Origin: Lachnospiraceae bacterium
GTDB taxonomy: Bacteria > Bacillota > Clostridia > Lachnospirales > Lachnospiraceae
Assembly (NCBI GenBank): GCA_017634065.1
Contig: JAGBOC010000021.1
Location: 1-57,286 of the forward strand
Length of the DNA stretch: 57,286 nucleotides
Reading direction: 5' to 3'
In this document: piece by piece, positions 1 to 57,286 of the stretch
Position numbering within the stretch: position 1 is the stretch's first letter
How the letters are laid out: each line of letters begins with the position of its first letter
The notes under the pieces: model-generated
What the model saw: only the letters and a program-made list of their open reading frames with translations
Databases searched by the model: none
Told to the model about the DNA's origin: nothing
Made by a program: the position numbers and the translations under genes

Positions 1-1
1 A

Positions 2-583
2 TTAAGTGCTATAATGAATAAAATAAATTCAAGATATGCTAATTATTATAATTTGAAAAATGCAAGGACAGGTTATGTTTTTAATGATAGGTATCATAGT
101 GGGAATGTTGAAAATGTGAAATACTTTTTAACTTGTCTTAGATATATTCATCAAAATCCTATAAAGGCAGGTATATGCAAAAAAACATATGAATACAAAT
201 TTTCTTCAATTCATGCATATAGAAGGGATAAAGGGAATTATTTAGATCTAGTAAATACTAAATTTATAAAAGAGAAGTTTGAAAATGATGAGTTTTTAAA
301 ATGGAATGAGCTTGATAATCATGATAGATGTATGGAAGTAATGAATAATAGATTAACCGATGATGATGTCACAAAGCTTTTACATAAATATATGAACATA
401 AATACTAAAAAAGAGTATTTGCAGGCAACCGAAGAAGAAAAAGCTATCGCAATACTTAATTTTATTGATTACTCAATTCCGCTAATGCAACTTTCGCGAG
501 TCACTGGATTTTATTATAATAAATTACAAAAATTAAGGATAGGTAAAGATGGAAATACAGTATCGCTCACATATAAAAGATAG
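2..583 (+). CDS. REP-associated tyrosine transposase (RAYT, Y1_Tnp superfamily), 5' end outside window
   Basis: The frame is open to the left window edge, with residues LSAI ahead of the first ATG at position 14, so the true start lies outside. The visible part has the RAYT signature: an INSRYANYYN helix, then GYVFNDRYHS and the LRYIHQNPIKAG segment that carries the catalytic-tyrosine helix region in this family. The C-terminus (roughly the last 60 residues) is a basic helical region resembling a helix-turn-helix. RAYTs are single-copy IS200/IS605 relatives that act on REP-type palindromes. A CCCCGTCCC string lies 31 nt past the stop and resembles the terminal repeats of the deleted RAYT element at 1873-2148. 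The HUH motif, expected upstream, is not visible here, so activity cannot be judged. Confidence 0.85.
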   Translation, partial: LSAIMNKINSRYANYYNLKNARTGYVFNDRYHSGNVENVKYFLTCLRYIHQNPIKAGICKKTYEYKFSSIHAYRRDKGNYLDLVNTKFIKEKFENDEFLKWNELDNHDRCMEVMNNRLTDDDVTKLLHKYMNINTKKEYLQATEEEKAIAILNFIDYSIPLMQLSRVTGFYYNKLQKLRIGKDGNTVSLTYKR

Positions 584-613
584 GAATGGTGTCACTTTTA
601 TTGCAATAATAAA

Positions 614-622
614 CCCCGTCCC
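614..622. repeat. RAYT-associated terminal motif CCCCGTCCC
   Basis: This short string shares the core CCGTCCC with the inverted repeats at 1873-1886 and 2135-2148. It lies 31 nt downstream of the RAYT gene, where the right end of the mobile unit would be expected. The left end is outside the window. Confidence 0.45.
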
Positions 623-727
623 TAATATTTGCTAACAAATAAGTTTAATATGATAATTAAGGGAACCAAGTTGGAATATATGAAAATAAATATAGACAAC
701 ATTATTATATCATAAAAACATAAAAGA

Positions 728-756
728 GAGCAGCTTGAAAAAGTTGCTCATTTTAT
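728..756 (+). terminator. Probable Rho-independent terminator after the RAYT gene
   Basis: GAGCAGCTT and AAGTTGCTC pair over nine positions (one G-U) around a GAAA loop at 737-740. A T-rich run ATTTTATTT follows. It sits 145 nt after the RAYT stop and before the next promoter. Confidence 0.6.
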
Positions 757-857
757 TTGCAAAAATCTAAAACATAGAGTAAAATATTTGTAGGTTTTTC
801 AAATTTTTAATATTGCAATAAAAAAAAGTACCCTTTATTATAAATTGTTATAGAAAA

Positions 858-886
858 TAGAAAAACAACATAAAATATACTATAAT
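858..886 (+). promoter_or_regulatory. Sigma-A promoter abutting the start codon of the 893 gene
   Basis: TAGAAA (858-863), 17 nt, then a perfect TATAAT (881-886). The ATG at 893 begins exactly 6 nt after the -10 box, so transcription would start at or next to the A of the start codon. No Shine-Dalgarno sequence lies in the gap. Confidence 0.55.
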
Positions 887-892
887 ATTTAT

Positions 893-1846
893 ATGAAAAA
901 AGGATTAATTAAAATTAGAAACTTAATATTTGGTATTTGTATATTTATAATATCAATATTTACTAATTTTATATATGTTGTATGTGACTTAATATGTAAA
1001 ATTCTTTTATCGGTAGGTAAATTCTGTAAAAAATACCAAGGCAAAATATGGAAGGCACTTAAAATATTTTTATTTGCTTTATTATTTTTATCTTTTGTAA
1101 TGACTTTTTTATTGTGGTATTACTTAAAAAATGCTGATTTAATAAATCCCAAATTGATAGAATTTGCAAATAGTATAAAAGATATAAATTCAGTCGACAT
1201 AATTTTTAAAGTGAGTAGGAAACTCGTTCCAATTATATCATCATTAATTATAGGTATAATTGGTGGGTTAATTGTTGATCGCGGATCTAAAAAAAGAACA
1301 AATGATTATCAACGAAAAAGATTATTAACATCGCTATCTGAATTGAATCATATCATTTTTTATTATCCTAATTTGTTGGATTTTAAATCCGTTAATGATT
1401 ATGAAATATTGCTAGAGAAAGTTAATCAAATAATGGAAGACGGAAAGTTTGTATTTTCTGATAAAGAGTTTTACATTATTAATTATATGCAAAAAGCAGT
1501 AAAGAATATGTTTGATTTAAAGCTTAAAATTGTTGACAAAGAAGATATTACATTATCGTTACAAGTTTATATTGATTTGGAAAGTTATTTATCTGATAAC
1601 AAAGAATGTAGAGCTAAGTTACAATATGATTCAAAAACTTTTAGTGTGGATGGACATAGTATTTTTTATACCAATAAAGAATTATATGATAAATACAATG
1701 ATGTTCAAATTGCAAATTGCATTATTAGATATTTAATTATTTTTTATATTTACAAAGAAGTTTTATTGCCGAAATTTCATAAGGTATTTGATAATAACAT
1801 TTATTCAAATTATATTAATCCTTATTATGTGAGATGCGAAACTTAA
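893..1846 (+). CDS. Hypothetical membrane protein, 317 aa
   Basis: No family recognised. Hydrophobic stretches lie at about residues 7-38 (possibly two short helices), 55-78 and 108-128. They are followed by a charged soluble C-terminal half of about 185 residues, predicted mostly helical and ending in an aromatic-rich segment. The third membrane segment is glycine- and isoleucine-rich and is followed by basic DRGSKKRTNDYQRKR, suggesting the C-terminal half is cytoplasmic. The gene stands alone between two RAYT-related elements, and its start codon lies directly behind a -10 box with no ribosome binding site. It looks like an accessory orphan; function unknown. Confidence 0.7.
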   Translation: MKKGLIKIRNLIFGICIFIISIFTNFIYVVCDLICKILLSVGKFCKKYQGKIWKALKIFLFALLFLSFVMTFLLWYYLKNADLINPKLIEFANSIKDINSVDIIFKVSRKLVPIISSLIIGIIGGLIVDRGSKKRTNDYQRKRLLTSLSELNHIIFYYPNLLDFKSVNDYEILLEKVNQIMEDGKFVFSDKEFYIINYMQKAVKNMFDLKLKIVDKEDITLSLQVYIDLESYLSDNKECRAKLQYDSKTFSVDGHSIFYTNKELYDKYNDVQIANCIIRYLIIFYIYKEVLLPKFHKVFDNNIYSNYINPYYVRCET

Positions 1847-1872
1847 TGATTATTAAATAATAATTGTAAAAG

Positions 1873-2148
1873 AATAACGGGGACGGACCTCATTATTTTT
1901 TTAACAAAAAGAACACAATTTATGCTAAAATGTTAATATGCCAAGACATAGTAGAATTAAATCAAAAACAAATATATATCATGTAATGAATAGGGGTTTA
2001 AATAAACAGCTTCTTTTTGATGATGAAGTTGATTATTTAAGATACTTGCAGCAAAGAAATATAGTGATAAAGAAGTAATAGAAAAATTGCTACAATTTTC
2101 AAATACAAGAAGAATAAGTGAGTATAGCATTATTCCGTCCCCGTTATT
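1873..2148. mobile_element. Internally deleted RAYT element (about 276 bp) bounded by 14-bp inverted repeats
   Basis: AATAACGGGGACGG at 1873-1886 and its exact reverse complement CCGTCCCCGTTATT at 2135-2148 flank a decayed transposase remnant. The unit has the form of a non-autonomous derivative of a RAYT. Its right end lies only 4 nt before the -35 box of the rpsL promoter, so insertion may have changed the upstream context of the str operon. Confidence 0.7.
1938..2134 (+). pseudogene. RAYT remnant (N-terminus joined out of frame to C-terminus)
   Basis: From the ATG at 1938 the frame reads MPRHSRIKSKTNIYHVMNRG, the typical RAYT N-terminus with a YHVMNRG strand, and stops at 2076-2078. From about 2054 another frame reads KKYSDKEVIEKLLQFSN, which looks like the C-terminal region of a RAYT. 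It runs into the right inverted repeat. The central catalytic part, including the HUH and tyrosine region, is missing, so this is an internal deletion with a frame change. The ATG lies 6 nt after a TAAAAT box. Confidence 0.7.
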
Positions 2149-2152
2149 TCAA

Positions 2153-2181
2153 TTGACAAAACCCCAAGTTTTTGCTATTAT
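2153..2181 (+). promoter_or_regulatory. str operon promoter
   Basis: A consensus TTGACA (2153-2158), a 17-nt spacer and TATTAT (2176-2181). The inferred start near 2188 leaves a leader of about 135 nt before rpsL. This is one of the strongest promoter matches in the window, as expected for ribosomal genes. Confidence 0.8.
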
Positions 2182-2188
2182 TATAAGG

Positions 2189-2213
2189 TTCTCGCTATGC
2201 GAGGGTCTTTTTG
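2189..2213 (+). promoter_or_regulatory. 5'-terminal leader hairpin of the str operon, attenuator-like
   Basis: CTCGC (2191-2195) and GCGAG (2199-2203) pair around a TAT loop, followed by GGTCTTTTTG. The hairpin lies at the predicted 5' end of the transcript. It could protect the mRNA end or act as a weak attenuator; the T run is interrupted, so termination is not certain. Confidence 0.4.
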
Positions 2214-2322
2214 TCGCACATATCACGGCAAATGTTTTGTTGTGTGTGGCAAGAGATAATTTGAGTTTGCCACTACAATGTAGCAAGTTCAAAATTAAAT
2301 ATTTGAGAAAGGAGGATAGAGG

Positions 2323-2742
2323 ATGCCTACATTTAACCAATTAGTGCGTAAGGGCAGAAAGAAGACAACATATAAGTCAACTGCTCCTGCACTTAATCGT
2401 GGTTTTAATTCACTTACCAAACGTGCTACTGATACTTCATCACCTCAAAAGCGTGGTGTATGTACTGCAGTTAAAACTGCTACTCCAAAGAAACCGAATT
2501 CAGCACTTAGAAAAATTGCCAGAGTTCGTTTATCAAATGGAATGGAAGTTACTTCATACATACCAGGCGAGGGTCATAATTTACAAGAGCATAGTGTAGT
2601 TATGATTCGTGGCGGAAGAGTAAAAGATTTACCAGGAACTCGTTACCACATTATTCGTGGAACACTTGATACTGCTGGTGTTGCTGATAGAAAACAAGCA
2701 CGTTCAAAGTATGGTGCGAAGAAACCAAAAGCTAAAAAGTAA
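2323..2742 (+). CDS. rpsL: 30S ribosomal protein S12
   Basis: A 139-aa protein matching S12 from end to end, starting [13 protein letters not shown]12 lies at the decoding centre of the 30S subunit. The decoding loops [11 protein letters not shown] and the later [11 protein letters not shown] carry the wild-type lysines at the positions where streptomycin-resistance changes occur. The length is the Firmicute form with a short insertion compared with 124 residues in E. coli. The start is set by an AAAGGAGGA ribosome binding site about 10 nt upstream. It is the first gene of the str operon; a 161-nt structured gap separates it from rpsG. Confidence 0.98.
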
Positions 2743-2768
2743 ACATAGTTTACTAAATTAAAATGTTG

Positions 2769-2866
2769 CATACTTTATCTGATTTATAGATTAATAAATA
2801 ATCTAAAATATAAAGTTATGTGACACTAGAAGCAGTATTGATTCTTATGAACCATATGCAGTACTG
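2769..2866 (+). promoter_or_regulatory. Two stem-loops in the rpsL-rpsG gap
   Basis: The first is a perfect TAGATTA/TAATCTA stem (2787-2793 with 2799-2805, loop ATAAA). It is extended by a second arm, CATACTTTAT (2769-2778) with ATAAAGTTATG (2810-2820), with one bulge. The second pairs CAGTATTG (2833-2840) with CAGTACTG (2859-2866), one G-U. In E. coli the S12-S7 gap is the target of S7 autoregulation; whether this structure does the same here is inference. Confidence 0.45.
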
Positions 2867-2903
2867 ATGATTTAAAGAGATTATTTTTAAGGAGGGAAGG
2901 AAC

Positions 2904-3377
2904 GTGCCACGTAAAGGACATACAGCTAAAAGAGATGTGCTCGTTGACCCAATTTACAATTCAAAAGTTGTAACCAAGCTTATCAATTCAATAATGCTTG
3001 AGGGCAAGAAAGGTGTAGCACAAAAAATTGTTTATAAAGCATTTGAACAAGTAAATGCTGAAACTGGCAAAGATGCACTTTCAGTATTTCAAGATGCTAT
3101 GAACAATGTAATGCCTACTTTAGAAGTAAAGGCAAAAAGAGTTGGTGGAGCAACTTATCAAGTTCCACTTGAAGTAAAGCCTGATAGACGTGAGGCACTT
3201 GGACTTAGATGGATAACTCAAAGTTCAAGAAATAGAGGAGAGAAAACTCAGATAGAACGTCTTGCGAAAGAACTTATTGATGCATCTAATAACACAGGTG
3301 GTGCAGTAAAAAAGAAAGAAGAAGTTCATCGTATGGCAGAGGCTAATAAAGCATTTGCTAGTTTCAGATTTAATTAG
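2904..3377 (+). CDS. rpsG: 30S ribosomal protein S7
   Basis: A 157-aa protein of the normal S7 length, starting [10 protein letters not shown] with a GTG start codon 11 nt after a strong AAGGAGGGAAGG site. S7 nucleates assembly of the 16S rRNA 3' domain and contacts E-site tRNA. Conserved segments include the central [14 protein letters not shown] and the [10 protein letters not shown] region. It is second in the str operon, ending 9 nt before fusA. The structured gap upstream and the GTG start may limit its translation. Confidence 0.98.
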
Positions 3378-3386
3378 GAGGAAGCA

Positions 3387-5525
3387 ATGGGAGAAGCAAG
3401 AGAATATCCGCTTGAAAGAACTCGTAATATCGGTATCATGGCACACATTGATGCTGGTAAGACGACAACCACTGAAAGAATCCTATATTATACTGGTGTC
3501 AATCACAAAATTGGTGAAACTCATGAAGGATCAGCGACTATGGACTGGATGGAGCAAGAAAAAGAGAGAGGTATCACTATCACTTCAGCCGCAACAACTT
3601 GTCACTGGACTCTTCAAAAAGAGCATAAGCCAATACCTGGTGCACCAGAATACAGAATCAACATAATTGATACTCCAGGTCACGTAGATTTTACTGTTGA
3701 AGTAGAAAGATCACTTCGTGTACTTGATGGAGCTGTTGGAGTATTTTGTGCAAAGGGTGGTGTAGAGCCACAGTCAGAAAATGTTTGGAGACAGGCAGAC
3801 ACTTATGGAGTTCCAAGAATGGCATATATCAATAAGATGGACATCCTTGGTGCAAACTTCTATGGTGCTGTTGACCAAATAAAAAATAGATTAAAGAAAA
3901 ACCCAATATGTGTACAGATCCCAATAGGTAAAGAGGATACTTTCAAAGGAATTATAGACCTTTTTGAGATGAAGTCATACATATACAATGATGACAAAGG
4001 TGAGGACATAACAGTTGGTGATATCCCAGCTGATATGCAAGGAAAGGCAAAAGAATATCATGACAAGATGGTAGAGCAAATTTGTGAACTTGATGATGCA
4101 CTCACTGAAAAGTTTCTTGAAGGTGAAGAACCAACAGTAGAAGAGTTAAAAGCGGCTCTTCGTAAAGGGACTATAGCGTCTACAGCAGTTCCAGTATTCT
4201 GTGGTTCATCTTATAAAAATAAAGGTGTGCAAAAATTACTTGATGGCGTTATAGAATATATGCCTGCACCTACTGATGTCCCAGATATCGAAGGTGTAGA
4301 TATGGATGGTAATCCTGTGACTAAAAAGTCATCTGATGATGAACCATTTGCTGCACTCGCATTTAAGATTATGACAGACCCATTTGTAGGTAAACTTGCA
4401 TACTTCAGAGTTTATTCAGGAACACTCAATGCAGGTTCTTATGTATTAAACTCTACAAAGAATAAAAATGAAAGAGTTGGAAGACTTCTTCAAATGCATG
4501 CAAATAAGAGACAAGAAATAGAAAAAGTTTATTCTGGTGATATTGCGGCAGCAGTTGGATTTAAGTCTACAACCACTGGTGATACTATTTGCGATGAGAA
4601 GCATCCAGTTATCTTGGAGTCAATGGTATTCCCAGAGCCAGTTATCGATATAGCAATCGAACCTAAAACTAAAAATGACCAAGGAAAGATGGGCGAGGCA
4701 CTTGCGAAACTTGCAGAAGAGGATCCTACATTTAGAACATCAACTAACCAAGAGACAGGTCAAACCATCATCTCTGGTATGGGAGAGCTTCACCTTGAGA
4801 TCATAGTTGATAGACTCCTTCGTGAGTTTAAGGTTGAGGCAAATGTTGGTGCACCACAAGTTGCATACAAAGAGACATTTACTAAACCTGTAGATGCTGA
4901 AGGTAAGTATATAAGACAATCAGGTGGTAGAGGACAATACGGACATTGTAAAGTAAAGTTTGAACCTATGGATCCAAATGGTGAAGAGACATTCAAATTT
5001 GAATCAACAGTTGTCGGTGGTGCTATACCAAAAGAATATATACCAGCTATTGGCGAAGGTATAGAGGAAGCAACAAAATGTGGTATATTAGGTGGATTCC
5101 CAGTTCTTGGAGTTCATGCAAATGTATGGGATGGTTCATACCATGAAGTAGACTCATCTGAAATGGCATTCCACATCGCAGGTTCTATGGCATTTAAAGA
5201 TGCTATGCAAAAAGGAGCACCTGTCCTTCTTGAACCTATAATGAGAGTAGAAGTTACAATGCCAGAAGAATATATGGGTGATGTAATCGGAGATATTAAC
5301 TCTCGTAGAGGTAGAGTTGAAGGTATGGAAGATATCGCATCTGGCAAGATGGTAAAAGCATATGTGCCACTTTCTGAAATGTTTGGATATTCAACTGACC
5401 TTAGATCAAGAACACAAGGTAGAGGAAACTACTCAATGTTCTTCCACAAATATGAGCAGTGTCCAAAGAATGTTCAAGAGAAGATACTTTCAGATAAGGG
5501 CGAGAAGAAAGAAGAGAAGAAGTAA
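3387..5525 (+). CDS. fusA: Elongation factor G
   Basis: A 712-aa translocation GTPase with all EF-G domains. The P-loop AHIDAGKTT lies at residues 19-27, DTPGH and NKMD follow, and domains II-V run to a Lys/Glu-rich tail. The GTPase domain has a short insertion just before the NIIDTPGH switch II strand ([11 protein letters not shown]), which I associate with clostridial and lachnospiraceal EF-G. The ATG follows AGGAGGAAGCA, only 9 nt after rpsG. It catalyses mRNA-tRNA translocation and ribosome recycling with RRF. The domain IV loop residues look ordinary. Confidence 0.98.
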
Positions 5526-5528
5526 AAT

Positions 5529-5572
5529 GCCTTGATAATAAGGCAAAAGTGTGATATAATTAATTTTCACAC
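5529..5572 (+). promoter_or_regulatory. Internal promoter for tuf
   Basis: TTGATA (5532-5537), 17 nt, and a perfect TATAAT (5555-5560), giving a leader of about 55 nt before tuf. The -35 lies inside a GCCTT/AAGGC hairpin (5529-5544), and GTGTGA (5549-5554) pairs with TCACAC (5567-5572) across the -10. It would allow EF-Tu to be made in excess of EF-G and the ribosomal proteins. Confidence 0.75.
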
Positions 5573-5620
5573 AAATTGATAAATAATAAAAGAAAATAAT
5601 AATCCTAGGAGGAAAATAAA

Positions 5621-6814
5621 ATGGCAAAGGCTAAATTTGAAAGAACAAAACCCCATTGTAATATTGGTACTATCGGTCACGTTGACCATGGTAAAACAAC
5701 TTTGACAGCAGCTATCACAAAGACTTTACATGATAGAAATGGTACAGGTGAATTCGTTGATTATGCAAATATTGATAAAGCACCAGAAGAGAGAGAAAGA
5801 GGAATCACAATCAATACTTCTCACGTAGAGTATGAGACAGCAAAGAGACACTATGCTCACGTTGACTGTCCAGGACACGCTGACTATGTAAAGAACATGA
5901 TTACTGGTGCAGCACAAATGGATGGTGCAATCCTTGTTGTTGCAGCAACTGATGGTGTTATGGCTCAAACAAGAGAGCATATCCTTCTTGCAAGACAAGT
6001 TGGTGTTCCAGCTATCGTTGTTTTCTTAAATAAATGTGATATGGTTGATGATCCAGAACTTCTTGATCTTGTAGAAATGGAAGTTAGAGATCTTCTTACA
6101 GAATATGAGTTCCCAGGCGCTGATATTCCTATAATCAGAGGTTCAGCTCTTAAAGCACTTGAAGATACTTCAGGTGAGTGGGGAGATAAAGTTATGGAAC
6201 TTATGGATGCTGTAGATAGCTATATCCCAGATCCAGTTCGTGACGTTGATAAGCCATTCTTAATGCCAGTAGAAGATGTATTCACAATCACAGGTCGTGG
6301 TACTGTTGCTACAGGTAGAGTAGAAAGAGGTACAGTAAAACTTAACGATGAAATGGAAATCGTTGGTATCAGTGAAGAGACAAAGAAAACTGTTATCACT
6401 GGTATAGAAATGTTTAGAAAGCTTCTTGATCAAGGTCAAGCAGGAGATAACGTAGGTCTTCTTTTAAGAGGTATCGATAAGACAGATATTGAGAGAGGAC
6501 AAGTTATCTGTAAGCCAGGTTCAGTAAAATGTCACAAGAAGTTTACTGCACAAGTTTACGTATTGACTAAAGATGAAGGTGGAAGACATACTCCATTCAT
6601 GAATAATTATAGACCACAATTCTATTTCAGAACTACAGATATCACTGGTGTTTGTATGTTACCACAAGGCACAGAAATGTGTATGCCTGGTGACAATGTT
6701 GAGATGACAGTTGAATTAATCCACCCAGTTGCTATGGAAGAGGGATTAAGATTTGCCATCCGTGAAGGTGGACACACTGTTGGTTCAGGAAGAGTTGTAA
6801 AGATTGTTGAGTAA
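5621..6814 (+). CDS. tuf: Elongation factor Tu
   Basis: A 397-aa translational GTPase that delivers aminoacyl-tRNA to the ribosome. Motifs: GHVDHGKTT (about residues 19-27), DCPGH (81-85), NKCD (about 136-139), then two beta-barrel domains ending in [11 protein letters not shown] strong AGGAGG lies before the ATG. It is the last str gene and is transcribed from both the operon promoter and its own. A strong terminator follows. No unusual residues were noticed. Confidence 0.98.
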
Positions 6815-6860
6815 TTTTTACATAAGCATTTAAGCATATCTATATATGCAATAATTATAA

Positions 6861-6896
6861 AAAATAGAGCAGAGCAATCTGCTCTATTTTTATATA
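6861..6896 (+). terminator. Rho-independent terminator of the str operon
   Basis: A perfect 13-bp stem (6861-6873 with 6878-6890), loop GCAA, followed by T-rich sequence. The core AGAGCAGA/TCTGCTCT is GC-richer than its surroundings, and the A run on the left side means it may also work in reverse. Confidence 0.9.
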
Positions 6897-6898
6897 TT

Positions 6899-6927
6899 TT
6901 GCTTAATAAGTGAAAAAATGGTATAAT
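6899..6927 (+). promoter_or_regulatory. Promoter of the LicD/ThDP/aldolase unit, abutting the start codon
   Basis: TTGCTT (6899-6904), 17 nt, TATAAT (6922-6927). The ATG at 6934 starts exactly 6 nt after the -10 box, with no Shine-Dalgarno between them, predicting a leaderless transcript. Confidence 0.65.
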
Positions 6928-6933
6928 TAAACG

Positions 6934-7749
6934 ATGGATGTAAAGGGAGCACAAAAAATAAATCTATTACTTCTTAAAGAGTTTGATAAATATTGCAAAA
7001 AACATGATATAAAATATCGATTAGAGGCTGGTACTTTAATAGGCGCTATAAGACATAAGGGCTTTATACCCTGGGATGATGATTGTGATGTGGCACTTAC
7101 AAGAGATAATTATCAAAAACTCATTTCTTGCTTAAAAACAGATGACTTTGAATTGCCATTTAAATATGTCAGGGCTACTGATTATAAAGATAATCATTTT
7201 TTTGATTTTGTAGATAGACTTTTCTATGTTAAAGAAGTATACAGGGAAGATGACAAGTATAAAAAAGTTTATGATGGTTATTTACAATATCTATGGTTAG
7301 ATATATTTGTTCTTGATGATATAGATTATGAAAATCAAAAAAAGAATTATTTGCTCCTTAAAGTTTTATATGGATTATCAATGGGGCATAGATATAGAAT
7401 TAACTATAAGAAATATAGTTTGCTTAATAAAATTAAAGTTTTCATTTTATCTTCAGTAGGGAAGTTATTCAGTTTTAAATATCTTTGCAAAAAGTATTTT
7501 GATATAGTAAAATGTAATTATGAAAAGGCAAAAAATAGTAATAAATTATACTATATGAATTACCCAATTATATATATAGATTATGAGATAGATAAGGATG
7601 ATGAAAAGGATTTAATCTATGTTGATTTTGAGGATACAAAACTTCCAGTTGTCAAAAACTATGACAAACTTCTAAAAGTACTATATGGTGATTATCATAA
7701 ATTACCTGATGAGTCAAAAAGAATCCCAGAACATATAGATATAATATAA
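6934..7749 (+). CDS. LicD family transferase
   Basis: A 271-aa protein whose first 50 residues carry the LicD/fukutin signature: LEAGTLIGAIRHKGFIPWDD followed by DCDVAL, a nucleotidyltransferase-fold active site with metal-binding Asp pairs. LicD proteins transfer phosphocholine, phosphoribitol or similar groups to teichoic acids and surface glycans. No membrane segment or signal peptide is present, so it should act in the cytoplasm. It begins a three-gene unit with its own promoter; the next gene starts 2 nt after the stop. Codon use is very AT-rich. The transferred group is not known. Confidence 0.85.
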   Translation: MDVKGAQKINLLLLKEFDKYCKKHDIKYRLEAGTLIGAIRHKGFIPWDDDCDVALTRDNYQKLISCLKTDDFELPFKYVRATDYKDNHFFDFVDRLFYVKEVYREDDKYKKVYDGYLQYLWLDIFVLDDIDYENQKKNYLLLKVLYGLSMGHRYRINYKKYSLLNKIKVFILSSVGKLFSFKYLCKKYFDIVKCNYEKAKNSNKLYYMNYPIIYIDYEIDKDDEKDLIYVDFEDTKLPVVKNYDKLLKVLYGDYHKLPDESKRIPEHIDII

Positions 7750-7751
7750 TT

Positions 7752-9638
7752 ATGAAGATAAAATTGTCAGATTTCGTAGCAGATTTCTTGGTTGAAAATG
7801 GAATAACAGATGGCTTTACTGTTGTAGGTGGTGGTGCGATGCATCTTAATGACTCATTTGGTCATAAGGATGGACTTAATATTTTGTATTGCCACCATGA
7901 ACAAGCATGTAGCATCTCGGCAGAAGCTTATGCAAGATTAAATAACAAAATTGCACTTGTCAATGTGACGACAGGACCAGGTGGAATTAATGCGCTAAAT
8001 GGTGTTGCCTGTGCTTATCTTGATTCATTGCCAATGATAGTCGTAAGTGGACAAGTTAGATATGACACTACACTTGTTTATGCAAAAAAATATGATAATG
8101 CAAATCTTCGTTCTCTTGGTGACCAAGAGTTTAACATTGTGAAAACTGTAGAGACCATGACAAAGTATTCAGTGATGATAGAAGATCCAAATGATATCAA
8201 GTTTCATCTTGAGAGAGCACTATATCTTTCAACTCATGGTAGGATGGGACCAGTATGGATAGATATACCAGTAGATTTTCAAGCTACAATCATCGATACA
8301 GATAAATTAAGAACTTATTATGGAACAGATGAAAATAAGAATGATATTTCACAAAATGAGTTTTGTGATTTTGATGAGAAAAAGATAAATGAAGTTTTAA
8401 ATATTTTGCGAAAAGCTAAAAGACCGATAATATATGCTGGTTATGGTATAAGATTAAGTGGTGCGTATGAAGTATTTAAGAGGGTTATAAACAAGATAAA
8501 AGTTCCGGTAGTAACTTATTGGAATGCGATAGACTTAATCGAAACTGAAAATAATCTTTATGTTGGCCGTGGTGGCAACATGGGAGACAGGGCAGGAAAC
8601 TTTGCAGTTGAAAATGCCGATGTAATACTTGCTATAGGTACAAGACTTAGCATAAGACAGGTAGGATATAATTATAAAGAGTGGGCAAAAAATGCGAAAG
8701 TTATAATGGTAGATATTGATGCAGAAGAGTTTAAGAAACACACTATTCATGTAGATATGAAAATCCATTCTGATGCAAAAGCATTTTTAGAAGCTATGGA
8801 TAAGTGTTTAGAACCTAGCACCATAGGAAATGATGCTTCAAAAAATGGTGATTTGGAAAACATTAGTCACTTTGAGATAGCAGAGAAAAAAGAGTGGATT
8901 ACAATTTGCAATAATTGGAAAGAAAAGTATAAGGTTGTTGATGAGAAGAAATATGAAAGTGGAAAAGATTTTGTAAATGTTTATGCTTTTGTAGATTATT
9001 TAAGTAAAAGTTTACCTGAAAATAGTGTGACTGCAGTATCAAATGGAGCGTGTTGTGTAGTAGGAAGTCAAAGTTTTTATATAAAAAATGGCACCAGATT
9101 TCATAATAATTCTGCCATAGCATCAATGGGTTATGGACTTCCAGCAAGTATCGGAACTTGTATCTCAAATGATAGAAAGGAAACTTATTGCTTGGAAGGT
9201 GATGGCAGCATAATGATGAATCTTCAAGAACTACAGACGATAGTTACCAATAAACTTCCTATAAAGTTATTTTTGATAAATAATCAAGGCTATCATTCAA
9301 TCAGAATCACTCAAAATAATTTATTTGCTGGAAGAACTAAAGTTGGTATTGGCGAAGAATCAAATGATTTGTCATTTCCATCTTTTGAAAAGATAGCAAA
9401 TGCTTTCGGCATAAAATATTTAAGCGCACATAATAATTCTGAAATGAAAAAAGTAGTAGATGATGTGATTTTAGCACCTGGACCTATTTTTGTAGAAATA
9501 TTTACTGATAAGGAGCAGGTGTGGGAGCCTAAAAGTAGTGCAAAGAAATTAGCAGATGGAAGTATAGTAAGTCCTCCTCTCTATGATATGGAACCATTTT
9601 TGTCAGAGGAAGAACTTAAAAGTAACTTGTATAACTGA
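7752..9638 (+). CDS. Thiamine-diphosphate enzyme, acetolactate synthase/decarboxylase-like
   Basis: A 628-aa protein with the three-domain ThDP architecture. The N-terminal pyrimidine-binding domain has the activating Glu in CHHEQACS (about residue 46) and the TTGPGG loop. The central Rossmann-like domain is at about 200-345. The C-terminal domain has the ThDP/Mg motif GDGSIMMN through INNQGY (about residues 480-515). It is longer than IlvB (about 560), with an extra segment before the C-terminal domain and a C-terminal tail. It sits between a LicD protein and an aldolase rather than with ilvN, so it is probably not the biosynthetic enzyme. It more likely joins or decarboxylates a 2-oxo acid for a glycan or small-molecule modification. 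Substrate unknown. Confidence 0.8.
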   Translation: MKIKLSDFVADFLVENGITDGFTVVGGGAMHLNDSFGHKDGLNILYCHHEQACSISAEAYARLNNKIALVNVTTGPGGINALNGVACAYLDSLPMIVVSGQVRYDTTLVYAKKYDNANLRSLGDQEFNIVKTVETMTKYSVMIEDPNDIKFHLERALYLSTHGRMGPVWIDIPVDFQATIIDTDKLRTYYGTDENKNDISQNEFCDFDEKKINEVLNILRKAKRPIIYAGYGIRLSGAYEVFKRVINKIKVPVVTYWNAIDLIETENNLYVGRGGNMGDRAGNFAVENADVILAIGTRLSIRQVGYNYKEWAKNAKVIMVDIDAEEFKKHTIHVDMKIHSDAKAFLEAMDKCLEPSTIGNDASKNGDLENISHFEIAEKKEWITICNNWKEKYKVVDEKKYESGKDFVNVYAFVDYLSKSLPENSVTAVSNGACCVVGSQSFYIKNGTRFHNNSAIASMGYGLPASIGTCISNDRKETYCLEGDGSIMMNLQELQTIVTNKLPIKLFLINNQGYHSIRITQNNLFAGRTKVGIGEESNDLSFPSFEKIANAFGIKYLSAHNNSEMKKVVDDVILAPGPIFVEIFTDKEQVWEPKSSAKKLADGSIVSPPLYDMEPFLSEEELKSNLYN

Positions 9639-9748
9639 TGATAACAAGAAGTTAAATAGAATATAAAAATGTATAGGGAACCTTACTTGAAAAGATTAGG
9701 CTATTGTATTTTTAAGGGACTTTATATTTAGACTCTGAAAGGAGAAGT

Positions 9749-11332
9749 ATGGGAAAAATAAATGTTCTTGATTGTACACTTCGTGATGGTGGATATGTAA
9801 ATGATTGGGCATTTGGTAAAGATGCCATAGATGGGATGCTTAAGAAGTTTTCTCTTGCAAATATCGAGTGTGTTGAAGTTGGATTTTTAAGGCCAGTGCC
9901 ATATAACGAAAATAGATCACTTTTTCCTGATATGAGTTCACTGGATGCTCTACTTAAAAATAAAAATAGAAAAATGAAATACTTTGTAATGTATGATGTA
10001 AGTAATCCACTGGACATAGATAGTTTCAAAAAAAATGACGGAAATGGAATAGATGGTGTAAGAGTCATTTTCAAAAAAGACAGAATTAATGATGGCATAA
10101 AAGCAGTAAAAAAGTTTATGGAACTCGGATATCTTGTAGCAGGTAATTTTGTAAGTACTAATTTTTATAGCGATAAAGAGTTTATAGATGGCATAAAAAC
10201 ATTTAATGATATAAAACCTTTCACTATCACAGTCGTAGATACATTTGGTTCAATGAAAAATGATGAGTTTTTGCATTATATTAAACTCGCAGATGAGTAT
10301 CTTGATAAAGATATAATTTTATCTTATCATGCCCACAATAATTTACAACAGGCATATCAAAATGCTGTAAGTTTTGTCAATTTGAAACTTGAGAGAGATA
10401 TATTGATAGATGCATCTGTTTTTGGTATGGGAAGAGGGGCAGGAAACTTAAATCTTGAATTATTTGCAGAGTATCTAAATGCAAACTTTGATAAAGATTA
10501 TCACATAGTTCCAATTTTGGAAATAATGGATGAGTATTTGCAAGAAACTTATAAAAATAATTTTTGGGGTTATTCATTACCACTTTATATATCTGGGACA
10601 CTAAATGTCCATCCAAACTATGCTATTTATCTCGCAGAAAAGAATACATTGACTGAAAAATCACTATATGAGATACTGAAAAATATCAAAAATGAGGATA
10701 GGCAGGTATATAAAAAGGAAATAGCAGAAAAGTATTATCTTGAGTACATGAATGTATTTAGAGATGACTTAAGTGATGTGGATAGACTTATAAAAGATTT
10801 TAAGGATAAAGATATAGTAGTTATAGCACCTGGCAAAAGTATAAATGACAATGCTGATAAAATAAAAGATGAACTAAAGAAAGACAATGTAGTAGGTATA
10901 TCACTCAATTTCTATAATGATGATTTCAAAACAGACTATATATTTAGCAGTAATATGAGGCGATATAGTAAAATCGATGATAAAATAGGTAAAGAAATTA
11001 ATGCCAAAGTAATACTTACTTCTAATATGAGAGAAGCGAAAAATAAAGATTATGTCATTAATTTTTATAGTCTTGCCCTTGAATCTAAAGACATCGTGGA
11101 TAATTCGGCACTCATGGTATTCAAATTGCTCATAAAACTTGGCATTAAAAGTGTTAAAATTGCAGGAATGGATGGCTACGACTGTAATAATCCATATGTG
11201 TATAATGATGAAAGTACTCAATTTGACTTTTCAAACGTGGCTGAAGAGCGAAATAAATTAATAAAAAAAGAGTTAGCAGATATCAAAAAGTCGCTAAATA
11301 TAGAGTTTATAACAAAAAGTTTATATGAGTAA
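9749..11332 (+). CDS. HMGL-like aldolase fused to a C-terminal Rossmann-like domain
   Basis: A 527-aa protein. Residues 1 to about 290 form a DRE-TIM (HMGL-like) barrel: DCTLRDGG at 8-15, GVRVIFKK, the divalent-metal HxH in YHAHNN (about residue 195), and GMGRGAGNLNLE. This matches 4-hydroxy-2-oxovalerate aldolases and relatives found in surface-glycan clusters. From about residue 355 a second domain begins VVIAPGKSI, resembling DUF115-type or glycosyltransferase-like Rossmann folds. It ends KIAGMDGYD and an ITKSLYE tail. The start follows GAAAGGAGAAGT. Together with the ThDP enzyme it suggests paired carbon-carbon bond chemistry on a 2-oxo substrate; the role of the second domain is unknown. 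Confidence 0.75.
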   Translation: MGKINVLDCTLRDGGYVNDWAFGKDAIDGMLKKFSLANIECVEVGFLRPVPYNENRSLFPDMSSLDALLKNKNRKMKYFVMYDVSNPLDIDSFKKNDGNGIDGVRVIFKKDRINDGIKAVKKFMELGYLVAGNFVSTNFYSDKEFIDGIKTFNDIKPFTITVVDTFGSMKNDEFLHYIKLADEYLDKDIILSYHAHNNLQQAYQNAVSFVNLKLERDILIDASVFGMGRGAGNLNLELFAEYLNANFDKDYHIVPILEIMDEYLQETYKNNFWGYSLPLYISGTLNVHPNYAIYLAEKNTLTEKSLYEILKNIKNEDRQVYKKEIAEKYYLEYMNVFRDDLSDVDRLIKDFKDKDIVVIAPGKSINDNADKIKDELKKDNVVGISLNFYNDDFKTDYIFSSNMRRYSKIDDKIGKEINAKVILTSNMREAKNKDYVINFYSLALESKDIVDNSALMVFKLLIKLGIKSVKIAGMDGYDCNNPYVYNDESTQFDFSNVAEERNKLIKKELADIKKSLNIEFITKSLYE

Positions 11333-11333
11333 T

Positions 11334-11366
11334 AAAAAAAAGAGGCTGGTAAGACCTCTTTTTTAT
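11334..11366. terminator. Bidirectional terminator between convergent genes
   Basis: A-run plus AGAGG pairs with CCTCT plus T-run (about 10 bp, loop CTGGTAAGA). It has A and T tracts on both sides and lies between the aldolase gene and the reverse-strand gene ending at 11396. Confidence 0.85.
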
Positions 11367-11395
11367 TTATGTAAAGGTAAAGAAATAGTATAAAC

Positions 11396-11833
11396 TTATT
11401 TTAGTTTTGAAAGATCCACTCCTTTAGCTGAATGAAGTTTAGTTATATATATACCAGCTATTGTTACTTTCACTTCAGTTTTTACAGGGATAACTTTGAA
11501 AACTTTTGGGTCACAGATGAAACTCATTACTTGTGCTCCACCCGCTATATTTGCCTTGATAACTCTAGCCTTAACTATAGGGAACTTTCTCCATCTAATA
11601 TATGCTGGAATTGCATCTTGAACCTGTTTCATAAGCCCAGAGTCCTTGATGCGAAGTTTTTGCTTATCTATGACTAGTAGGGACACAAGCATCGACATTT
11701 GTTGCATTGCTTTGTCGGCACTTGCCTGTTTAGTTTGTAGTTTAGACCCTAAAAAGTATAATATAACTAGTATTACAGCAATTACCCCAATGACTATCAA
11801 AACAATGTTAAGTACACTTATTAAATACATCAT
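11396..11833 (-). CDS. Small membrane-anchored hypothetical protein, 145 aa
   Basis: No family recognised. One N-terminal transmembrane helix (about residues 4-29, all Ile/Val/Leu) is followed by a helical stretch with KQASADKAMQQMSMLVSLL. After that comes a beta-rich basic domain containing VKARVIKANIAGGAQVMSF and two Val-rich strands. The topology suggests a cytoplasmic domain held at the membrane. The start is set by GGAGAT 5 nt upstream. A TTGATA-N17-TATAAT promoter precedes it, diverging from rpoB. The usual rplJ-rplL neighbours of rpoB are absent from this position. Confidence 0.75.
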   Translation of the reverse strand: MMYLISVLNIVLIVIGVIAVILVILYFLGSKLQTKQASADKAMQQMSMLVSLLVIDKQKLRIKDSGLMKQVQDAIPAYIRWRKFPIVKARVIKANIAGGAQVMSFICDPKVFKVIPVKTEVKVTIAGIYITKLHSAKGVDLSKLK

Positions 11834-11861
11834 TTATCTCCATTAGAAATTGTGTGCACAA

Positions 11862-11890
11862 ATTATAACTTTTTGAGCCCTAAATATCAA
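11862..11890 (-). promoter_or_regulatory. Promoter of the 11396-11833 gene
   Basis: On the reverse strand: TTGATA (11890-11885), 17-nt spacer, TATAAT (11867-11862). The leader is about 20 nt and contains GGAGAT. It diverges from the rpoB promoter 32 nt away. Confidence 0.75.
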
Positions 11891-11921
11891 TGATAATACT
11901 AACAATATGCTAACAAAATGC

Positions 11922-11950
11922 TTGATTTCTGCAATTTTTTATGCTAAAAT
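11922..11950 (+). promoter_or_regulatory. rpoBC promoter
   Basis: TTGATT (11922-11927), 17 nt, TAAAAT (11945-11950), preceded by TATGC, which gives a TG extended -10 element. The leader to rpoB is about 68 nt. Confidence 0.75.
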
Positions 11951-11963
11951 GCATAACTGGAAG

Positions 11964-11986
11964 CCCCTGTGGGGATTTGTTTTTTT
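11964..11986 (+). promoter_or_regulatory. Short GC hairpin plus T tract in the rpoB leader
   Basis: CCCC-TGT-GGGG (11964-11974), then ATTTG and seven T (11980-11986). It has the shape of a minimal intrinsic terminator in the 5' leader. The stem is only 4 bp, so it may be a pause or attenuation site rather than an efficient terminator. Confidence 0.45.
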
Positions 11987-12024
11987 GTGCTTAAAAATCA
12001 TTTAATATATATGGAGGTTATTTA

Positions 12025-15000
12025 ATGAAGGCAAGCAAGATGCATCCCATAAAGTCTGGGAAAAACATAAGAATGAGCTTTTCGCAACGAGAAGAAATCA
12101 AGGATATGCCAAATCTTATTGATATTCAGCAACAGTCTTATGCCTGGTTCATTACGAGAGGTATTGTTGAAGTGTTTAAGGATATTTTTCCTATCGAAGA
12201 TCCGACAGGAAAGATAAGACTTGATTTCGTAAGTGCGAGACTTAAAACTGAAGATCAGAAATATGACAGAGAAGAGTGTAAGCAGAGGAATGCTACGTTC
12301 TCTTTCCCTTTGCATGTTCGTTTCAGACTTACGAAAAAAGAAAAAAATGAGGTTATAGAATATGAGACATACATGAGCGACCTTCCATGTATGACTCCAA
12401 ATGGATCATTCATAATAAATGGTGCAGAAAGAGTTGTAGTTTCTCAAATGGTAAGAAGCCCTGGAATATATTATGAAATGTCTCGTGACAAGATAGGTAA
12501 TAAACTTTATTCATCAACACTCATACCAAATCGTGGTGCATGGATTGAGTATGATTCAGATGCAAATGATGTAATGTGGGCGAGAGTTGATAGAACGAGA
12601 AAAGTTCCTATCACTGTTTTTCTTCGTGCACTTGGTCTCTCAACAGATAGCGACATTTTAGAATTATTTGGTGATGAGCAGTATTTAAAAGCATCTATTG
12701 AGAAAGAGCCAGAAGATGAAAGAAATCATGATCGTGGTATCATCGAACTCTATAAAAAGATAAGACCAGGAGAGCAGTTGTCTGTTGATGCCTGTGAATC
12801 TTTATTTAGAAACTCTCTTTTTGATGCAAAGAGATATGATTTAGGTCGTGCTGGTAGATATAAATATAATAAAAAACTTCATTTCAAATATAGATTAAAA
12901 AATCAAGTTCTTGCTAAAGATGTAATAGATGAGAGCACTGGTGAAGTTCTTGCAAGAAAAGGAACAAAACTTGATGAAAATATCGCTACAGATATTCAAA
13001 ACTCAGCAATACCGTTTGTCTATATAAAGGTAGAAGGTTCTGAAGAACCACAAAAAGTTCTATCTTCAATGATGGTTGATATTAATTCTTATGTAAAAGG
13101 TGTAAAACCTCAAGAATGGGATGAGATGGGTATATCAGAACTTGTATATTATCCTATCCTTAAAAATATTTTAGATGAAAATAAGAAAAATAAAGAAGGT
13201 AAAGAAGCATTACTTGAGACCATAGCAGAAAGAGCTCTTGAGCTTGTGCCAAAGCATGTCACAAAAGAAGACATACTTGCTTCAATTAACTATTTCTGTC
13301 ATTTATCAAAAGGTGTAGGAAACACTGATGATATAGACCACTTGGGAAATAGAAGAATAAGAGCGGTTGGAGAACTTTTACAAAATCAATATCGTATGGG
13401 TCTTTCAAGACTTGAGAGAGTTGTAAAAGAGAAGATGGTGGCACTTCAAGTTGATGAAATGAATATCCCTGCACTTATCAATACTAAACCAGTGTCTGCA
13501 GTTATAAAAGAGTTCTTTGGTTCATCACAGCTTTCACAGTTCATGGATCAAAATAATCCTCTTTCAGAACTTACTCACAAGAGAAGACTTTCAGCACTTG
13601 GACCTGGTGGTATAAGTAGAGAGAGAGCAGGATTTGAAGTTAGAGACGTTCACTATACACACTATGGAAGAGTTTGTCCGATAGAGACTCCTGAAGGACC
13701 AAATATCGGTCTTATAAACTCACTTGCAACTTATGCAAGAATTAATAAGTATGGATTTATAGAAGCACCTTTTGTAAAAGTTGATAAGAGTGTTGACCCA
13801 TTAAATCCAAGAGTTCTAGAGAGTAAGCCTGAAAATATCGTATATATGACTGCTGATGAAGAGGACAATTATCACGTTGCTCAAGCGAGTGAATTACTTG
13901 ATGAGGATAGACATTTCAAAAATGCCAATGTATCTGGACGTTATAGAGAAGAAACTTCTTTATACAGAAAACAAGATATAGACTTTATGGATGTATCACC
14001 AAGAATGGTTTTCTCTGTAGCAACGAATATGATTCCATTCTTACAGAATGATGACCCTACCCGTGCACTTATGGGATCTAACATGCAGAGACAGGCTGTG
14101 CCACTTATGATTACAGAGTCTGCAGCAGTAGGAACAGGTATGGAGTTTAAAGCTGCACATGATTCAGGTGTGTGCGTTCATGCTGATGTAGATGGTGAAG
14201 TTACTTATGTGGATGCTAAAACCATAAGAGTAAAAGCTGATAATGGAGAAAAGAGAGAATATAATCTTCTTAAGTTCTCACGTTCTAACCAATCTAACTC
14301 TTACAATCAAAAACCAATAGTTAGTGTAGGACAAAAAGTAAAGGTTGGAGAAATTATCGCTGATGGTCCTTCAACTAACAAAGGTGAACTTGCCCTTGGT
14401 AAAAATCCTCTTATCGGATTTATGACTTGGGAAGGTTACAACTACGAGGATGCTGTCCTCATAAGTGAGAGACTTGTAAAAGAAGATGTATATACATCTA
14501 TTCATATAGAAGAGTATGAGATAGAAGCAAGAGATACAAAACTTGGTCCAGAAGAGATTACAAATGATATAGCAAATGTTTCTCAAGAGACTTTAGCAAA
14601 TCTAAACTCAGATGGTATTATCAGAATAGGTGCAGAAGTAAGAACTGGAGATATATTAGTTGGTAAACTTACTCCAAAAGGTGAACAAGATTTAACTGCA
14701 GAAGAAAAACTTCTTCGTGCGATATTTAAAGAAAAGGCAAAAGATTTTAGAGATACATCACTTAAGATGCCTCATGGTGCCTATGGAACAGTTATCGCCA
14801 CAAGAGTATTTACAAGAAAAGCTGGAGATGCAGTTCCAGTAGGTGTGTCAACAAAGGTTCGTGTCTATGTTGCACAAAAGAGAAAAATAAGTGTTGGAGA
14901 TAAGATGGCAGGAAGACACGGAAATAAAGGTGTTGTTTCTCGTGTACTCCCAGTTGAGGATATGCCATATTTACCAAATGGTCGACCACTTGATATAGTT

Positions 15001-15876
15001 TTAAATCCACTTGGTGTTCCATCTCGTATGAATATGGGACAAATACTTGAGACTCATTTAAGTCTTGCTTCAAAAGTTTTAGGCTTTGATATCTGTACGC
15101 CTACTTTCGAAGGAGCAAATGAAAAAGATATACAAGATACTTTAGAGATTGCAAATGATTATGCAAATATGGAGTGGGATGACTTCAAGAAAAAATATGA
15201 AAACATACTTGAAGCAGATGTTATAAAGTATCTTGGACAACATCTTGATAATAGGGACGAATGGAAAGGAGTTCCAATTAATAAAGATGGTAAAGTTCTT
15301 CTTCGTGATGGAAGGACAGGAGAATATTTTGACTCACCTACAACGATAGGATTCATGCATTACCTTAAACTCCATCACTTGGTTGATGATAAGATACACG
15401 CAAGATCAACTGGTCCTTACTCACTTGTTACTCAACAACCACTTGGCGGTAAAGCACAATTCGGTGGACAAAGATTTGGAGAAATGGAAGTTTGGGCACT
15501 TGAAGCTTATGGTGCCGCATATACTTTACAAGAAATATTGACTGTTAAGTCAGATGATATGGTTGGAAGAGTTAAGACTACCGAAAATATTATCAAAGGA
15601 CAAAATATGCAAAAACCTACTGTCCCAGAGAGCTTTAAGGTATTACTCAAAGAATTACAAGCATTATGTCTTGACCTTACATTACTTGATAGTAAAGGAA
15701 ATGAGATACCAGTACTTGAAAATCTATATGATCCAAGAGAAGAGATGAGAAAGTTTATGGAAGGTTCTGATAAGAGATATGCTACAGAGAGTGACTTTAA
15801 AGATCAAGGATTTTTCATACAGAAGGTAGAAGGAAATAAATTAGTAAATGAGGAAGGAGGTAGTGACGATGAGTAG
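12025..15876 (+). CDS. rpoB: RNA polymerase beta subunit
   Basis: A 1283-aa protein and the beta subunit of core RNA polymerase. The rifampicin pocket (about residues 497-545) has the wild-type order [20 protein letters not shown] followed by [13 protein letters not shown], so no resistance change is visible. Downstream are the GRHGNKG motif and the C-terminal clamp region [19 protein letters not shown]. The start follows ATGGAGGTTATTTA. The 3' end overlaps rpoC by 8 nt, indicating translational coupling. It is expressed from its own promoter rather than from an rplKAJL operon. Confidence 0.98.
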
Positions 15877-18800
15877 AGAAGATAATTATAAGCCATTAGA
15901 GTTTGATGCGATTCGTATAGGTATTTGTTCTCCTGATAAGATATTGAAAGAATCACATGGTGAAGTAAAAAAACCCGAGACAATAAATTATAGAACACTT
16001 AAACCAGAAAAAGATGGTTTGTATTGTGAAAGGATTTTTGGACCAACAAAAGATTGGGAATGTCATTGTGGTAAGTATAAAAAAATAAGATATAAAGGTG
16101 TTATTTGTGATAAGTGTGGTGTTGAGGTTACAAAGAGTAGTGTAAGAAGAAGTCGTATAGGACATATCACTCTTGCGGCACCAGTATCACACATATGGTA
16201 CTTTAAAGGTATACCTTCAAGAATTGGTCTCATATTAAATATGAGCCAGAGAAATCTTGAGAAAGTTTTATATTTTGCTGCCTATGTAGTTCTTGACCCA
16301 GGTGCAACTAATTTCCATAAACTCGATGTCCTTACAGAGAGAGAATATAATCAAGCAATAGAAGAGTATGGAGAAGAAGCATTTAGAGTTGGTATGGGAG
16401 CAGAGGCTATAAGAGAACTGCTTTGTGAAGTTGATTTATTAAAACTTGAAAAAGAACTAAAAGATGAACTTGTAGATGCTAAACTTCAGAAGAGAGCAAA
16501 AATCGTAAAGAGACTCGAAGTTGTTGAGGCTTTCATAAAATCAGGTAATCGCCCAGAGTGGATGATACTCACTGTTCTTCCAGTTTTGCCACCAGACCTT
16601 CGTCCTATGGTTCAACTTGATGGTGGTAGATTTGCTACTTCTGACTTAAATGATTTGTATAGAAGAATTATAAATAGAAATAACCGTCTTGCTAAATTGC
16701 TTGAACTTGGAACTCCAGAAATAATAGTAAGAAATGAAAAGAGAATGCTTCAAGAAGCAGTCGATGCTCTTATAGATAATGGTCGTAGAGGTAGAGCAGT
16801 AACTGGTCCAGGAAGTAAGGCTCTTAAATCACTTTCTGATATGCTTAAAGGTAAGCAAGGAAGATTTAGACAAAACTTACTTGGTAAGAGAGTTGACTTT
16901 TCAGGACGTTCAGTTATCGTCGTTGGACCAGAACTTAAGATATATCAATGTGGTTTACCAAAAGAAATGGCTATTGAATTATTTAAGCCATTTGTTATGA
17001 GAGAACTTGAGAAAAAAGGTCTCGTTAATAATATGACTGATGCCAAGAAAAAAGTTGAGAGACAAGTAGATATGGTATGGGATATCTTGGCTGATGTTAT
17101 TAAAGACCATCCAGTTCTTTTGAACCGTGCTCCGACACTTCATAGACTTGGTATACAAGCATTCGAACCTATTCTTGTAGAAGGTAAGGCGATAAAACTT
17201 CATCCACTTGTATGTACAGCTTTTAATGCCGATTTTGATGGTGACCAAATGGCTATACATATTCCACTTTCACTTGAAGCACAAGCTGAAAGTAGATTTT
17301 TGATGTTATCTACTAACAATTTGTTAAAGCCATCAGATGGAGGAGTGGTTGCAGTTCCATCTCAAGATATGGTTTTAGGTATTTATTATCTTACACAGGA
17401 AAGACAAAATAGTAGTGGTATAGTTCGTTTATTCAAGTCTTATGATGAAGCACTATTTGCTTATGAGAATAAAGCAATCACACTTCAGGAAAAGATTAAA
17501 GTTCGTGTAGAGTCAAGAATAGGTAGAAAAGATGAGAATGGGAATATTGAGAAAGGCATAATAGAAACTACTGTTGGTCGTCTAATCCTAAATGAGATAA
17601 TACCACAAGACTTGGGATTTGTAGATAGAAGCAAACCAGAGAATGAGTTCTTACTTGAGATAAATGGTTTAGTAAAGAAAAAAGAGTTAAAGAGTTTACT
17701 TGAAAGAATTATGGATGTCCATGGACCTGAAAAGATTGCACTTGTTCTTGATGATATTAAAGGTTTAGGATATAAGTATAGTACAAAAGCTGCCATGACT
17801 GTATCAATAGATGATATAAAAGTTCCAGAGAGTAGAGAGAGACTTTTAGCTGAAGCAGAAGATGCAGTCGAAGCAATAAGAAAGAATTATAGAAGAGGTC
17901 TTTTGACTGAAGATGAAAGATATCATGAGACGATAAGCACTTGGGAAAAGACTGATAAGAGACTTCTTGATGAAGAACTTTTCGTAGGACTTTCAGTTTT
18001 CAATAACATCTATATGATGGCAGATTCAGGTGCCAGAGGTAGTCGTGCTCAGATAAAACAACTTGCTGCAATGAGAGGAATCATGACTACAACCACTGGT
18101 AAGACTATAGAACTTCCTATCAAATCAAACTTCCGTCAAGGTCTTGATGTTCTTGAATATTTCATATCAGCTCACGGAGCAAGAAAAGGACTTTCTGATA
18201 CTGCTCTTCGTACTGCTGACTCTGGATATTTGACAAGAAGACTTGTAGATATAGCACATGACTTGATTATCAAAGAAGATGATTGTTGTCATGATGGAAA
18301 AGAAATACCTTATATGGAAGTTTCTAAGTTTGAAGAAGGACCAGAGAAAATAGAATCACTTAAAGAAAGAATCACCGGAAGAGTTGTAGCAGAAACTATC
18401 ATCGATAGCGAGACAGGTGAGACTATAATAGAAGCAAATAATTTAATAACTAAAACAATAGCAGATAAGATAGTAGCTGAACTTAATAAAACAAATAGAG
18501 ATACAATCAAGATAAGAACAGTACTTTCTTGTAAATCAAAAAATGGTATTTGTTCACATTGTTATGGAGCAAATATGGCGACAGGTAAACTTGTCGGAAT
18601 AGGTGAAGCAGTAGGAGTTATTGCGGCTCAAAGTATAGGTGAACCTGGTACACAGCTTACTATGAGAACTTTCCACACTGGTGGTGTTGCCGGAGGAGAT
18701 ATCACTCAAGGTCTACCTCGTGTAGAAGAGTTATTTGAAGCAAGAAAGCCAAAAGGTATGGCTATAGTGACAGAATATTCTGGAAAAGTAAAACTTACAG

Positions 18801-19534
18801 AAGATGGCACAAAGAGAGAAATCCAAATAATAGGTCCAGACAAGTTATCATTAAATGCAAAACCATATCTTATACCATTCGGATCACTTCTTAAAGTTAA
18901 AGATGGCGATATGGTTGAGGCAGGAGATCCACTTACAGAAGGTTCTATTGATCCACACGATATTTTAAATATACAAGGTGTGAGAAAAGTTCAAGATTAT
19001 CTCTTGAAAGAAGTTCAGAAAGTTTATAGATTGCAAGGTGTTGAGATTAATGATAAGCATATAGAAATGATCGTTAGACAAATGCTTCGCAAGATGTTAG
19101 TAATAGATGCTGGAGATAGTAAGTTCTTACCAGATACAGCAGTAGATATAGTAGAGTTTGAGGAAGAAAATGAAAGATTAAGAGCAGAGGGCAAGAAAGA
19201 AGCAAAAGGTAAAGAGGAACTTAAAGGTATCACAAAAGCTTCTCTCACAACAGATTCTTTCTTATCAGCTGCATCATTCCAAGAAACTACGAGAGTATTG
19301 ACAGAGGCATCTATCAATGGACGAATAGATAAACTTGAGGGCTTAAAAGAAAATGTAATTATCGGAAGGACAATACCTACAGGTACAGGTATGAAGAAAT
19401 ATCAAAATACTATGATATCTACAGAAGTTGATGAGAAAGTTGAAAATGATTTTGATAGTTTCGAAGTAAATCCAGATAGTATTTCTTATGAGGCAAAAGA
19501 ATACAAGGTTCAATCAAATGATGATGAAGAATAA
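15869..19534 (+). CDS. rpoC: RNA polymerase beta' subunit
   Basis: A 1221-aa protein. I chose the ATG at 15869 because AGGAAGGAGG lies 9 nt upstream and [18 protein letters not shown] matches the family N-terminus; an ATG 21 nt earlier overlaps the ribosome binding site. The zinc ribbon uses C65, C67, C80 and C83. The catalytic Mg loop NADFDGD lies at about 453-459. A second zinc site contains CSHC, and the bridge helix and trigger loop region has [16 protein letters not shown]. An acidic, Lys/Glu-rich C-terminal tail follows. It overlaps the rpoB stop. Confidence 0.98.
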
Positions 19535-19560
19535 TAAAATGAAATACTAGGAGGTATAAT

Positions 19561-20361
19561 ATGGCAAGTAATGGAAATATTTATTCTGAAGCAGGAGAAC
19601 AGTATCATCTCAAAGTAAAACCAGGAGATGTTGGGGAATATGTAATTATTCCAGGAGATCCTAAAAGGTGTGAAAAGATAGCAAAATACTTTGATGATGC
19701 AAAGTTTATAGCAGATAATCGAGAGTACATAACTTATACAGGAACTCTAGATGGAGAAAAAGTTTCTGTATGTTCAACTGGTATAGGAGGTCCAAGTGCA
19801 GCCATAGCTATGGAAGAATTGACAAAAGTTGGTGCGAAGTATTTTATTAGAGTTGGAACTTGTGGTGGTATGGACATAAATGTTAAATCAGATGATATCG
19901 TAGTTGCTACTGGGGCGGTTCGTATGGAAGGAACGTCTAAAGAATATGCGCCTATTGAGTGGCCAGCTGTTGCAGACTTTGGAATTGTGAAGTCACTAGT
20001 TGATGCATCAAAAAAGCTTGGTTTTGAATATCATACAGGTGTTGTTGAATGTAAAGATAGTTTTTATGGTCAGCACTCACCGGAAAAATCACCAGTGTCT
20101 TATGAACTTCTGAACAAGTGGGATGCGTGGTGTAAACTTGGTTGTAAAGCATCTGAAATGGAGTCGGCGGCATTATTTGTTGTTGCAAATGCTTTAAATG
20201 TGAATGCAGGAACTGTTCTTCATGTGGTTGCAAATCAAGAAAGAGAAAAACTAAAATTAGATAATCCTGTATCTCATGACACAGATAAAGCAATTAAAGT
20301 TGCTATTGAAGCAATTAAACTAATGATTGCTGATAAAAAAGAAGGCGCCAATAAATATTAA
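19561..20361 (+). CDS. udp: Uridine phosphorylase (nucleoside phosphorylase NP-I family)
   Basis: A 266-aa protein that phosphorolytically splits a nucleoside into base and ribose-1-phosphate. The NP-I motifs are [10 protein letters not shown] at the N-terminus (phosphate loop), RVGTCGGM (phosphate and ribose site) and the ribose-binding ASEMESAAL. The region between 150 and 200 resembles uridine phosphorylase more than DeoD. A consensus AGGAGG precedes the ATG. It begins a co-directional run with a uridine-kinase-like protein next, consistent with pyrimidine salvage; cdd lies 14 kb on. Purine specificity cannot be excluded from sequence alone. Confidence 0.85.
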
Positions 20362-20417
20362 TTATCTATTTATGCAATTTTCAGTGAACAAAACTAATTG
20401 ATAAGGAGTGTATCAAT

Positions 20418-22064
20418 ATGTATAAAGTAACAATGGGCGATAATGTTATTGAAGTAAATGAAGGGGCTACTTATCATGAACTTGCTTTGGAATATGAAAA
20501 AGAGCATGGTGTGATGCCATATTTGGTTCGCGTTGATGACACTGTAAAAGAGTTAAGGCGACATATAAGGCGTGATGAAAAGATAGAGTTTTTGTTTTTT
20601 GATAATGACACTGTAAGAGAGACATATACAAGAACAGCTATATTTATATTGCTTAAATCAATTTATGAAGCCTATGATAAAAAACTTGATGCTGGACTCA
20701 AGTTTAGAATTAAAAATGGATATTATTTTGAAGTTGAAGATGAAGAGATAACTGAGGAAAAACTTAAACTTATAAAGGAAAACTTTGATAAGACTGTTGA
20801 GAGCAAGTTTTTCATACAAAAGACCAGTTATCAAAAACAAGATGCTCTTGACATATTTAGGAAAAATAGGATGGAAGATGCTATGCTACTTTTCCAGTAT
20901 AACTATAAGCCAGTTATAAATATAAGAACAATTGATTACTATGTAAAATACATAAATGGAATATTGTTATATGATACATCATATATTACACATTATGAAT
21001 TACGGAAGTTTAAAAAGGGGATATTTCTTATTGTGCCAGATACAGAAGATGTAACAAAAGTTGAGTTCACAGACCCTGGCGAGAAAATATTTAATATTCA
21101 TAATGTCTCTGTTGATTGGGCAAAGAAATTACAAATAAATACTGTTGGAAAACTTAATGATTCTATAGCTCGTGGCAATTTCAATGACCTTGTTATAATG
21201 ACCGAGTCATTTCAAGATAAGTTAATTGGTGATATTGCGAGTGAAATAAAAAACTCTGGTAAGAGACTGATACTAGTTGCAGGACCATCAAGTAGTGGAA
21301 AGACTTCATTTTCACATAGACTTATGTATCATATGAGAGCAGTTGAGTTAAATCCATATCCTGTATCTTGCGACGATTTTTTCAAAGAAAGATCAGAAAC
21401 TCCCGTAAAGGCAAATGGAGAGTATGATTTTGAAACTATAGATGCTGTGGATATTAATCTTCTAAATAAGACTTTAAATGGATTATTGAATCACGAAGAA
21501 ACAGTCATACCGAGATTTGATTTTGAAATAGGAACAAAAACTTTTAAGAGAACACCATTAAAATTAAGTGACAATGATGTAATTATTCTTGAAGGAATAC
21601 ATTGTCTAAACCCAGCCTTATTATCAAATGTTGATCAGAACTCTATATATAAAATCTATATTTCTGCCCTTACTGAAGTATGTATAGACAATGCTAATCG
21701 TATCGCTACTTCTGATTTAAGACTTATGAGAAGACTTGTTAGAGATCAGAGAACTCGTGGTATAAGTCCGAAGACAACATTAAAATTATGGAAGAATGTA
21801 CGAGAAGGTGAAGAAAAATACATTTTCCCATTTCAAGAAAGAGCGGATATACTAATTAATTCAGCACTAATATATGAGTTTAGTGTACTAAAATTAAAAG
21901 CACTTCCTATGCTTTATAGGCTTACTGAAGATAAAGAAGTATCTGAAATAGCAAGAAGATTAATAAAGATACTGAATTATTTCTTGGCAGTAGATACAGA
22001 TGTTATTCCAAGGTATTCAATCATAAGAGAGTTTATCGGCAATAGTGTTTTGGAGGTCGGATAA
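20418..22064 (+). CDS. TGS-domain nucleoside (uridine) kinase family protein
   Basis: A 548-aa protein. It has an N-terminal TGS-like domain (about 1-65) and a region resembling the threonyl-tRNA synthetase editing domain (about 70-250). The C-terminal P-loop kinase carries GPSSSGKTS at about 289-297 and the Asp/Arg-rich RLMRRLVRDQRTRG segment of uridine kinases. This fused form is common in Clostridia and differs from the 210-aa Udk. It probably phosphorylates uridine/cytidine or a related nucleoside, following the phosphorylase gene upstream. AAGGAGTG lies before the ATG. The role of the synthetase-derived N-terminus is unknown. Confidence 0.85.
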   Translation: MYKVTMGDNVIEVNEGATYHELALEYEKEHGVMPYLVRVDDTVKELRRHIRRDEKIEFLFFDNDTVRETYTRTAIFILLKSIYEAYDKKLDAGLKFRIKNGYYFEVEDEEITEEKLKLIKENFDKTVESKFFIQKTSYQKQDALDIFRKNRMEDAMLLFQYNYKPVINIRTIDYYVKYINGILLYDTSYITHYELRKFKKGIFLIVPDTEDVTKVEFTDPGEKIFNIHNVSVDWAKKLQINTVGKLNDSIARGNFNDLVIMTESFQDKLIGDIASEIKNSGKRLILVAGPSSSGKTSFSHRLMYHMRAVELNPYPVSCDDFFKERSETPVKANGEYDFETIDAVDINLLNKTLNGLLNHEETVIPRFDFEIGTKTFKRTPLKLSDNDVIILEGIHCLNPALLSNVDQNSIYKIYISALTEVCIDNANRIATSDLRLMRRLVRDQRTRGISPKTTLKLWKNVREGEEKYIFPFQERADILINSALIYEFSVLKLKALPMLYRLTEDKEVSEIARRLIKILNYFLAVDTDVIPRYSIIREFIGNSVLEVG

Positions 22065-22069
22065 TAGAG

Positions 22070-22669
22070 ATGGATTTAAAAACTACTCTTAAAGTATGTT
22101 TTATAGTTGCAATTGAAACTATATTCTGCTTTACTCCGCTTGGGACTATTCCGATTGGTCCTATAGCGGCTACACTTTCAATGGTTCCTGTGGTTATTGC
22201 ATCTCTTACTTTTGGTAAAGGAATTGGTATGTTACTTGGGGGAATATTTGGCTTATACAGTTTTATATACTGGACATTTATAATGCCATCATTTCCTACA
22301 GCATTTTTATTTACACCATTTTCAGAAACAGCAATGTATAAAGGAAATATTGGAAGTTTGGTTATATGTTTTGTGCCACGTATATTGGCGGGGCTTACAC
22401 CTATAGTTGTATCTGATATGTTTACAATGTCAAGTAATAATGATAACAGCTTTAAAGGGGATGTCGTAGGGTCGATAGTTGGCAGTATGACAAATACAGT
22501 ATTGGTATTAGGTCTGATATTAGTATTTTTTGGAAGAGAATATATAACTATTGTAGAAAAAAATATTTTAACTGTGCTTGGTATAACGATAATTAAAAAT
22601 GGCATACCTGAAGCAATAATTTGTGCAGTGGTTTGCCCTGTAGTTGTGAGAGCATTAAGAAATATTTGA
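22070..22669 (+). CDS. ECF transporter S component, substrate unknown
   Basis: A 199-aa integral membrane protein with about six hydrophobic segments. The FTPLGTIPIGPIAATLSMVP segment followed by a GKGIGMLLGGIFGL loop matches the substrate-binding S subunits of energy-coupling-factor vitamin transporters. It starts 5 nt after the kinase stop; a GGAGGT inside the end of the kinase gene probably serves as its ribosome binding site. Its stop TGA shares a base with the rsmI start ATG. The shared EcfA/EcfT module must be encoded elsewhere. Nucleoside or pyrimidine-related uptake is suggested by context only. Confidence 0.7.
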   Translation: MDLKTTLKVCFIVAIETIFCFTPLGTIPIGPIAATLSMVPVVIASLTFGKGIGMLLGGIFGLYSFIYWTFIMPSFPTAFLFTPFSETAMYKGNIGSLVICFVPRILAGLTPIVVSDMFTMSSNNDNSFKGDVVGSIVGSMTNTVLVLGLILVFFGREYITIVEKNILTVLGITIIKNGIPEAIICAVVCPVVVRALRNI

Positions 22670-23523
22670 TGGAAAGAACAAGAGGGAAATTATATATAGT
22701 TTCAACACCCATAGGGAACTTAAGCGATATAACTTTTCGTGCTATAGAAGTTTTGAAGAGTGTAGATTTGATAGCAGCAGAGGATACAAGACATACAAGA
22801 GAACTATTAAATCATTTTGAAATTAGTACAAAATTGACATCATATCATGAGCATAATAAATATGAAAAGTCGGATATAATTTTATCTAAATTAAATAGCG
22901 GTAAAAATGTTGCGATTGTGTCAGATGCTGGGACACCTATAATATCTGATCCAGGTGATGAATTAGTTAGAAAAGCCATAGATGAAGAAATAGATATTAC
23001 GGCAGTTCCTGGGAGTTGTGCGGTAATAAATGCTCTTGTCTTAAGTGGGTTAAATGCAAAAAGTTTTTTGTTTGTGGGCTTCATTTCTGACATAAATAAA
23101 AAGAGAAAAGAACAATCTGGTGAAATAAAGCAAGAGACAAGGACAATGATTTTTTATATATCACCACATAATCTTTTGAAAGATCTCAAATTTCTAATAG
23201 AAGTTTTGGGAGAAGATAGAAAAGCTTCTTTGTCAAGAGAGATGACAAAAATCCATGAAGAGACAAAAAGAGGCACTCTAAAAAATATATATGACGAGTA
23301 TAGCAAGAGAGAGATAAAAGGTGAGTTTGTACTTGTAGTTGATGGTATAGATAAGGCAGTGATAAAAGAAGAAACTGCAAATAGTTGGATAAATATAAGT
23401 ATAAAAGATCACTACGATAAGTACATAAGTGAAGGCTTGTCAGATAAAGAAGCGATAAAGAAAGTGGCATTAGATAGGAATGTAGATAAGAGACAAATCT
23501 ACAAAGAATTGAAAGTAAAATAG
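22669..23523 (+). CDS. rsmI: 16S rRNA (cytidine(1402)-2'-O)-methyltransferase
   Basis: A 284-aa protein of the tetrapyrrole-methylase fold that 2'-O-methylates C1402 in the 30S P site. Motifs: LYIVSTPIGNLSDITFRA at the N-terminus, AAEDTRHTREL, and VSDAGTPIISDPG. The start was placed at 22669 because homology begins there and the preceding gene ends in TGATG, sharing one base. An upstream in-frame ATG at 22621 would add an unrelated Cys-rich stretch inside the ECF gene. It is followed 9 nt later by rpoD. Confidence 0.95.
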   Translation: MERTRGKLYIVSTPIGNLSDITFRAIEVLKSVDLIAAEDTRHTRELLNHFEISTKLTSYHEHNKYEKSDIILSKLNSGKNVAIVSDAGTPIISDPGDELVRKAIDEEIDITAVPGSCAVINALVLSGLNAKSFLFVGFISDINKKRKEQSGEIKQETRTMIFYISPHNLLKDLKFLIEVLGEDRKASLSREMTKIHEETKRGTLKNIYDEYSKREIKGEFVLVVDGIDKAVIKEETANSWINISIKDHYDKYISEGLSDKEAIKKVALDRNVDKRQIYKELKVK

Positions 23524-23532
23524 GAGAATGAT

Positions 23533-24978
23533 ATGGTTGCAAAAAAAAGTTTAAGTAAGAAAATAGTAAAAGCTAAACCAAGTAAAACTTTAAAATCTAA
23601 AACTAATAAACCAGCAAAAACTGGTAAGCAAGTAAAAGCAACTAAAACAAACAAATCTATAAAGACAAAGAAATCATCTAAAACTGAAAAGGTTACTAAA
23701 AAAATAAAATCTACAAACTCTTCAAAAGTCACAAGCAAGAAGAATATTAAAGTTGATAAAAAGTCAATAAAACAGAGTAATGCTCTTGAGAGAAAGAGAG
23801 ATAAATTAATTTCCGCTTCAAATGATAATATTGATGAGAATGAAGAATTATCAAATGATGCCCCAATATCCTTTAACTTTAAAGGAAAAGAGAAGGATCT
23901 CGTAAAGAAGTTAAAAGAAGAGGAAGATGTATTTATAGAAGAAGATGATGACAATAAAGACCCAGAAGGACCTAAAGATGAAGAAGAAATAATTGCTGAT
24001 GAGTTTGATGAATCAGAAGAAGTAATAAGTGGTCAGGATGATATATTTGAAGGTGTAAGTCTTGATGACCCAGTTAGAATGTACTTAAAAGAAATAGGAC
24101 AGTATTCTCTTCTTACAGTTGAGAGAGAAAAAAGACTTGCGAAAGAAAAACAAGATGCACAAGTACTGTTAAGAAGAAAAAAACTTGATGAGCAATTACC
24201 TATTGATAAGGGACGTGAGATTAAGCTAACCGAAGAAGAACGCAAGATTGTAAAAAGGGGTGAACTTGCTCAAGAAGTTTTGATTAAGTGTAATTTAAGA
24301 CTTGTGGTTTCAATTGCAAAGCGATATATCGGTCATGGTCTTTCACTACTTGATCTAATTCAAGAAGGTAATCTTGGTCTTACAAGGGGTATTGAAAAGT
24401 TTGACTATAAGATGGGATTTAAGCTCTCAACTTATGTAACTTGGTGGATTAGACAGGCAGTATCAAGAGCACTTGCTGATCAAAGTAAGACGATAAGAAT
24501 ACCAGTTCATATGGTTGAAACCATAAATAGATTAAATAAGGAAAAGAAAAAACTTACAGCTGAACTTGGATATGAACCATCAATTAAGCAACTTGCAAAA
24601 GGTATGAAGATGAGTGAAGAAAAGGTTGAAGAAGTCATACAGATTGCTATGGACCCAATCTCACTTGATAAACCAGTTGGTGATGAAGATGATTCTATCG
24701 TGGCTGACTTTATAGCAGACCAAAATGTTATCTCACCAGAAACTAATGCAGAGAGAGTAATGTTAAAAGAAAAAATACAGGGTCTTCTTGATGGTTTAAA
24801 GGATAGAGAGAAAAAAGTTCTTGTACTACGTTTTGGCATAGAAGATGATCATCCAAGGACATTGGAAGAAGTTGGTAAAGAATTAAAAGTTACGAGAGAA
24901 CGTATAAGACAGATAGAAGATAAGGCTTTAAGGAAACTTAAGATTAGAGCAAGAAGTTTACAAGATATAATTAAGTAA
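23533..24978 (+). CDS. rpoD: Primary sigma factor RpoD (SigA)
   Basis: A 481-aa sigma-70. The first ~95 residues are an extremely basic Lys/Ser/Thr-rich extension, then an acidic stretch (about 110-165) and sigma 1.2 with DDPVRMYLKEIGQ. Region 2 includes LRLVVSIAKRYIGHG and the -10-reading TYVTWWIRQAV. Region 3 follows, then region 4 with EEVGKELKVTRERIRQIE, the -35-reading helix. B. subtilis SigA is about 371 aa, so this is longer by the N-terminal extension. It follows rsmI by 9 nt with TAGGAGAA as ribosome binding site. dnaG, its usual partner, is not adjacent. Confidence 0.95.
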   Translation: MVAKKSLSKKIVKAKPSKTLKSKTNKPAKTGKQVKATKTNKSIKTKKSSKTEKVTKKIKSTNSSKVTSKKNIKVDKKSIKQSNALERKRDKLISASNDNIDENEELSNDAPISFNFKGKEKDLVKKLKEEEDVFIEEDDDNKDPEGPKDEEEIIADEFDESEEVISGQDDIFEGVSLDDPVRMYLKEIGQYSLLTVEREKRLAKEKQDAQVLLRRKKLDEQLPIDKGREIKLTEEERKIVKRGELAQEVLIKCNLRLVVSIAKRYIGHGLSLLDLIQEGNLGLTRGIEKFDYKMGFKLSTYVTWWIRQAVSRALADQSKTIRIPVHMVETINRLNKEKKKLTAELGYEPSIKQLAKGMKMSEEKVEEVIQIAMDPISLDKPVGDEDDSIVADFIADQNVISPETNAERVMLKEKIQGLLDGLKDREKKVLVLRFGIEDDHPRTLEEVGKELKVTRERIRQIEDKALRKLKIRARSLQDIIK

Positions 24979-24998
24979 TAATTACTCATGAGGGAATT

Positions 24999-27900
24999 AT
25001 GAATAGTTTAGATGAAGATAAAAAAGTACGACTAATAATTGGCAATCATGGATCAGGTAAAAGCGATTGGTTATACAATCGCTTTATTGATATTTCAAGA
25101 CAAAAGGATAAATCAAAAATTAATTTTGAGAATAAATTATATTTGGTTGTTCCAGAGCAAGATACTAATGATAAACAGCGACTTCTTATGAAGTATTTTG
25201 AAAAATACGGTAGTGGGATATTAAATGTTGACGTTGTATCATTTGATCGACTTGCTCACAATGTATTTGATTTACTAGGCATTGAACCGGAAAAAGAAAA
25301 TGTCATTGATGATTCTGGAAAAACGATGATACTTTCGCAAGTTATAAAAGAACTATGCAGATCTAATAAGATAAAATATTATGGCAAGATGATAAATAAA
25401 ATTGGATTTGCAAAAAAGATGACGGAAGCGATGTCTGAAATCTATTCGTATAACCTAATAGTTGAAGAGGACAATAAAATTATAGAAGACAAGCTTAAGA
25501 AGATTATAGATGAGTTTCAAAATAATAATAGCCTAATGTCAAATAAATTATCTGATTTAAGAGAAATATATTTGTCATTTACTTCAAAACTTCGAAATCT
25601 TAATTATTCAATAAAAGAAACAAAATACTCATTATTAAATAAAGTCATCAATGATGCAAAGCAGTTATTTGAAAATGCGACAGTTGCATTTGAAGGTTTT
25701 ACTGGTTTCACACCTATACAACTTGATATTTTCAAGAAGATAGTTGCGATGTCTAACCAAACATTTGTCGTAATTGATTACAGAAATGAGAATTCAAATG
25801 AAAGAATTAAGAGCCTTTCTGACATCATTCCAAACGATATAAGAGATGAAGAGAACTCTGTATTTTATTTGAGTAAGAAGTTTGTAAGTGATATAGTAAA
25901 AGACCTTAAAGATGAAGTTGTTATAGAGAATTATAATGATCAGAATGTATTATATAAGTATAAGGGCGATGATAAAAATGATTTAAGATTTTTAGAGAAA
26001 AATATCTTTAATTATAATAATAATGAATCTTTGGACATTGTGCCTAAAAACATAACTATATATGAGACAAAAAATGCTGAAGATGAGATAGTTAATGTTG
26101 CCCACTTAATTTTAAAAAGCATAATGGATAACAACAAATCAAGTGGTAGTGATGAAAGAAACAAACTGCGATATGGGGACATAAGAATTGTAGTCCCAAA
26201 TGTTGAAGAGTATTCTGACAAGATAATCAGTGTATTTAGAAAATATGATATACCTTTATTTATTGATGATTCAAAAAGTATATTGAATTCGCCATATGTT
26301 GAAGCCATACGTTCTGCACTCAATGTAGTATCTTCTAATTTTTCGTATGATAGCGTAATGAGATATATTAATTCAGGGATTTTTGAAAAGAACTCCAACA
26401 TTTTTGAGTTAGATAATTTTATAAGAGAGTATGGCATAAGAGGTGTATCAAGGTATAGAATTGGTTTTGAACCAATTTTAAGTTATAGAGTAAATATATT
26501 AGAAAATGAATTAAAAAAAGAAACTGATGCTGATAAGAGAGTAGAATTACAAAAATCTATCGATCATTTAAAAGAGAAGAATAAAAAATTAATTGAGACA
26601 AAAGAAAAACTATTTAATCCACTTATTAAACTATATAATGAGATAAAATGTAATGAAGACGATGAAAAAACTTATAAAACAGTGAATACATATATTGAGA
26701 GCTTAAATAGTTTCACAAGTGAAATTCAACTTGATGAACGCTTTAATAATTTGCTATATAGTCTTGAAACATTGCAACTTGAAGATGATATTAGAAATTC
26801 AGATGAGTTCAAAAATGATAATAGAGACTATGATAAAGAAGACTTTTCATCTAAACTAAAGATTAAAAGTAAAAGCAGAAGAAGTTATAAGTATAGATTT
26901 GGAAGTAATTTCCAGATAAGTGTATTAAATAAGAGCGTAGAAGTTAAAAACAAAACTGTAGATACAATAAAGAAAATATTTAGTAGTGATACTGATTGTA
27001 TTAGTTTAGTTGATTTTAGAAATCTGTTTGACATAGGATTTACAGATATTGAGATTAAAGTGATACCGGAGGCTTTAGATCAGGTTATCGTGGGTGACTT
27101 GATGAGATCTAGATTTGATAATCCTAAAATAGAGATTTGCCTTGGATTTAATCAAAGCAAGGTACCAGCAACTACTGAAGATAACTCATTAATCGATGAT
27201 AATATGAGGGATTTGTTTAAGAAATTAAGCATTGATATATCACAAACTACTTACGAGACAGCACTAAATCAAAGGTTATATCTGTATCTTTTACTTACAA
27301 ATCCTACAGATAAATTGATTATCTCATATCCAAGATTAAATATAGGAAAAGTTTCTGATGAGAAATCATCAGTAATTGATTTGATTCAAAGGCTTTTTGG
27401 GAAAATTGCTTTTGATGCTAATAATGAGAAAAAGTTTGTAACAAATTTGGAAATTAAAAAAGCTGATAAGTATTCATTAGGCTTTTATAATGATGCTGAT
27501 TTATATGATTATATAGCAGAAAATATGCAGAACTTAAGACGGGAGTATAATAGCACTGAAAAGAATGATATTCAAAGCATTGAAAACATTCCTGTAAAAA
27601 AAGCGATAAAGTATTTATATGAAAAGGATAGTGAAGAGTTTAAATACAGATTTAATACCGTTTTTAATAGAACAGCTGACAAAAATGAATACAATTTAGA
27701 TGATAAATTGGCACAGGATATTGTAAATGAGGTGCGAAATGGGAAGCCATCAAGTGTCTCATATATTGAAGGATATAATAAATGCCATTATAGACATTTC
27801 CTTGAAAGAACCATTAAACTTTCAGAAAGAAAAAATTATGAAATATCTTCTATGGATTTAGGAACCTATATCCATAGAATCTTGGAATTATTTTATAAGA

Positions 27901-28835
27901 GACATAAGCAAGATGTTATTAAAAAAAGCATTGCAGATAATTCTATTGATGTAAAACTTGATGAGTGCATTAGTGAGGCAACAGAAGATAATTTTAGTTT
28001 CAAAAATTTGAAAAATGGCGAAGAAGTTTTTTATGGTGAGAATAAGCTTAGTGTGATAAAAAATATGGTAAGAAAGTTAGTTAAGTTCACTATAAATTAT
28101 CTTTCTAAAATTAATGATCAGTCAAAGTTTACTACAAATGCTACCGAAGAAGAGTTTGAAGAAAAAATCAATGATGTGGAAATATCATTTACAGGAGTTG
28201 TGGACAAAATAGAAACATATACTGAAGATAATAAGACATATTTTGAAATTATAGATTATAAGAGTGGCAAGAAGCGTAAAAGTATAAGCTTAAAAAATAT
28301 TGAAGATGGGACGCAGATACAGCTTTTAATGTATCTTGACTATTGGAAAAACTTTAAAGGTCATAATGTTGAAAAGATTATACCTTGTGGGGCTTTTTAT
28401 ATTTGGATTGAGGAACCTATTATAATGCTTGATTCTGTGAGTGATATAAATAAAGTCAATGACAGAATCAAGTCCGAACTTCAATATGTTGGTCTTATCA
28501 ATCAAAATGAAGAAATACTAAAAATTGTAAGTCCTAACTTAAAAGTATCTGGTAAACCCAAAGGCTATAAAGATAAGCAAACGGGACTTTTTATTTCAGG
28601 TGAGTCTTATAAAAATGAAGGAGACAGTAAATCTGCCACTGAAAATGTGATTGAAGATTTAATTAAAAACGTTCATGAAAATATAAAAGTTGCAGTAAAT
28701 AATATCAATAAAGGAATCATAGAACCAACTGGAGATAAAATTGAATGTTCGTATTGCCCATATATCAGCATTTGTAAAGGCGATAAAGTTTACTCTGAAG
28801 AAGATGAACATAGTAACGATTATAGTGAAGAATAA
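24999..28835 (+). CDS. addB: AddB/RexB subunit of the helicase-nuclease
   Basis: A 1278-aa protein. The Walker A GNHGSGKS lies at residues 15-22. The C-terminal RecB-type nuclease has the catalytic strand EIIDYKSGK (about residue 1085). The iron-sulfur cluster cysteines are one in YNKCHYRHFL (about residue 929) and three near the end in CSYCPYISIC, the AddB pattern. With AddA it resects double-strand breaks and loads RecA. It directly precedes addA (17-nt gap with GTAGGAG) and follows rpoD by 20 nt. Length is slightly above the B. subtilis protein (1166), owing to charged Lys/Asn-rich insertions. Confidence 0.93.
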   Translation: MNSLDEDKKVRLIIGNHGSGKSDWLYNRFIDISRQKDKSKINFENKLYLVVPEQDTNDKQRLLMKYFEKYGSGILNVDVVSFDRLAHNVFDLLGIEPEKENVIDDSGKTMILSQVIKELCRSNKIKYYGKMINKIGFAKKMTEAMSEIYSYNLIVEEDNKIIEDKLKKIIDEFQNNNSLMSNKLSDLREIYLSFTSKLRNLNYSIKETKYSLLNKVINDAKQLFENATVAFEGFTGFTPIQLDIFKKIVAMSNQTFVVIDYRNENSNERIKSLSDIIPNDIRDEENSVFYLSKKFVSDIVKDLKDEVVIENYNDQNVLYKYKGDDKNDLRFLEKNIFNYNNNESLDIVPKNITIYETKNAEDEIVNVAHLILKSIMDNNKSSGSDERNKLRYGDIRIVVPNVEEYSDKIISVFRKYDIPLFIDDSKSILNSPYVEAIRSALNVVSSNFSYDSVMRYINSGIFEKNSNIFELDNFIREYGIRGVSRYRIGFEPILSYRVNILENELKKETDADKRVELQKSIDHLKEKNKKLIETKEKLFNPLIKLYNEIKCNEDDEKTYKTVNTYIESLNSFTSEIQLDERFNNLLYSLETLQLEDDIRNSDEFKNDNRDYDKEDFSSKLKIKSKSRRSYKYRFGSNFQISVLNKSVEVKNKTVDTIKKIFSSDTDCISLVDFRNLFDIGFTDIEIKVIPEALDQVIVGDLMRSRFDNPKIEICLGFNQSKVPATTEDNSLIDDNMRDLFKKLSIDISQTTYETALNQRLYLYLLLTNPTDKLIISYPRLNIGKVSDEKSSVIDLIQRLFGKIAFDANNEKKFVTNLEIKKADKYSLGFYNDADLYDYIAENMQNLRREYNSTEKNDIQSIENIPVKKAIKYLYEKDSEEFKYRFNTVFNRTADKNEYNLDDKLAQDIVNEVRNGKPSSVSYIEGYNKCHYRHFLERTIKLSERKNYEISSMDLGTYIHRILELFYKRHKQDVIKKSIADNSIDVKLDECISEATEDNFSFKNLKNGEEVFYGENKLSVIKNMVRKLVKFTINYLSKINDQSKFTTNATEEEFEEKINDVEISFTGVVDKIETYTEDNKTYFEIIDYKSGKKRKSISLKNIEDGTQIQLLMYLDYWKNFKGHNVEKIIPCGAFYIWIEEPIIMLDSVSDINKVNDRIKSELQYVGLINQNEEILKIVSPNLKVSGKPKGYKDKQTGLFISGESYKNEGDSKSATENVIEDLIKNVHENIKVAVNNINKGIIEPTGDKIECSYCPYISICKGDKVYSEEDEHSNDYSEE

Positions 28836-28852
28836 AGTATGTAGGAGTCAAA

Positions 28853-31800
28853 ATGGCGTTAAAAGGTAAACAATTAGAAGTTTTAGCTCATAACTTTGAT
28901 AAAAACTTGCTTGTGACAGCAGCTGCAGGTTCTGGTAAAACAAGAGTTTTAACAGAAAAAATAATTCAGATGATAAAAAATGACGAAGATGTCTCTTTAA
29001 GAGATATTTTAGTTATGACTTTTACAGTAAAAGCAACGCAAGAAATGAAGTCTCGTATAAAGAAGAGTATTGATGATGAGATTGAAAGAATTACTAAAGA
29101 GTTAGACAATGTTAATGATAATGATTTAAAAAAGGGATATGATAAGATTAGAAATAAACTCATTAAAGAGAGTTCTATGATTCAAAATGCGAATATAACG
29201 ACTATTGACTCTTTTTGTAAGAGCATTGTTGAAAAGTATTATAGTGTTTTATCAGATAGTGATGGATTATATAAGAACTTTGACCCAATGTATAGAATTG
29301 CAGATGAAAAAGAACTAAGTGTCCTATATGATGATGTCTTAAATGATTTATTGGAGGAAGAAGTATATGCTAATTTAGAAGAATATAAAGAATTTGTTGA
29401 CACATATTTTAGGAAAGATGGAGATTATATAATTAAAGAAAAATTATTTCTAAAGGCATATGATTTTCTAAATACAATTCCGAAACCTATTTCTAAAATA
29501 GAAGATTGGCTAGTAAATTATGGAAAAAATAATGATAAATATATTGAAGATATCAATAGCGAACTATGTGAAAAAATTGAAAAGAGTTTTAATTTTTTAG
29601 AAGATAAAGAAACAAATGAAACGATATCGTCAATAGTTAAAGCCATTATCAAATGTTATAATGACAAAGTTGATAAACTTACAGATGAGTATATAAAAAG
29701 TCATAAAAACCCTGAAGCAAACTATGAATTAAGAAATAAGCTTAATGCTCTTATCCAATCTCTTAATGATATTACATTAATTTTAAGTAAGGTTTTAAGT
29801 CATAAGAATAGTTTTGATGACTTTTTTTCTGAAATGAAAAAAGATAGTTTATATTTAAACTTAAATGAAACTGAACTTTTGGCAAAGACAAAAATCAATA
29901 TAGATGGATATGAATCTTATAAAAATGCTTTTGAGAAATGTATCCCAGCTTTTGAACCATTTATAATGAGAAGTATTAGGATTAATGAACTAAAATACAA
30001 TAATAACGAAAATGAAAAAATATTTCTAAAACTGATTAAAAAGTTTTATATAAAGGTTGTTGAGGAAAAAGTTAAAAAGAATATATATGCGATTTCGGAT
30101 TATGCAATACTTGCATATGAAATACTTGATTCAAAGAATGATGACGTTATAAATGAGATTAGAAATAAATATAAGTATATATTTATAGATGAATATCAAG
30201 ATACAAGTTTTATTCAAGAAGCAATACTTCTTAAGATTTCAGGTGAAAATAATCTTGTGATGGTTGGTGATGTTAAACAAAGTATATATGGTTTTAGGAA
30301 TGCCGAGCCAAGTATATTTCTTGATAAGATAGATATAGCAAATGGCAAAATATCTTCGCCAGATAAAAGAGAGTATAAGCTTATAAGTATGAATCGCAAT
30401 TTTAGAAGTAGCGAAGTAATAATAGGCTTTATCAATCAGCTTTTTGATGAAATCATGACTTCCGACTTTGCTAAAATTGATTATAAGACTGAAGGGAGGA
30501 TGGAGGCAGATAAGGATAAATGTGAGGAAGAGGATGCCAAAGATAAGGAAGCAGGTAGACTGTATGATAAAAAAGTTGAAGTTCATGTAGTATGTAATGA
30601 AAAACTTTATAACTATAATATTGAACTAAACAAATTAAGAGAAATGCAAGGCATTTACGAGAAAGAATTGTCTGATAAGAATGATACTTTAAAAACTGAA
30701 GATAATGAAGATACTAAAACGAAAATACAAAATGAAATTAGTGAAGTAACTGCACAAATAAATACTATTAAAGAACAAAAGAAGGTTTTAAAGGATAAGT
30801 ATAAAGGTCTTACTGATGAAGTAGATGATGAGGATACACATGATGCTGAAAGTGATACAACTATTTCTGACGGCGTAAGTACTTCTGCAAATGAGGTTGA
30901 AGCAGAGTTTGTAGCAAGAAAGATAGAAGATTTAGTAAATAACTGTGGATTTAAGTATAAGGATATTGCTATATTATTTAGATCATTTTATAGTAAGGCT
31001 GATGTGTATATTGAAGCACTTGCGAGGCACAACATTCCAGTATTTTCAGTTATGAAAAAAGGTTTCTTTGGTAGGACAGAGATTGTATTGATGCAAGATA
31101 TTTTGAGTGTGATTGACAATGAACAGCAAGACATACCACTTGTGAATGTGTTATGTTCTAATTTATTTGGACTAACCAATGATGAAATTGCATTTATAAA
31201 GTTAATGGGTCTTAAGCTAAAAAGTGGGTCAAAGTTCATAAATAGTGTGAGATTATCTTATAATTCTTTGCCTTATATTAGTGATGATAATTTTAAAAAC
31301 ACAGTTCAAGAAAAATATGAGTTTAAGATAAGAAATCTTAAAGAGTATTATAAATATAAAGAATTGAAACTTCTAAATGATGGCATTCTGACTGATGAAA
31401 AAAAAGCAGAGTTAAGCGGAGCACTTTCAAAGTCAGAAGAGTATTTGACAAGTAAAATGAAGAGGGAACTTGATGATATTGGCAAGTACAAAAAAGAAGC
31501 AATCAAATATACTAATAATATCAATTTTGATGATACTTATAATAAACTTAAACTATTTATTGAAAAATTTGATATGCTTCGAACATCGGCAAGATACTAT
31601 AGTATAAAAGAACTTATTGAACTTATTTATGATGAGCTTGATATAAAAAACGTAATGTTATCAATGAATGATGGCATTATAAGAGTAGCAAACTTAGAAG
31701 TGCTTAAGGATTTGGCTACAGGTTTTGAAAGTACATCATTTGTTGGGCTATTTAACTTCCTTCGGTATCTAGAAAAAATCAAAGAGTTAAATAACGATCA

Positions 31801-33328
31801 AGGTCTAGCAAATGTAAGTGATGAAAATGATGATGTAGTTAGAATTATGACTATTCATGCATCAAAGGGTTTAGAGTTTAACTGTGTATTTTTATGTGGC
31901 ACATCAAGTAGTTATAATCTAAAAGATTCTAGTAGGAGTCAAAGACTGCAAGTTGACATAGAAAATGGTTTGGCACTTGATAATATTAATCTTAAAAAGC
32001 ATTATAATGTTGAGACACCTAAAAAACGTATGATTAGCAATGACAAGAAGTATAAAGTATTTCGTGAAGAAATGAGAATGCTATATGTCGCACTTACAAG
32101 AGCGAAAAGGAAATTAATTATTACTGGTGCTGTTGACGGGAGACCTGGAATATTTAATAAATTATATGTAGATTTTAATAGTTCTTACACACAAAAATAC
32201 AAAAACTTTGTACCTGAAAGTATGGATAGTACTGTAGAAGATAAAAGTGATACAAAAGATGCTAAAGTTTTGAATAGTGCTATTACAGATAATGGTCAAG
32301 ATGTGATAGACCTGACAAAGTGTGATTCATACATAAAGTTGATACTTTCTGCTATTAAAAATCCTTCAAAGTATTGTGAAATATATCGTCAGATAATAAC
32401 TATGGATGAAGCAGAGGTGACAAATAAGACAAATTTGACACTAAAAAAAGTAATAGATGAAAGTATAGATGAGCAAAGTGAACTTGATAAGATAAAGAGT
32501 GATGCACGTTCTGTAGGTTTAAAGGGACTTGTAGATAACTTGCAGAAAGAGGTCTTGGATGAAAATATTGATAATTTCAAATATGATTATAATGAATTAA
32601 AGAAGATTATCAAACCAAAGTTTTCAGTATCGGAAATTAAGAAGGAGCATTATGAATCTAAAATAGAGAGGCGTTTAGAAAAAAATAATAAAGGTGCTGA
32701 AAGTACTGGTTATTATAACAGCACAAGCATAGCAGAGAATAAACAACAAGACAAACAGAGAAAAGATTCAACAGATGTCGGAAATATTTACCATAGAGTT
32801 ATGCAGTTTTATAACTTTTCAAAAATAGATGATGAAAACGAGATTACAAAACTCGTAAAGTTTACAGATAAGAGTAAGTCGATAGATTTGATTAAGCAGA
32901 TTAAGGAAAAGGTTAATCTATTTCTTGAATCTGATATAGGAAAGAGAATGCAGAAGGCTTACGAAAGTGGAAAACTTTATCGCGAATATAAGTTTATGAA
33001 ACTATTTACTCATAATCAAGTAAAGGAAATGCTTGAAAAGTTTGGTGTCAAAGGCATTGAAAGTATAGAAGGCATTGCGAAAGATGAGAAAAATATAGTT
33101 ATTCAGGGTATTGTTGATGCATTTTTTATAGAAAATGACAAGATAATAGTTGTAGACTATAAAACAGATGGACTAAAGAATAATTATGTTAATGAAAAAG
33201 AATTAGTTAGTAACTATAAAGTTCAACTTGATTTATATGCAGAAGTTTTGCATGAATTATCTGGTTATGATGTTAGCGATAAATACTTATATTCATTTAC
33301 TAATAATGAAAAAATCGTTATTGACTAA
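28853..33328 (+). CDS. addA: AddA/RexA helicase-nuclease subunit
   Basis: A 1491-aa UvrD-like SF1A helicase fused to a nuclease. Motif I AAAGSGKT lies at 23-30, Ia has VMTFTVKATQEM, II has FIDEYQDT, III has VGDVKQSIYGFRNAEP, V has IMTIHASKGLEF and VI has LYVALTRAKRK. The C-terminal nuclease carries GIVDAFF followed by IIVVDYKTD. It is about 250 residues longer than B. subtilis AddA. One insertion at roughly 565-680 is a charged coiled-coil with an acidic tail, between motifs III and IV. It forms AddAB with the preceding gene. Confidence 0.95.
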   Translation: MALKGKQLEVLAHNFDKNLLVTAAAGSGKTRVLTEKIIQMIKNDEDVSLRDILVMTFTVKATQEMKSRIKKSIDDEIERITKELDNVNDNDLKKGYDKIRNKLIKESSMIQNANITTIDSFCKSIVEKYYSVLSDSDGLYKNFDPMYRIADEKELSVLYDDVLNDLLEEEVYANLEEYKEFVDTYFRKDGDYIIKEKLFLKAYDFLNTIPKPISKIEDWLVNYGKNNDKYIEDINSELCEKIEKSFNFLEDKETNETISSIVKAIIKCYNDKVDKLTDEYIKSHKNPEANYELRNKLNALIQSLNDITLILSKVLSHKNSFDDFFSEMKKDSLYLNLNETELLAKTKINIDGYESYKNAFEKCIPAFEPFIMRSIRINELKYNNNENEKIFLKLIKKFYIKVVEEKVKKNIYAISDYAILAYEILDSKNDDVINEIRNKYKYIFIDEYQDTSFIQEAILLKISGENNLVMVGDVKQSIYGFRNAEPSIFLDKIDIANGKISSPDKREYKLISMNRNFRSSEVIIGFINQLFDEIMTSDFAKIDYKTEGRMEADKDKCEEEDAKDKEAGRLYDKKVEVHVVCNEKLYNYNIELNKLREMQGIYEKELSDKNDTLKTEDNEDTKTKIQNEISEVTAQINTIKEQKKVLKDKYKGLTDEVDDEDTHDAESDTTISDGVSTSANEVEAEFVARKIEDLVNNCGFKYKDIAILFRSFYSKADVYIEALARHNIPVFSVMKKGFFGRTEIVLMQDILSVIDNEQQDIPLVNVLCSNLFGLTNDEIAFIKLMGLKLKSGSKFINSVRLSYNSLPYISDDNFKNTVQEKYEFKIRNLKEYYKYKELKLLNDGILTDEKKAELSGALSKSEEYLTSKMKRELDDIGKYKKEAIKYTNNINFDDTYNKLKLFIEKFDMLRTSARYYSIKELIELIYDELDIKNVMLSMNDGIIRVANLEVLKDLATGFESTSFVGLFNFLRYLEKIKELNNDQGLANVSDENDDVVRIMTIHASKGLEFNCVFLCGTSSSYNLKDSSRSQRLQVDIENGLALDNINLKKHYNVETPKKRMISNDKKYKVFREEMRMLYVALTRAKRKLIITGAVDGRPGIFNKLYVDFNSSYTQKYKNFVPESMDSTVEDKSDTKDAKVLNSAITDNGQDVIDLTKCDSYIKLILSAIKNPSKYCEIYRQIITMDEAEVTNKTNLTLKKVIDESIDEQSELDKIKSDARSVGLKGLVDNLQKEVLDENIDNFKYDYNELKKIIKPKFSVSEIKKEHYESKIERRLEKNNKGAESTGYYNSTSIAENKQQDKQRKDSTDVGNIYHRVMQFYNFSKIDDENEITKLVKFTDKSKSIDLIKQIKEKVNLFLESDIGKRMQKAYESGKLYREYKFMKLFTHNQVKEMLEKFGVKGIESIEGIAKDEKNIVIQGIVDAFFIENDKIIVVDYKTDGLKNNYVNEKELVSNYKVQLDLYAEVLHELSGYDVSDKYLYSFTNNEKIVID

Positions 33329-33368
33329 TTAACTTTAATTTTTAGTTTTTATACTTATAGGAGATTAG

Positions 33369-34076
33369 ATGATTATTAGTGGATTACAAAAGGTTACACT
33401 TTTAGATTACCCAGAGCATATTGCTTGTACTATATTTCTGGGACATTGTAATTTAAGATGTCCATTTTGTCATAATATGGAACTTGTGACAAACCCAGAA
33501 CACTTTCCTACATATACTATACAAGATATAATCAGCTTTTTAAAAGAGAGAAAAGGTAGATTAAATGGTGTAGCAATCACAGGTGGAGAGCCTCTACTAA
33601 ATACTGACATAGTAGATTTATTAAAACCTATAAAAGAACTTGGTTATCCAATTAAACTTGATACAAATGGTTTCTTCCCGGATATGATAGAGAAACTTAT
33701 TGATGAAAAACTTGTCGATAAGTTTGCAATGGATATAAAGTCGGGATTTACAAATTATTTAAAGGTTTGTGGTATTAATGAAAATGCAAAAATAGATAAT
33801 TGGCAGGAGCATATAAAAAAATCAATAAACTTGCTTATGAATAAAGCATTAGATTATGAGTTTAGGACAACTTGTGTTAAAAATCTACATACTGATGATG
33901 ATTTTTATGAGATTAAAGAAATGATAAAGGGTGCTAAAAATTATTTTTTGCAAGACTATAAGTCAGCACCAGATATGGAGAAATTACCATTTAGTCCATT
34001 TTCGAAAGATGAACTTATGCACTTTGCTGATATCGTAAGAGATAGTGTTGAAAATATAGAAATTAGAGGAATATAG
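33369..34076 (+). CDS. nrdG: Anaerobic ribonucleotide reductase activating protein (radical SAM)
   Basis: A 235-aa radical SAM enzyme. C27, C31 and C34 (CNLRCPFC) bind the 4Fe-4S cluster, and ITGGEPLL is the SAM-binding GGE motif. The N-terminus MIISGLQKVTLLDYP matches the activase subfamily of about 230 residues rather than pyruvate formate-lyase activase. It should install the glycyl radical on NrdD, yet its partner lies 13 kb downstream and no NrdR box is seen upstream here. AGGAGATTAG precedes the ATG. It could serve another glycyl radical enzyme. Confidence 0.8.
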   Translation: MIISGLQKVTLLDYPEHIACTIFLGHCNLRCPFCHNMELVTNPEHFPTYTIQDIISFLKERKGRLNGVAITGGEPLLNTDIVDLLKPIKELGYPIKLDTNGFFPDMIEKLIDEKLVDKFAMDIKSGFTNYLKVCGINENAKIDNWQEHIKKSINLLMNKALDYEFRTTCVKNLHTDDDFYEIKEMIKGAKNYFLQDYKSAPDMEKLPFSPFSKDELMHFADIVRDSVENIEIRGI

Positions 34077-34128
34077 ATATTTAAAAAAGTTTTTAATGTG
34101 ACTTTAGTTAATAATTTAGGAGGTTTAT

Positions 34129-34557
34129 ATGAAAAGTTTCTTTAATGAGTTTAAGACATTTATTATGAGAGGTAATGTACTTGATATGGCAGTCGGTGTA
34201 GTAATTGCAACTGCATTTGGTAAAATCACAAATAGTTTAGTGAATGACATTATTATGCCAATTATTGGGAAATTAGTTGGTGGAGTTGATCTAAGCTATT
34301 TGAATATAAAAATCCAGGATGCAATACTTGATGCCGAAGGAAATGTGACTAAAGAAGCAATCAATATAGGAATTGGTACATTTCTTGTCACAATCATAGA
34401 CTTTTTAATTATAGCATTTGTGATATTTGTTGTCATCAAAGCTATAAATAAGGCATCTGAAAAATTGATAAAGAAGAAAGAAGAGGAAGAGGCACCTAAA
34501 GGACCAAGTACTGAAGAACTACTTACAGAGATATTAACTGAAATCAAAAAGAAGTAA
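34129..34557 (+). CDS. mscL: Large-conductance mechanosensitive channel
   Basis: A 142-aa MscL. It has an N-terminal amphipathic helix KSFFNEFKTFIMRGN, then TM1 from about residue 16 with the gate residues VLDMAVGVVIATAFGKI, a periplasmic-type loop of about 30 residues, and TM2 (about 85-107). A charged C-terminal helix ends in a Lys/Glu-rich bundle. It protects against hypo-osmotic shock. A clear TTAGGAGGTTTAT precedes the ATG. It is a single gene between nrdG and cdd. Confidence 0.95.
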   Translation: MKSFFNEFKTFIMRGNVLDMAVGVVIATAFGKITNSLVNDIIMPIIGKLVGGVDLSYLNIKIQDAILDAEGNVTKEAINIGIGTFLVTIIDFLIIAFVIFVVIKAINKASEKLIKKKEEEEAPKGPSTEELLTEILTEIKKK

Positions 34558-34588
34558 GTCATTAATATAGTTACATAAGGGAGAAAAA

Positions 34589-35014
34589 ATGGATAAAAAA
34601 TATATTGAATTAATCAATAAGGCTTTTGAGATAAGAAAAAGTGCATACACTCCATATAGCCATTATAAAGTAGGAGCGTCAGTTCTTTGCAAGAATGGGA
34701 AGGTTTATCTCGGTTGCAATATTGAAAATGGAGCATTTAGTCCTACAATCTGTGCTGAAAGAACAGCCTTTGTAGAAGCAGTAAAAAATGGCGAAAGAGA
34801 TTTTGAAGCAGTAGCAATTGTGACTGGGCATGAAGATGCTTCAGTTACAGAAATGGGCTCACCATGTGGAGTATGCAGACAGTTTATGAGTGAGTTTTGT
34901 AAAGATGATTTTAAAATTATTATGACTAAAATGAGTCGAGATGGAGAATTATTAGATAGTAAAATGTTTACTATGAATGAAATATTGCCAGATAGATTTA
35001 CACTGAATAGTTAA
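34589..35014 (+). CDS. cdd: Cytidine deaminase
   Basis: A 141-aa homotetrameric-type cytidine deaminase. The zinc ligands are C55, C93 and C96, and E57 (in CAER) is the proton shuttle. The substrate loop GCNIENGAFSPT is intact. It converts (deoxy)cytidine to (deoxy)uridine, feeding the uridine phosphorylase and kinase encoded upstream. AAGGGAGAAAAA precedes the ATG. It ends one base before rnhA. Confidence 0.95.
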   Translation: MDKKYIELINKAFEIRKSAYTPYSHYKVGASVLCKNGKVYLGCNIENGAFSPTICAERTAFVEAVKNGERDFEAVAIVTGHEDASVTEMGSPCGVCRQFMSEFCKDDFKIIMTKMSRDGELLDSKMFTMNEILPDRFTLNS

Positions 35015-35015
35015 T

Positions 35016-35483
35016 ATGAAACATGTGGATATATGGACAGATGGTGCTTCAAGAGGAAATCCAGGACCTGGGGGTTATGGAGTTGTATTAAAATATTTTG
35101 ATAAATCTGGTTCCTTACATAGAAAAGAATTGAAAGAAGCATTTCAAAATACAACTAATAATAGAATGGAAGTTATGTCAGCAATAGTAGCTCTACGTGA
35201 ACTTAAGGAAAGCTGTGAGGTGACTTTAACTTCTGATTCAAAATATCTTGTAAATGCATTTAATGAAAAGTGGATTGATACTTGGATAAAAGAAGATTTT
35301 AGAAGAGGTAAGGCAAACGAAGTAAAGAATATAGAACTTTGGGAAGAATTAATAGATTTAACTAAAAAGCATAAAATAACATTTGCTTGGGTAAAAGGTC
35401 ATTCTGACAATGTAGAAAATGAAAGGTGCGATCAACTTGCAAATGAAGCGATGGATGATTTAAAAGCCAATAATTTGAAATAA
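35016..35483 (+). CDS. rnhA: Ribonuclease HI
   Basis: A 155-aa RNase HI that cuts RNA in RNA-DNA hybrids. The catalytic set is visible: Asp in TDGASRGNPGPGG (residue 9), Glu in NNRMEVMSA, Asp in TSDSKY and Asp in ERCDQLANEA. The Trp-rich basic handle region WIDTWIKEDFRRGKANEVKN is present. The ATG is one base after the cdd stop, and no separate ribosome binding site is visible, so it is probably coupled to cdd. The serC promoter -35 overlaps its last codons. Confidence 0.95.
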   Translation: MKHVDIWTDGASRGNPGPGGYGVVLKYFDKSGSLHRKELKEAFQNTTNNRMEVMSAIVALRELKESCEVTLTSDSKYLVNAFNEKWIDTWIKEDFRRGKANEVKNIELWEELIDLTKKHKITFAWVKGHSDNVENERCDQLANEAMDDLKANNLK

Positions 35484-35503
35484 GGGTATAAATATAGTAT
35501 AAT
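35475..35503 (+). promoter_or_regulatory. Promoter of serC-serA-DUF1015
   Basis: TTGAAA (35475-35480), 17 nt, TATAAT (35498-35503). The -35 overlaps the last codons of rnhA. The leader is about 46 nt, ending with TAAGGAGAG. No T-box or riboswitch could be seen in such a short leader. Confidence 0.75.
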
Positions 35504-35555
35504 CAAAGTTGCTATTAAATGAGTTTTATTATCATAAAGTAAGGAGAGTATTAGT

Positions 35556-36638
35556 ATGGAGAGAGTTTTGAACTTTGCAGCTGGACCAGCAACTATGCCA
35601 ATTGAAGTTCTAAGTAACATTCAAAAGAATTTGTGTAATTACAATGAAGAGGGTTTATCCGTAATGGAAATGAGCCATCGCTCCAAAACTTATGATAGAA
35701 TCATAAATGACACAAAGAATAGTTTAAAAGCAATACTTAATCTAGATGATAATTTTGAAATATTGTTTTTGCAAGGTGGAGCAAGTACACAGTTTGCTAT
35801 GATACCACTAAACCTTGCTGATGAAAATGATTTAACATATTATGCAGTTACTGGTAATTTTGCTAGTAAGGCCTTTGAAGAAGCAAAAAAGTGGACAAAT
35901 GCAGTAGATATAACAAATTCAAAATCTGATAAGTATAAATATATACCAGAGATAAATAATTCCAAAATTGACAAAAAAGCAAGATATTTACATATTACTG
36001 CAAATAATACAATATTTGGAACTATGTATGATAAACTTCCAGAGGTTGATGTGCCACTTGTTGCTGACGTAAGTTCAAATGTTTTGGGAAAAGATTATGA
36101 TTATACAAAGTTTGCACTTGCCTATGCAGGAGCACAAAAAAATCTTGGACCTGCTGGGCTTACTGTAGTGATAATTAATAAAAAGTTTATAAGAGAAGAT
36201 TTAAGTAACAAAGTGCCTACAATGCTTCGCTATGATATACATGCAAAAAATAATTCAATGTATAACACACCACCAACATTTGCTATTTATGTGGCTGGAG
36301 AGATGTTTAAATGGGTTATGAAGGAGGGCGGAGTAAAGGCACTTGAAGAGAGAAATATAAAAAAAGCAAGACTATTATATGATATACTTGATAACTCAAC
36401 ATTTTATATACCATTTGCTGATAAAAAATCAAGGTCAATTATGAATGTGACATTTAATCTTCCAACTGAAGAGCTTGAAGCAAAGTTTGTAGAGGAAGCA
36501 CGAAATGAAGGTATGATTAATCTAAAAGGTCATAGAGTTTTAGGCGGTATCCGTGCTTCAATCTATAATGCTATGACATTTGATGGAGTTAAGAAACTTG
36601 CGGAGTTTATGCAAACATTTGAAAAAAATAATAGATAG
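35556..36638 (+). CDS. serC: Phosphoserine aminotransferase
   Basis: A 360-aa PLP enzyme of class V that converts 3-phosphohydroxypyruvate and glutamate to phosphoserine. The N-terminus RVLNFAAGPATMP is the family signature. LFLQGGASTQFAMIP follows, and the PLP lysine is in YAGAQKNLGPAG. The C-terminus contains GHRVLGGIRASIYNAM. It starts after TAAGGAGAGTATTAGT and is followed 12 nt later by serA, which makes its substrate. Confidence 0.97.
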   Translation: MERVLNFAAGPATMPIEVLSNIQKNLCNYNEEGLSVMEMSHRSKTYDRIINDTKNSLKAILNLDDNFEILFLQGGASTQFAMIPLNLADENDLTYYAVTGNFASKAFEEAKKWTNAVDITNSKSDKYKYIPEINNSKIDKKARYLHITANNTIFGTMYDKLPEVDVPLVADVSSNVLGKDYDYTKFALAYAGAQKNLGPAGLTVVIINKKFIREDLSNKVPTMLRYDIHAKNNSMYNTPPTFAIYVAGEMFKWVMKEGGVKALEERNIKKARLLYDILDNSTFYIPFADKKSRSIMNVTFNLPTEELEAKFVEEARNEGMINLKGHRVLGGIRASIYNAMTFDGVKKLAEFMQTFEKNNR

Positions 36639-36650
36639 GAAGGTAATATC

Positions 36651-37802
36651 ATGTATACAATTAAAACTTATAATAAAATTAAAAACTTATTAGGAAGTAA
36701 TTTTACTTTAGATGAGAATGCAAAAGAATATGATGCAATTATGGTGCGTTCTGCAGACCTTAAAGAAGAAGTATTTTCTAAAAATTGCCGTGCAATAGCA
36801 AGAGTAGGAGCAGGAGTAAATAATATTCCTATAGATAAGTGTACAAGTCTTGGTATCGCTGTATTTAATACACCAGGTGGAAATGCTAATGCAGTAAAAG
36901 AACTCACTATATGTGGGGTAATAGGAATATCAAGAAATATTAAACCATCAGGTGACTGGTTAAATAGCATAAAGAATGAAGATATTGATTTATCAAAAAC
37001 TGTTGAAAAAGAAAAAAGTAAATATGTTGGTTCTGAAATACTTGGGAAGACACTTGGAGTAATTGGTCTTGGTCAAGTTGGAGGAAAAGTTGCGAAAGTT
37101 CTTCATAATCTTGGTATGAATGTGATAGGTTATGATGCTTACTTAAATCCTCATCAGAAGCAAGATTTAAAACAATATGTGGAAATAGTTGATGACATTG
37201 ATGTGATTCTCAAGAAGGCTGATTATATATCACTTCATATGGCTACAACAAATGAGACAAAAGGTTTTGTGAATAAGTCAAGAATTGAAAAGATGAAAGA
37301 TGGTGTCTTTATAGTGAATTATGCAAGAGGCGAGTTAGTAAATCACGAAGACCTAATAGATGCACTTAGAAGTGGCAAAGTAAGAGCTTACGCCACAGAT
37401 TTCCCTACGAAAGAGGAGTTATTATTGCCAAATGTTTTAGCAACTCCACACTTAGGTGCGAGTACAACTGAAGCTGAAGACAACTGTGCTGCAATGGCTG
37501 CTTCAGAAATGAAGGAGTTTTTAGAAAATGGAAATATTGAGAACTCAGTTAATTTTCCAAATGTTAAGATAGCAAGGTCAACAGGTGCGAGAGTCACAGT
37601 TTTACATAAGAATCAAGTTGGTATGCTTGAGCAAATCACAAATAAGATAGCGGATTTCAAGTTAAATATTGAGGGACTTGCAAATAAGGGAAGAAATGAT
37701 ATAGCCTATACAATTTTAGATTTTTCTGGCAGTGTCCCAGAAAGTATTGAAGATAAAATTAAAGAAATACCGGATGTCATTTCAACAAGAATTATTATGT
37801 AG
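36651..37802 (+). CDS. serA: D-3-phosphoglycerate dehydrogenase with C-terminal ACT domain
   Basis: A 383-aa NAD-dependent dehydrogenase catalysing the first step of serine synthesis. The Rossmann motif GVIGLGQVGGKVA (about residue 130) is followed by the catalytic Arg in NYARGELV, a Glu in the next segment and His in ATPHLGASTTEAE. Residues about 310-383 form an ACT domain (VLHKNQVGMLEQIT), which suggests serine feedback control. It is shorter than the E. coli enzyme (410) and lacks the extra intervening domain. AGGAAGGTAATATC precedes the start. Confidence 0.95.
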   Translation: MYTIKTYNKIKNLLGSNFTLDENAKEYDAIMVRSADLKEEVFSKNCRAIARVGAGVNNIPIDKCTSLGIAVFNTPGGNANAVKELTICGVIGISRNIKPSGDWLNSIKNEDIDLSKTVEKEKSKYVGSEILGKTLGVIGLGQVGGKVAKVLHNLGMNVIGYDAYLNPHQKQDLKQYVEIVDDIDVILKKADYISLHMATTNETKGFVNKSRIEKMKDGVFIVNYARGELVNHEDLIDALRSGKVRAYATDFPTKEELLLPNVLATPHLGASTTEAEDNCAAMAASEMKEFLENGNIENSVNFPNVKIARSTGARVTVLHKNQVGMLEQITNKIADFKLNIEGLANKGRNDIAYTILDFSGSVPESIEDKIKEIPDVISTRIIM

Positions 37803-37815
37803 TTAAACTTTACTA

Positions 37816-39009
37816 ATGGGAAAATCATTAAGTGAAAAATTAAATGAAGTAGGATTAAAGATTCCACATATATTATTCCCAAAAGAAGGGATTAATCTAA
37901 CGAAGTTTGCATGTATTGCTACAGATCAGTATACTCAAGATCTTTCATATTGGGAGAGAGTAAAGAAGTTTGTGGGTGATGAACCATCTACCTATAATCT
38001 CATTTATCCTGAAGCTTACTTGGAAAGAGATTTAATAAGTAGCGGAAATAATTTTGAAGATGTACTAAATAAAAAAATTGCATCAATAAATGAAAATATG
38101 GATAAATACTTATCAAGTGGTATATATGAGGACATAGGTGAGTGTTTTATATTTGTTGAAAGAAAAGCAAGAACTGTAAACCGCAGAGGATTGATTGTAG
38201 CAATCGATCTTGAAAAGTATGACTATAATGAAGGTGCAAAAAGCCTGATTAGAGCTACAGAGCGAACAGTTAAAGAGAGACTAGTAGTCCGTAAACAAAT
38301 AAGAGAAAAAGCAAGTCTTGATATACCACACATATTAGTACTTATTAATGATCCGGATGATAAACTTTTTAAGAAAGTTGAGAGTATAAAGTTTTCTACT
38401 TTTTTTAGAATGACTGGTGAATCTAAAAATGATATCTTATATGATTTTGATTTGATGGAAGATAGTGGATATATTAAGGGATATAGAATTGCTGATAAGA
38501 ATGACATTGAAGAATTAGCAGACATTCTTTTAGATTTAAAGAATAATTCAAATGATGGTATGCTATATGCAGTTGGTGATGGTAATCATTCTCTTGCATC
38601 CGCGAAAGATATATATGAAAAAACTGGAAGAGGAAGGTTCGCATTAGTTGAATTAGTAAATATTCATGATGATGGTTTGGCTTTTTATCCGATACATCGA
38701 TTACTCATAAATGTCGATAGAAAAGATTTTATCAGTAAAACTGGTGTAGACCCTGATAATCCACCGCCACTTCAAGATTTACAAAAGATACTTGATGATT
38801 ATGGATGTAAAATAGATTATATACATGGTAAAGAAGAATGTATAAATCTTGGCAAGAAAGAAGGAAATATAGCGATTACTTATGATAAGTTTTCATATGA
38901 GACACTATTTGATGATGTTATAAAACATGGTTCTCTTTGCAGGAAAAGTTTTTCAATGGGAGAAGCAAAAGACAAAAGGTTTTATTTAGAAGCCCAAAAA
39001 ATTATATAA
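37816..39009 (+). CDS. DUF1015 family protein
   Basis: A 397-aa protein with the DUF1015 layout: N-terminal IPHILFPKEGINLTKFACIATDQYTQD and the conserved YAVGDGNHSLASAK near the middle. Its biochemical role is not firmly established. In Clostridia it commonly follows serC and serA, as here with a 13-nt gap, suggesting a link to serine or phosphoserine metabolism. No good ribosome binding site is seen before the ATG, so coupling to serA is likely. Confidence 0.85.
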   Translation: MGKSLSEKLNEVGLKIPHILFPKEGINLTKFACIATDQYTQDLSYWERVKKFVGDEPSTYNLIYPEAYLERDLISSGNNFEDVLNKKIASINENMDKYLSSGIYEDIGECFIFVERKARTVNRRGLIVAIDLEKYDYNEGAKSLIRATERTVKERLVVRKQIREKASLDIPHILVLINDPDDKLFKKVESIKFSTFFRMTGESKNDILYDFDLMEDSGYIKGYRIADKNDIEELADILLDLKNNSNDGMLYAVGDGNHSLASAKDIYEKTGRGRFALVELVNIHDDGLAFYPIHRLLINVDRKDFISKTGVDPDNPPPLQDLQKILDDYGCKIDYIHGKEECINLGKKEGNIAITYDKFSYETLFDDVIKHGSLCRKSFSMGEAKDKRFYLEAQKII

Positions 39010-39023
39010 AGGAGATTAAACAA

Positions 39024-40034
39024 ATGAGCACTTTTATCACACCTAAAAATTATAAATCAGCATTATCACTTCATGATACACAAGTAGGTATCAAAGTGGT
39101 TAAAGATTATTTTCAAACATCACTTGCGTATGAACTCGATTTACTTCGTGTTTCAGCACCAGCATTTGTAGATAAAAACTCTGGACTTAATGACAATTTG
39201 AATGGAGTAGAAAGACCAGTTTCATTTGATATAAAAGATAATAAAGACATAGAAGCAGAAGTGGTTCATTCTCTTGCAAAGTGGAAGAGATATGCTCTTG
39301 ATAGATATGGTTTTAAGACATATGAAGGTTTATACACTGATATGGTGGCTATAAGAAGAGATGAGATACTAGACAACATTCATAGTATCTATGTGGACCA
39401 ATGGGACTGGGAAAAAATAATTGAAAAAAGTGATAGAAATGTTGAGTACTTGAAAGAAGTAGTAAGACATATCTATTCTGCACTTAAGAAGACAGAAAAG
39501 TATATGGCTATTCAATTTGATTATATAGAAGAGATTTTACCAAAAGATATTTTCTTTATAACTTCAGAAGATTTGCTTCAAATGTATCCTGATAAAACAC
39601 CTAAAGAGAGAGAATATTTAATAGCAAAAGAACATAAAGCAGTTTTCATTATGCAGATAGGTAAGTATTTGTCAAATGGAGAAAGACATGATGGTAGGGC
39701 TCCAGACTATGATGATTGGGAATTAAACGGTGATATATTAGTTTATTATCCTGTTCTTGATATCGCACTAGAACTTTCAAGTATGGGTATAAGAGTTGAT
39801 GAAGATTCAATGTTAAATCAACTAAAAATTGCAAAATGTGAAGAAAGAAAAAATCTTCCTTTCCATAAAGCTATACTAAATAAAGAACTTCCTTATACGA
39901 TAGGTGGAGGAATAGGTCAGTCGAGAATATGTATGTTCTTTTTAAGAAAGGCACATATTGGTGAAATACACTGTTCTCTTTGGCCTAAAGAAATACAAGA
40001 TATCGCAAAGCAAAATGGTATTATGTTATTATAA
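39024..40034 (+). CDS. asnA: Aspartate-ammonia ligase
   Basis: A 336-aa asparagine synthetase of the ammonia-dependent, class II aaRS-like fold, using ATP and ammonia. The N-terminus FITPKNYKSALSLHDTQ and the later LRVSAPAFVD, AVHSLAKWKR-type (here VVHSLAKWKR), VDQWDWE and GGGIGQSR motifs match AsnA. I set the start at 39024, which has AAGGAGATTAAACAA directly upstream; an in-frame ATG at 38937 lies inside the DUF1015 gene. Its presence suggests assimilation of free ammonium. Confidence 0.97.
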   Translation: MSTFITPKNYKSALSLHDTQVGIKVVKDYFQTSLAYELDLLRVSAPAFVDKNSGLNDNLNGVERPVSFDIKDNKDIEAEVVHSLAKWKRYALDRYGFKTYEGLYTDMVAIRRDEILDNIHSIYVDQWDWEKIIEKSDRNVEYLKEVVRHIYSALKKTEKYMAIQFDYIEEILPKDIFFITSEDLLQMYPDKTPKEREYLIAKEHKAVFIMQIGKYLSNGERHDGRAPDYDDWELNGDILVYYPVLDIALELSSMGIRVDEDSMLNQLKIAKCEERKNLPFHKAILNKELPYTIGGGIGQSRICMFFLRKAHIGEIHCSLWPKEIQDIAKQNGIMLL

Positions 40035-41325
40035 AAAAATAGTATATAGTTTGTTAATTTCATTATTGTTGCAGGTATTTGCTCCTGCAACAATTTTTGC
40101 TAACAGAATACTTTGGCCTAGTGAGATGAATCTTGATAATGATTTAATTACACTTGATAACATATTGCCAAAAGATGCCACAGCCTCAAATAGCAAAAAA
40201 GGATTTTTGTTTTCTGGTGACCCAAAAGAGATTTTTATTTTGGGGGCAGGTCACATTGCTATAAATGTAACTCTTTCTGGAAAAGGTCATACAATGATTC
40301 AGTATCTCCAAGGACTAAAGAAAAGAGGAGTTAAGATAACACTTATACTTGTAAATGATAAGGCACCTGTTGGTGTCGACCTTAAATCTGCACCAGAAGA
40401 GTTTCAAAAGCCATATTTTTATATGATAGATTTTAATTCAAATAATGGAGATTGGCAAAGATATAATTTTGACCGAATAGTATCAGATTATTATCCATAT
40501 GTTGATAACTGGATAATTGGCAATGAGATTAATTCACAACTTTATAATTTTTATGGTGCATCAGATGTAAATCATTACACTAAAGTATATTGTGATACGT
40601 TTAAGATATGTTATGAAAAAATAAAAGCAAAAAATCCAAATGCAAATGTTTATATATCATTTGACCAAGGATATGATATACCAAATTATGATGCAAGAGA
40701 TAGGCGATTTAATAAGGTGCTTGGGAAGTATCGCTACAATATGAAAGAACAGTTAATACTCATAAATAATTATCTTGATAGAAGTATTGACTGGGGAGTT
40801 GCTTTACACCCTTATCCTGCACCAATTGAGTCGGCATATTTTTGGGATGATGAATATGCAGGATATGATGTTGGAGCAAAGAATGAAGTTGATATGCCAT
40901 ATTTACTTACATTAAAAAACTTTGAGATTGCAATTAATTTTTTAGCAGAAAAAAGGTTTTTAAATAGACAAAATAAGGTTAGAAATATTATCATTAGCGA
41001 GTTTGCTCTCACATCACATGATGGAGAGAGAGAACAGGCGGCTGGGCTATATTATCTTTGGGAAAAAATTGAAAATAATCCATATGTAAAGGCATTTTTA
41101 TATAACTCACAGACTGATCTTGCAGATGGATATAATTTTGGCCTTACGAGTGATAAAAATAGAAAAAGACTTATCTGGGCAGTCTTTAAAGATATGGATA
41201 GAGAAAATGAGAGAGGCTGGTGTAAAGATTTGCTTGATGAAGTTCTTGAAGAACATGGATATATAGATATTGATACAGTTATATTTAATAAAGCAAGTAT
41301 AAGTGAATTACTTAAAACACAGTAA
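40015..41325 (+). CDS. Secreted DUF5722-like protein, glycosidase-like barrel
   Basis: A 436-aa protein when started at 40015: a KKIVYSLLISLLLQVF signal peptide with likely cleavage after ATIFA. The start lies inside the last 20 nt of asnA; an earlier ATG at 39958 would place 19 extra residues ahead of the signal. The body has alternating strands and helices with WIIGNEINSQLYN, WGVALHPYPAP and IIISEFALTSHDGE. The Asn-Glu and Glu residues on strand ends resemble acid/base and nucleophile positions of clan GH-A glycosidases. The FILGAGHIAINVTLSG start of the mature protein resembles DUF5722. Probably an extracellular sugar-active enzyme; substrate unknown. Confidence 0.7.
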   Translation: MVLCYYKKIVYSLLISLLLQVFAPATIFANRILWPSEMNLDNDLITLDNILPKDATASNSKKGFLFSGDPKEIFILGAGHIAINVTLSGKGHTMIQYLQGLKKRGVKITLILVNDKAPVGVDLKSAPEEFQKPYFYMIDFNSNNGDWQRYNFDRIVSDYYPYVDNWIIGNEINSQLYNFYGASDVNHYTKVYCDTFKICYEKIKAKNPNANVYISFDQGYDIPNYDARDRRFNKVLGKYRYNMKEQLILINNYLDRSIDWGVALHPYPAPIESAYFWDDEYAGYDVGAKNEVDMPYLLTLKNFEIAINFLAEKRFLNRQNKVRNIIISEFALTSHDGEREQAAGLYYLWEKIENNPYVKAFLYNSQTDLADGYNFGLTSDKNRKRLIWAVFKDMDRENERGWCKDLLDEVLEEHGYIDIDTVIFNKASISELLKTQ

Positions 41326-41326
41326 G

Positions 41327-42442
41327 TTAAACTATTAAAACTTTCGTGGCATTTTCTTTCAAATTATTCTTTGATATAAGATTGTAGAGATTACTTGCAA
41401 ATATATTTATTGACATTTGTCTTGAAAGTGAAAAAGTTGTATCATCATTTAAGATAACTTCTTTTGATTTTGAAAAGTTTTTGACAAATGCCTTATAGGA
41501 ACTAGGAGAATAACTTAATAGATATGGTACTTTTATATTTTTAAGGTAAGATAAGAAGTCTTTTCTAACTCCAAGTATTCTCATATACTTTGGGAAATGA
41601 TTAATATTTATTATATCATCTTTATTAATGTCAAATATTATATTTAGTAGAACTCGTTTAATAAAGGCAAGAGTTCTATTTTTTGTTTTAAGTAACTTTG
41701 ATGCTTTAGTAAATGTATTAGAGTTATTTGGAAGTTTAAGCATCGAATTATAGACATCATCAGTTATGAGATTAGTATTTTTAATATTGTATAAGTTATT
41801 CTTTGCAAGTAGTATTTTATAGTTCAAAATAGGCGAAAAACTATCATTTGATATTTTTTTTGAAATGCCTTTTCGTAATTCTGAAGCAGTAGGTAAATCA
41901 TTTTCTCTTTTTATGCTAATAGGTTCTATCTTGCTTTTAAGACTTTTGATAGCACAGATATATTCAACTGCTAAAATGTCATTTGATGTTAGTTTTTTAT
42001 CATATAATATAGATAGAGCTTTAGAGTATGATTGACCTATCTTAAGAAGGCTTTTTATTTTGTTACTTTTCTCGTTTTTTAAGTTTATATCTGCATATTT
42101 AGTTAGTTTTTCTATATTATTAATTTTAGACCCAAAAATAAGTTTGTCAACAAAACCAAGACTATTTAGTATTTTAACTGAATATAGAGCAAAGTATTTT
42201 GCTGATGACAAAGAATACTCTATAGGAAGTTCAATGACTAAAGATACGCCATTTTTAATCAACTTCTTTGCACGGCTATATTTATCATATACAGCTGGTT
42301 CGCCTCTTTGCACAAAACTTCCGGACATAACAGCAATAATAATTTCAGCCTCTTTTTTTGCTTCTTTTATGAGCCTTTTATGTCCTTCGTGAAAAGGGTT
42401 ACATTCACATATAAATCCAATAACTTTTTTGTTGTTTAACAT
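41327..42442 (-). CDS. tmcAL: tRNA(Met) cytidine acetate ligase family protein
   Basis: A 371-aa protein. The N-terminal nucleotidyltransferase fold carries HEGH (residues 18-21) in ECNPFHEGHKRL, then VMSGSFVQRGEPA with conserved Arg. TmcAL uses ATP and acetate to form N4-acetylcytidine at the wobble position of elongator tRNA-Met. The start at 42442 was preferred over two upstream in-frame ATGs (42457, 42478). This is because a TATAAT box (42454-42449) lies exactly 6 nt upstream and homology begins at KKVIGFICE. It converges with the DUF5722 gene with 1 nt between the stops and no terminator. Confidence 0.9.
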   Translation of the reverse strand: MLNNKKVIGFICECNPFHEGHKRLIKEAKKEAEIIIAVMSGSFVQRGEPAVYDKYSRAKKLIKNGVSLVIELPIEYSLSSAKYFALYSVKILNSLGFVDKLIFGSKINNIEKLTKYADINLKNEKSNKIKSLLKIGQSYSKALSILYDKKLTSNDILAVEYICAIKSLKSKIEPISIKRENDLPTASELRKGISKKISNDSFSPILNYKILLAKNNLYNIKNTNLITDDVYNSMLKLPNNSNTFTKASKLLKTKNRTLAFIKRVLLNIIFDINKDDIININHFPKYMRILGVRKDFLSYLKNIKVPYLLSYSPSSYKAFVKNFSKSKEVILNDDTTFSLSRQMSINIFASNLYNLISKNNLKENATKVLIV

Positions 42443-42448
42443 ATCCAA

Positions 42449-42478
42449 ATTATACATAAAAAAGTGAAAAAAAGCCAA
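42449..42478 (-). promoter_or_regulatory. tmcAL promoter abutting its start codon
   Basis: Reverse strand: TTGGCT (42478-42473), 18 nt, TATAAT (42454-42449), 6 nt, ATG at 42442. No ribosome binding site fits in the gap. The promoter interleaves with the divergent promoter of the 42508 gene. Confidence 0.6.
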
Positions 42479-42492
42479 TAATATGTTATAAT
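42464..42492 (+). promoter_or_regulatory. Promoter of the 42508 gene cluster
   Basis: A weak -35 GTGAAA (42464-42469), 17 nt, and a perfect TATAAT (42487-42492). The predicted leader is only about 9 nt and contains GGAAAG just before the ATG. It overlaps the divergent tmcAL promoter. Confidence 0.55.
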
Positions 42493-42507
42493 TACTATCA
42501 CGGAAAG

Positions 42508-43650
42508 ATGAATAGTTTTAATCAATATAATCAAACATTTAGGCAAAAGAAGGCAAATGATTTGTCCTCTATAGTTAGAATACTTGTATCATTTTTTATC
42601 ATAGTTATATCAATACTTGCTATTTATGTTGTGATAAGAAGAGTTCTTGATATAAAGATACTTGAAAAGATAAATCTAAAAGAAGAGCCACATGATAGTT
42701 TGAGTATCACAACTGATGCTAATTCTGGCACATCATTTTTCGTCACTGATGATAAAGGTCTTAAATTCAGAAAAGAGGATAAAACCTTTGCGAGAGAAGA
42801 GTGGATAGAGAAAAATGCTGAATTATTTTATTTTGATACAGCTGGATATGGGTTAAATGGTGACTTGAAAAGAGAAGGACAAGTTTATTCATTTGAAAAT
42901 GGAAAATTAATAAATATTAAGCGAGATACTTCTTATGTATCAAGAGCAAGAGATGAGTTATTTAGTAGTATAGAATCGGCGCAGTATTTGGTGTGGCTTG
43001 TTGATGATGAGAAAATAGGTAGCTTTTATCCTATAAAGTTTAGACAGAATAGTGATGATTTTGAAGACTACCTTGGTACAGAGTCAGATAAACAGTATTC
43101 ATCTCCAAATATGATAAAAATATATATGAGTAATATTTATTATTTGGCTGTGGGGAGAGGAACAAATTATGCAGGAAGGCTATACCGAATGAGACCAAAT
43201 GCTATTCATAAGGAAACAGTAGGTATAGGTGTGACTGGTTATATAGTTTTGTCAGATGATGTAGTGTATTATTGTGATGGAGAGAGAGTTTTAAAGGCAA
43301 AAAGTTGGAAAGGTGTAGAATTAAAACTTCCTGAAAATGAAGAACTTAATGAAGAGGGCGAGATAGTATTTAAGGTTGCAAGTAAGTCAGATGTAGATTT
43401 TAGTGACAATAGTGAAGGTCTTGATATTGATATAGCTAACTTGCCAAAGCCTGATGAAGAAGAAAGTACTTTGGATAGAGTAGTTGACAATAGTAGAGAT
43501 GAAAGTAGAGCATTAGAAAGCACAGTGCCCGATGTTCAAGTTGGGATAAGCCCAGGAGATATAAGTAATCAAAGAACTAGTGCTGTAAGAGATGAAAGGG
43601 TAGAAATAGGAGCAGGACCAAGAGTTGTAGAGGTTGAAGCACCAAGATAA
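42508..43650 (+). CDS. Membrane-anchored hypothetical protein, 380 aa
   Basis: No family recognised with confidence. A short basic/polar N-terminus is followed by one transmembrane helix (about residues 25-47). The extracellular-type domain is rich in Tyr, Arg and Asp, with short beta strands such as YYLAVGRGTNYAGRLYRM and GYIVLSDDVVYYCDGERV. From about residue 300 the tail is acidic, Ser/Asp/Glu-rich and probably disordered. The stop is immediately followed by the ATG of the guanylate-kinase-like gene with no gap, so translation is coupled. It heads a run with replication and ribosome-associated genes. Confidence 0.7.
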   Translation: MNSFNQYNQTFRQKKANDLSSIVRILVSFFIIVISILAIYVVIRRVLDIKILEKINLKEEPHDSLSITTDANSGTSFFVTDDKGLKFRKEDKTFAREEWIEKNAELFYFDTAGYGLNGDLKREGQVYSFENGKLINIKRDTSYVSRARDELFSSIESAQYLVWLVDDEKIGSFYPIKFRQNSDDFEDYLGTESDKQYSSPNMIKIYMSNIYYLAVGRGTNYAGRLYRMRPNAIHKETVGIGVTGYIVLSDDVVYYCDGERVLKAKSWKGVELKLPENEELNEEGEIVFKVASKSDVDFSDNSEGLDIDIANLPKPDEEESTLDRVVDNSRDESRALESTVPDVQVGISPGDISNQRTSAVRDERVEIGAGPRVVEVEAPR

Positions 43651-44226
43651 ATGATATTTTATATTATGGGAAAATCGGCTTCTGGTAAAGACAGCCTTTA
43701 TAAAAAATTATTAGAATCTGATCTTAAATTACAAAGATTAGTGATTTACACAACAAGACCTAAAAGAGATGGGGAAGAAGATGGCATAGAGTATAATTTT
43801 GTCGATGAGAGTTTTTTGAATGCCAATTCTGATAGAATTATTGAAAAGCGTGTATACAAGACAGTATTTGGAAACTGGTATTATGCCACTATAGATGATG
43901 GAAAAATTGAGGACAGTAAGAATTATTTAGTTATAGGTACATTAGAATCTTATAATATTATAAAGAAATATTATGGAAATGAAAAAGTGTATCCTATATA
44001 TCTTGAAGTTAGTGACAAAGTAAGGCGTGAAAGAGCAATAAAAAGAGAAAATATGCAAAAGGTGCCAAAGTTTGATGAGATGGAAAGAAGATTTAAGGCC
44101 GATGAAGTAGATTTTAGCGATGAAAATGTAGAAAAAGCAGGAATTACCAAAAGATATAATAATGATGATTTTAGCAAGTGCTATGTTGAAGTGCATGATG
44201 ATATAAAAAAGTATGTAAATGATTAA
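43651..44226 (+). CDS. Guanylate kinase-like protein
   Basis: A 191-aa P-loop protein of the guanylate kinase family: GKSASGKD at residues 7-14, then YTTRPKRDGEEDGIEYNF, the GMP-binding segment. It is shorter than canonical Gmk (about 205), and the P-loop has Asp where Ser/Thr usually ligates Mg after the Lys, although a Ser follows. This points to a divergent paralogue rather than the essential Gmk. The start codon directly abuts the preceding stop, and the 3' end overlaps holB by 8 nt. Position next to holB is reminiscent of tmk-holB order. Confidence 0.75.
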   Translation: MIFYIMGKSASGKDSLYKKLLESDLKLQRLVIYTTRPKRDGEEDGIEYNFVDESFLNANSDRIIEKRVYKTVFGNWYYATIDDGKIEDSKNYLVIGTLESYNIIKKYYGNEKVYPIYLEVSDKVRRERAIKRENMQKVPKFDEMERRFKADEVDFSDENVEKAGITKRYNNDDFSKCYVEVHDDIKKYVND

Positions 44227-45001
44227 TATATCATATAAAAAAGTATATAATGCATATATAATTGAGTCTTATAACTATAGTTCGATAAAAAATAGTATTA
44301 AAGATTTTGCTATCGCAAATGGTTTTGATAAGGCTCTTGTCGATAGCGACAATCATCCGGATATTTTGTATATAGAATCTCCTGATGATAATATATCGAT
44401 AGACAGTATAAGACAAGATATTGTTGAGACAGCCATTTATTCACCTAAAATTGCTGACTTAAAAATATATGTTGTGTATGATGCGATACACCTTGCAGAG
44501 AATGCTCAAAATGCAATGTTAAAAACACTTGAAGAGCCACCAGTATTTGATGTATTCTTTTTAGTGACAAGTAATTCAAACAAATTACTTGAAACTATAC
44601 GAAGTAGATGTATAACTATTAAAGATGATGAGAGTATTAATTATAAGTATTTACTAGATTTAGATTACATAAGAGATGCAATATTAATGTTAGCAAATGC
44701 GAAATCAGCTTCTGCAAGTGACAAAATGAGGTTTGCAGAGATTTTTGCAGAAAAAGATAACAAACTAAAAGATTTAATTATGCTTTATAGATACCTTATA
44801 AGAGATGCACTCGTGTATAAGATGACATTATCTAAAAAACAGATATATCTTAAAGAGTTGGAGGATGATATTATCACATTGTCTTATACTTATGACAATA
44901 AAGAGTTTGCAACTCTTATAGAGAGTCTAAATAAACTATCTGATGTAAATAGAAATAATGTAAATAAAAAAATAGCTGTGTTTAATTTTTTTGGGGTGTA
45001 G
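44219..45001 (+). CDS. holB: DNA polymerase III delta' subunit
   Basis: A 260-aa clamp-loader subunit related to HolB. Recognisable parts are SIDSIRQDIVE, KIYVVYDAIHLAENAQNAML, KTLEEPP and the ETIRSRC sensor segment. No functional Walker A is present, as usual for delta', and the N-terminal zinc module of E. coli-type delta' is missing, making it short. It overlaps the guanylate-kinase-like gene by 8 nt and precedes ricT by 2 nt, the order holB-ricT-trmN-like known from Firmicutes. Confidence 0.88.
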   Translation: MINISYKKVYNAYIIESYNYSSIKNSIKDFAIANGFDKALVDSDNHPDILYIESPDDNISIDSIRQDIVETAIYSPKIADLKIYVVYDAIHLAENAQNAMLKTLEEPPVFDVFFLVTSNSNKLLETIRSRCITIKDDESINYKYLLDLDYIRDAILMLANAKSASASDKMRFAEIFAEKDNKLKDLIMLYRYLIRDALVYKMTLSKKQIYLKELEDDIITLSYTYDNKEFATLIESLNKLSDVNRNNVNKKIAVFNFFGV

Positions 45002-45003
45002 AG

Positions 45004-45906
45004 ATGGAAAAATGTCTAGGAATAAGATTTAGAGTTAGTGGTAAAATATATTTTTTTAAGCCAAATGATGAAGTAGTTGAAGTTGGCGATGCTTGTATTG
45101 TTGAGACAATTAGAGGAATTGAATTTGGAAAAGTAGTAAAAAAGGATATAGAAGTAGATGAAAAATCTCTAAAATCTCCTCTTCGAACTATTATTAGAAA
45201 AGCAACTCCTGAAGACTATGAAACTCATAAGAAAAATAAGGAAAAAGAGGGCGATGCTTTTGCAAAGTGTAAAGAAAGAATAAAAGAGCATGGGCTTCCA
45301 ATGAAATTACTTGATTGCGAGTTCACTTTTGATTCGACAAAAGTATTGTTTTACTTTTCGGCAGAAAATAGAATTGATTTTCGAGAACTTGTTAAAGACC
45401 TTGCATCAATATTTAGAATCCGAATTGAACTACGGCAGGTAGGAGTTCGTGACGAAACTAAAATACTTGGTGGCCTTGGTCCATGTGGAAGACCATATTG
45501 TTGTGCGACATATCTTTTCGATTTTAAATCTGTTTCTATAAAGAATGTCAAAGAACAAGGCGTAAGCCTTAATCCGGCAAAAATATCAGGTGCCTGTGGT
45601 AGACTTATGTGTTGCCTAAACAATGAAAAAGAGACTTATGAAAAATTAAATGAATCTATGCCACAGATTTCAGATTTTGTAACTACAAAAGATGGGCTTA
45701 AAGGAACTGTGCAGAGTATAAATACATTAAGACAAAAAGTTAAAGTACTTGTAAATGTGGCAAATGATGAAAAAGAAATGAGAGAATATGACCCATCAGA
45801 GCTTAAGTTTAAGAAACGTCAGATCGTAAGGGAAGAAACTGAAGAAGAAAAAGAGGCTAGAAAGTTAGAAGAACTTGAGCGTAAAGATGTGAAGGCAGAT
45901 TTATAA
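45004..45906 (+). CDS. ricT: PSP1-domain regulatory protein RicT (YaaT)
   Basis: A 300-aa PSP1 protein. Cysteine clusters CGRPYCC and CGRLMCC match those that bind iron-sulfur clusters in the RicA-RicF-RicT complex, which in B. subtilis assists RNase Y-dependent mRNA maturation. The N-terminal EFGKVV strand and central LRQVGVRDETKILGGLGPCG are typical. A charged tail ends the protein. It follows holB by 2 nt. Confidence 0.93.
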   Translation: MEKCLGIRFRVSGKIYFFKPNDEVVEVGDACIVETIRGIEFGKVVKKDIEVDEKSLKSPLRTIIRKATPEDYETHKKNKEKEGDAFAKCKERIKEHGLPMKLLDCEFTFDSTKVLFYFSAENRIDFRELVKDLASIFRIRIELRQVGVRDETKILGGLGPCGRPYCCATYLFDFKSVSIKNVKEQGVSLNPAKISGACGRLMCCLNNEKETYEKLNESMPQISDFVTTKDGLKGTVQSINTLRQKVKVLVNVANDEKEMREYDPSELKFKKRQIVREETEEEKEARKLEELERKDVKADL

Positions 45907-45923
45907 GTTAATAATTTTATGAT

Positions 45924-46769
45924 ATGAGTAGCATTAAACTCGAAAACTTGGAAATTAATGATTATATGATTTATCAAGATAAGGACAGCTTCAATTTTGG
46001 AATTGATGCTGTCCTTCTTGCTAATTTTGCACTTCGAGAGTTTTATGCTCTATCTAGTAAGAATGAAAAGGTTATAAAAACAAAAGAGCCTAATAAAAAT
46101 AGTAGTATAGATTCATTACGAATATGCGATTTTTGCACTGGGTCTTTGCCAATACCACTTGTTATGTATGCAAAGAGAAAAATGTATTTGGGAGATAGGG
46201 TAAAGATTGATGCATTTGAAATAGATAAAGAACAAGTAGAGTTATGCAATAAATCTTTATCGTATAATAAAGAAAATGTTAGTGATGCACAAAACATTTT
46301 AGAAGATATAAAAGTCTTCAATGAAGATATTAATAACCTAATAAATGATAAAGATAAGTTTAAGCATCTATATGAGAGCTATGATATGATAACTGTTAAT
46401 CCACCATATAATAGAGAGGGGTGCGGTATAGTATCCTTAAATGATAAAAAGAATGTCGCTAGACATGAGATATATATTACATTTGATAAAATATGTAAAG
46501 CATCTTCATTATTGCTTAAGTCAAATAAAAAGTTTTATATAGTTCATCATACAGAGAGATTTGTTGAAATCGTAGATACATTAAAGTCAAACTCTTTTGA
46601 AATCAAAAAAGTGCAGTTCGTTCATACTAAAATTGATAAGCCATCAAATCTTGTGTTGATAGAAGCAGTGAAAAATGGCAAGTCTGGTGTAAGAGTTCTT
46701 CCACCGATAATAGTGTTCAATAATGATGGTCAATACACTCAAAATGTACAAAAAATCTATGGAAAATAG
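45924..46769 (+). CDS. tRNA1(Val) adenine-N6 methyltransferase-like protein
   Basis: A 281-aa SAM-dependent methyltransferase of the TrmN6 (YabB/YfiC) family. The N-terminus has MIYQDKDSFNFGIDAVLLANF. The SAM motif is FCTGSLPIPLVM, an unusual variant of the usual GTGxG type. The catalytic NPPY is in TVNPPYNREGCG. It has a Lys/Asn-rich insertion before motif I. The family methylates adenine-37 of tRNA1-Val in E. coli; the target here is inferred. It follows ricT by 17 nt with no clear ribosome binding site. Confidence 0.82.
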   Translation: MSSIKLENLEINDYMIYQDKDSFNFGIDAVLLANFALREFYALSSKNEKVIKTKEPNKNSSIDSLRICDFCTGSLPIPLVMYAKRKMYLGDRVKIDAFEIDKEQVELCNKSLSYNKENVSDAQNILEDIKVFNEDINNLINDKDKFKHLYESYDMITVNPPYNREGCGIVSLNDKKNVARHEIYITFDKICKASSLLLKSNKKFYIVHHTERFVEIVDTLKSNSFEIKKVQFVHTKIDKPSNLVLIEAVKNGKSGVRVLPPIIVFNNDGQYTQNVQKIYGK

Positions 46770-46824
46770 TATCTAAAAAAGCCTTATTTTGTAAGGGAAC
46801 CTTATATAATCAACCCCAGGCGAC

Positions 46825-46892
46825 CACTATATATAGTGTGTCGCATTTTGTTAATAACTATATATTGACATTTACTAACTATATGATATAAT
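46825..46892 (+). promoter_or_regulatory. nrdD promoter with tandem NrdR operator
   Basis: Two NrdR-box-like palindromes: CACTATATATAGTG (46825-46838, core CTATATATAG at 46827) and core CTATATATTG at 46858-46867. Core starts are 31 nt apart, the three-turn spacing typical of NrdR sites. The second box overlaps the -35 of a strong promoter TTGACA (46865-46870), 16 nt, TATAAT (46887-46892). The established NrdR consensus is acaCwAtATaTwGtgt, which both cores fit. Repression of nrdD by dATP/ATP-bound NrdR is expected. Confidence 0.85.
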
Positions 46893-46941
46893 AGCAAGAC
46901 TTATGGTGGGTATGTAAATATATAATTTGAAGGGGTATATT

Positions 46942-49470
46942 ATGTTTATTGTTGTAAAGAGAAATGGGGAGCAAGTAGATTTTAACATTCAGAAGATTAA
47001 AGATGCTATTGATAAGGCATTTGTGGCATGTAAGAGGGAAACTCATCCAAGCATTATTGATGATCTCGCACAAAGAGTGGCGGCTGCTTTTGGCTCAAAG
47101 ATAAAAAATGGTGTCATCACAGTAGAAGAGATTCAGGACTCTGTTGAAGAGGTTCTGATTAAATATGATTATGGTGATGTAGCAAAAGCATACATATTAT
47201 ATAGAAAGAAACATGAAGACATAAGAAAGACTAAAGAGACATTAATCAATTATAAAAATGTCGTTGATAATTATTTGAATGTAAATGATTGGCGTGTAAA
47301 AGAGAACTCTACTGTAACTTATTCAGTTGGTGGACTCATCCTTTCAAACTCTGGAGCTATAACTGCAAACTATTGGTTGTCAGAAGTATATGATGATGAA
47401 ATAGCACAGGCTCATAGAAATGCTGAAATACATATTCACGACCTTTCTATGCTTACAGGTTATTGTGCAGGTTGGTCACTTAAGCAACTTATAAAAGAAG
47501 GTCTTGGTGGCATACCAGGTAAGATTACAAGTTCACCTGCAAAGCATTTATCAACTCTTTGCAATCAGATGGTTAATTTCCTCGGTATAATGCAAAATGA
47601 GTGGGCTGGTGCTCAAGCATTTTCATCATTTGATACATATCTTGCCCCATTTGTAAAAGTCGATAACCTTTCATATGATGAAGTAAAACAATGTATCCAA
47701 AGCTTCATATATGGTGTTAATACACCATCAAGATGGGGAACTCAAAGTCCATTTACAAATGTAACTCTTGATTGGACTATTCCAAATGACCTTGCAGAAC
47801 TTCCAGCGCTTGTCGGTGGAAAAGAGATGAACTTCAAATATAAAGATTGCAAAAAAGAAATGGACATGGTAAATAAAGCCTTCATTGAAGTTATGATTGA
47901 AGGTGATGCAAATGGAAGAGGTTTCCAATATCCAATACCAACATATAGCATTACAAAAGATTTTGACTGGTCTGAAACAGAAAATAATAAATTGCTCTTT
48001 GAGATGTCAGCAAAATATGGTACTCCTTATTTCTCAAATTATGTAAACTCTGATATGGAGCCATCAGATGTTCGTTCTATGTGTTGTCGACTTAGACTTG
48101 ATCTTCGTGAACTTAGAAAAAAATCAGGTGGATTCTTTGGTTCAGGAGAGTCTACAGGTTCAGTTGGAGTTGTAACTATAAATATGCCAAGACTTGCATA
48201 TCTTGCAAGTTCAGAAGAAGAGTTTTATCAAAGACTTGATCGTCTTATGGATATATCAGCAAGATCTCTAAAAATTAAGAGAAATACTATAGAGAGATTT
48301 ATGGAAAATGGATTATATCCTTATACAAAGAGATATCTCGGCACATTCAATAATCACTTTTCAACTATAGGTCTTGTAGGTATGAATGAGGCTTGTCTAA
48401 ATGCAAAATGGTTGAAAAAAGATTTGAGAGATGAAGAAGCTGTGAAGTTTACAGTAGATGTATTGAACCATATGAGAGAGAGACTTAAAGATTATCAAGA
48501 GAAATATGGTGACTTATATAATTTGGAGGCAACTCCTGCTGAATCAACAGCATATAGATTTGCAAAACATGATAAGGAAAAGTTCCCTAATATTATTACA
48601 GCCAATATGAATGGTACTCCTTATTATACTAACTCATCACATTTACCAGTTGGAGCAACTGATGATATATTTAATGCTTTAGATATACAAGATGAGTTAC
48701 AGACACTTTATACATCTGGAACAGTGTTCCATACTTTCCTTGGTGAGAAATTACCAGATTGGAGAGCAGCAGCAAATCTTGTAAGGACAATAGCAAATAA
48801 CTATAAATTACCATACTATACTTTATCTCCAACTTATTCAGTATGTAAGAATCATGGATATATTGCTGGAGAAGTTTACACTTGCCCACACTGCGGAGAG
48901 CCTACAGAGGTCAATAGCCGTATAACAGGTTATTATCGCCCAGTTCAAAACTGGAATGATGGAAAGGCACAGGAGTTTAAGGATAGAAAAGAATATTCTG
49001 CTAAACTTGCGGCAACTCGTATAGAGCAAATGGGAGAGACAGTGTTTAAGGCAGAAGAAACAAAGAATGAGACAGCACCATCATTTACTGAAGTATTTAA
49101 AAATAATAGTGAGCCAATGCAAAATGTAAGCTCTGAAAACTTCTATAAAGATACAGATGCAGATGTGGTAGTAGATGCAGATACAATAAATGATGTCCAA
49201 GGTAAAGAAATTATTCAAAATGATAAAAAGACGATAGATAATAATTTGAAATTATTTGTCACAAAGACTTGTCCAAATTGTAAGAAAGCAGAAGAACTTT
49301 TGGATATGGCTGGAATAAAGTATTCAATAGTTGATGCAAATGAAAATCCTGCAGATTGTGAAAAATATCAGATTATGCAAGCACCAACATTGGTTGTAAA
49401 TGATTCGACTAAATATGTAAATCTTTCTAATGTAATTAAGTTCGTAGAAGAGACAACTATGACAGTATAA
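46942..49470 (+). CDS. nrdD: Anaerobic (class III) ribonucleoside-triphosphate reductase with fused glutaredoxin-like domain
   Basis: An 842-aa protein from the ATG at 46942 (AAGGGG upstream; a TTG 15 nt earlier is less likely). It has an N-terminal ATP-cone (about 1-95) that binds effector nucleotides. The catalytic barrel has C175 in CAGWSLKQL and CCR at 381-383. The zinc site is C635, H638, C648 and C651, and the glycyl radical is G663 in RITGYYRP. After a disordered acidic linker (about 695-768) comes a glutaredoxin/NrdH-like domain with CPNC at 777-780 and a later QAPTLVV cis-Pro segment. The fusion suggests that the reductant is an attached redoxin. The activase gene is not adjacent. 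Confidence 0.93.
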   Translation: MFIVVKRNGEQVDFNIQKIKDAIDKAFVACKRETHPSIIDDLAQRVAAAFGSKIKNGVITVEEIQDSVEEVLIKYDYGDVAKAYILYRKKHEDIRKTKETLINYKNVVDNYLNVNDWRVKENSTVTYSVGGLILSNSGAITANYWLSEVYDDEIAQAHRNAEIHIHDLSMLTGYCAGWSLKQLIKEGLGGIPGKITSSPAKHLSTLCNQMVNFLGIMQNEWAGAQAFSSFDTYLAPFVKVDNLSYDEVKQCIQSFIYGVNTPSRWGTQSPFTNVTLDWTIPNDLAELPALVGGKEMNFKYKDCKKEMDMVNKAFIEVMIEGDANGRGFQYPIPTYSITKDFDWSETENNKLLFEMSAKYGTPYFSNYVNSDMEPSDVRSMCCRLRLDLRELRKKSGGFFGSGESTGSVGVVTINMPRLAYLASSEEEFYQRLDRLMDISARSLKIKRNTIERFMENGLYPYTKRYLGTFNNHFSTIGLVGMNEACLNAKWLKKDLRDEEAVKFTVDVLNHMRERLKDYQEKYGDLYNLEATPAESTAYRFAKHDKEKFPNIITANMNGTPYYTNSSHLPVGATDDIFNALDIQDELQTLYTSGTVFHTFLGEKLPDWRAAANLVRTIANNYKLPYYTLSPTYSVCKNHGYIAGEVYTCPHCGEPTEVNSRITGYYRPVQNWNDGKAQEFKDRKEYSAKLAATRIEQMGETVFKAEETKNETAPSFTEVFKNNSEPMQNVSSENFYKDTDADVVVDADTINDVQGKEIIQNDKKTIDNNLKLFVTKTCPNCKKAEELLDMAGIKYSIVDANENPADCEKYQIMQAPTLVVNDSTKYVNLSNVIKFVEETTMTV

Positions 49471-49486
49471 AATTAATTATTATAAT

Positions 49487-49518
49487 AAAAAGTGTCGCTA
49501 TGATAGCGACACTTTTTT
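49487..49518. terminator. Bidirectional terminator between nrdD and the metallopeptidase gene
   Basis: A perfect 14-bp stem (49487-49500 with 49504-49517) with a TGA loop, A-tract on the left and T-tract on the right. The final codons of the reverse-strand gene lie inside the stem. Confidence 0.92.
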
Positions 49519-50037
49519 ATGTTCTTTCCATCTCATTTTGTAATCTGGCAAATATTTTTTTATTAGATTATAAAACTTCTCGCTGTGATTTGGTATAAAA
49601 AGATGAGCCATCTCGTGAAGAACTATGTATTCCAAAAAATAATCACTCATATAGTAAAGCAGGGAATTAAAGCGAATAGTTTTTTCATTATATGAGCAAC
49701 TACCCCATAAGGTTTTCATTTTCCTTAAAGAATATCTATTGATCTTGGTATTTAGCAGAATCTCATTTTTTTCCACATATTTAGCAATCCTTTGAATTAA
49801 TTCTCTTTTTTGTTTTGTCTTAATTTGTGGAAGGGAAGGCAGATTAGTTATTTTTTCTTGTTTAGAAAGAACCTTTCTTATCCAAGGTTCTTTTTCTTTT
49901 ATGAAATTACTAATGTCAATATCAGAGACATAATAAGGGCAGGTTAGCTTGATTTTGCCACTTCCATCTATGGTAAGTCTTAAACTGCGATTTTTTCTAT
50001 ATTTAGCATAAAAGATCGTTAAATCATTGTATTGCAT
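49498..50037 (-). CDS. YgjP-like (DUF45/SprT-fold) zinc metallopeptidase
   Basis: A 179-aa protein from the ATG at 50037, or 189 aa from 50067. The catalytic motif HEMAH lies in VLHEMAHLFIPNHSEKFY, where the third ligand His is in PNHS, as in the YgjP family. WGSCSYNEKTIRFN is the family's second signature. An N-terminal DIDISNFIKEKEPWI helix precedes. A TATAAT box (50073-50068) directly abuts the upstream ATG, so initiation at 50037 is more plausible. The 3' end is built into the terminator hairpin. Substrate unknown; cytoplasmic. Confidence 0.85.
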   Translation of the reverse strand: MQYNDLTIFYAKYRKNRSLRLTIDGSGKIKLTCPYYVSDIDISNFIKEKEPWIRKVLSKQEKITNLPSLPQIKTKQKRELIQRIAKYVEKNEILLNTKINRYSLRKMKTLWGSCSYNEKTIRFNSLLYYMSDYFLEYIVLHEMAHLFIPNHSEKFYNLIKKYLPDYKMRWKEHKKVSLS

Positions 50038-50099
50038 TGTTTTATATCTTAATTTAACCACTATCATATTATATCACTCTTTAATATATTAAAAAACCC

Positions 50100-50149
50100 C
50101 CTATGCCGACCCCCTAACTTTCATAACTTGTAGGTGGTTGGTACTGGGG
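50100..50149 (+). repeat. 50-bp repeat R1, upstream of the first secreted paralogue
   Basis: It matches R2 (53895-53944) at 46 of 50 positions. The identical core includes AACTTGTAGGTGGTTGGTAC followed by TGGGG. Both copies lie upstream of genes for the VVSDNDGSAF protein family, in the same orientation as the gene. Confidence 0.85.
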
Positions 50150-50310
50150 CTCGCGTTCGCTGGACTACGGTATGTTATCTATCCAATCATAGAGAATTAG
50201 GCTTATACCTTACTCCGAAAATACGTCGCAGAACCCACGCTTTCTATGCAAGCGCTGGCTCGTTTTCGCCGTTGGTAGCATGTTATCATAGATAACTGTA
50301 ATCTGCCAGC

Positions 50311-50375
50311 GGGTAGAAATAAGTTTCTGATAATCAAAAAGTAAACTTTTTGCTATCATTAACTTATTTCTACCC
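50311..50375. repeat. 65-nt long hairpin
   Basis: The outer arms GGGTAGAAATAAGTT (50311-50325) and AACTTATTTCTACCC (50361-50375) are perfectly complementary. Inside, TGATA and CAAAAAGT pair with ACTTTTTG and ATCA around an AA loop. The arms nearly consume the whole element, unlike ordinary terminators; no T tract follows. Confidence 0.85.
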
Positions 50376-50520
50376 AAGAACTTTGCAAACGCGTGCCTAC
50401 GGCACTTGAACGGTGCTAAAGTTCTAGGGCTCAAACTTCGCCATCATTGCAGAAAACGGGAGCCTGCTCCAAGTGTTTTCTTGAGCAAGGCATAAGCCTA
50501 ATAAATGATTAAATAGTAGA

Positions 50521-50552
50521 GTAGGGGCGAGCACCGCGAGCCCGAAAGTAGG
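50521..50552 (+). repeat. 32-33 bp spacer repeat of the array, copy 1
   Basis: GTAGGGGCGAGCACCGCGAG then CCCGAAAGTAGG. Copy 2 at 50666-50698 reads GTAGGGGTGAGCATTGCGAA then CCCGAGTTGTAGG, differing at about six positions and by one inserted base. The differences largely change C to T or G to A. A related inverted string GGGGCTCGCGTTCGC occurs at 50146-50160. Confidence 0.7.
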
Positions 50553-50665
50553 TAGATGTTGTACTTGCGAACGTATTTTGTGAGCTTAGTACAACACTAT
50601 GCCAGATTTCCGTGAAGATGCGAAGCATCTGAACGCTTTTCGGAAATCGGCTAGTAAACTTGTTT

Positions 50666-50698
50666 GTAGGGGTGAGCATTGCGAACCCGAGTTGTAGG
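50666..50698 (+). repeat. 32-33 bp spacer repeat of the array, copy 2
   Basis: Second copy of the GTAGGGGYGAGC... unit, located inside the loop of the CTAGTAAA/TTTACTAG stem (50651-50714), whereas copy 1 lies between stems. Confidence 0.7.
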
Positions 50699-50744
50699 GA
50701 AGGAACTTTACTAGCACGTAAAAAATAGGTCGTTAGAAAAAAAT

Positions 50745-52454
50745 ATGAAAAAAAGCACAAGAATAGTTAAGAGATTATTGGCACTATTTTTAGTTGTGCT
50801 TATGAGTATAGAGAGTTTAGGGGCAGTTGTTAGTGATAATGACGGAAGTGCCTTCATTACGAAGGCCGAGTTTGACAGTCTAAAAAATGACTTTCAATCG
50901 CAGATAGACCAATATAATACCTCAATAGATGCGAAGATAGATGGTGCAATAGCAAGTTATCTTGCTGGTATCAAAATAGAAACAAAGACAACGATAGATG
51001 CCCTTGTATCAAATTACAGTGATATTATGTGGAAAAATGATTTGTATGTAAAAATCAGAACTCGCACATGGACAGCAACTAATGCATATACGGACTCGGA
51101 TCTTAAGTGGCAAAAGCCAGTATTTGCCAAGTATCGATTTTTGCGTGCAGGACGATATTATATGAGTCCGATGTATTATGTGGATACAAGACCTTACTTT
51201 TTTTGCCTGTCTTTTTCCAATAATGATAACACGTATTGGATGAATAACCCTGGTTGGCTCTGCGTTGAGGCTGGTGAGGTGGATGTGGCGTATCATCAGC
51301 ATGCCATTGCTCCTCTTGTTTTTAGGTGTTATGACAAAAAAAATGGAAAACCAATCGTAAGAGATACGGTTGATGTTTTTGCACACGAATTACAAATGAC
51401 TGATCGAGCTTACCCATGCATTATCAATGGGCCTGGGGCCTTCTCAACCATGTGGAATCATTGGGTAGGCGGTGGTATTGGACCTGGAACTGGAGGTGGG
51501 CTTATATTGAAACCAAATCAAGAAGGGGATATCTTAAGATTTGATCTTAAATGGACGAAGTATTCTGGTAATAGTTCCGCCCCAGTTGCTGGTTCAACCA
51601 TGTATACTGATGGTCCATTCTATCTAATAAAAAAACAAAATGGCTATGGAGAGCCACAAATTGAAGATTTTTACACTGTAGATGTAGATAAACTGAGGAA
51701 TGAAGTTTTTACATTTTGTGAACCACGTTATCAAGCAAAATGGGAGAGCAATGATCAACAACTTTTTGACATAGCACAAATTAATAATATGTTTTTGGCA
51801 ACTGATACTGATACAAAGGTTAATTGTGCAACTGAATTAGTAAATCAAGGACCTTCTGTTTACAGAAACTGGGATTATGCAGATTCCGAATTGAAAACTG
51901 CAACTTTCTCCGCATCAAGTGCGATGGTTTCTTATAATGCAAGAGACTGGGTACAGGAGGCCTTTAACTTCATTGATGATGCTGGTACCGGTGTCAATGC
52001 ATCTTTAGACTTACCTATCTGGCCACAGTATTATTTAAGAGATTTATATACTAAACGATTTAAAGCAAAAGAGCAAGAACTTCAACTCGGTGGTGGCATC
52101 CCTATTTTAAATAATTCGGTTAACAATGGTAATTTAAAAATAAAAATGAAATATACTGTTTATGATGCAGACTTAACAAATACTGGTACTCCAAGCCAAC
52201 ATCTCCATATATCATTTAAGAAATCGTCTTTTAATGATGGTACTACCAATAATTATTGCAAAGATGACGGAGGAGTTGAATTAAAGAATAAATTATGGGA
52301 ACCAGCAACTACAGCTACAAGTACAGACTATGAAGTAACTATCCCAGTAAAGATAGGCGATAATGTGTGGTTAAGATTAGGACCTAAAGATACCAGCGCC
52401 AATGGGTTATATGCTAAAATAGATAACCTTACAGTTTCTTTAGTAACTGAATAG
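50745..52454 (+). CDS. Secreted protein with N-terminal EF-hand-like loop, paralogue 1 (569 aa)
   Basis: A signal peptide (basic MKKSTRIVKR, hydrophobic core, cleavage likely after SLGA at 27) is followed at once by VVSDNDGSAFITKAEF. D31, D33, S35, I38, T39 and E42 fit the EF-hand loop pattern, with Ala instead of Gly at loop position 6. A coiled-coil-like helix continues to YLAGI (about residue 78). The rest is Trp-, Tyr- and Gly-rich with many predicted strands, including a GGGIGPGTGGG loop. The last ~100 residues resemble a beta-sandwich ending WLRLGPKD...YAKIDNLT, shared with the two paralogues. No LPXTG or membrane anchor is present. No ribosome binding site is visible. Function unknown. 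Confidence 0.8.
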   Translation: MKKSTRIVKRLLALFLVVLMSIESLGAVVSDNDGSAFITKAEFDSLKNDFQSQIDQYNTSIDAKIDGAIASYLAGIKIETKTTIDALVSNYSDIMWKNDLYVKIRTRTWTATNAYTDSDLKWQKPVFAKYRFLRAGRYYMSPMYYVDTRPYFFCLSFSNNDNTYWMNNPGWLCVEAGEVDVAYHQHAIAPLVFRCYDKKNGKPIVRDTVDVFAHELQMTDRAYPCIINGPGAFSTMWNHWVGGGIGPGTGGGLILKPNQEGDILRFDLKWTKYSGNSSAPVAGSTMYTDGPFYLIKKQNGYGEPQIEDFYTVDVDKLRNEVFTFCEPRYQAKWESNDQQLFDIAQINNMFLATDTDTKVNCATELVNQGPSVYRNWDYADSELKTATFSASSAMVSYNARDWVQEAFNFIDDAGTGVNASLDLPIWPQYYLRDLYTKRFKAKEQELQLGGGIPILNNSVNNGNLKIKMKYTVYDADLTNTGTPSQHLHISFKKSSFNDGTTNNYCKDDGGVELKNKLWEPATTATSTDYEVTIPVKIGDNVWLRLGPKDTSANGLYAKIDNLTVSLVTE

Positions 52455-52529
52455 AAAAAAGGAACAAACAACATTTAAAGAAAATCAAAACTTAATAATA
52501 GGTAAGAAAACTTGTAACTAAATTAAACA

Positions 52530-53792
52530 TTAGTTTGTCAGGCAATTAATAGAAGTAACAATTATGCCATCAGGTCTTACATATGTCGGACCAAATGCTG
52601 TAAGTATCATCTTAAATGATGGTTTTATAAACTTTGTATAATCTATACGCTTATCAAGATTGTTTAGATTTGTTGCTGCAGCATTTATCGCATCACTGCT
52701 ACCGAGTTTGATTTCAATCATTCCCCATCTACCATCATCAAGATGAATGATGGCATCACACTCAAGACCATTTGCATCTCTATAATGCATAACTTTTCCG
52801 TTTAATAAACTGGCATATACTGATAATTCTTTTATAGCAAAATCTTCAAAGAAAAAACCAAAAGTTTTGACGTCATTTAATAAATCGTTTGGAGATATAT
52901 TTAATGCTTGACAAGCTATGGAAGTGTCATAGAAGTGTCTTGTGTTGGTAGACCTTATGGCAGTTTTGCTTCTTAAATTTGTGTTCCATGCTTCTATGTC
53001 TTCTATAATAAAAATATCTTGTAAAGCTTCTATATATTCATCAAACGTTTTAATATCAAGTTTTCTATTCTCATTTAGCTCTATATCTCTAATCATCGTA
53101 TTATATGATGCTTCAGTGGAAATATTTCTTGCATAACTTTTCAAAATCATTTTAAAAATGTTTTTTTTCTTATTGCGAAACTTTTTATTTGGGCTACTTT
53201 CAAATTCAAATAGGCCATCATAGTAATCTTTTGTAATTTTCAAAGAGTTTTCAGCTTTGGAAAGTACTGATTTTGGCCATCCACCTCTGCATATATAAAA
53301 TGCAGTTTTTTCAATATCGTAGCCTTTATTATCAAAAAAAATACTTTTATCAATCCCATCAAAAGCTTTTTTTAGAGATACTATATTTTTATTTTCAAGA
53401 GTTTCAGTAAGAGTTAACGATTTCATTTTTAGAGTGGTTATTCTACCTGCTCCAGAATGATGAATCTTTGTTTTGTCAGCTGGTGTAGAACTTCCAGTTA
53501 GAATATATAAGCCAGGCAAATCTTTTTCATCTACTAAACTTCTTACTTTGTTCCAAATGTCAGGAATAACTTGCCATTCATCAATAAGTCTTGGGCTGCT
53601 ACCTTGGAAGACAAAATTGTCATTTATTTTTGCAAGTTCTATATCTTGGTCTGTAATGAGTTTTACTTTACTTTTTGCAAATAATTCAGAAGTGGTAGTT
53701 TTGCCACAAAACTTCGGTCCAGCGATAAGTATAGCTCCCGAATATTTTAGTTTTTCGGATATTTGGTTTTCAATAAGTCTTTTAAAATACAT
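52530..53792 (-). CDS. AAA_14/DUF4143 family ATPase
   Basis: A 420-aa protein of the archaeal-type/ExeA-like AAA_14 plus DUF4143 family. Walker A is AGPKFCGKTTT (about residues 24-34), RLIDEWQ is Walker B-like, and LTGSSTP is sensor 1. The C-terminal DUF4143 contains HYRDANGLECDAII and GMIEIKLG, an Asp plus Glu-x-Lys arrangement like PD-(D/E)xK nucleases. The family is widespread in accessory DNA; its function is not settled. It is oriented against the secreted-protein genes it separates. The promoter TTGACT-N17-TAAAAT ends 6 nt before the ATG, so the mRNA is probably leaderless. Confidence 0.88.
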   Translation of the reverse strand: MYFKRLIENQISEKLKYSGAILIAGPKFCGKTTTSELFAKSKVKLITDQDIELAKINDNFVFQGSSPRLIDEWQVIPDIWNKVRSLVDEKDLPGLYILTGSSTPADKTKIHHSGAGRITTLKMKSLTLTETLENKNIVSLKKAFDGIDKSIFFDNKGYDIEKTAFYICRGGWPKSVLSKAENSLKITKDYYDGLFEFESSPNKKFRNKKKNIFKMILKSYARNISTEASYNTMIRDIELNENRKLDIKTFDEYIEALQDIFIIEDIEAWNTNLRSKTAIRSTNTRHFYDTSIACQALNISPNDLLNDVKTFGFFFEDFAIKELSVYASLLNGKVMHYRDANGLECDAIIHLDDGRWGMIEIKLGSSDAINAAATNLNNLDKRIDYTKFIKPSFKMILTAFGPTYVRPDGIIVTSINCLTN

Positions 53793-53798
53793 AGCCGA

Positions 53799-53827
53799 AT
53801 TTTACCAATATAAACGCGTAAAGTCAA
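53799..53827 (-). promoter_or_regulatory. Promoter of the DUF4143 ATPase gene, abutting its start codon
   Basis: Reverse strand: TTGACT (53827-53822), 17 nt, TAAAAT (53804-53799), 6 nt, ATG at 53792. No Shine-Dalgarno sequence is present. The -35 overlaps the first unit of the 23-bp tandem repeats. Confidence 0.65.
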
Positions 53828-53893
53828 TAAAAATCCCATAAAAAGTGGAATAAAAATCCCGTAAAAAGAGAAATAGAAATACTATAAAAATAC
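53826..53893. repeat. Three tandem 22-23 bp repeats
   Basis: Units at 53826-53848, 53849-53871 and 53872-53893 follow the pattern AATAAAAATCCCRTAAAAAG plus three variable bases; the third unit is more diverged. They lie between the ATPase promoter and repeat R2, where regulators or slippage could act. Confidence 0.75.
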
Positions 53894-53894
53894 A

Positions 53895-53944
53895 CCTATG
53901 CACACCCCCTAACTTTTACAACTTGTAGGTGGTTGGTACTGGGG
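53895..53944 (+). repeat. 50-bp repeat R2, upstream of the second secreted paralogue
   Basis: 46 of 50 positions match R1. It ends 45 nt before the ATG of paralogue 2. The 3' flank contains GGTCGTAG near the start codon; R1's gene has GGTCGTTAG at the equivalent place, but about 550 nt further from its repeat. Confidence 0.85.
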
Positions 53945-53989
53945 AGGGCTTGAGATTTACGAGCAAGAATAATTGGTCGTAGCAAATGA

Positions 53990-55498
53990 ATGACATGGAT
54001 TAGGTTAAAAGAGTATAGCAAAAAGTTAGTTGTTTTGCTTATTTTTGCATTGAGTATAAATAATTTTGCAGCTGTAGTTAGTGATAATGATGGTTCGGCA
54101 TTCGTTACAAAAGCGGAATTTGAATCTTTGAAAAAGGATTTTGCAGCACAAATAGATTCTTATAATAATAGTATAGATAGCAAAGTTGATGGAGCCATTG
54201 CCAGTTATTTAGCTGGAATAAATATGAGCGGAAAAGAAGAGTTAATTAATTACACAGCAAAAATAAAAGAAAATAATCTTGATTCTCTGTATTTTTATCA
54301 ATATCCAGCGACGGCTACTCCTTGGGGTGTAACAAGTGATTCTTGGTATGGGAAATGGTCATTATGGGCTGGAGTGGTGCAAGTTTATCATAATATAGGT
54401 TCATATTGGCAATGGCGTGTGGGTGGAAGAAGTTCGTATGATGGACCCAATATTTGGTATGAAAATGGAATTAGAAATGCTTTTTTCTTTATTGCGACTG
54501 ATTCAAATATAAAAGATAAAAATGGATTAAATGGATATGCAATTTATTTATCTGATAACGATAGACATAGTAATCAAATTAATTGGAAAATATATGCTGC
54601 AGAATGCGTCGAAAATGCGAACAGTTTCCCTACCGATGTAACTACATGGGAAGCGGCACTAGAGAAGTCACCTGTCTGGGTATATCCGAATTATATGACA
54701 TCGGGTGGTGTATTTCAAAATATGGCTCAATTGAATATACAATGGAGTTATAAAGTTTTGAATTTAACAGGTGGTGTCTCAGACGAATATACCACATATG
54801 GTGACGAGGTCGATAACAGCCCCGTTGGGAAAATGAGTTCTAATAAGATTCCTGATACTTCAGTGTGGTGCTTATCACATGTAAATAAATCACTATATGA
54901 TGGAGAACAAGTAACAATTGTCAATCCATCATGTTGGCAATCTGGAGTGGATGACCCTGGAATGGTGTTACGATATTACAAAAAAGCTTCGGGCAATAAG
55001 GGATGGACAACTATAATTGAACGTAACACTGGAGGTGGAACTTTTAAACCCACATACAAAATTTATAATCACAAATTTTATAACATTTCTCTAGATAAGT
55101 TTACAAATAATGTTGCATCGAATGCTTTAGGTAGTCCTGTATATATGTATAATGGTTTACCACTTACTACAATAGAGCAAGCTGGGACTATAACGATGAA
55201 ATGCAAATTTCATAATATTGACAATCCAAGTAATAAAGTGAAGATATATGTCTTAGATAAAAAATTTGATAATGAATCATCAAAAGATGAAGACAAATAT
55301 ACTGAAGCAGGTACAGAGTTTAATCATGTCTTGCATCACGCTGCATATGATACAGAACAATCGATAGAAATTACTTTGGATATGACAAATTATGCTAATA
55401 AACAAAGAACACTTTGGTATAGACTTGCTGACAATAATGGATTGCCAGGTAGGGTATATATGGAAGTTGAACAAATAACAGAAGTTATTGAATCGTAG
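53990..55498 (+). CDS. Secreted protein with N-terminal EF-hand-like loop, paralogue 2 (502 aa)
   Basis: The signal peptide has a basic start RLKEYSKK and cleavage likely after NNFAA (28). The mature N-terminus VVSDNDGSAFVTKAEF carries the EF-hand-like loop D32-E43, then a helix to YLAGI. The body aligns with paralogue 3 through repeated landmarks: WYGKWSLW, PNYMTSGGVF, GKMSSNKIPD, NKSLYDG, YNHKFYNISLDKF, YNGLPLTTIEQAGTITMK and the terminal LWYRLADN...VYMEVEQIT. It appears to be one exported all-beta protein type. Start set at 53990, the only ATG with an open frame here; no good ribosome binding site. Function unknown. Confidence 0.8.
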   Translation: MTWIRLKEYSKKLVVLLIFALSINNFAAVVSDNDGSAFVTKAEFESLKKDFAAQIDSYNNSIDSKVDGAIASYLAGINMSGKEELINYTAKIKENNLDSLYFYQYPATATPWGVTSDSWYGKWSLWAGVVQVYHNIGSYWQWRVGGRSSYDGPNIWYENGIRNAFFFIATDSNIKDKNGLNGYAIYLSDNDRHSNQINWKIYAAECVENANSFPTDVTTWEAALEKSPVWVYPNYMTSGGVFQNMAQLNIQWSYKVLNLTGGVSDEYTTYGDEVDNSPVGKMSSNKIPDTSVWCLSHVNKSLYDGEQVTIVNPSCWQSGVDDPGMVLRYYKKASGNKGWTTIIERNTGGGTFKPTYKIYNHKFYNISLDKFTNNVASNALGSPVYMYNGLPLTTIEQAGTITMKCKFHNIDNPSNKVKIYVLDKKFDNESSKDEDKYTEAGTEFNHVLHHAAYDTEQSIEITLDMTNYANKQRTLWYRLADNNGLPGRVYMEVEQITEVIES

Positions 55499-55525
55499 TA
55501 AATGAGGAGGTTGTATTTTTATTAG

Positions 55526-57010
55526 ATGAAAAGTATTAAGATAAAACTAATTATAATAATGATAATTGCATTTTATTTTTCTCATACTATGATTATGGCT
55601 AGTGTCGTATCAGATAATGATGGTTCTGCTTTTATTACTAAGTCAGAGTTTGATAGTTTGCGTTCTACCTTTCAATCTCAAATCAACCAGTACAATACAA
55701 GTATTGATTCAAAGATCGATAACGCAATAGCTAGTTATCTATCTGGTATCCAAACTGTTGTAAGTACAGTATTAACCGATTATAACAAAAAAATGTATGA
55801 TAATAATGCAGAGAGCATAAAGTTTATTGATTATGGCACGAGTACAGCATATCCAATTACAAATAATACAATTTATGGTGAATTTGCACTTTATTGTTCG
55901 ATGTCACAGACAAATTCTGCTTCACCTGCGAATAAAAATTGGTGGATGGTTCGTATGAGTTCAGGGGGTACATTCTCTGGTGATAATGAGTGGTTTGATT
56001 TTGGTACTGACAATGCTTTTTATTTTATAAATATTAGTAATAATATATTAGATTCAACCATGCCAGGAGGAAAAGCATTTTCTCTAGCTAATAATTCTCG
56101 ATATCATAATAAATTAAAAATAAAACATGAGTATGCAAGTCATCAAGCTAATAATAACACATTTCCTACAGATGAAACAGCTTGGCTTGATGGTATGACA
56201 AAATCTTTTAATGTTGCAATTCCAAATTATAATAGATCTTCTGGTGTTTTTCCAAGCACCGAAGTTCGAAGTGATTTTGGTCATTCAAATACTAGTGCGG
56301 ACTTTACATCACTTCTTGGTGAGGAGTGGATTGCTTATAGTGATACTTCCTCATCAAAATTAAGAGTTGGTATGATGAGTTCTGGAGCAATACCTGATCA
56401 AACTCTTGTTTGTGTTGATTATTTAAATAGATCTATATATGATGGTAATGTAATAACTTATACAAATATGCATAGTATTGGTGGGGTAGTAAGACATTAT
56501 TTTTTTAATGATGCTAGTGCTACAACTATGACTATAGGAATTAATGCAAGCATTGGTAGTTGGCCTGCAAAGTTAACAATGTATGATCATAAAAAATATA
56601 GTATACCAGTATCAAAACTCATAAATGTTCAGGCAAGTAATATAGTTTCAAAACCAGTATATTTTTATATGGGATTACCATTAACTAAAGTGACTAAAGA
56701 AGGAGAAATTACTTTAAAAGCAAGGTTTTATAGCGAGTCTGGCAATGATGTTAAACTTACCATAATGGATACAAGTTTTGACAACACAGCAACTCCTACA
56801 ACTAAAGAATATAGTTATGGCGGCGTTATATACGACCATGTATTATATACTGGAATTAATGATATATCAGATCAAAAGACAATAAAGTTTAATAAAAAAG
56901 CAGTTAATTCAGACACAGAGACTCTTTGGTTTAGATTGGAAGATGCAAGTGACAGTGATAGCAAAGTCTATATGCTTGTGGACGAGATGACCTTAACATA
57001 TACAAAGTAA
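55526..57010 (+). CDS. Secreted protein with N-terminal EF-hand-like loop, paralogue 3 (494 aa)
   Basis: The signal peptide is KSIKIKLIIIMIIAFYF with cleavage likely after MIMA (25). SVVSDNDGSAFITKSEF follows, with loop residues D30-E41 and the same helix to YLSGI. Its body matches paralogue 2: IYGEFALYC, IPNYNRSSGVF, GMMSSGAIPD, NRSIYDG, YDHKKYSIPVSKL, YMGLPLTKVTKEGEITLK and final LWFRLEDA...VYMLVDEMT. GAGGAGG lies 15 nt before the ATG, a long but possible spacing. It follows paralogue 2 by 27 nt, so the two are probably co-transcribed; a terminator follows. Confidence 0.8.
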   Translation: MKSIKIKLIIIMIIAFYFSHTMIMASVVSDNDGSAFITKSEFDSLRSTFQSQINQYNTSIDSKIDNAIASYLSGIQTVVSTVLTDYNKKMYDNNAESIKFIDYGTSTAYPITNNTIYGEFALYCSMSQTNSASPANKNWWMVRMSSGGTFSGDNEWFDFGTDNAFYFINISNNILDSTMPGGKAFSLANNSRYHNKLKIKHEYASHQANNNTFPTDETAWLDGMTKSFNVAIPNYNRSSGVFPSTEVRSDFGHSNTSADFTSLLGEEWIAYSDTSSSKLRVGMMSSGAIPDQTLVCVDYLNRSIYDGNVITYTNMHSIGGVVRHYFFNDASATTMTIGINASIGSWPAKLTMYDHKKYSIPVSKLINVQASNIVSKPVYFYMGLPLTKVTKEGEITLKARFYSESGNDVKLTIMDTSFDNTATPTTKEYSYGGVIYDHVLYTGINDISDQKTIKFNKKAVNSDTETLWFRLEDASDSDSKVYMLVDEMTLTYTK

Positions 57011-57039
57011 TGATATAATGATAGAATATTTTATAATAT

Positions 57040-57066
57040 AAAGCGATGAAAAGTCGCTTTTTTTAA
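57040..57066 (+). terminator. Rho-independent terminator after paralogue 3
   Basis: AAAGCGA (57040-57046) pairs with TCGCTTT (57054-57060) around TGAAAAG, followed by more T residues. It ends the paralogue 2-3 unit. Confidence 0.75.
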
Positions 57067-57174
57067 TGCAATTAAAGTGAACATAATAACAAGCACATAG
57101 TTTATGTATTATTTAACATGACCTAAACTTTATAGACTTATTTATAACTGAAAAAGTAAAGAAAAAGTATACAC

Positions 57175-57286
57175 TTAAGGGGTGCAAAAATCAGTGATTT
57201 TTGCTGGTAAAAGTTTAGTATTTTCATAGAATTGTTTTTTGTATTGCATAGGTGTTAAGTAGTTAAGAGCAGAGGCAGGTCTTTCG
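57175..57286 (-). CDS. IS3-family transposase OrfB, C-terminal end only (continues past right window edge)
   Basis: Reading the reverse strand from 57285 gives ERPASALNYLTPMQYKKQ and then a short basic tail ending DFCTP and a stop at 57175-57177. The RPxSALxYLTPxxY string is the hallmark of the integrase-type C-terminus of IS3-group transposases. The start and the DDE residues lie beyond the window. The IS end should lie in the AT-rich stretch between 57067 and 57174, but I could not fix its inverted repeat. Confidence 0.8.
   Translation of the reverse strand, partial: ERPASALNYLTPMQYKKQFYENTKLLPAKITDFCTP

Follow-up and report, generated by a model that had tools for sequence, protein, structure and literature searches.

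Module versions follow gene arrangement in a genus-wide family of secreted proteins from a Lachnospiraceae bacterium

Bacterial multigene surface-protein families may comprise dozens of paralogues that share a constant N-terminus or export region and carry a variable body. Head-on-stalk proteins of the C1q type form homo- or heterotrimers from the products of clustered paralogous genes. The F-hand of dockerins is a loop followed by an exit helix only. Lastly, R-hxxhE is described in PMC3653964 as the trimerisation motif of parallel trimeric coiled coils, and PMC7480870 deals with the evolution from homomers to heteromers, in which a self-assembling protein acquires its partner by duplication. 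The conversion of such duplicates into obligate partners is usually studied case by case.

The family described here, three genes of which lie in a window of 57,286 nt (the whole stretch of DNA analysed), resembles the multigene surface families in its dozens of paralogues, constant export region, and variable body; unlike them, it has complementary module classes tied to gene order and, in the window genome, shows no sign of recent module copying. With C1q-type proteins it shares paralogous chains, a thin and putatively oligomerising stalk, variable heads, and, in G004, the most distant relative, three-gene units; it differs in being bacterial, in having no C1q match in Pfam, and in a stalk that would be a short helix rather than collagen. 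A C1q fold had been suspected from the sequence of the short bodies of the divergent genome G008, and again no Pfam match was retrieved. A short helix with a hydrophobic core recalls the trimeric coiled coils of PMC3653964, as does the sequence R-M-S/A-x-L-E in the modules of G008 and of another divergent genome, G003, which is of the form R-M-x-x-L-E and fits R-hxxhE; however, the motif is absent from the modules of the window, and the hydrophobic period is longer.

The three window genes are located on the plus strand (50745-52454, 53990-55498, and 55526-57010; Table 1). Their modules, starting with VVSDNDGSAFITKAEF.., VVSDNDGSAFVTKAEF.., and VVSDNDGSAFITKSEF.., respectively, directly follow the signal peptide and end with IASYL(A/S)GI. 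The three genes, grouped as one family in the initial annotation, have the module in common but not the same status: 50745 is a lone gene with a lone-gene module, and 53990 and 55526 form a tandem pair whose modules belong to two complementary classes. An iterative profile of the body of the lone protein retrieved 27 of 122 family proteins (a count that includes itself and the 53990 protein), and a body profile matched nothing in 298 genomes from other genera of the bacterial family; this body has no significant match in Pfam, PHROG, NCBIfam, or PDB. Across all 171 family genes from five genomes, the body of the first pair protein has its best match in that of its neighbour, with 32% identity over 422 aa. 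The second pair gene is preceded by a Shine-Dalgarno-like aggagg and lacks the GGTCGT leader.

Table 1. Features of the three module-bearing genes in the window.
Feature	Coordinates	Strand	Basis
Leader motif AGGTCGT upstream of the lone gene	50727..50733	+	pattern match C16:50727-50747
Signal peptide (27 aa) of the lone gene, with SPase I predicted to cut before its final Ala	50745..50825	+	sequence
49-aa module, lone class (D17, G40)	50826..50972	+	
Variable body of the lone protein	50973..52451	+	
GGTCGT leader before the first pair gene	53975..53980	+	upstream sequence
Signal peptide, first pair gene	53990..54073	+	
49-aa module, class B (V11, E17, G40)	54074..54220	+	
Variable body, first pair protein	54221..55495	+	
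Signal peptide, second pair gene	55526..55603	+	
49-aa module, class A-prime (D17, N40)	55604..55750	+	
Variable body, second pair protein	55751..57007	+	

Probing the window genome with the 49-aa module retrieved 49 complete modules and two fragments (best E 1.9e-27). The similarity of the three ORFs is thus far above chance and the initial observation is confirmed; the proposed "family of three" holds as a family but not in its size. One member runs off its contig, and an additional family start, consisting of the signal peptide only, lies at the edge of contig C21. For 25 of the 49 members, a contig end is no more than 2.5 kb away, versus 10% expected, which suggests that the assembly hides more members and that their true number is probably above 49; those with a complete module represent 4.8% of the 1.61-Mb assembly. 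The family was present in 12 of 12 genomes of the genus, to which it is confined in the samples searched: other genera yielded weak module matches alone (two in the family sample and six in the order sample), seven of them in proteins seemingly unrelated by eye, and for the remaining one (L194) no sensible reading frame was found. Four relatives gave 128 matches, of which 122 were analysed and six fragments were left out.

The members share a cleavable signal peptide, the 49-residue module, and a variable body of 337-542 residues, with no significant family or PDB match for the bodies; this supports the initial proposal of a modular tag at the N-terminus of secreted proteins that otherwise vary. 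With the cut placed before the last Ala of the signal peptide, 148 of 164 members agree with the -3/-1 rule for signal peptidase I sites. Genes are either alone or in tandem pairs; in G004, modules of classes A, B, and C come together in seven tandem units, six of which have all three, and the seventh shows A and B before the contig ends.

In the tandem pairs, the bodies are the closest relatives of each other and the modules belong to two different classes. Exactly one partner has a glycine at module position 40 in 50 of 52 pairs with homologous bodies from eight genomes, namely 12/12 in the window genome, where the rule was found, and 38/40 in seven others; five pairs of adjacent genes whose bodies are not homologous break the rule and were left out of this count. 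Shuffling the pair members (10,000 trials) gave a mean of 26.3 and a maximum of 40 such pairs. Moreover, a leave-one-out profile assigned the partners to opposite classes in 51/52 pairs, also without positions 17 and 40. As for exceptions, two pairs (G010_C57 and L176) have Gly40 in both modules, and the window-genome pair C21 consists of two A-like modules. The A-prime class has a residue other than Gly at position 40, class B has E17 and G40, and the lone modules represent a third, A-like version with Gly40 (D17/G40 in 76/79); the positions separating the classes are 17, 40, 24, 11, and 18. A-type modules possess a polar face (S18, N21, and Q24, each in 78/79 lone modules, and mostly D28 and T/S32), which is missing from class B. 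That lone and paired genes carry different versions of the tag points to a built-in system for the choice of assembly partners.

In a body tree built with FastTree from 336 columns, over which the sequences are very divergent, the partners are sister leaves for 40 of 46 pairs, and the other six pairs form three quartets. At least 42 changes between the Gly40 and non-Gly40 states and at least 27 between lone and paired arrangement are required, so that the module class follows gene arrangement and not body ancestry. The duplicate turned partner would be common to this family and to the cases of PMC7480870 mentioned above; unlike them, the same few standard module classes recur here, and one small module apparently made the partner switch about forty times in one genus. 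The 24 lone modules of the window genome are 92% identical at the protein level, while identity at fourfold sites is 36% versus 35% expected for unrelated codons. Since these sites are saturated, recent gene conversion of the modules is rejected for this genome, and selection on the protein maintains their likeness.

We propose that the module is a short coiled-coil oligomerisation neck whose class fixes the homo- or hetero-oligomeric composition, a reading to which we assign a probability of about 0.5, or slightly better than even. Signal-peptide cleavage would leave a chain starting with AVVSDNDGSAF, a capped loop; one amphipathic helix (about residues 12-47) would then form a parallel coiled coil that joins two or three variable bodies. 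The helical stretch recognised by the initial annotation is supported as an amphipathic helix after the loop, with a hydrophobic period of 3.58-3.76 depending on genome and stretch, against 3.5 for a regular a/d heptad; the value of the main clade, 3.76, also exceeds that of a hendecad (3.67). Lone-gene necks (A-like, Gly40) would give homo-oligomers, whereas the A-prime and B necks of tandem genes would pair with each other, so that two sister bodies would end up in one hetero-oligomer. The A, B, and C necks of G004 would act likewise in a three-chain fashion, which favours a trimer, and the oligomers are perhaps trimers in general. From the sequences we infer both the coiled coil and its stoichiometry, as well as an extracellular role as a multi-headed binding or coat protein.

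One point against this reading is that lone modules are nearly identical within a genome, so that the necks by themselves would leave 25 different heads free to mix. It is conceivable, if rather doubtful, that about 25 heads on identical lone necks co-assemble randomly on the surface, with A-prime/B and A/B/C necks hard-wiring their combinations and all of them expressed under a single GGTCGT leader in the main clade, in a genus-wide, repeatedly re-evolved oligomer code. If the necks interact as proposed, the family would offer ready-made data on the specificity of coiled coils, supply orthogonal assembly tags, and open a way into nearly 5% of this bacterium's assembly; if they are truly orthogonal, it would represent a natural code for the choice between homo- and hetero-oligomers.

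The polar face of A-type modules, absent in B, might just as well serve to bind a third partner that they have in common. The module might be a tag for export or docking, with one dedicated, species-specific partner (a cell-wall anchor, a chaperone, or an assembly machine) bound by its conserved face and offering two different sites to A-prime and B. By a crude rule, a C-terminal transmembrane-like stretch occurs in 0/171 proteins and an LPxTG-like motif in 1/171, and these would therefore need another hold on the cell if they are surface proteins. The module consensus is also species-specific: for reciprocal-best lone bodies, mean module identity is 0.84 between species versus 0.93 among in-genome paralogues (lower in 5/7 cases), and for pair members it is 0.66 versus 0.70 (lower in 5/6). 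However, no gene for such a partner turned up, those located between members varying by cluster and being mostly housekeeping-like by eye, and docking alone leaves the sisterhood of paired bodies unexplained; we consider it unlikely. Gene conversion between neighbours might account for that sisterhood, A-prime and B then being two old lineages without interaction. Tandem duplicates can be homogenised, and the lone modules of G002 (0.62), G005 (0.60, four genes), and G010 (0.51) have a fourfold-site identity above the expectation computed for G000, which shows some homogenisation there. Yet conversion would have had to spare the modules, immediately 5' of the bodies, in about forty pairs; in the three quartets, the split between the partners is older than the speciation or copying, and their Gly40 state was retained; and body lineages occurring as lone genes in one species occur as pairs in another. 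This makes conversion very improbable as the explanation.

The initial annotation had seen an EF-hand-like loop at the start of the module and suggested a calcium-triggered function, that is, a half EF-hand (F-hand) loaded with calcium that would fold or trigger assembly upon secretion. With an exit helix as its only flanking helix, the sequence D-x-D-G-S/N-x-F-I-T/S-x-A-E does resemble loop 3 of calmodulin and the dockerin F-hand; 16 of 27 weak PDB profile matches named calmodulin, calbindin, or an EF-hand protein, and of the 171 main-clade modules, 170 retain loop position 1, 170 position 3, and 169 position 12. Nevertheless, the best of these PDB matches (E 0.22) is not significant, nor is any EF-hand match in Pfam (PF13499 / PF00036; best E 0.057, in one of 16 modules), and the module is single-copy. 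Position 6 is Gly in 0/171 modules, and position 5 retains D/N/S in only 3/28 modules of one species (lost in 25/28). All complete modules read from G003 and G008 have Val or Ala in place of the essential Asp at position 1, as do 7/7 A and 7/7 B modules of G004, four of these seven B modules also having Gln at position 12. In the window genome, the non-ligands N5 and G7 are as invariant as D4 (49/49 each). With position 1 lost in three genomes and Gly6 never present, we reject calcium binding as the defining family feature and regard the half EF-hand as quite improbable. What nearly all modules keep is I/V-T-x-x-E/Q-F/Y, by its pattern the capping box and hydrophobic staple of a helix start; I/V-T-x-x-E-F/Y fits those described in PMC4138524.

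In five genomes, the GGTCGT motif lies upstream of 72/75 lone and 38/44 first genes (110/119 together) and of 0/45 second genes; the leader may co-regulate the family. An Rfam search of the leader retrieved no credible RNA family (best E 0.24, below the gathering score). Phase-variable contingency loci have a homopolymeric tract at the gene start. The genes of G003 and G008 have G tracts before the start codon; no run of at least six G occurs in the 60 nt upstream of any of the 49 window-genome genes. The pairing rule, the genus-wide family, and the leader motif were absent from the initial annotation.

Several other identities were checked and discarded. ITKAEF/ITRAEF recalls the S-layer homology (SLH) domain, which was matched neither by 16 modules (E up to 10) nor by the three window proteins (E up to 1). 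For phage tail fibres, the best PHROG match, unnamed, had an E of 0.011 in one of 24 proteins, and the 50745 protein matched the tail fiber phrog_1162 with an E of 0.088; a module scan of viral contigs gave nine pattern matches and no confirmed one, and a tblastn search of phages with one window protein gave none. A plasmid origin likewise found no match with one window protein. Leukocidin-type two-component pore formers are adjacent paralogous secreted beta proteins; they had no Pfam support in the proteins scanned. The VtrC lipocalin-like domain (best Pfam E 0.0015, in one of 26 relatives of the 53990 protein) was taken as a chance match. In the open PMC literature, no title among the papers listed describes such a family, and no paper was found that names the six MAG identifiers looked for. 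All the named relatives of the window bacterium are metagenome-assembled genomes, and related uncultured bacteria come from ruminant stomachs.

The three secreted proteins described in the initial annotation were confirmed, from the sequence, as full ORFs with unchanged coordinates. Each consists of a signal peptide, a 49-residue module (V1 to I49) starting at about residue 28, and a body. The mature protein probably begins AVVSDNDGSAF, in line with the start proposed there, since a cut before the Ala preceding V1 satisfies the -3/-1 rule for signal peptide cleavage in 148 of the 164 family members whose start codon is present. The bodies gave no significant family match (the lowest E value, 0.0015, was to VtrC, lipocalin-like, with one of 26 relatives), and comparison with known families placed the proteins in none of them. 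An AAA_14/DUF4143 ATPase gene (Pfam, run on the window copy alone) separates the lone gene from the pair; elsewhere in the window's genome, similar-looking P-loop genes adjoin family genes on contigs C1 (20872), C15 (75875), C24 (3711) and C30 (2613).

Coordinates of the features in the window and of module fragments elsewhere in its genome
Feature	Sequence	Positions	Strand	Remark
Leader GGTCGT	window	50727-50733		
Family gene	window	50745-52454	+	lone
AAA_14/DUF4143 ATPase gene	window	52530-53792	-	
Leader GGTCGT	window	53975-53980		
Family gene	window	53990-55498	+	tandem pair
Family gene	window	55526-57010	+	tandem pair
Module fragment	C33	2126-2215		
Module fragment	C6	130068-130103		contig end

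The window is contig C16 of an assembly of 33 contigs and 1.61 Mb, in which a module search retrieved 49 complete modules and two fragments; the 49 genes total 77.8 kb, that is, 4.8% of the assembly. A contig end lies less than 2.5 kb away from 25 of the 49 genes, against 10% expected, and an additional family start is found at the edge of C21; thus, the true copy number is likely above 49. The C33 fragment (L066) covers residues 20-49 in a 57-aa frame, six bases past a lone gene, and may be what is left of a partner gene that was lost. The module profile matched all 12 genomes of the genus, 4 of 397 in a family-wide sample at an E value of at most 0.01 (two belonging to the genus, the other two weak) and 8 of 392 in an order-wide one (the same two and six weak). 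Each of the eight weak matches outside the genus was read, seven appearing unrelated by eye and one yielding no sensible frame. With the body profile, the window's genome was the sole match among 299 family genomes, one per genus. The 70 named loci kept from the GTDB genome scan (best 80 of 106 relatives) all belong to MAGs of uncultured Lachnospiraceae, Clostridiales or Clostridia, reticulum or omasum being the source of several.

The window's genome harbors 12 pairs of same-strand genes in tandem, with a gap of -22 to 77 bp between the two, whose bodies are mutual best matches within that genome (32-67% identical; the other long body alignments listed are mostly 21-32% identical). Exactly one module per pair has Gly40 (12/12), and the lone modules have Gly40 and Asp17 in 25/25 cases. 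This pairing rule was stated from the window's genome beforehand and then checked in four relatives. The five genomes contain 51 neighboring same-strand pairs within 250 bp; the 46 with homologous bodies (at least 90 bits) were kept, the other five being excluded from the count, and six further pairs came from loci of three more genomes (n = 52). Exactly one Gly40 was found in 50/52 pairs (38/40 outside the window's genome), compared to a maximum of 40/52 in 10,000 trials with shuffled pair members. Exactly one Glu17 was found in 47/52, and a leave-one-out profile placed the partners in opposite classes in 51/52. The exceptions are G010_C57 and L176, with Gly40 in both modules, and the C21 pair of the window's genome, whose modules are both A-like. 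Positions 17, 40, 24, 11, and 18 best separate the A-prime (non-Gly40) from the B (Glu17, Gly40) class. Among lone genes of the five genomes, 76/79 are Asp17/Gly40; two of the other three lie at contig ends (G001_C5, with a B module, and the cut gene G001_C22_3904).

In the body tree (FastTree, 169 bodies of low similarity, 336 columns), the partners are sisters in 40/46 pairs; the remaining six form three quartets, two of which consist of orthologous pairs of two species and the third of a pair copied inside G005. Gene conversion between neighbors could account for this sisterhood, but it would need to leave the adjacent modules untouched. The tree requires at least 42 changes of the Gly40 state and 27 of the lone/pair state, and some body lineages occur singly in one species and as pairs in another (e.g., G010_C52_3703, lone, and the pair C6_125592/127215 of the window's genome, G000; G000_C22_42313, lone, and the G010_C58 pair). 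Module class thus tracks gene arrangement, with the caveat of the low similarity of the bodies.

The lone modules of the window's genome are kept alike by selection, not by copying. Among 24 lone genes, protein identity is 92% and fourfold-site agreement 36%, the value expected from codon use being 34.5%; signal-peptide codons agree at 75%. Fourfold identity is raised in G002 (0.62), G005 (0.60, four genes) and G010 (0.51), which implies some homogenisation there. Module identity between reciprocal-best bodies across species is 0.84 for lone genes, versus 0.93 among the paralogues of one genome (lower in 5/7), and 0.66 versus 0.70 for pair members (lower in 5/6).

In the divergent genomes G003 and G008, the family is represented by shorter proteins, about 250-300 aa long, whose module hardly varies (AISVSDGSAFVTKAEF..RMS(S/A)LE..) and embeds an R-hxxhE-type motif. 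Copies that include upstream sequence carry a G run 7-10 nt long shortly before the start codon. Run length varies among copies (G008 and G003 loci L247-L251, L255, L261, and L262); G runs of varying length are typical of phase-variable genes. G004, the most distant genome by RpoB (65% identity), harbors seven tandem units with genes of three module classes (A, B, and C) in succession; all three genes are seen in six units, the contig of the seventh stopping after the second gene. Each set is 32-66% identical across units, and the A-B similarity is weak and mainly N-terminal; a short resemblance leads us to read a possible homologous module in the C gene as well. EF position 1 carries V or A in the complete G003 and G008 modules read and in 7/7 A and 7/7 B modules of G004, all of which retain I/V-T-x-x-E/Q-F/Y/W.

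The complementary helix classes placed ahead of sister bodies in pairs would be best explained by the module being an assembly neck, i.e., a capped amphipathic helix determining which chains join, with classes complementary within tandem pairs and three-gene units. In the leading alternative, the module would be a docking tag that binds a shared partner, and the conserved polar face of the A-type modules would suit this reading. If the module is an assembly neck, the three classes of G004 and the R-hxxhE motif of G003/G008 point to an assembly of three chains. Head-on-stalk oligomers form homo- and hetero-assemblies, and the family would work like them. The R-hxxhE motif is described in PMC3653964, and the passage from homomer to paralogous heteromer, which this family would have taken, is a known evolutionary route (PMC7480870). 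What is new here is the recurrence, together with the tidy tie of module class to gene arrangement.

Lone and first genes also differ from second ones in their leader. In the five main-clade genomes, GGTCGT, mostly 10-13 nt upstream of the start codon, precedes 72/75 lone, 38/44 first, and 0/45 second genes, and a Shine-Dalgarno-like stretch is present in 32/45 second genes. Lone and first genes with GGTCGT mostly have no ordinary Shine-Dalgarno sequence. The pattern AGGTCGTNRN{6,14}ATG has 38 sites in the window's genome, 33 of which are complete family starts by coordinates; of the others, C21:72 precedes a family signal peptide at the contig edge and four lie elsewhere. Since the reversed control pattern also gives 22 sites, the case rests on site positions and not on their count. 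The upstream sequences read for family genes of the window's genome and its relatives show short repeats, such as GGGCGAG..CGAGCCC, dispersed between genes; these repeats may be one cause of the contig breaks at family genes, and they stop just before the leader, e.g., within about 100 nt before the one at window position 50727.
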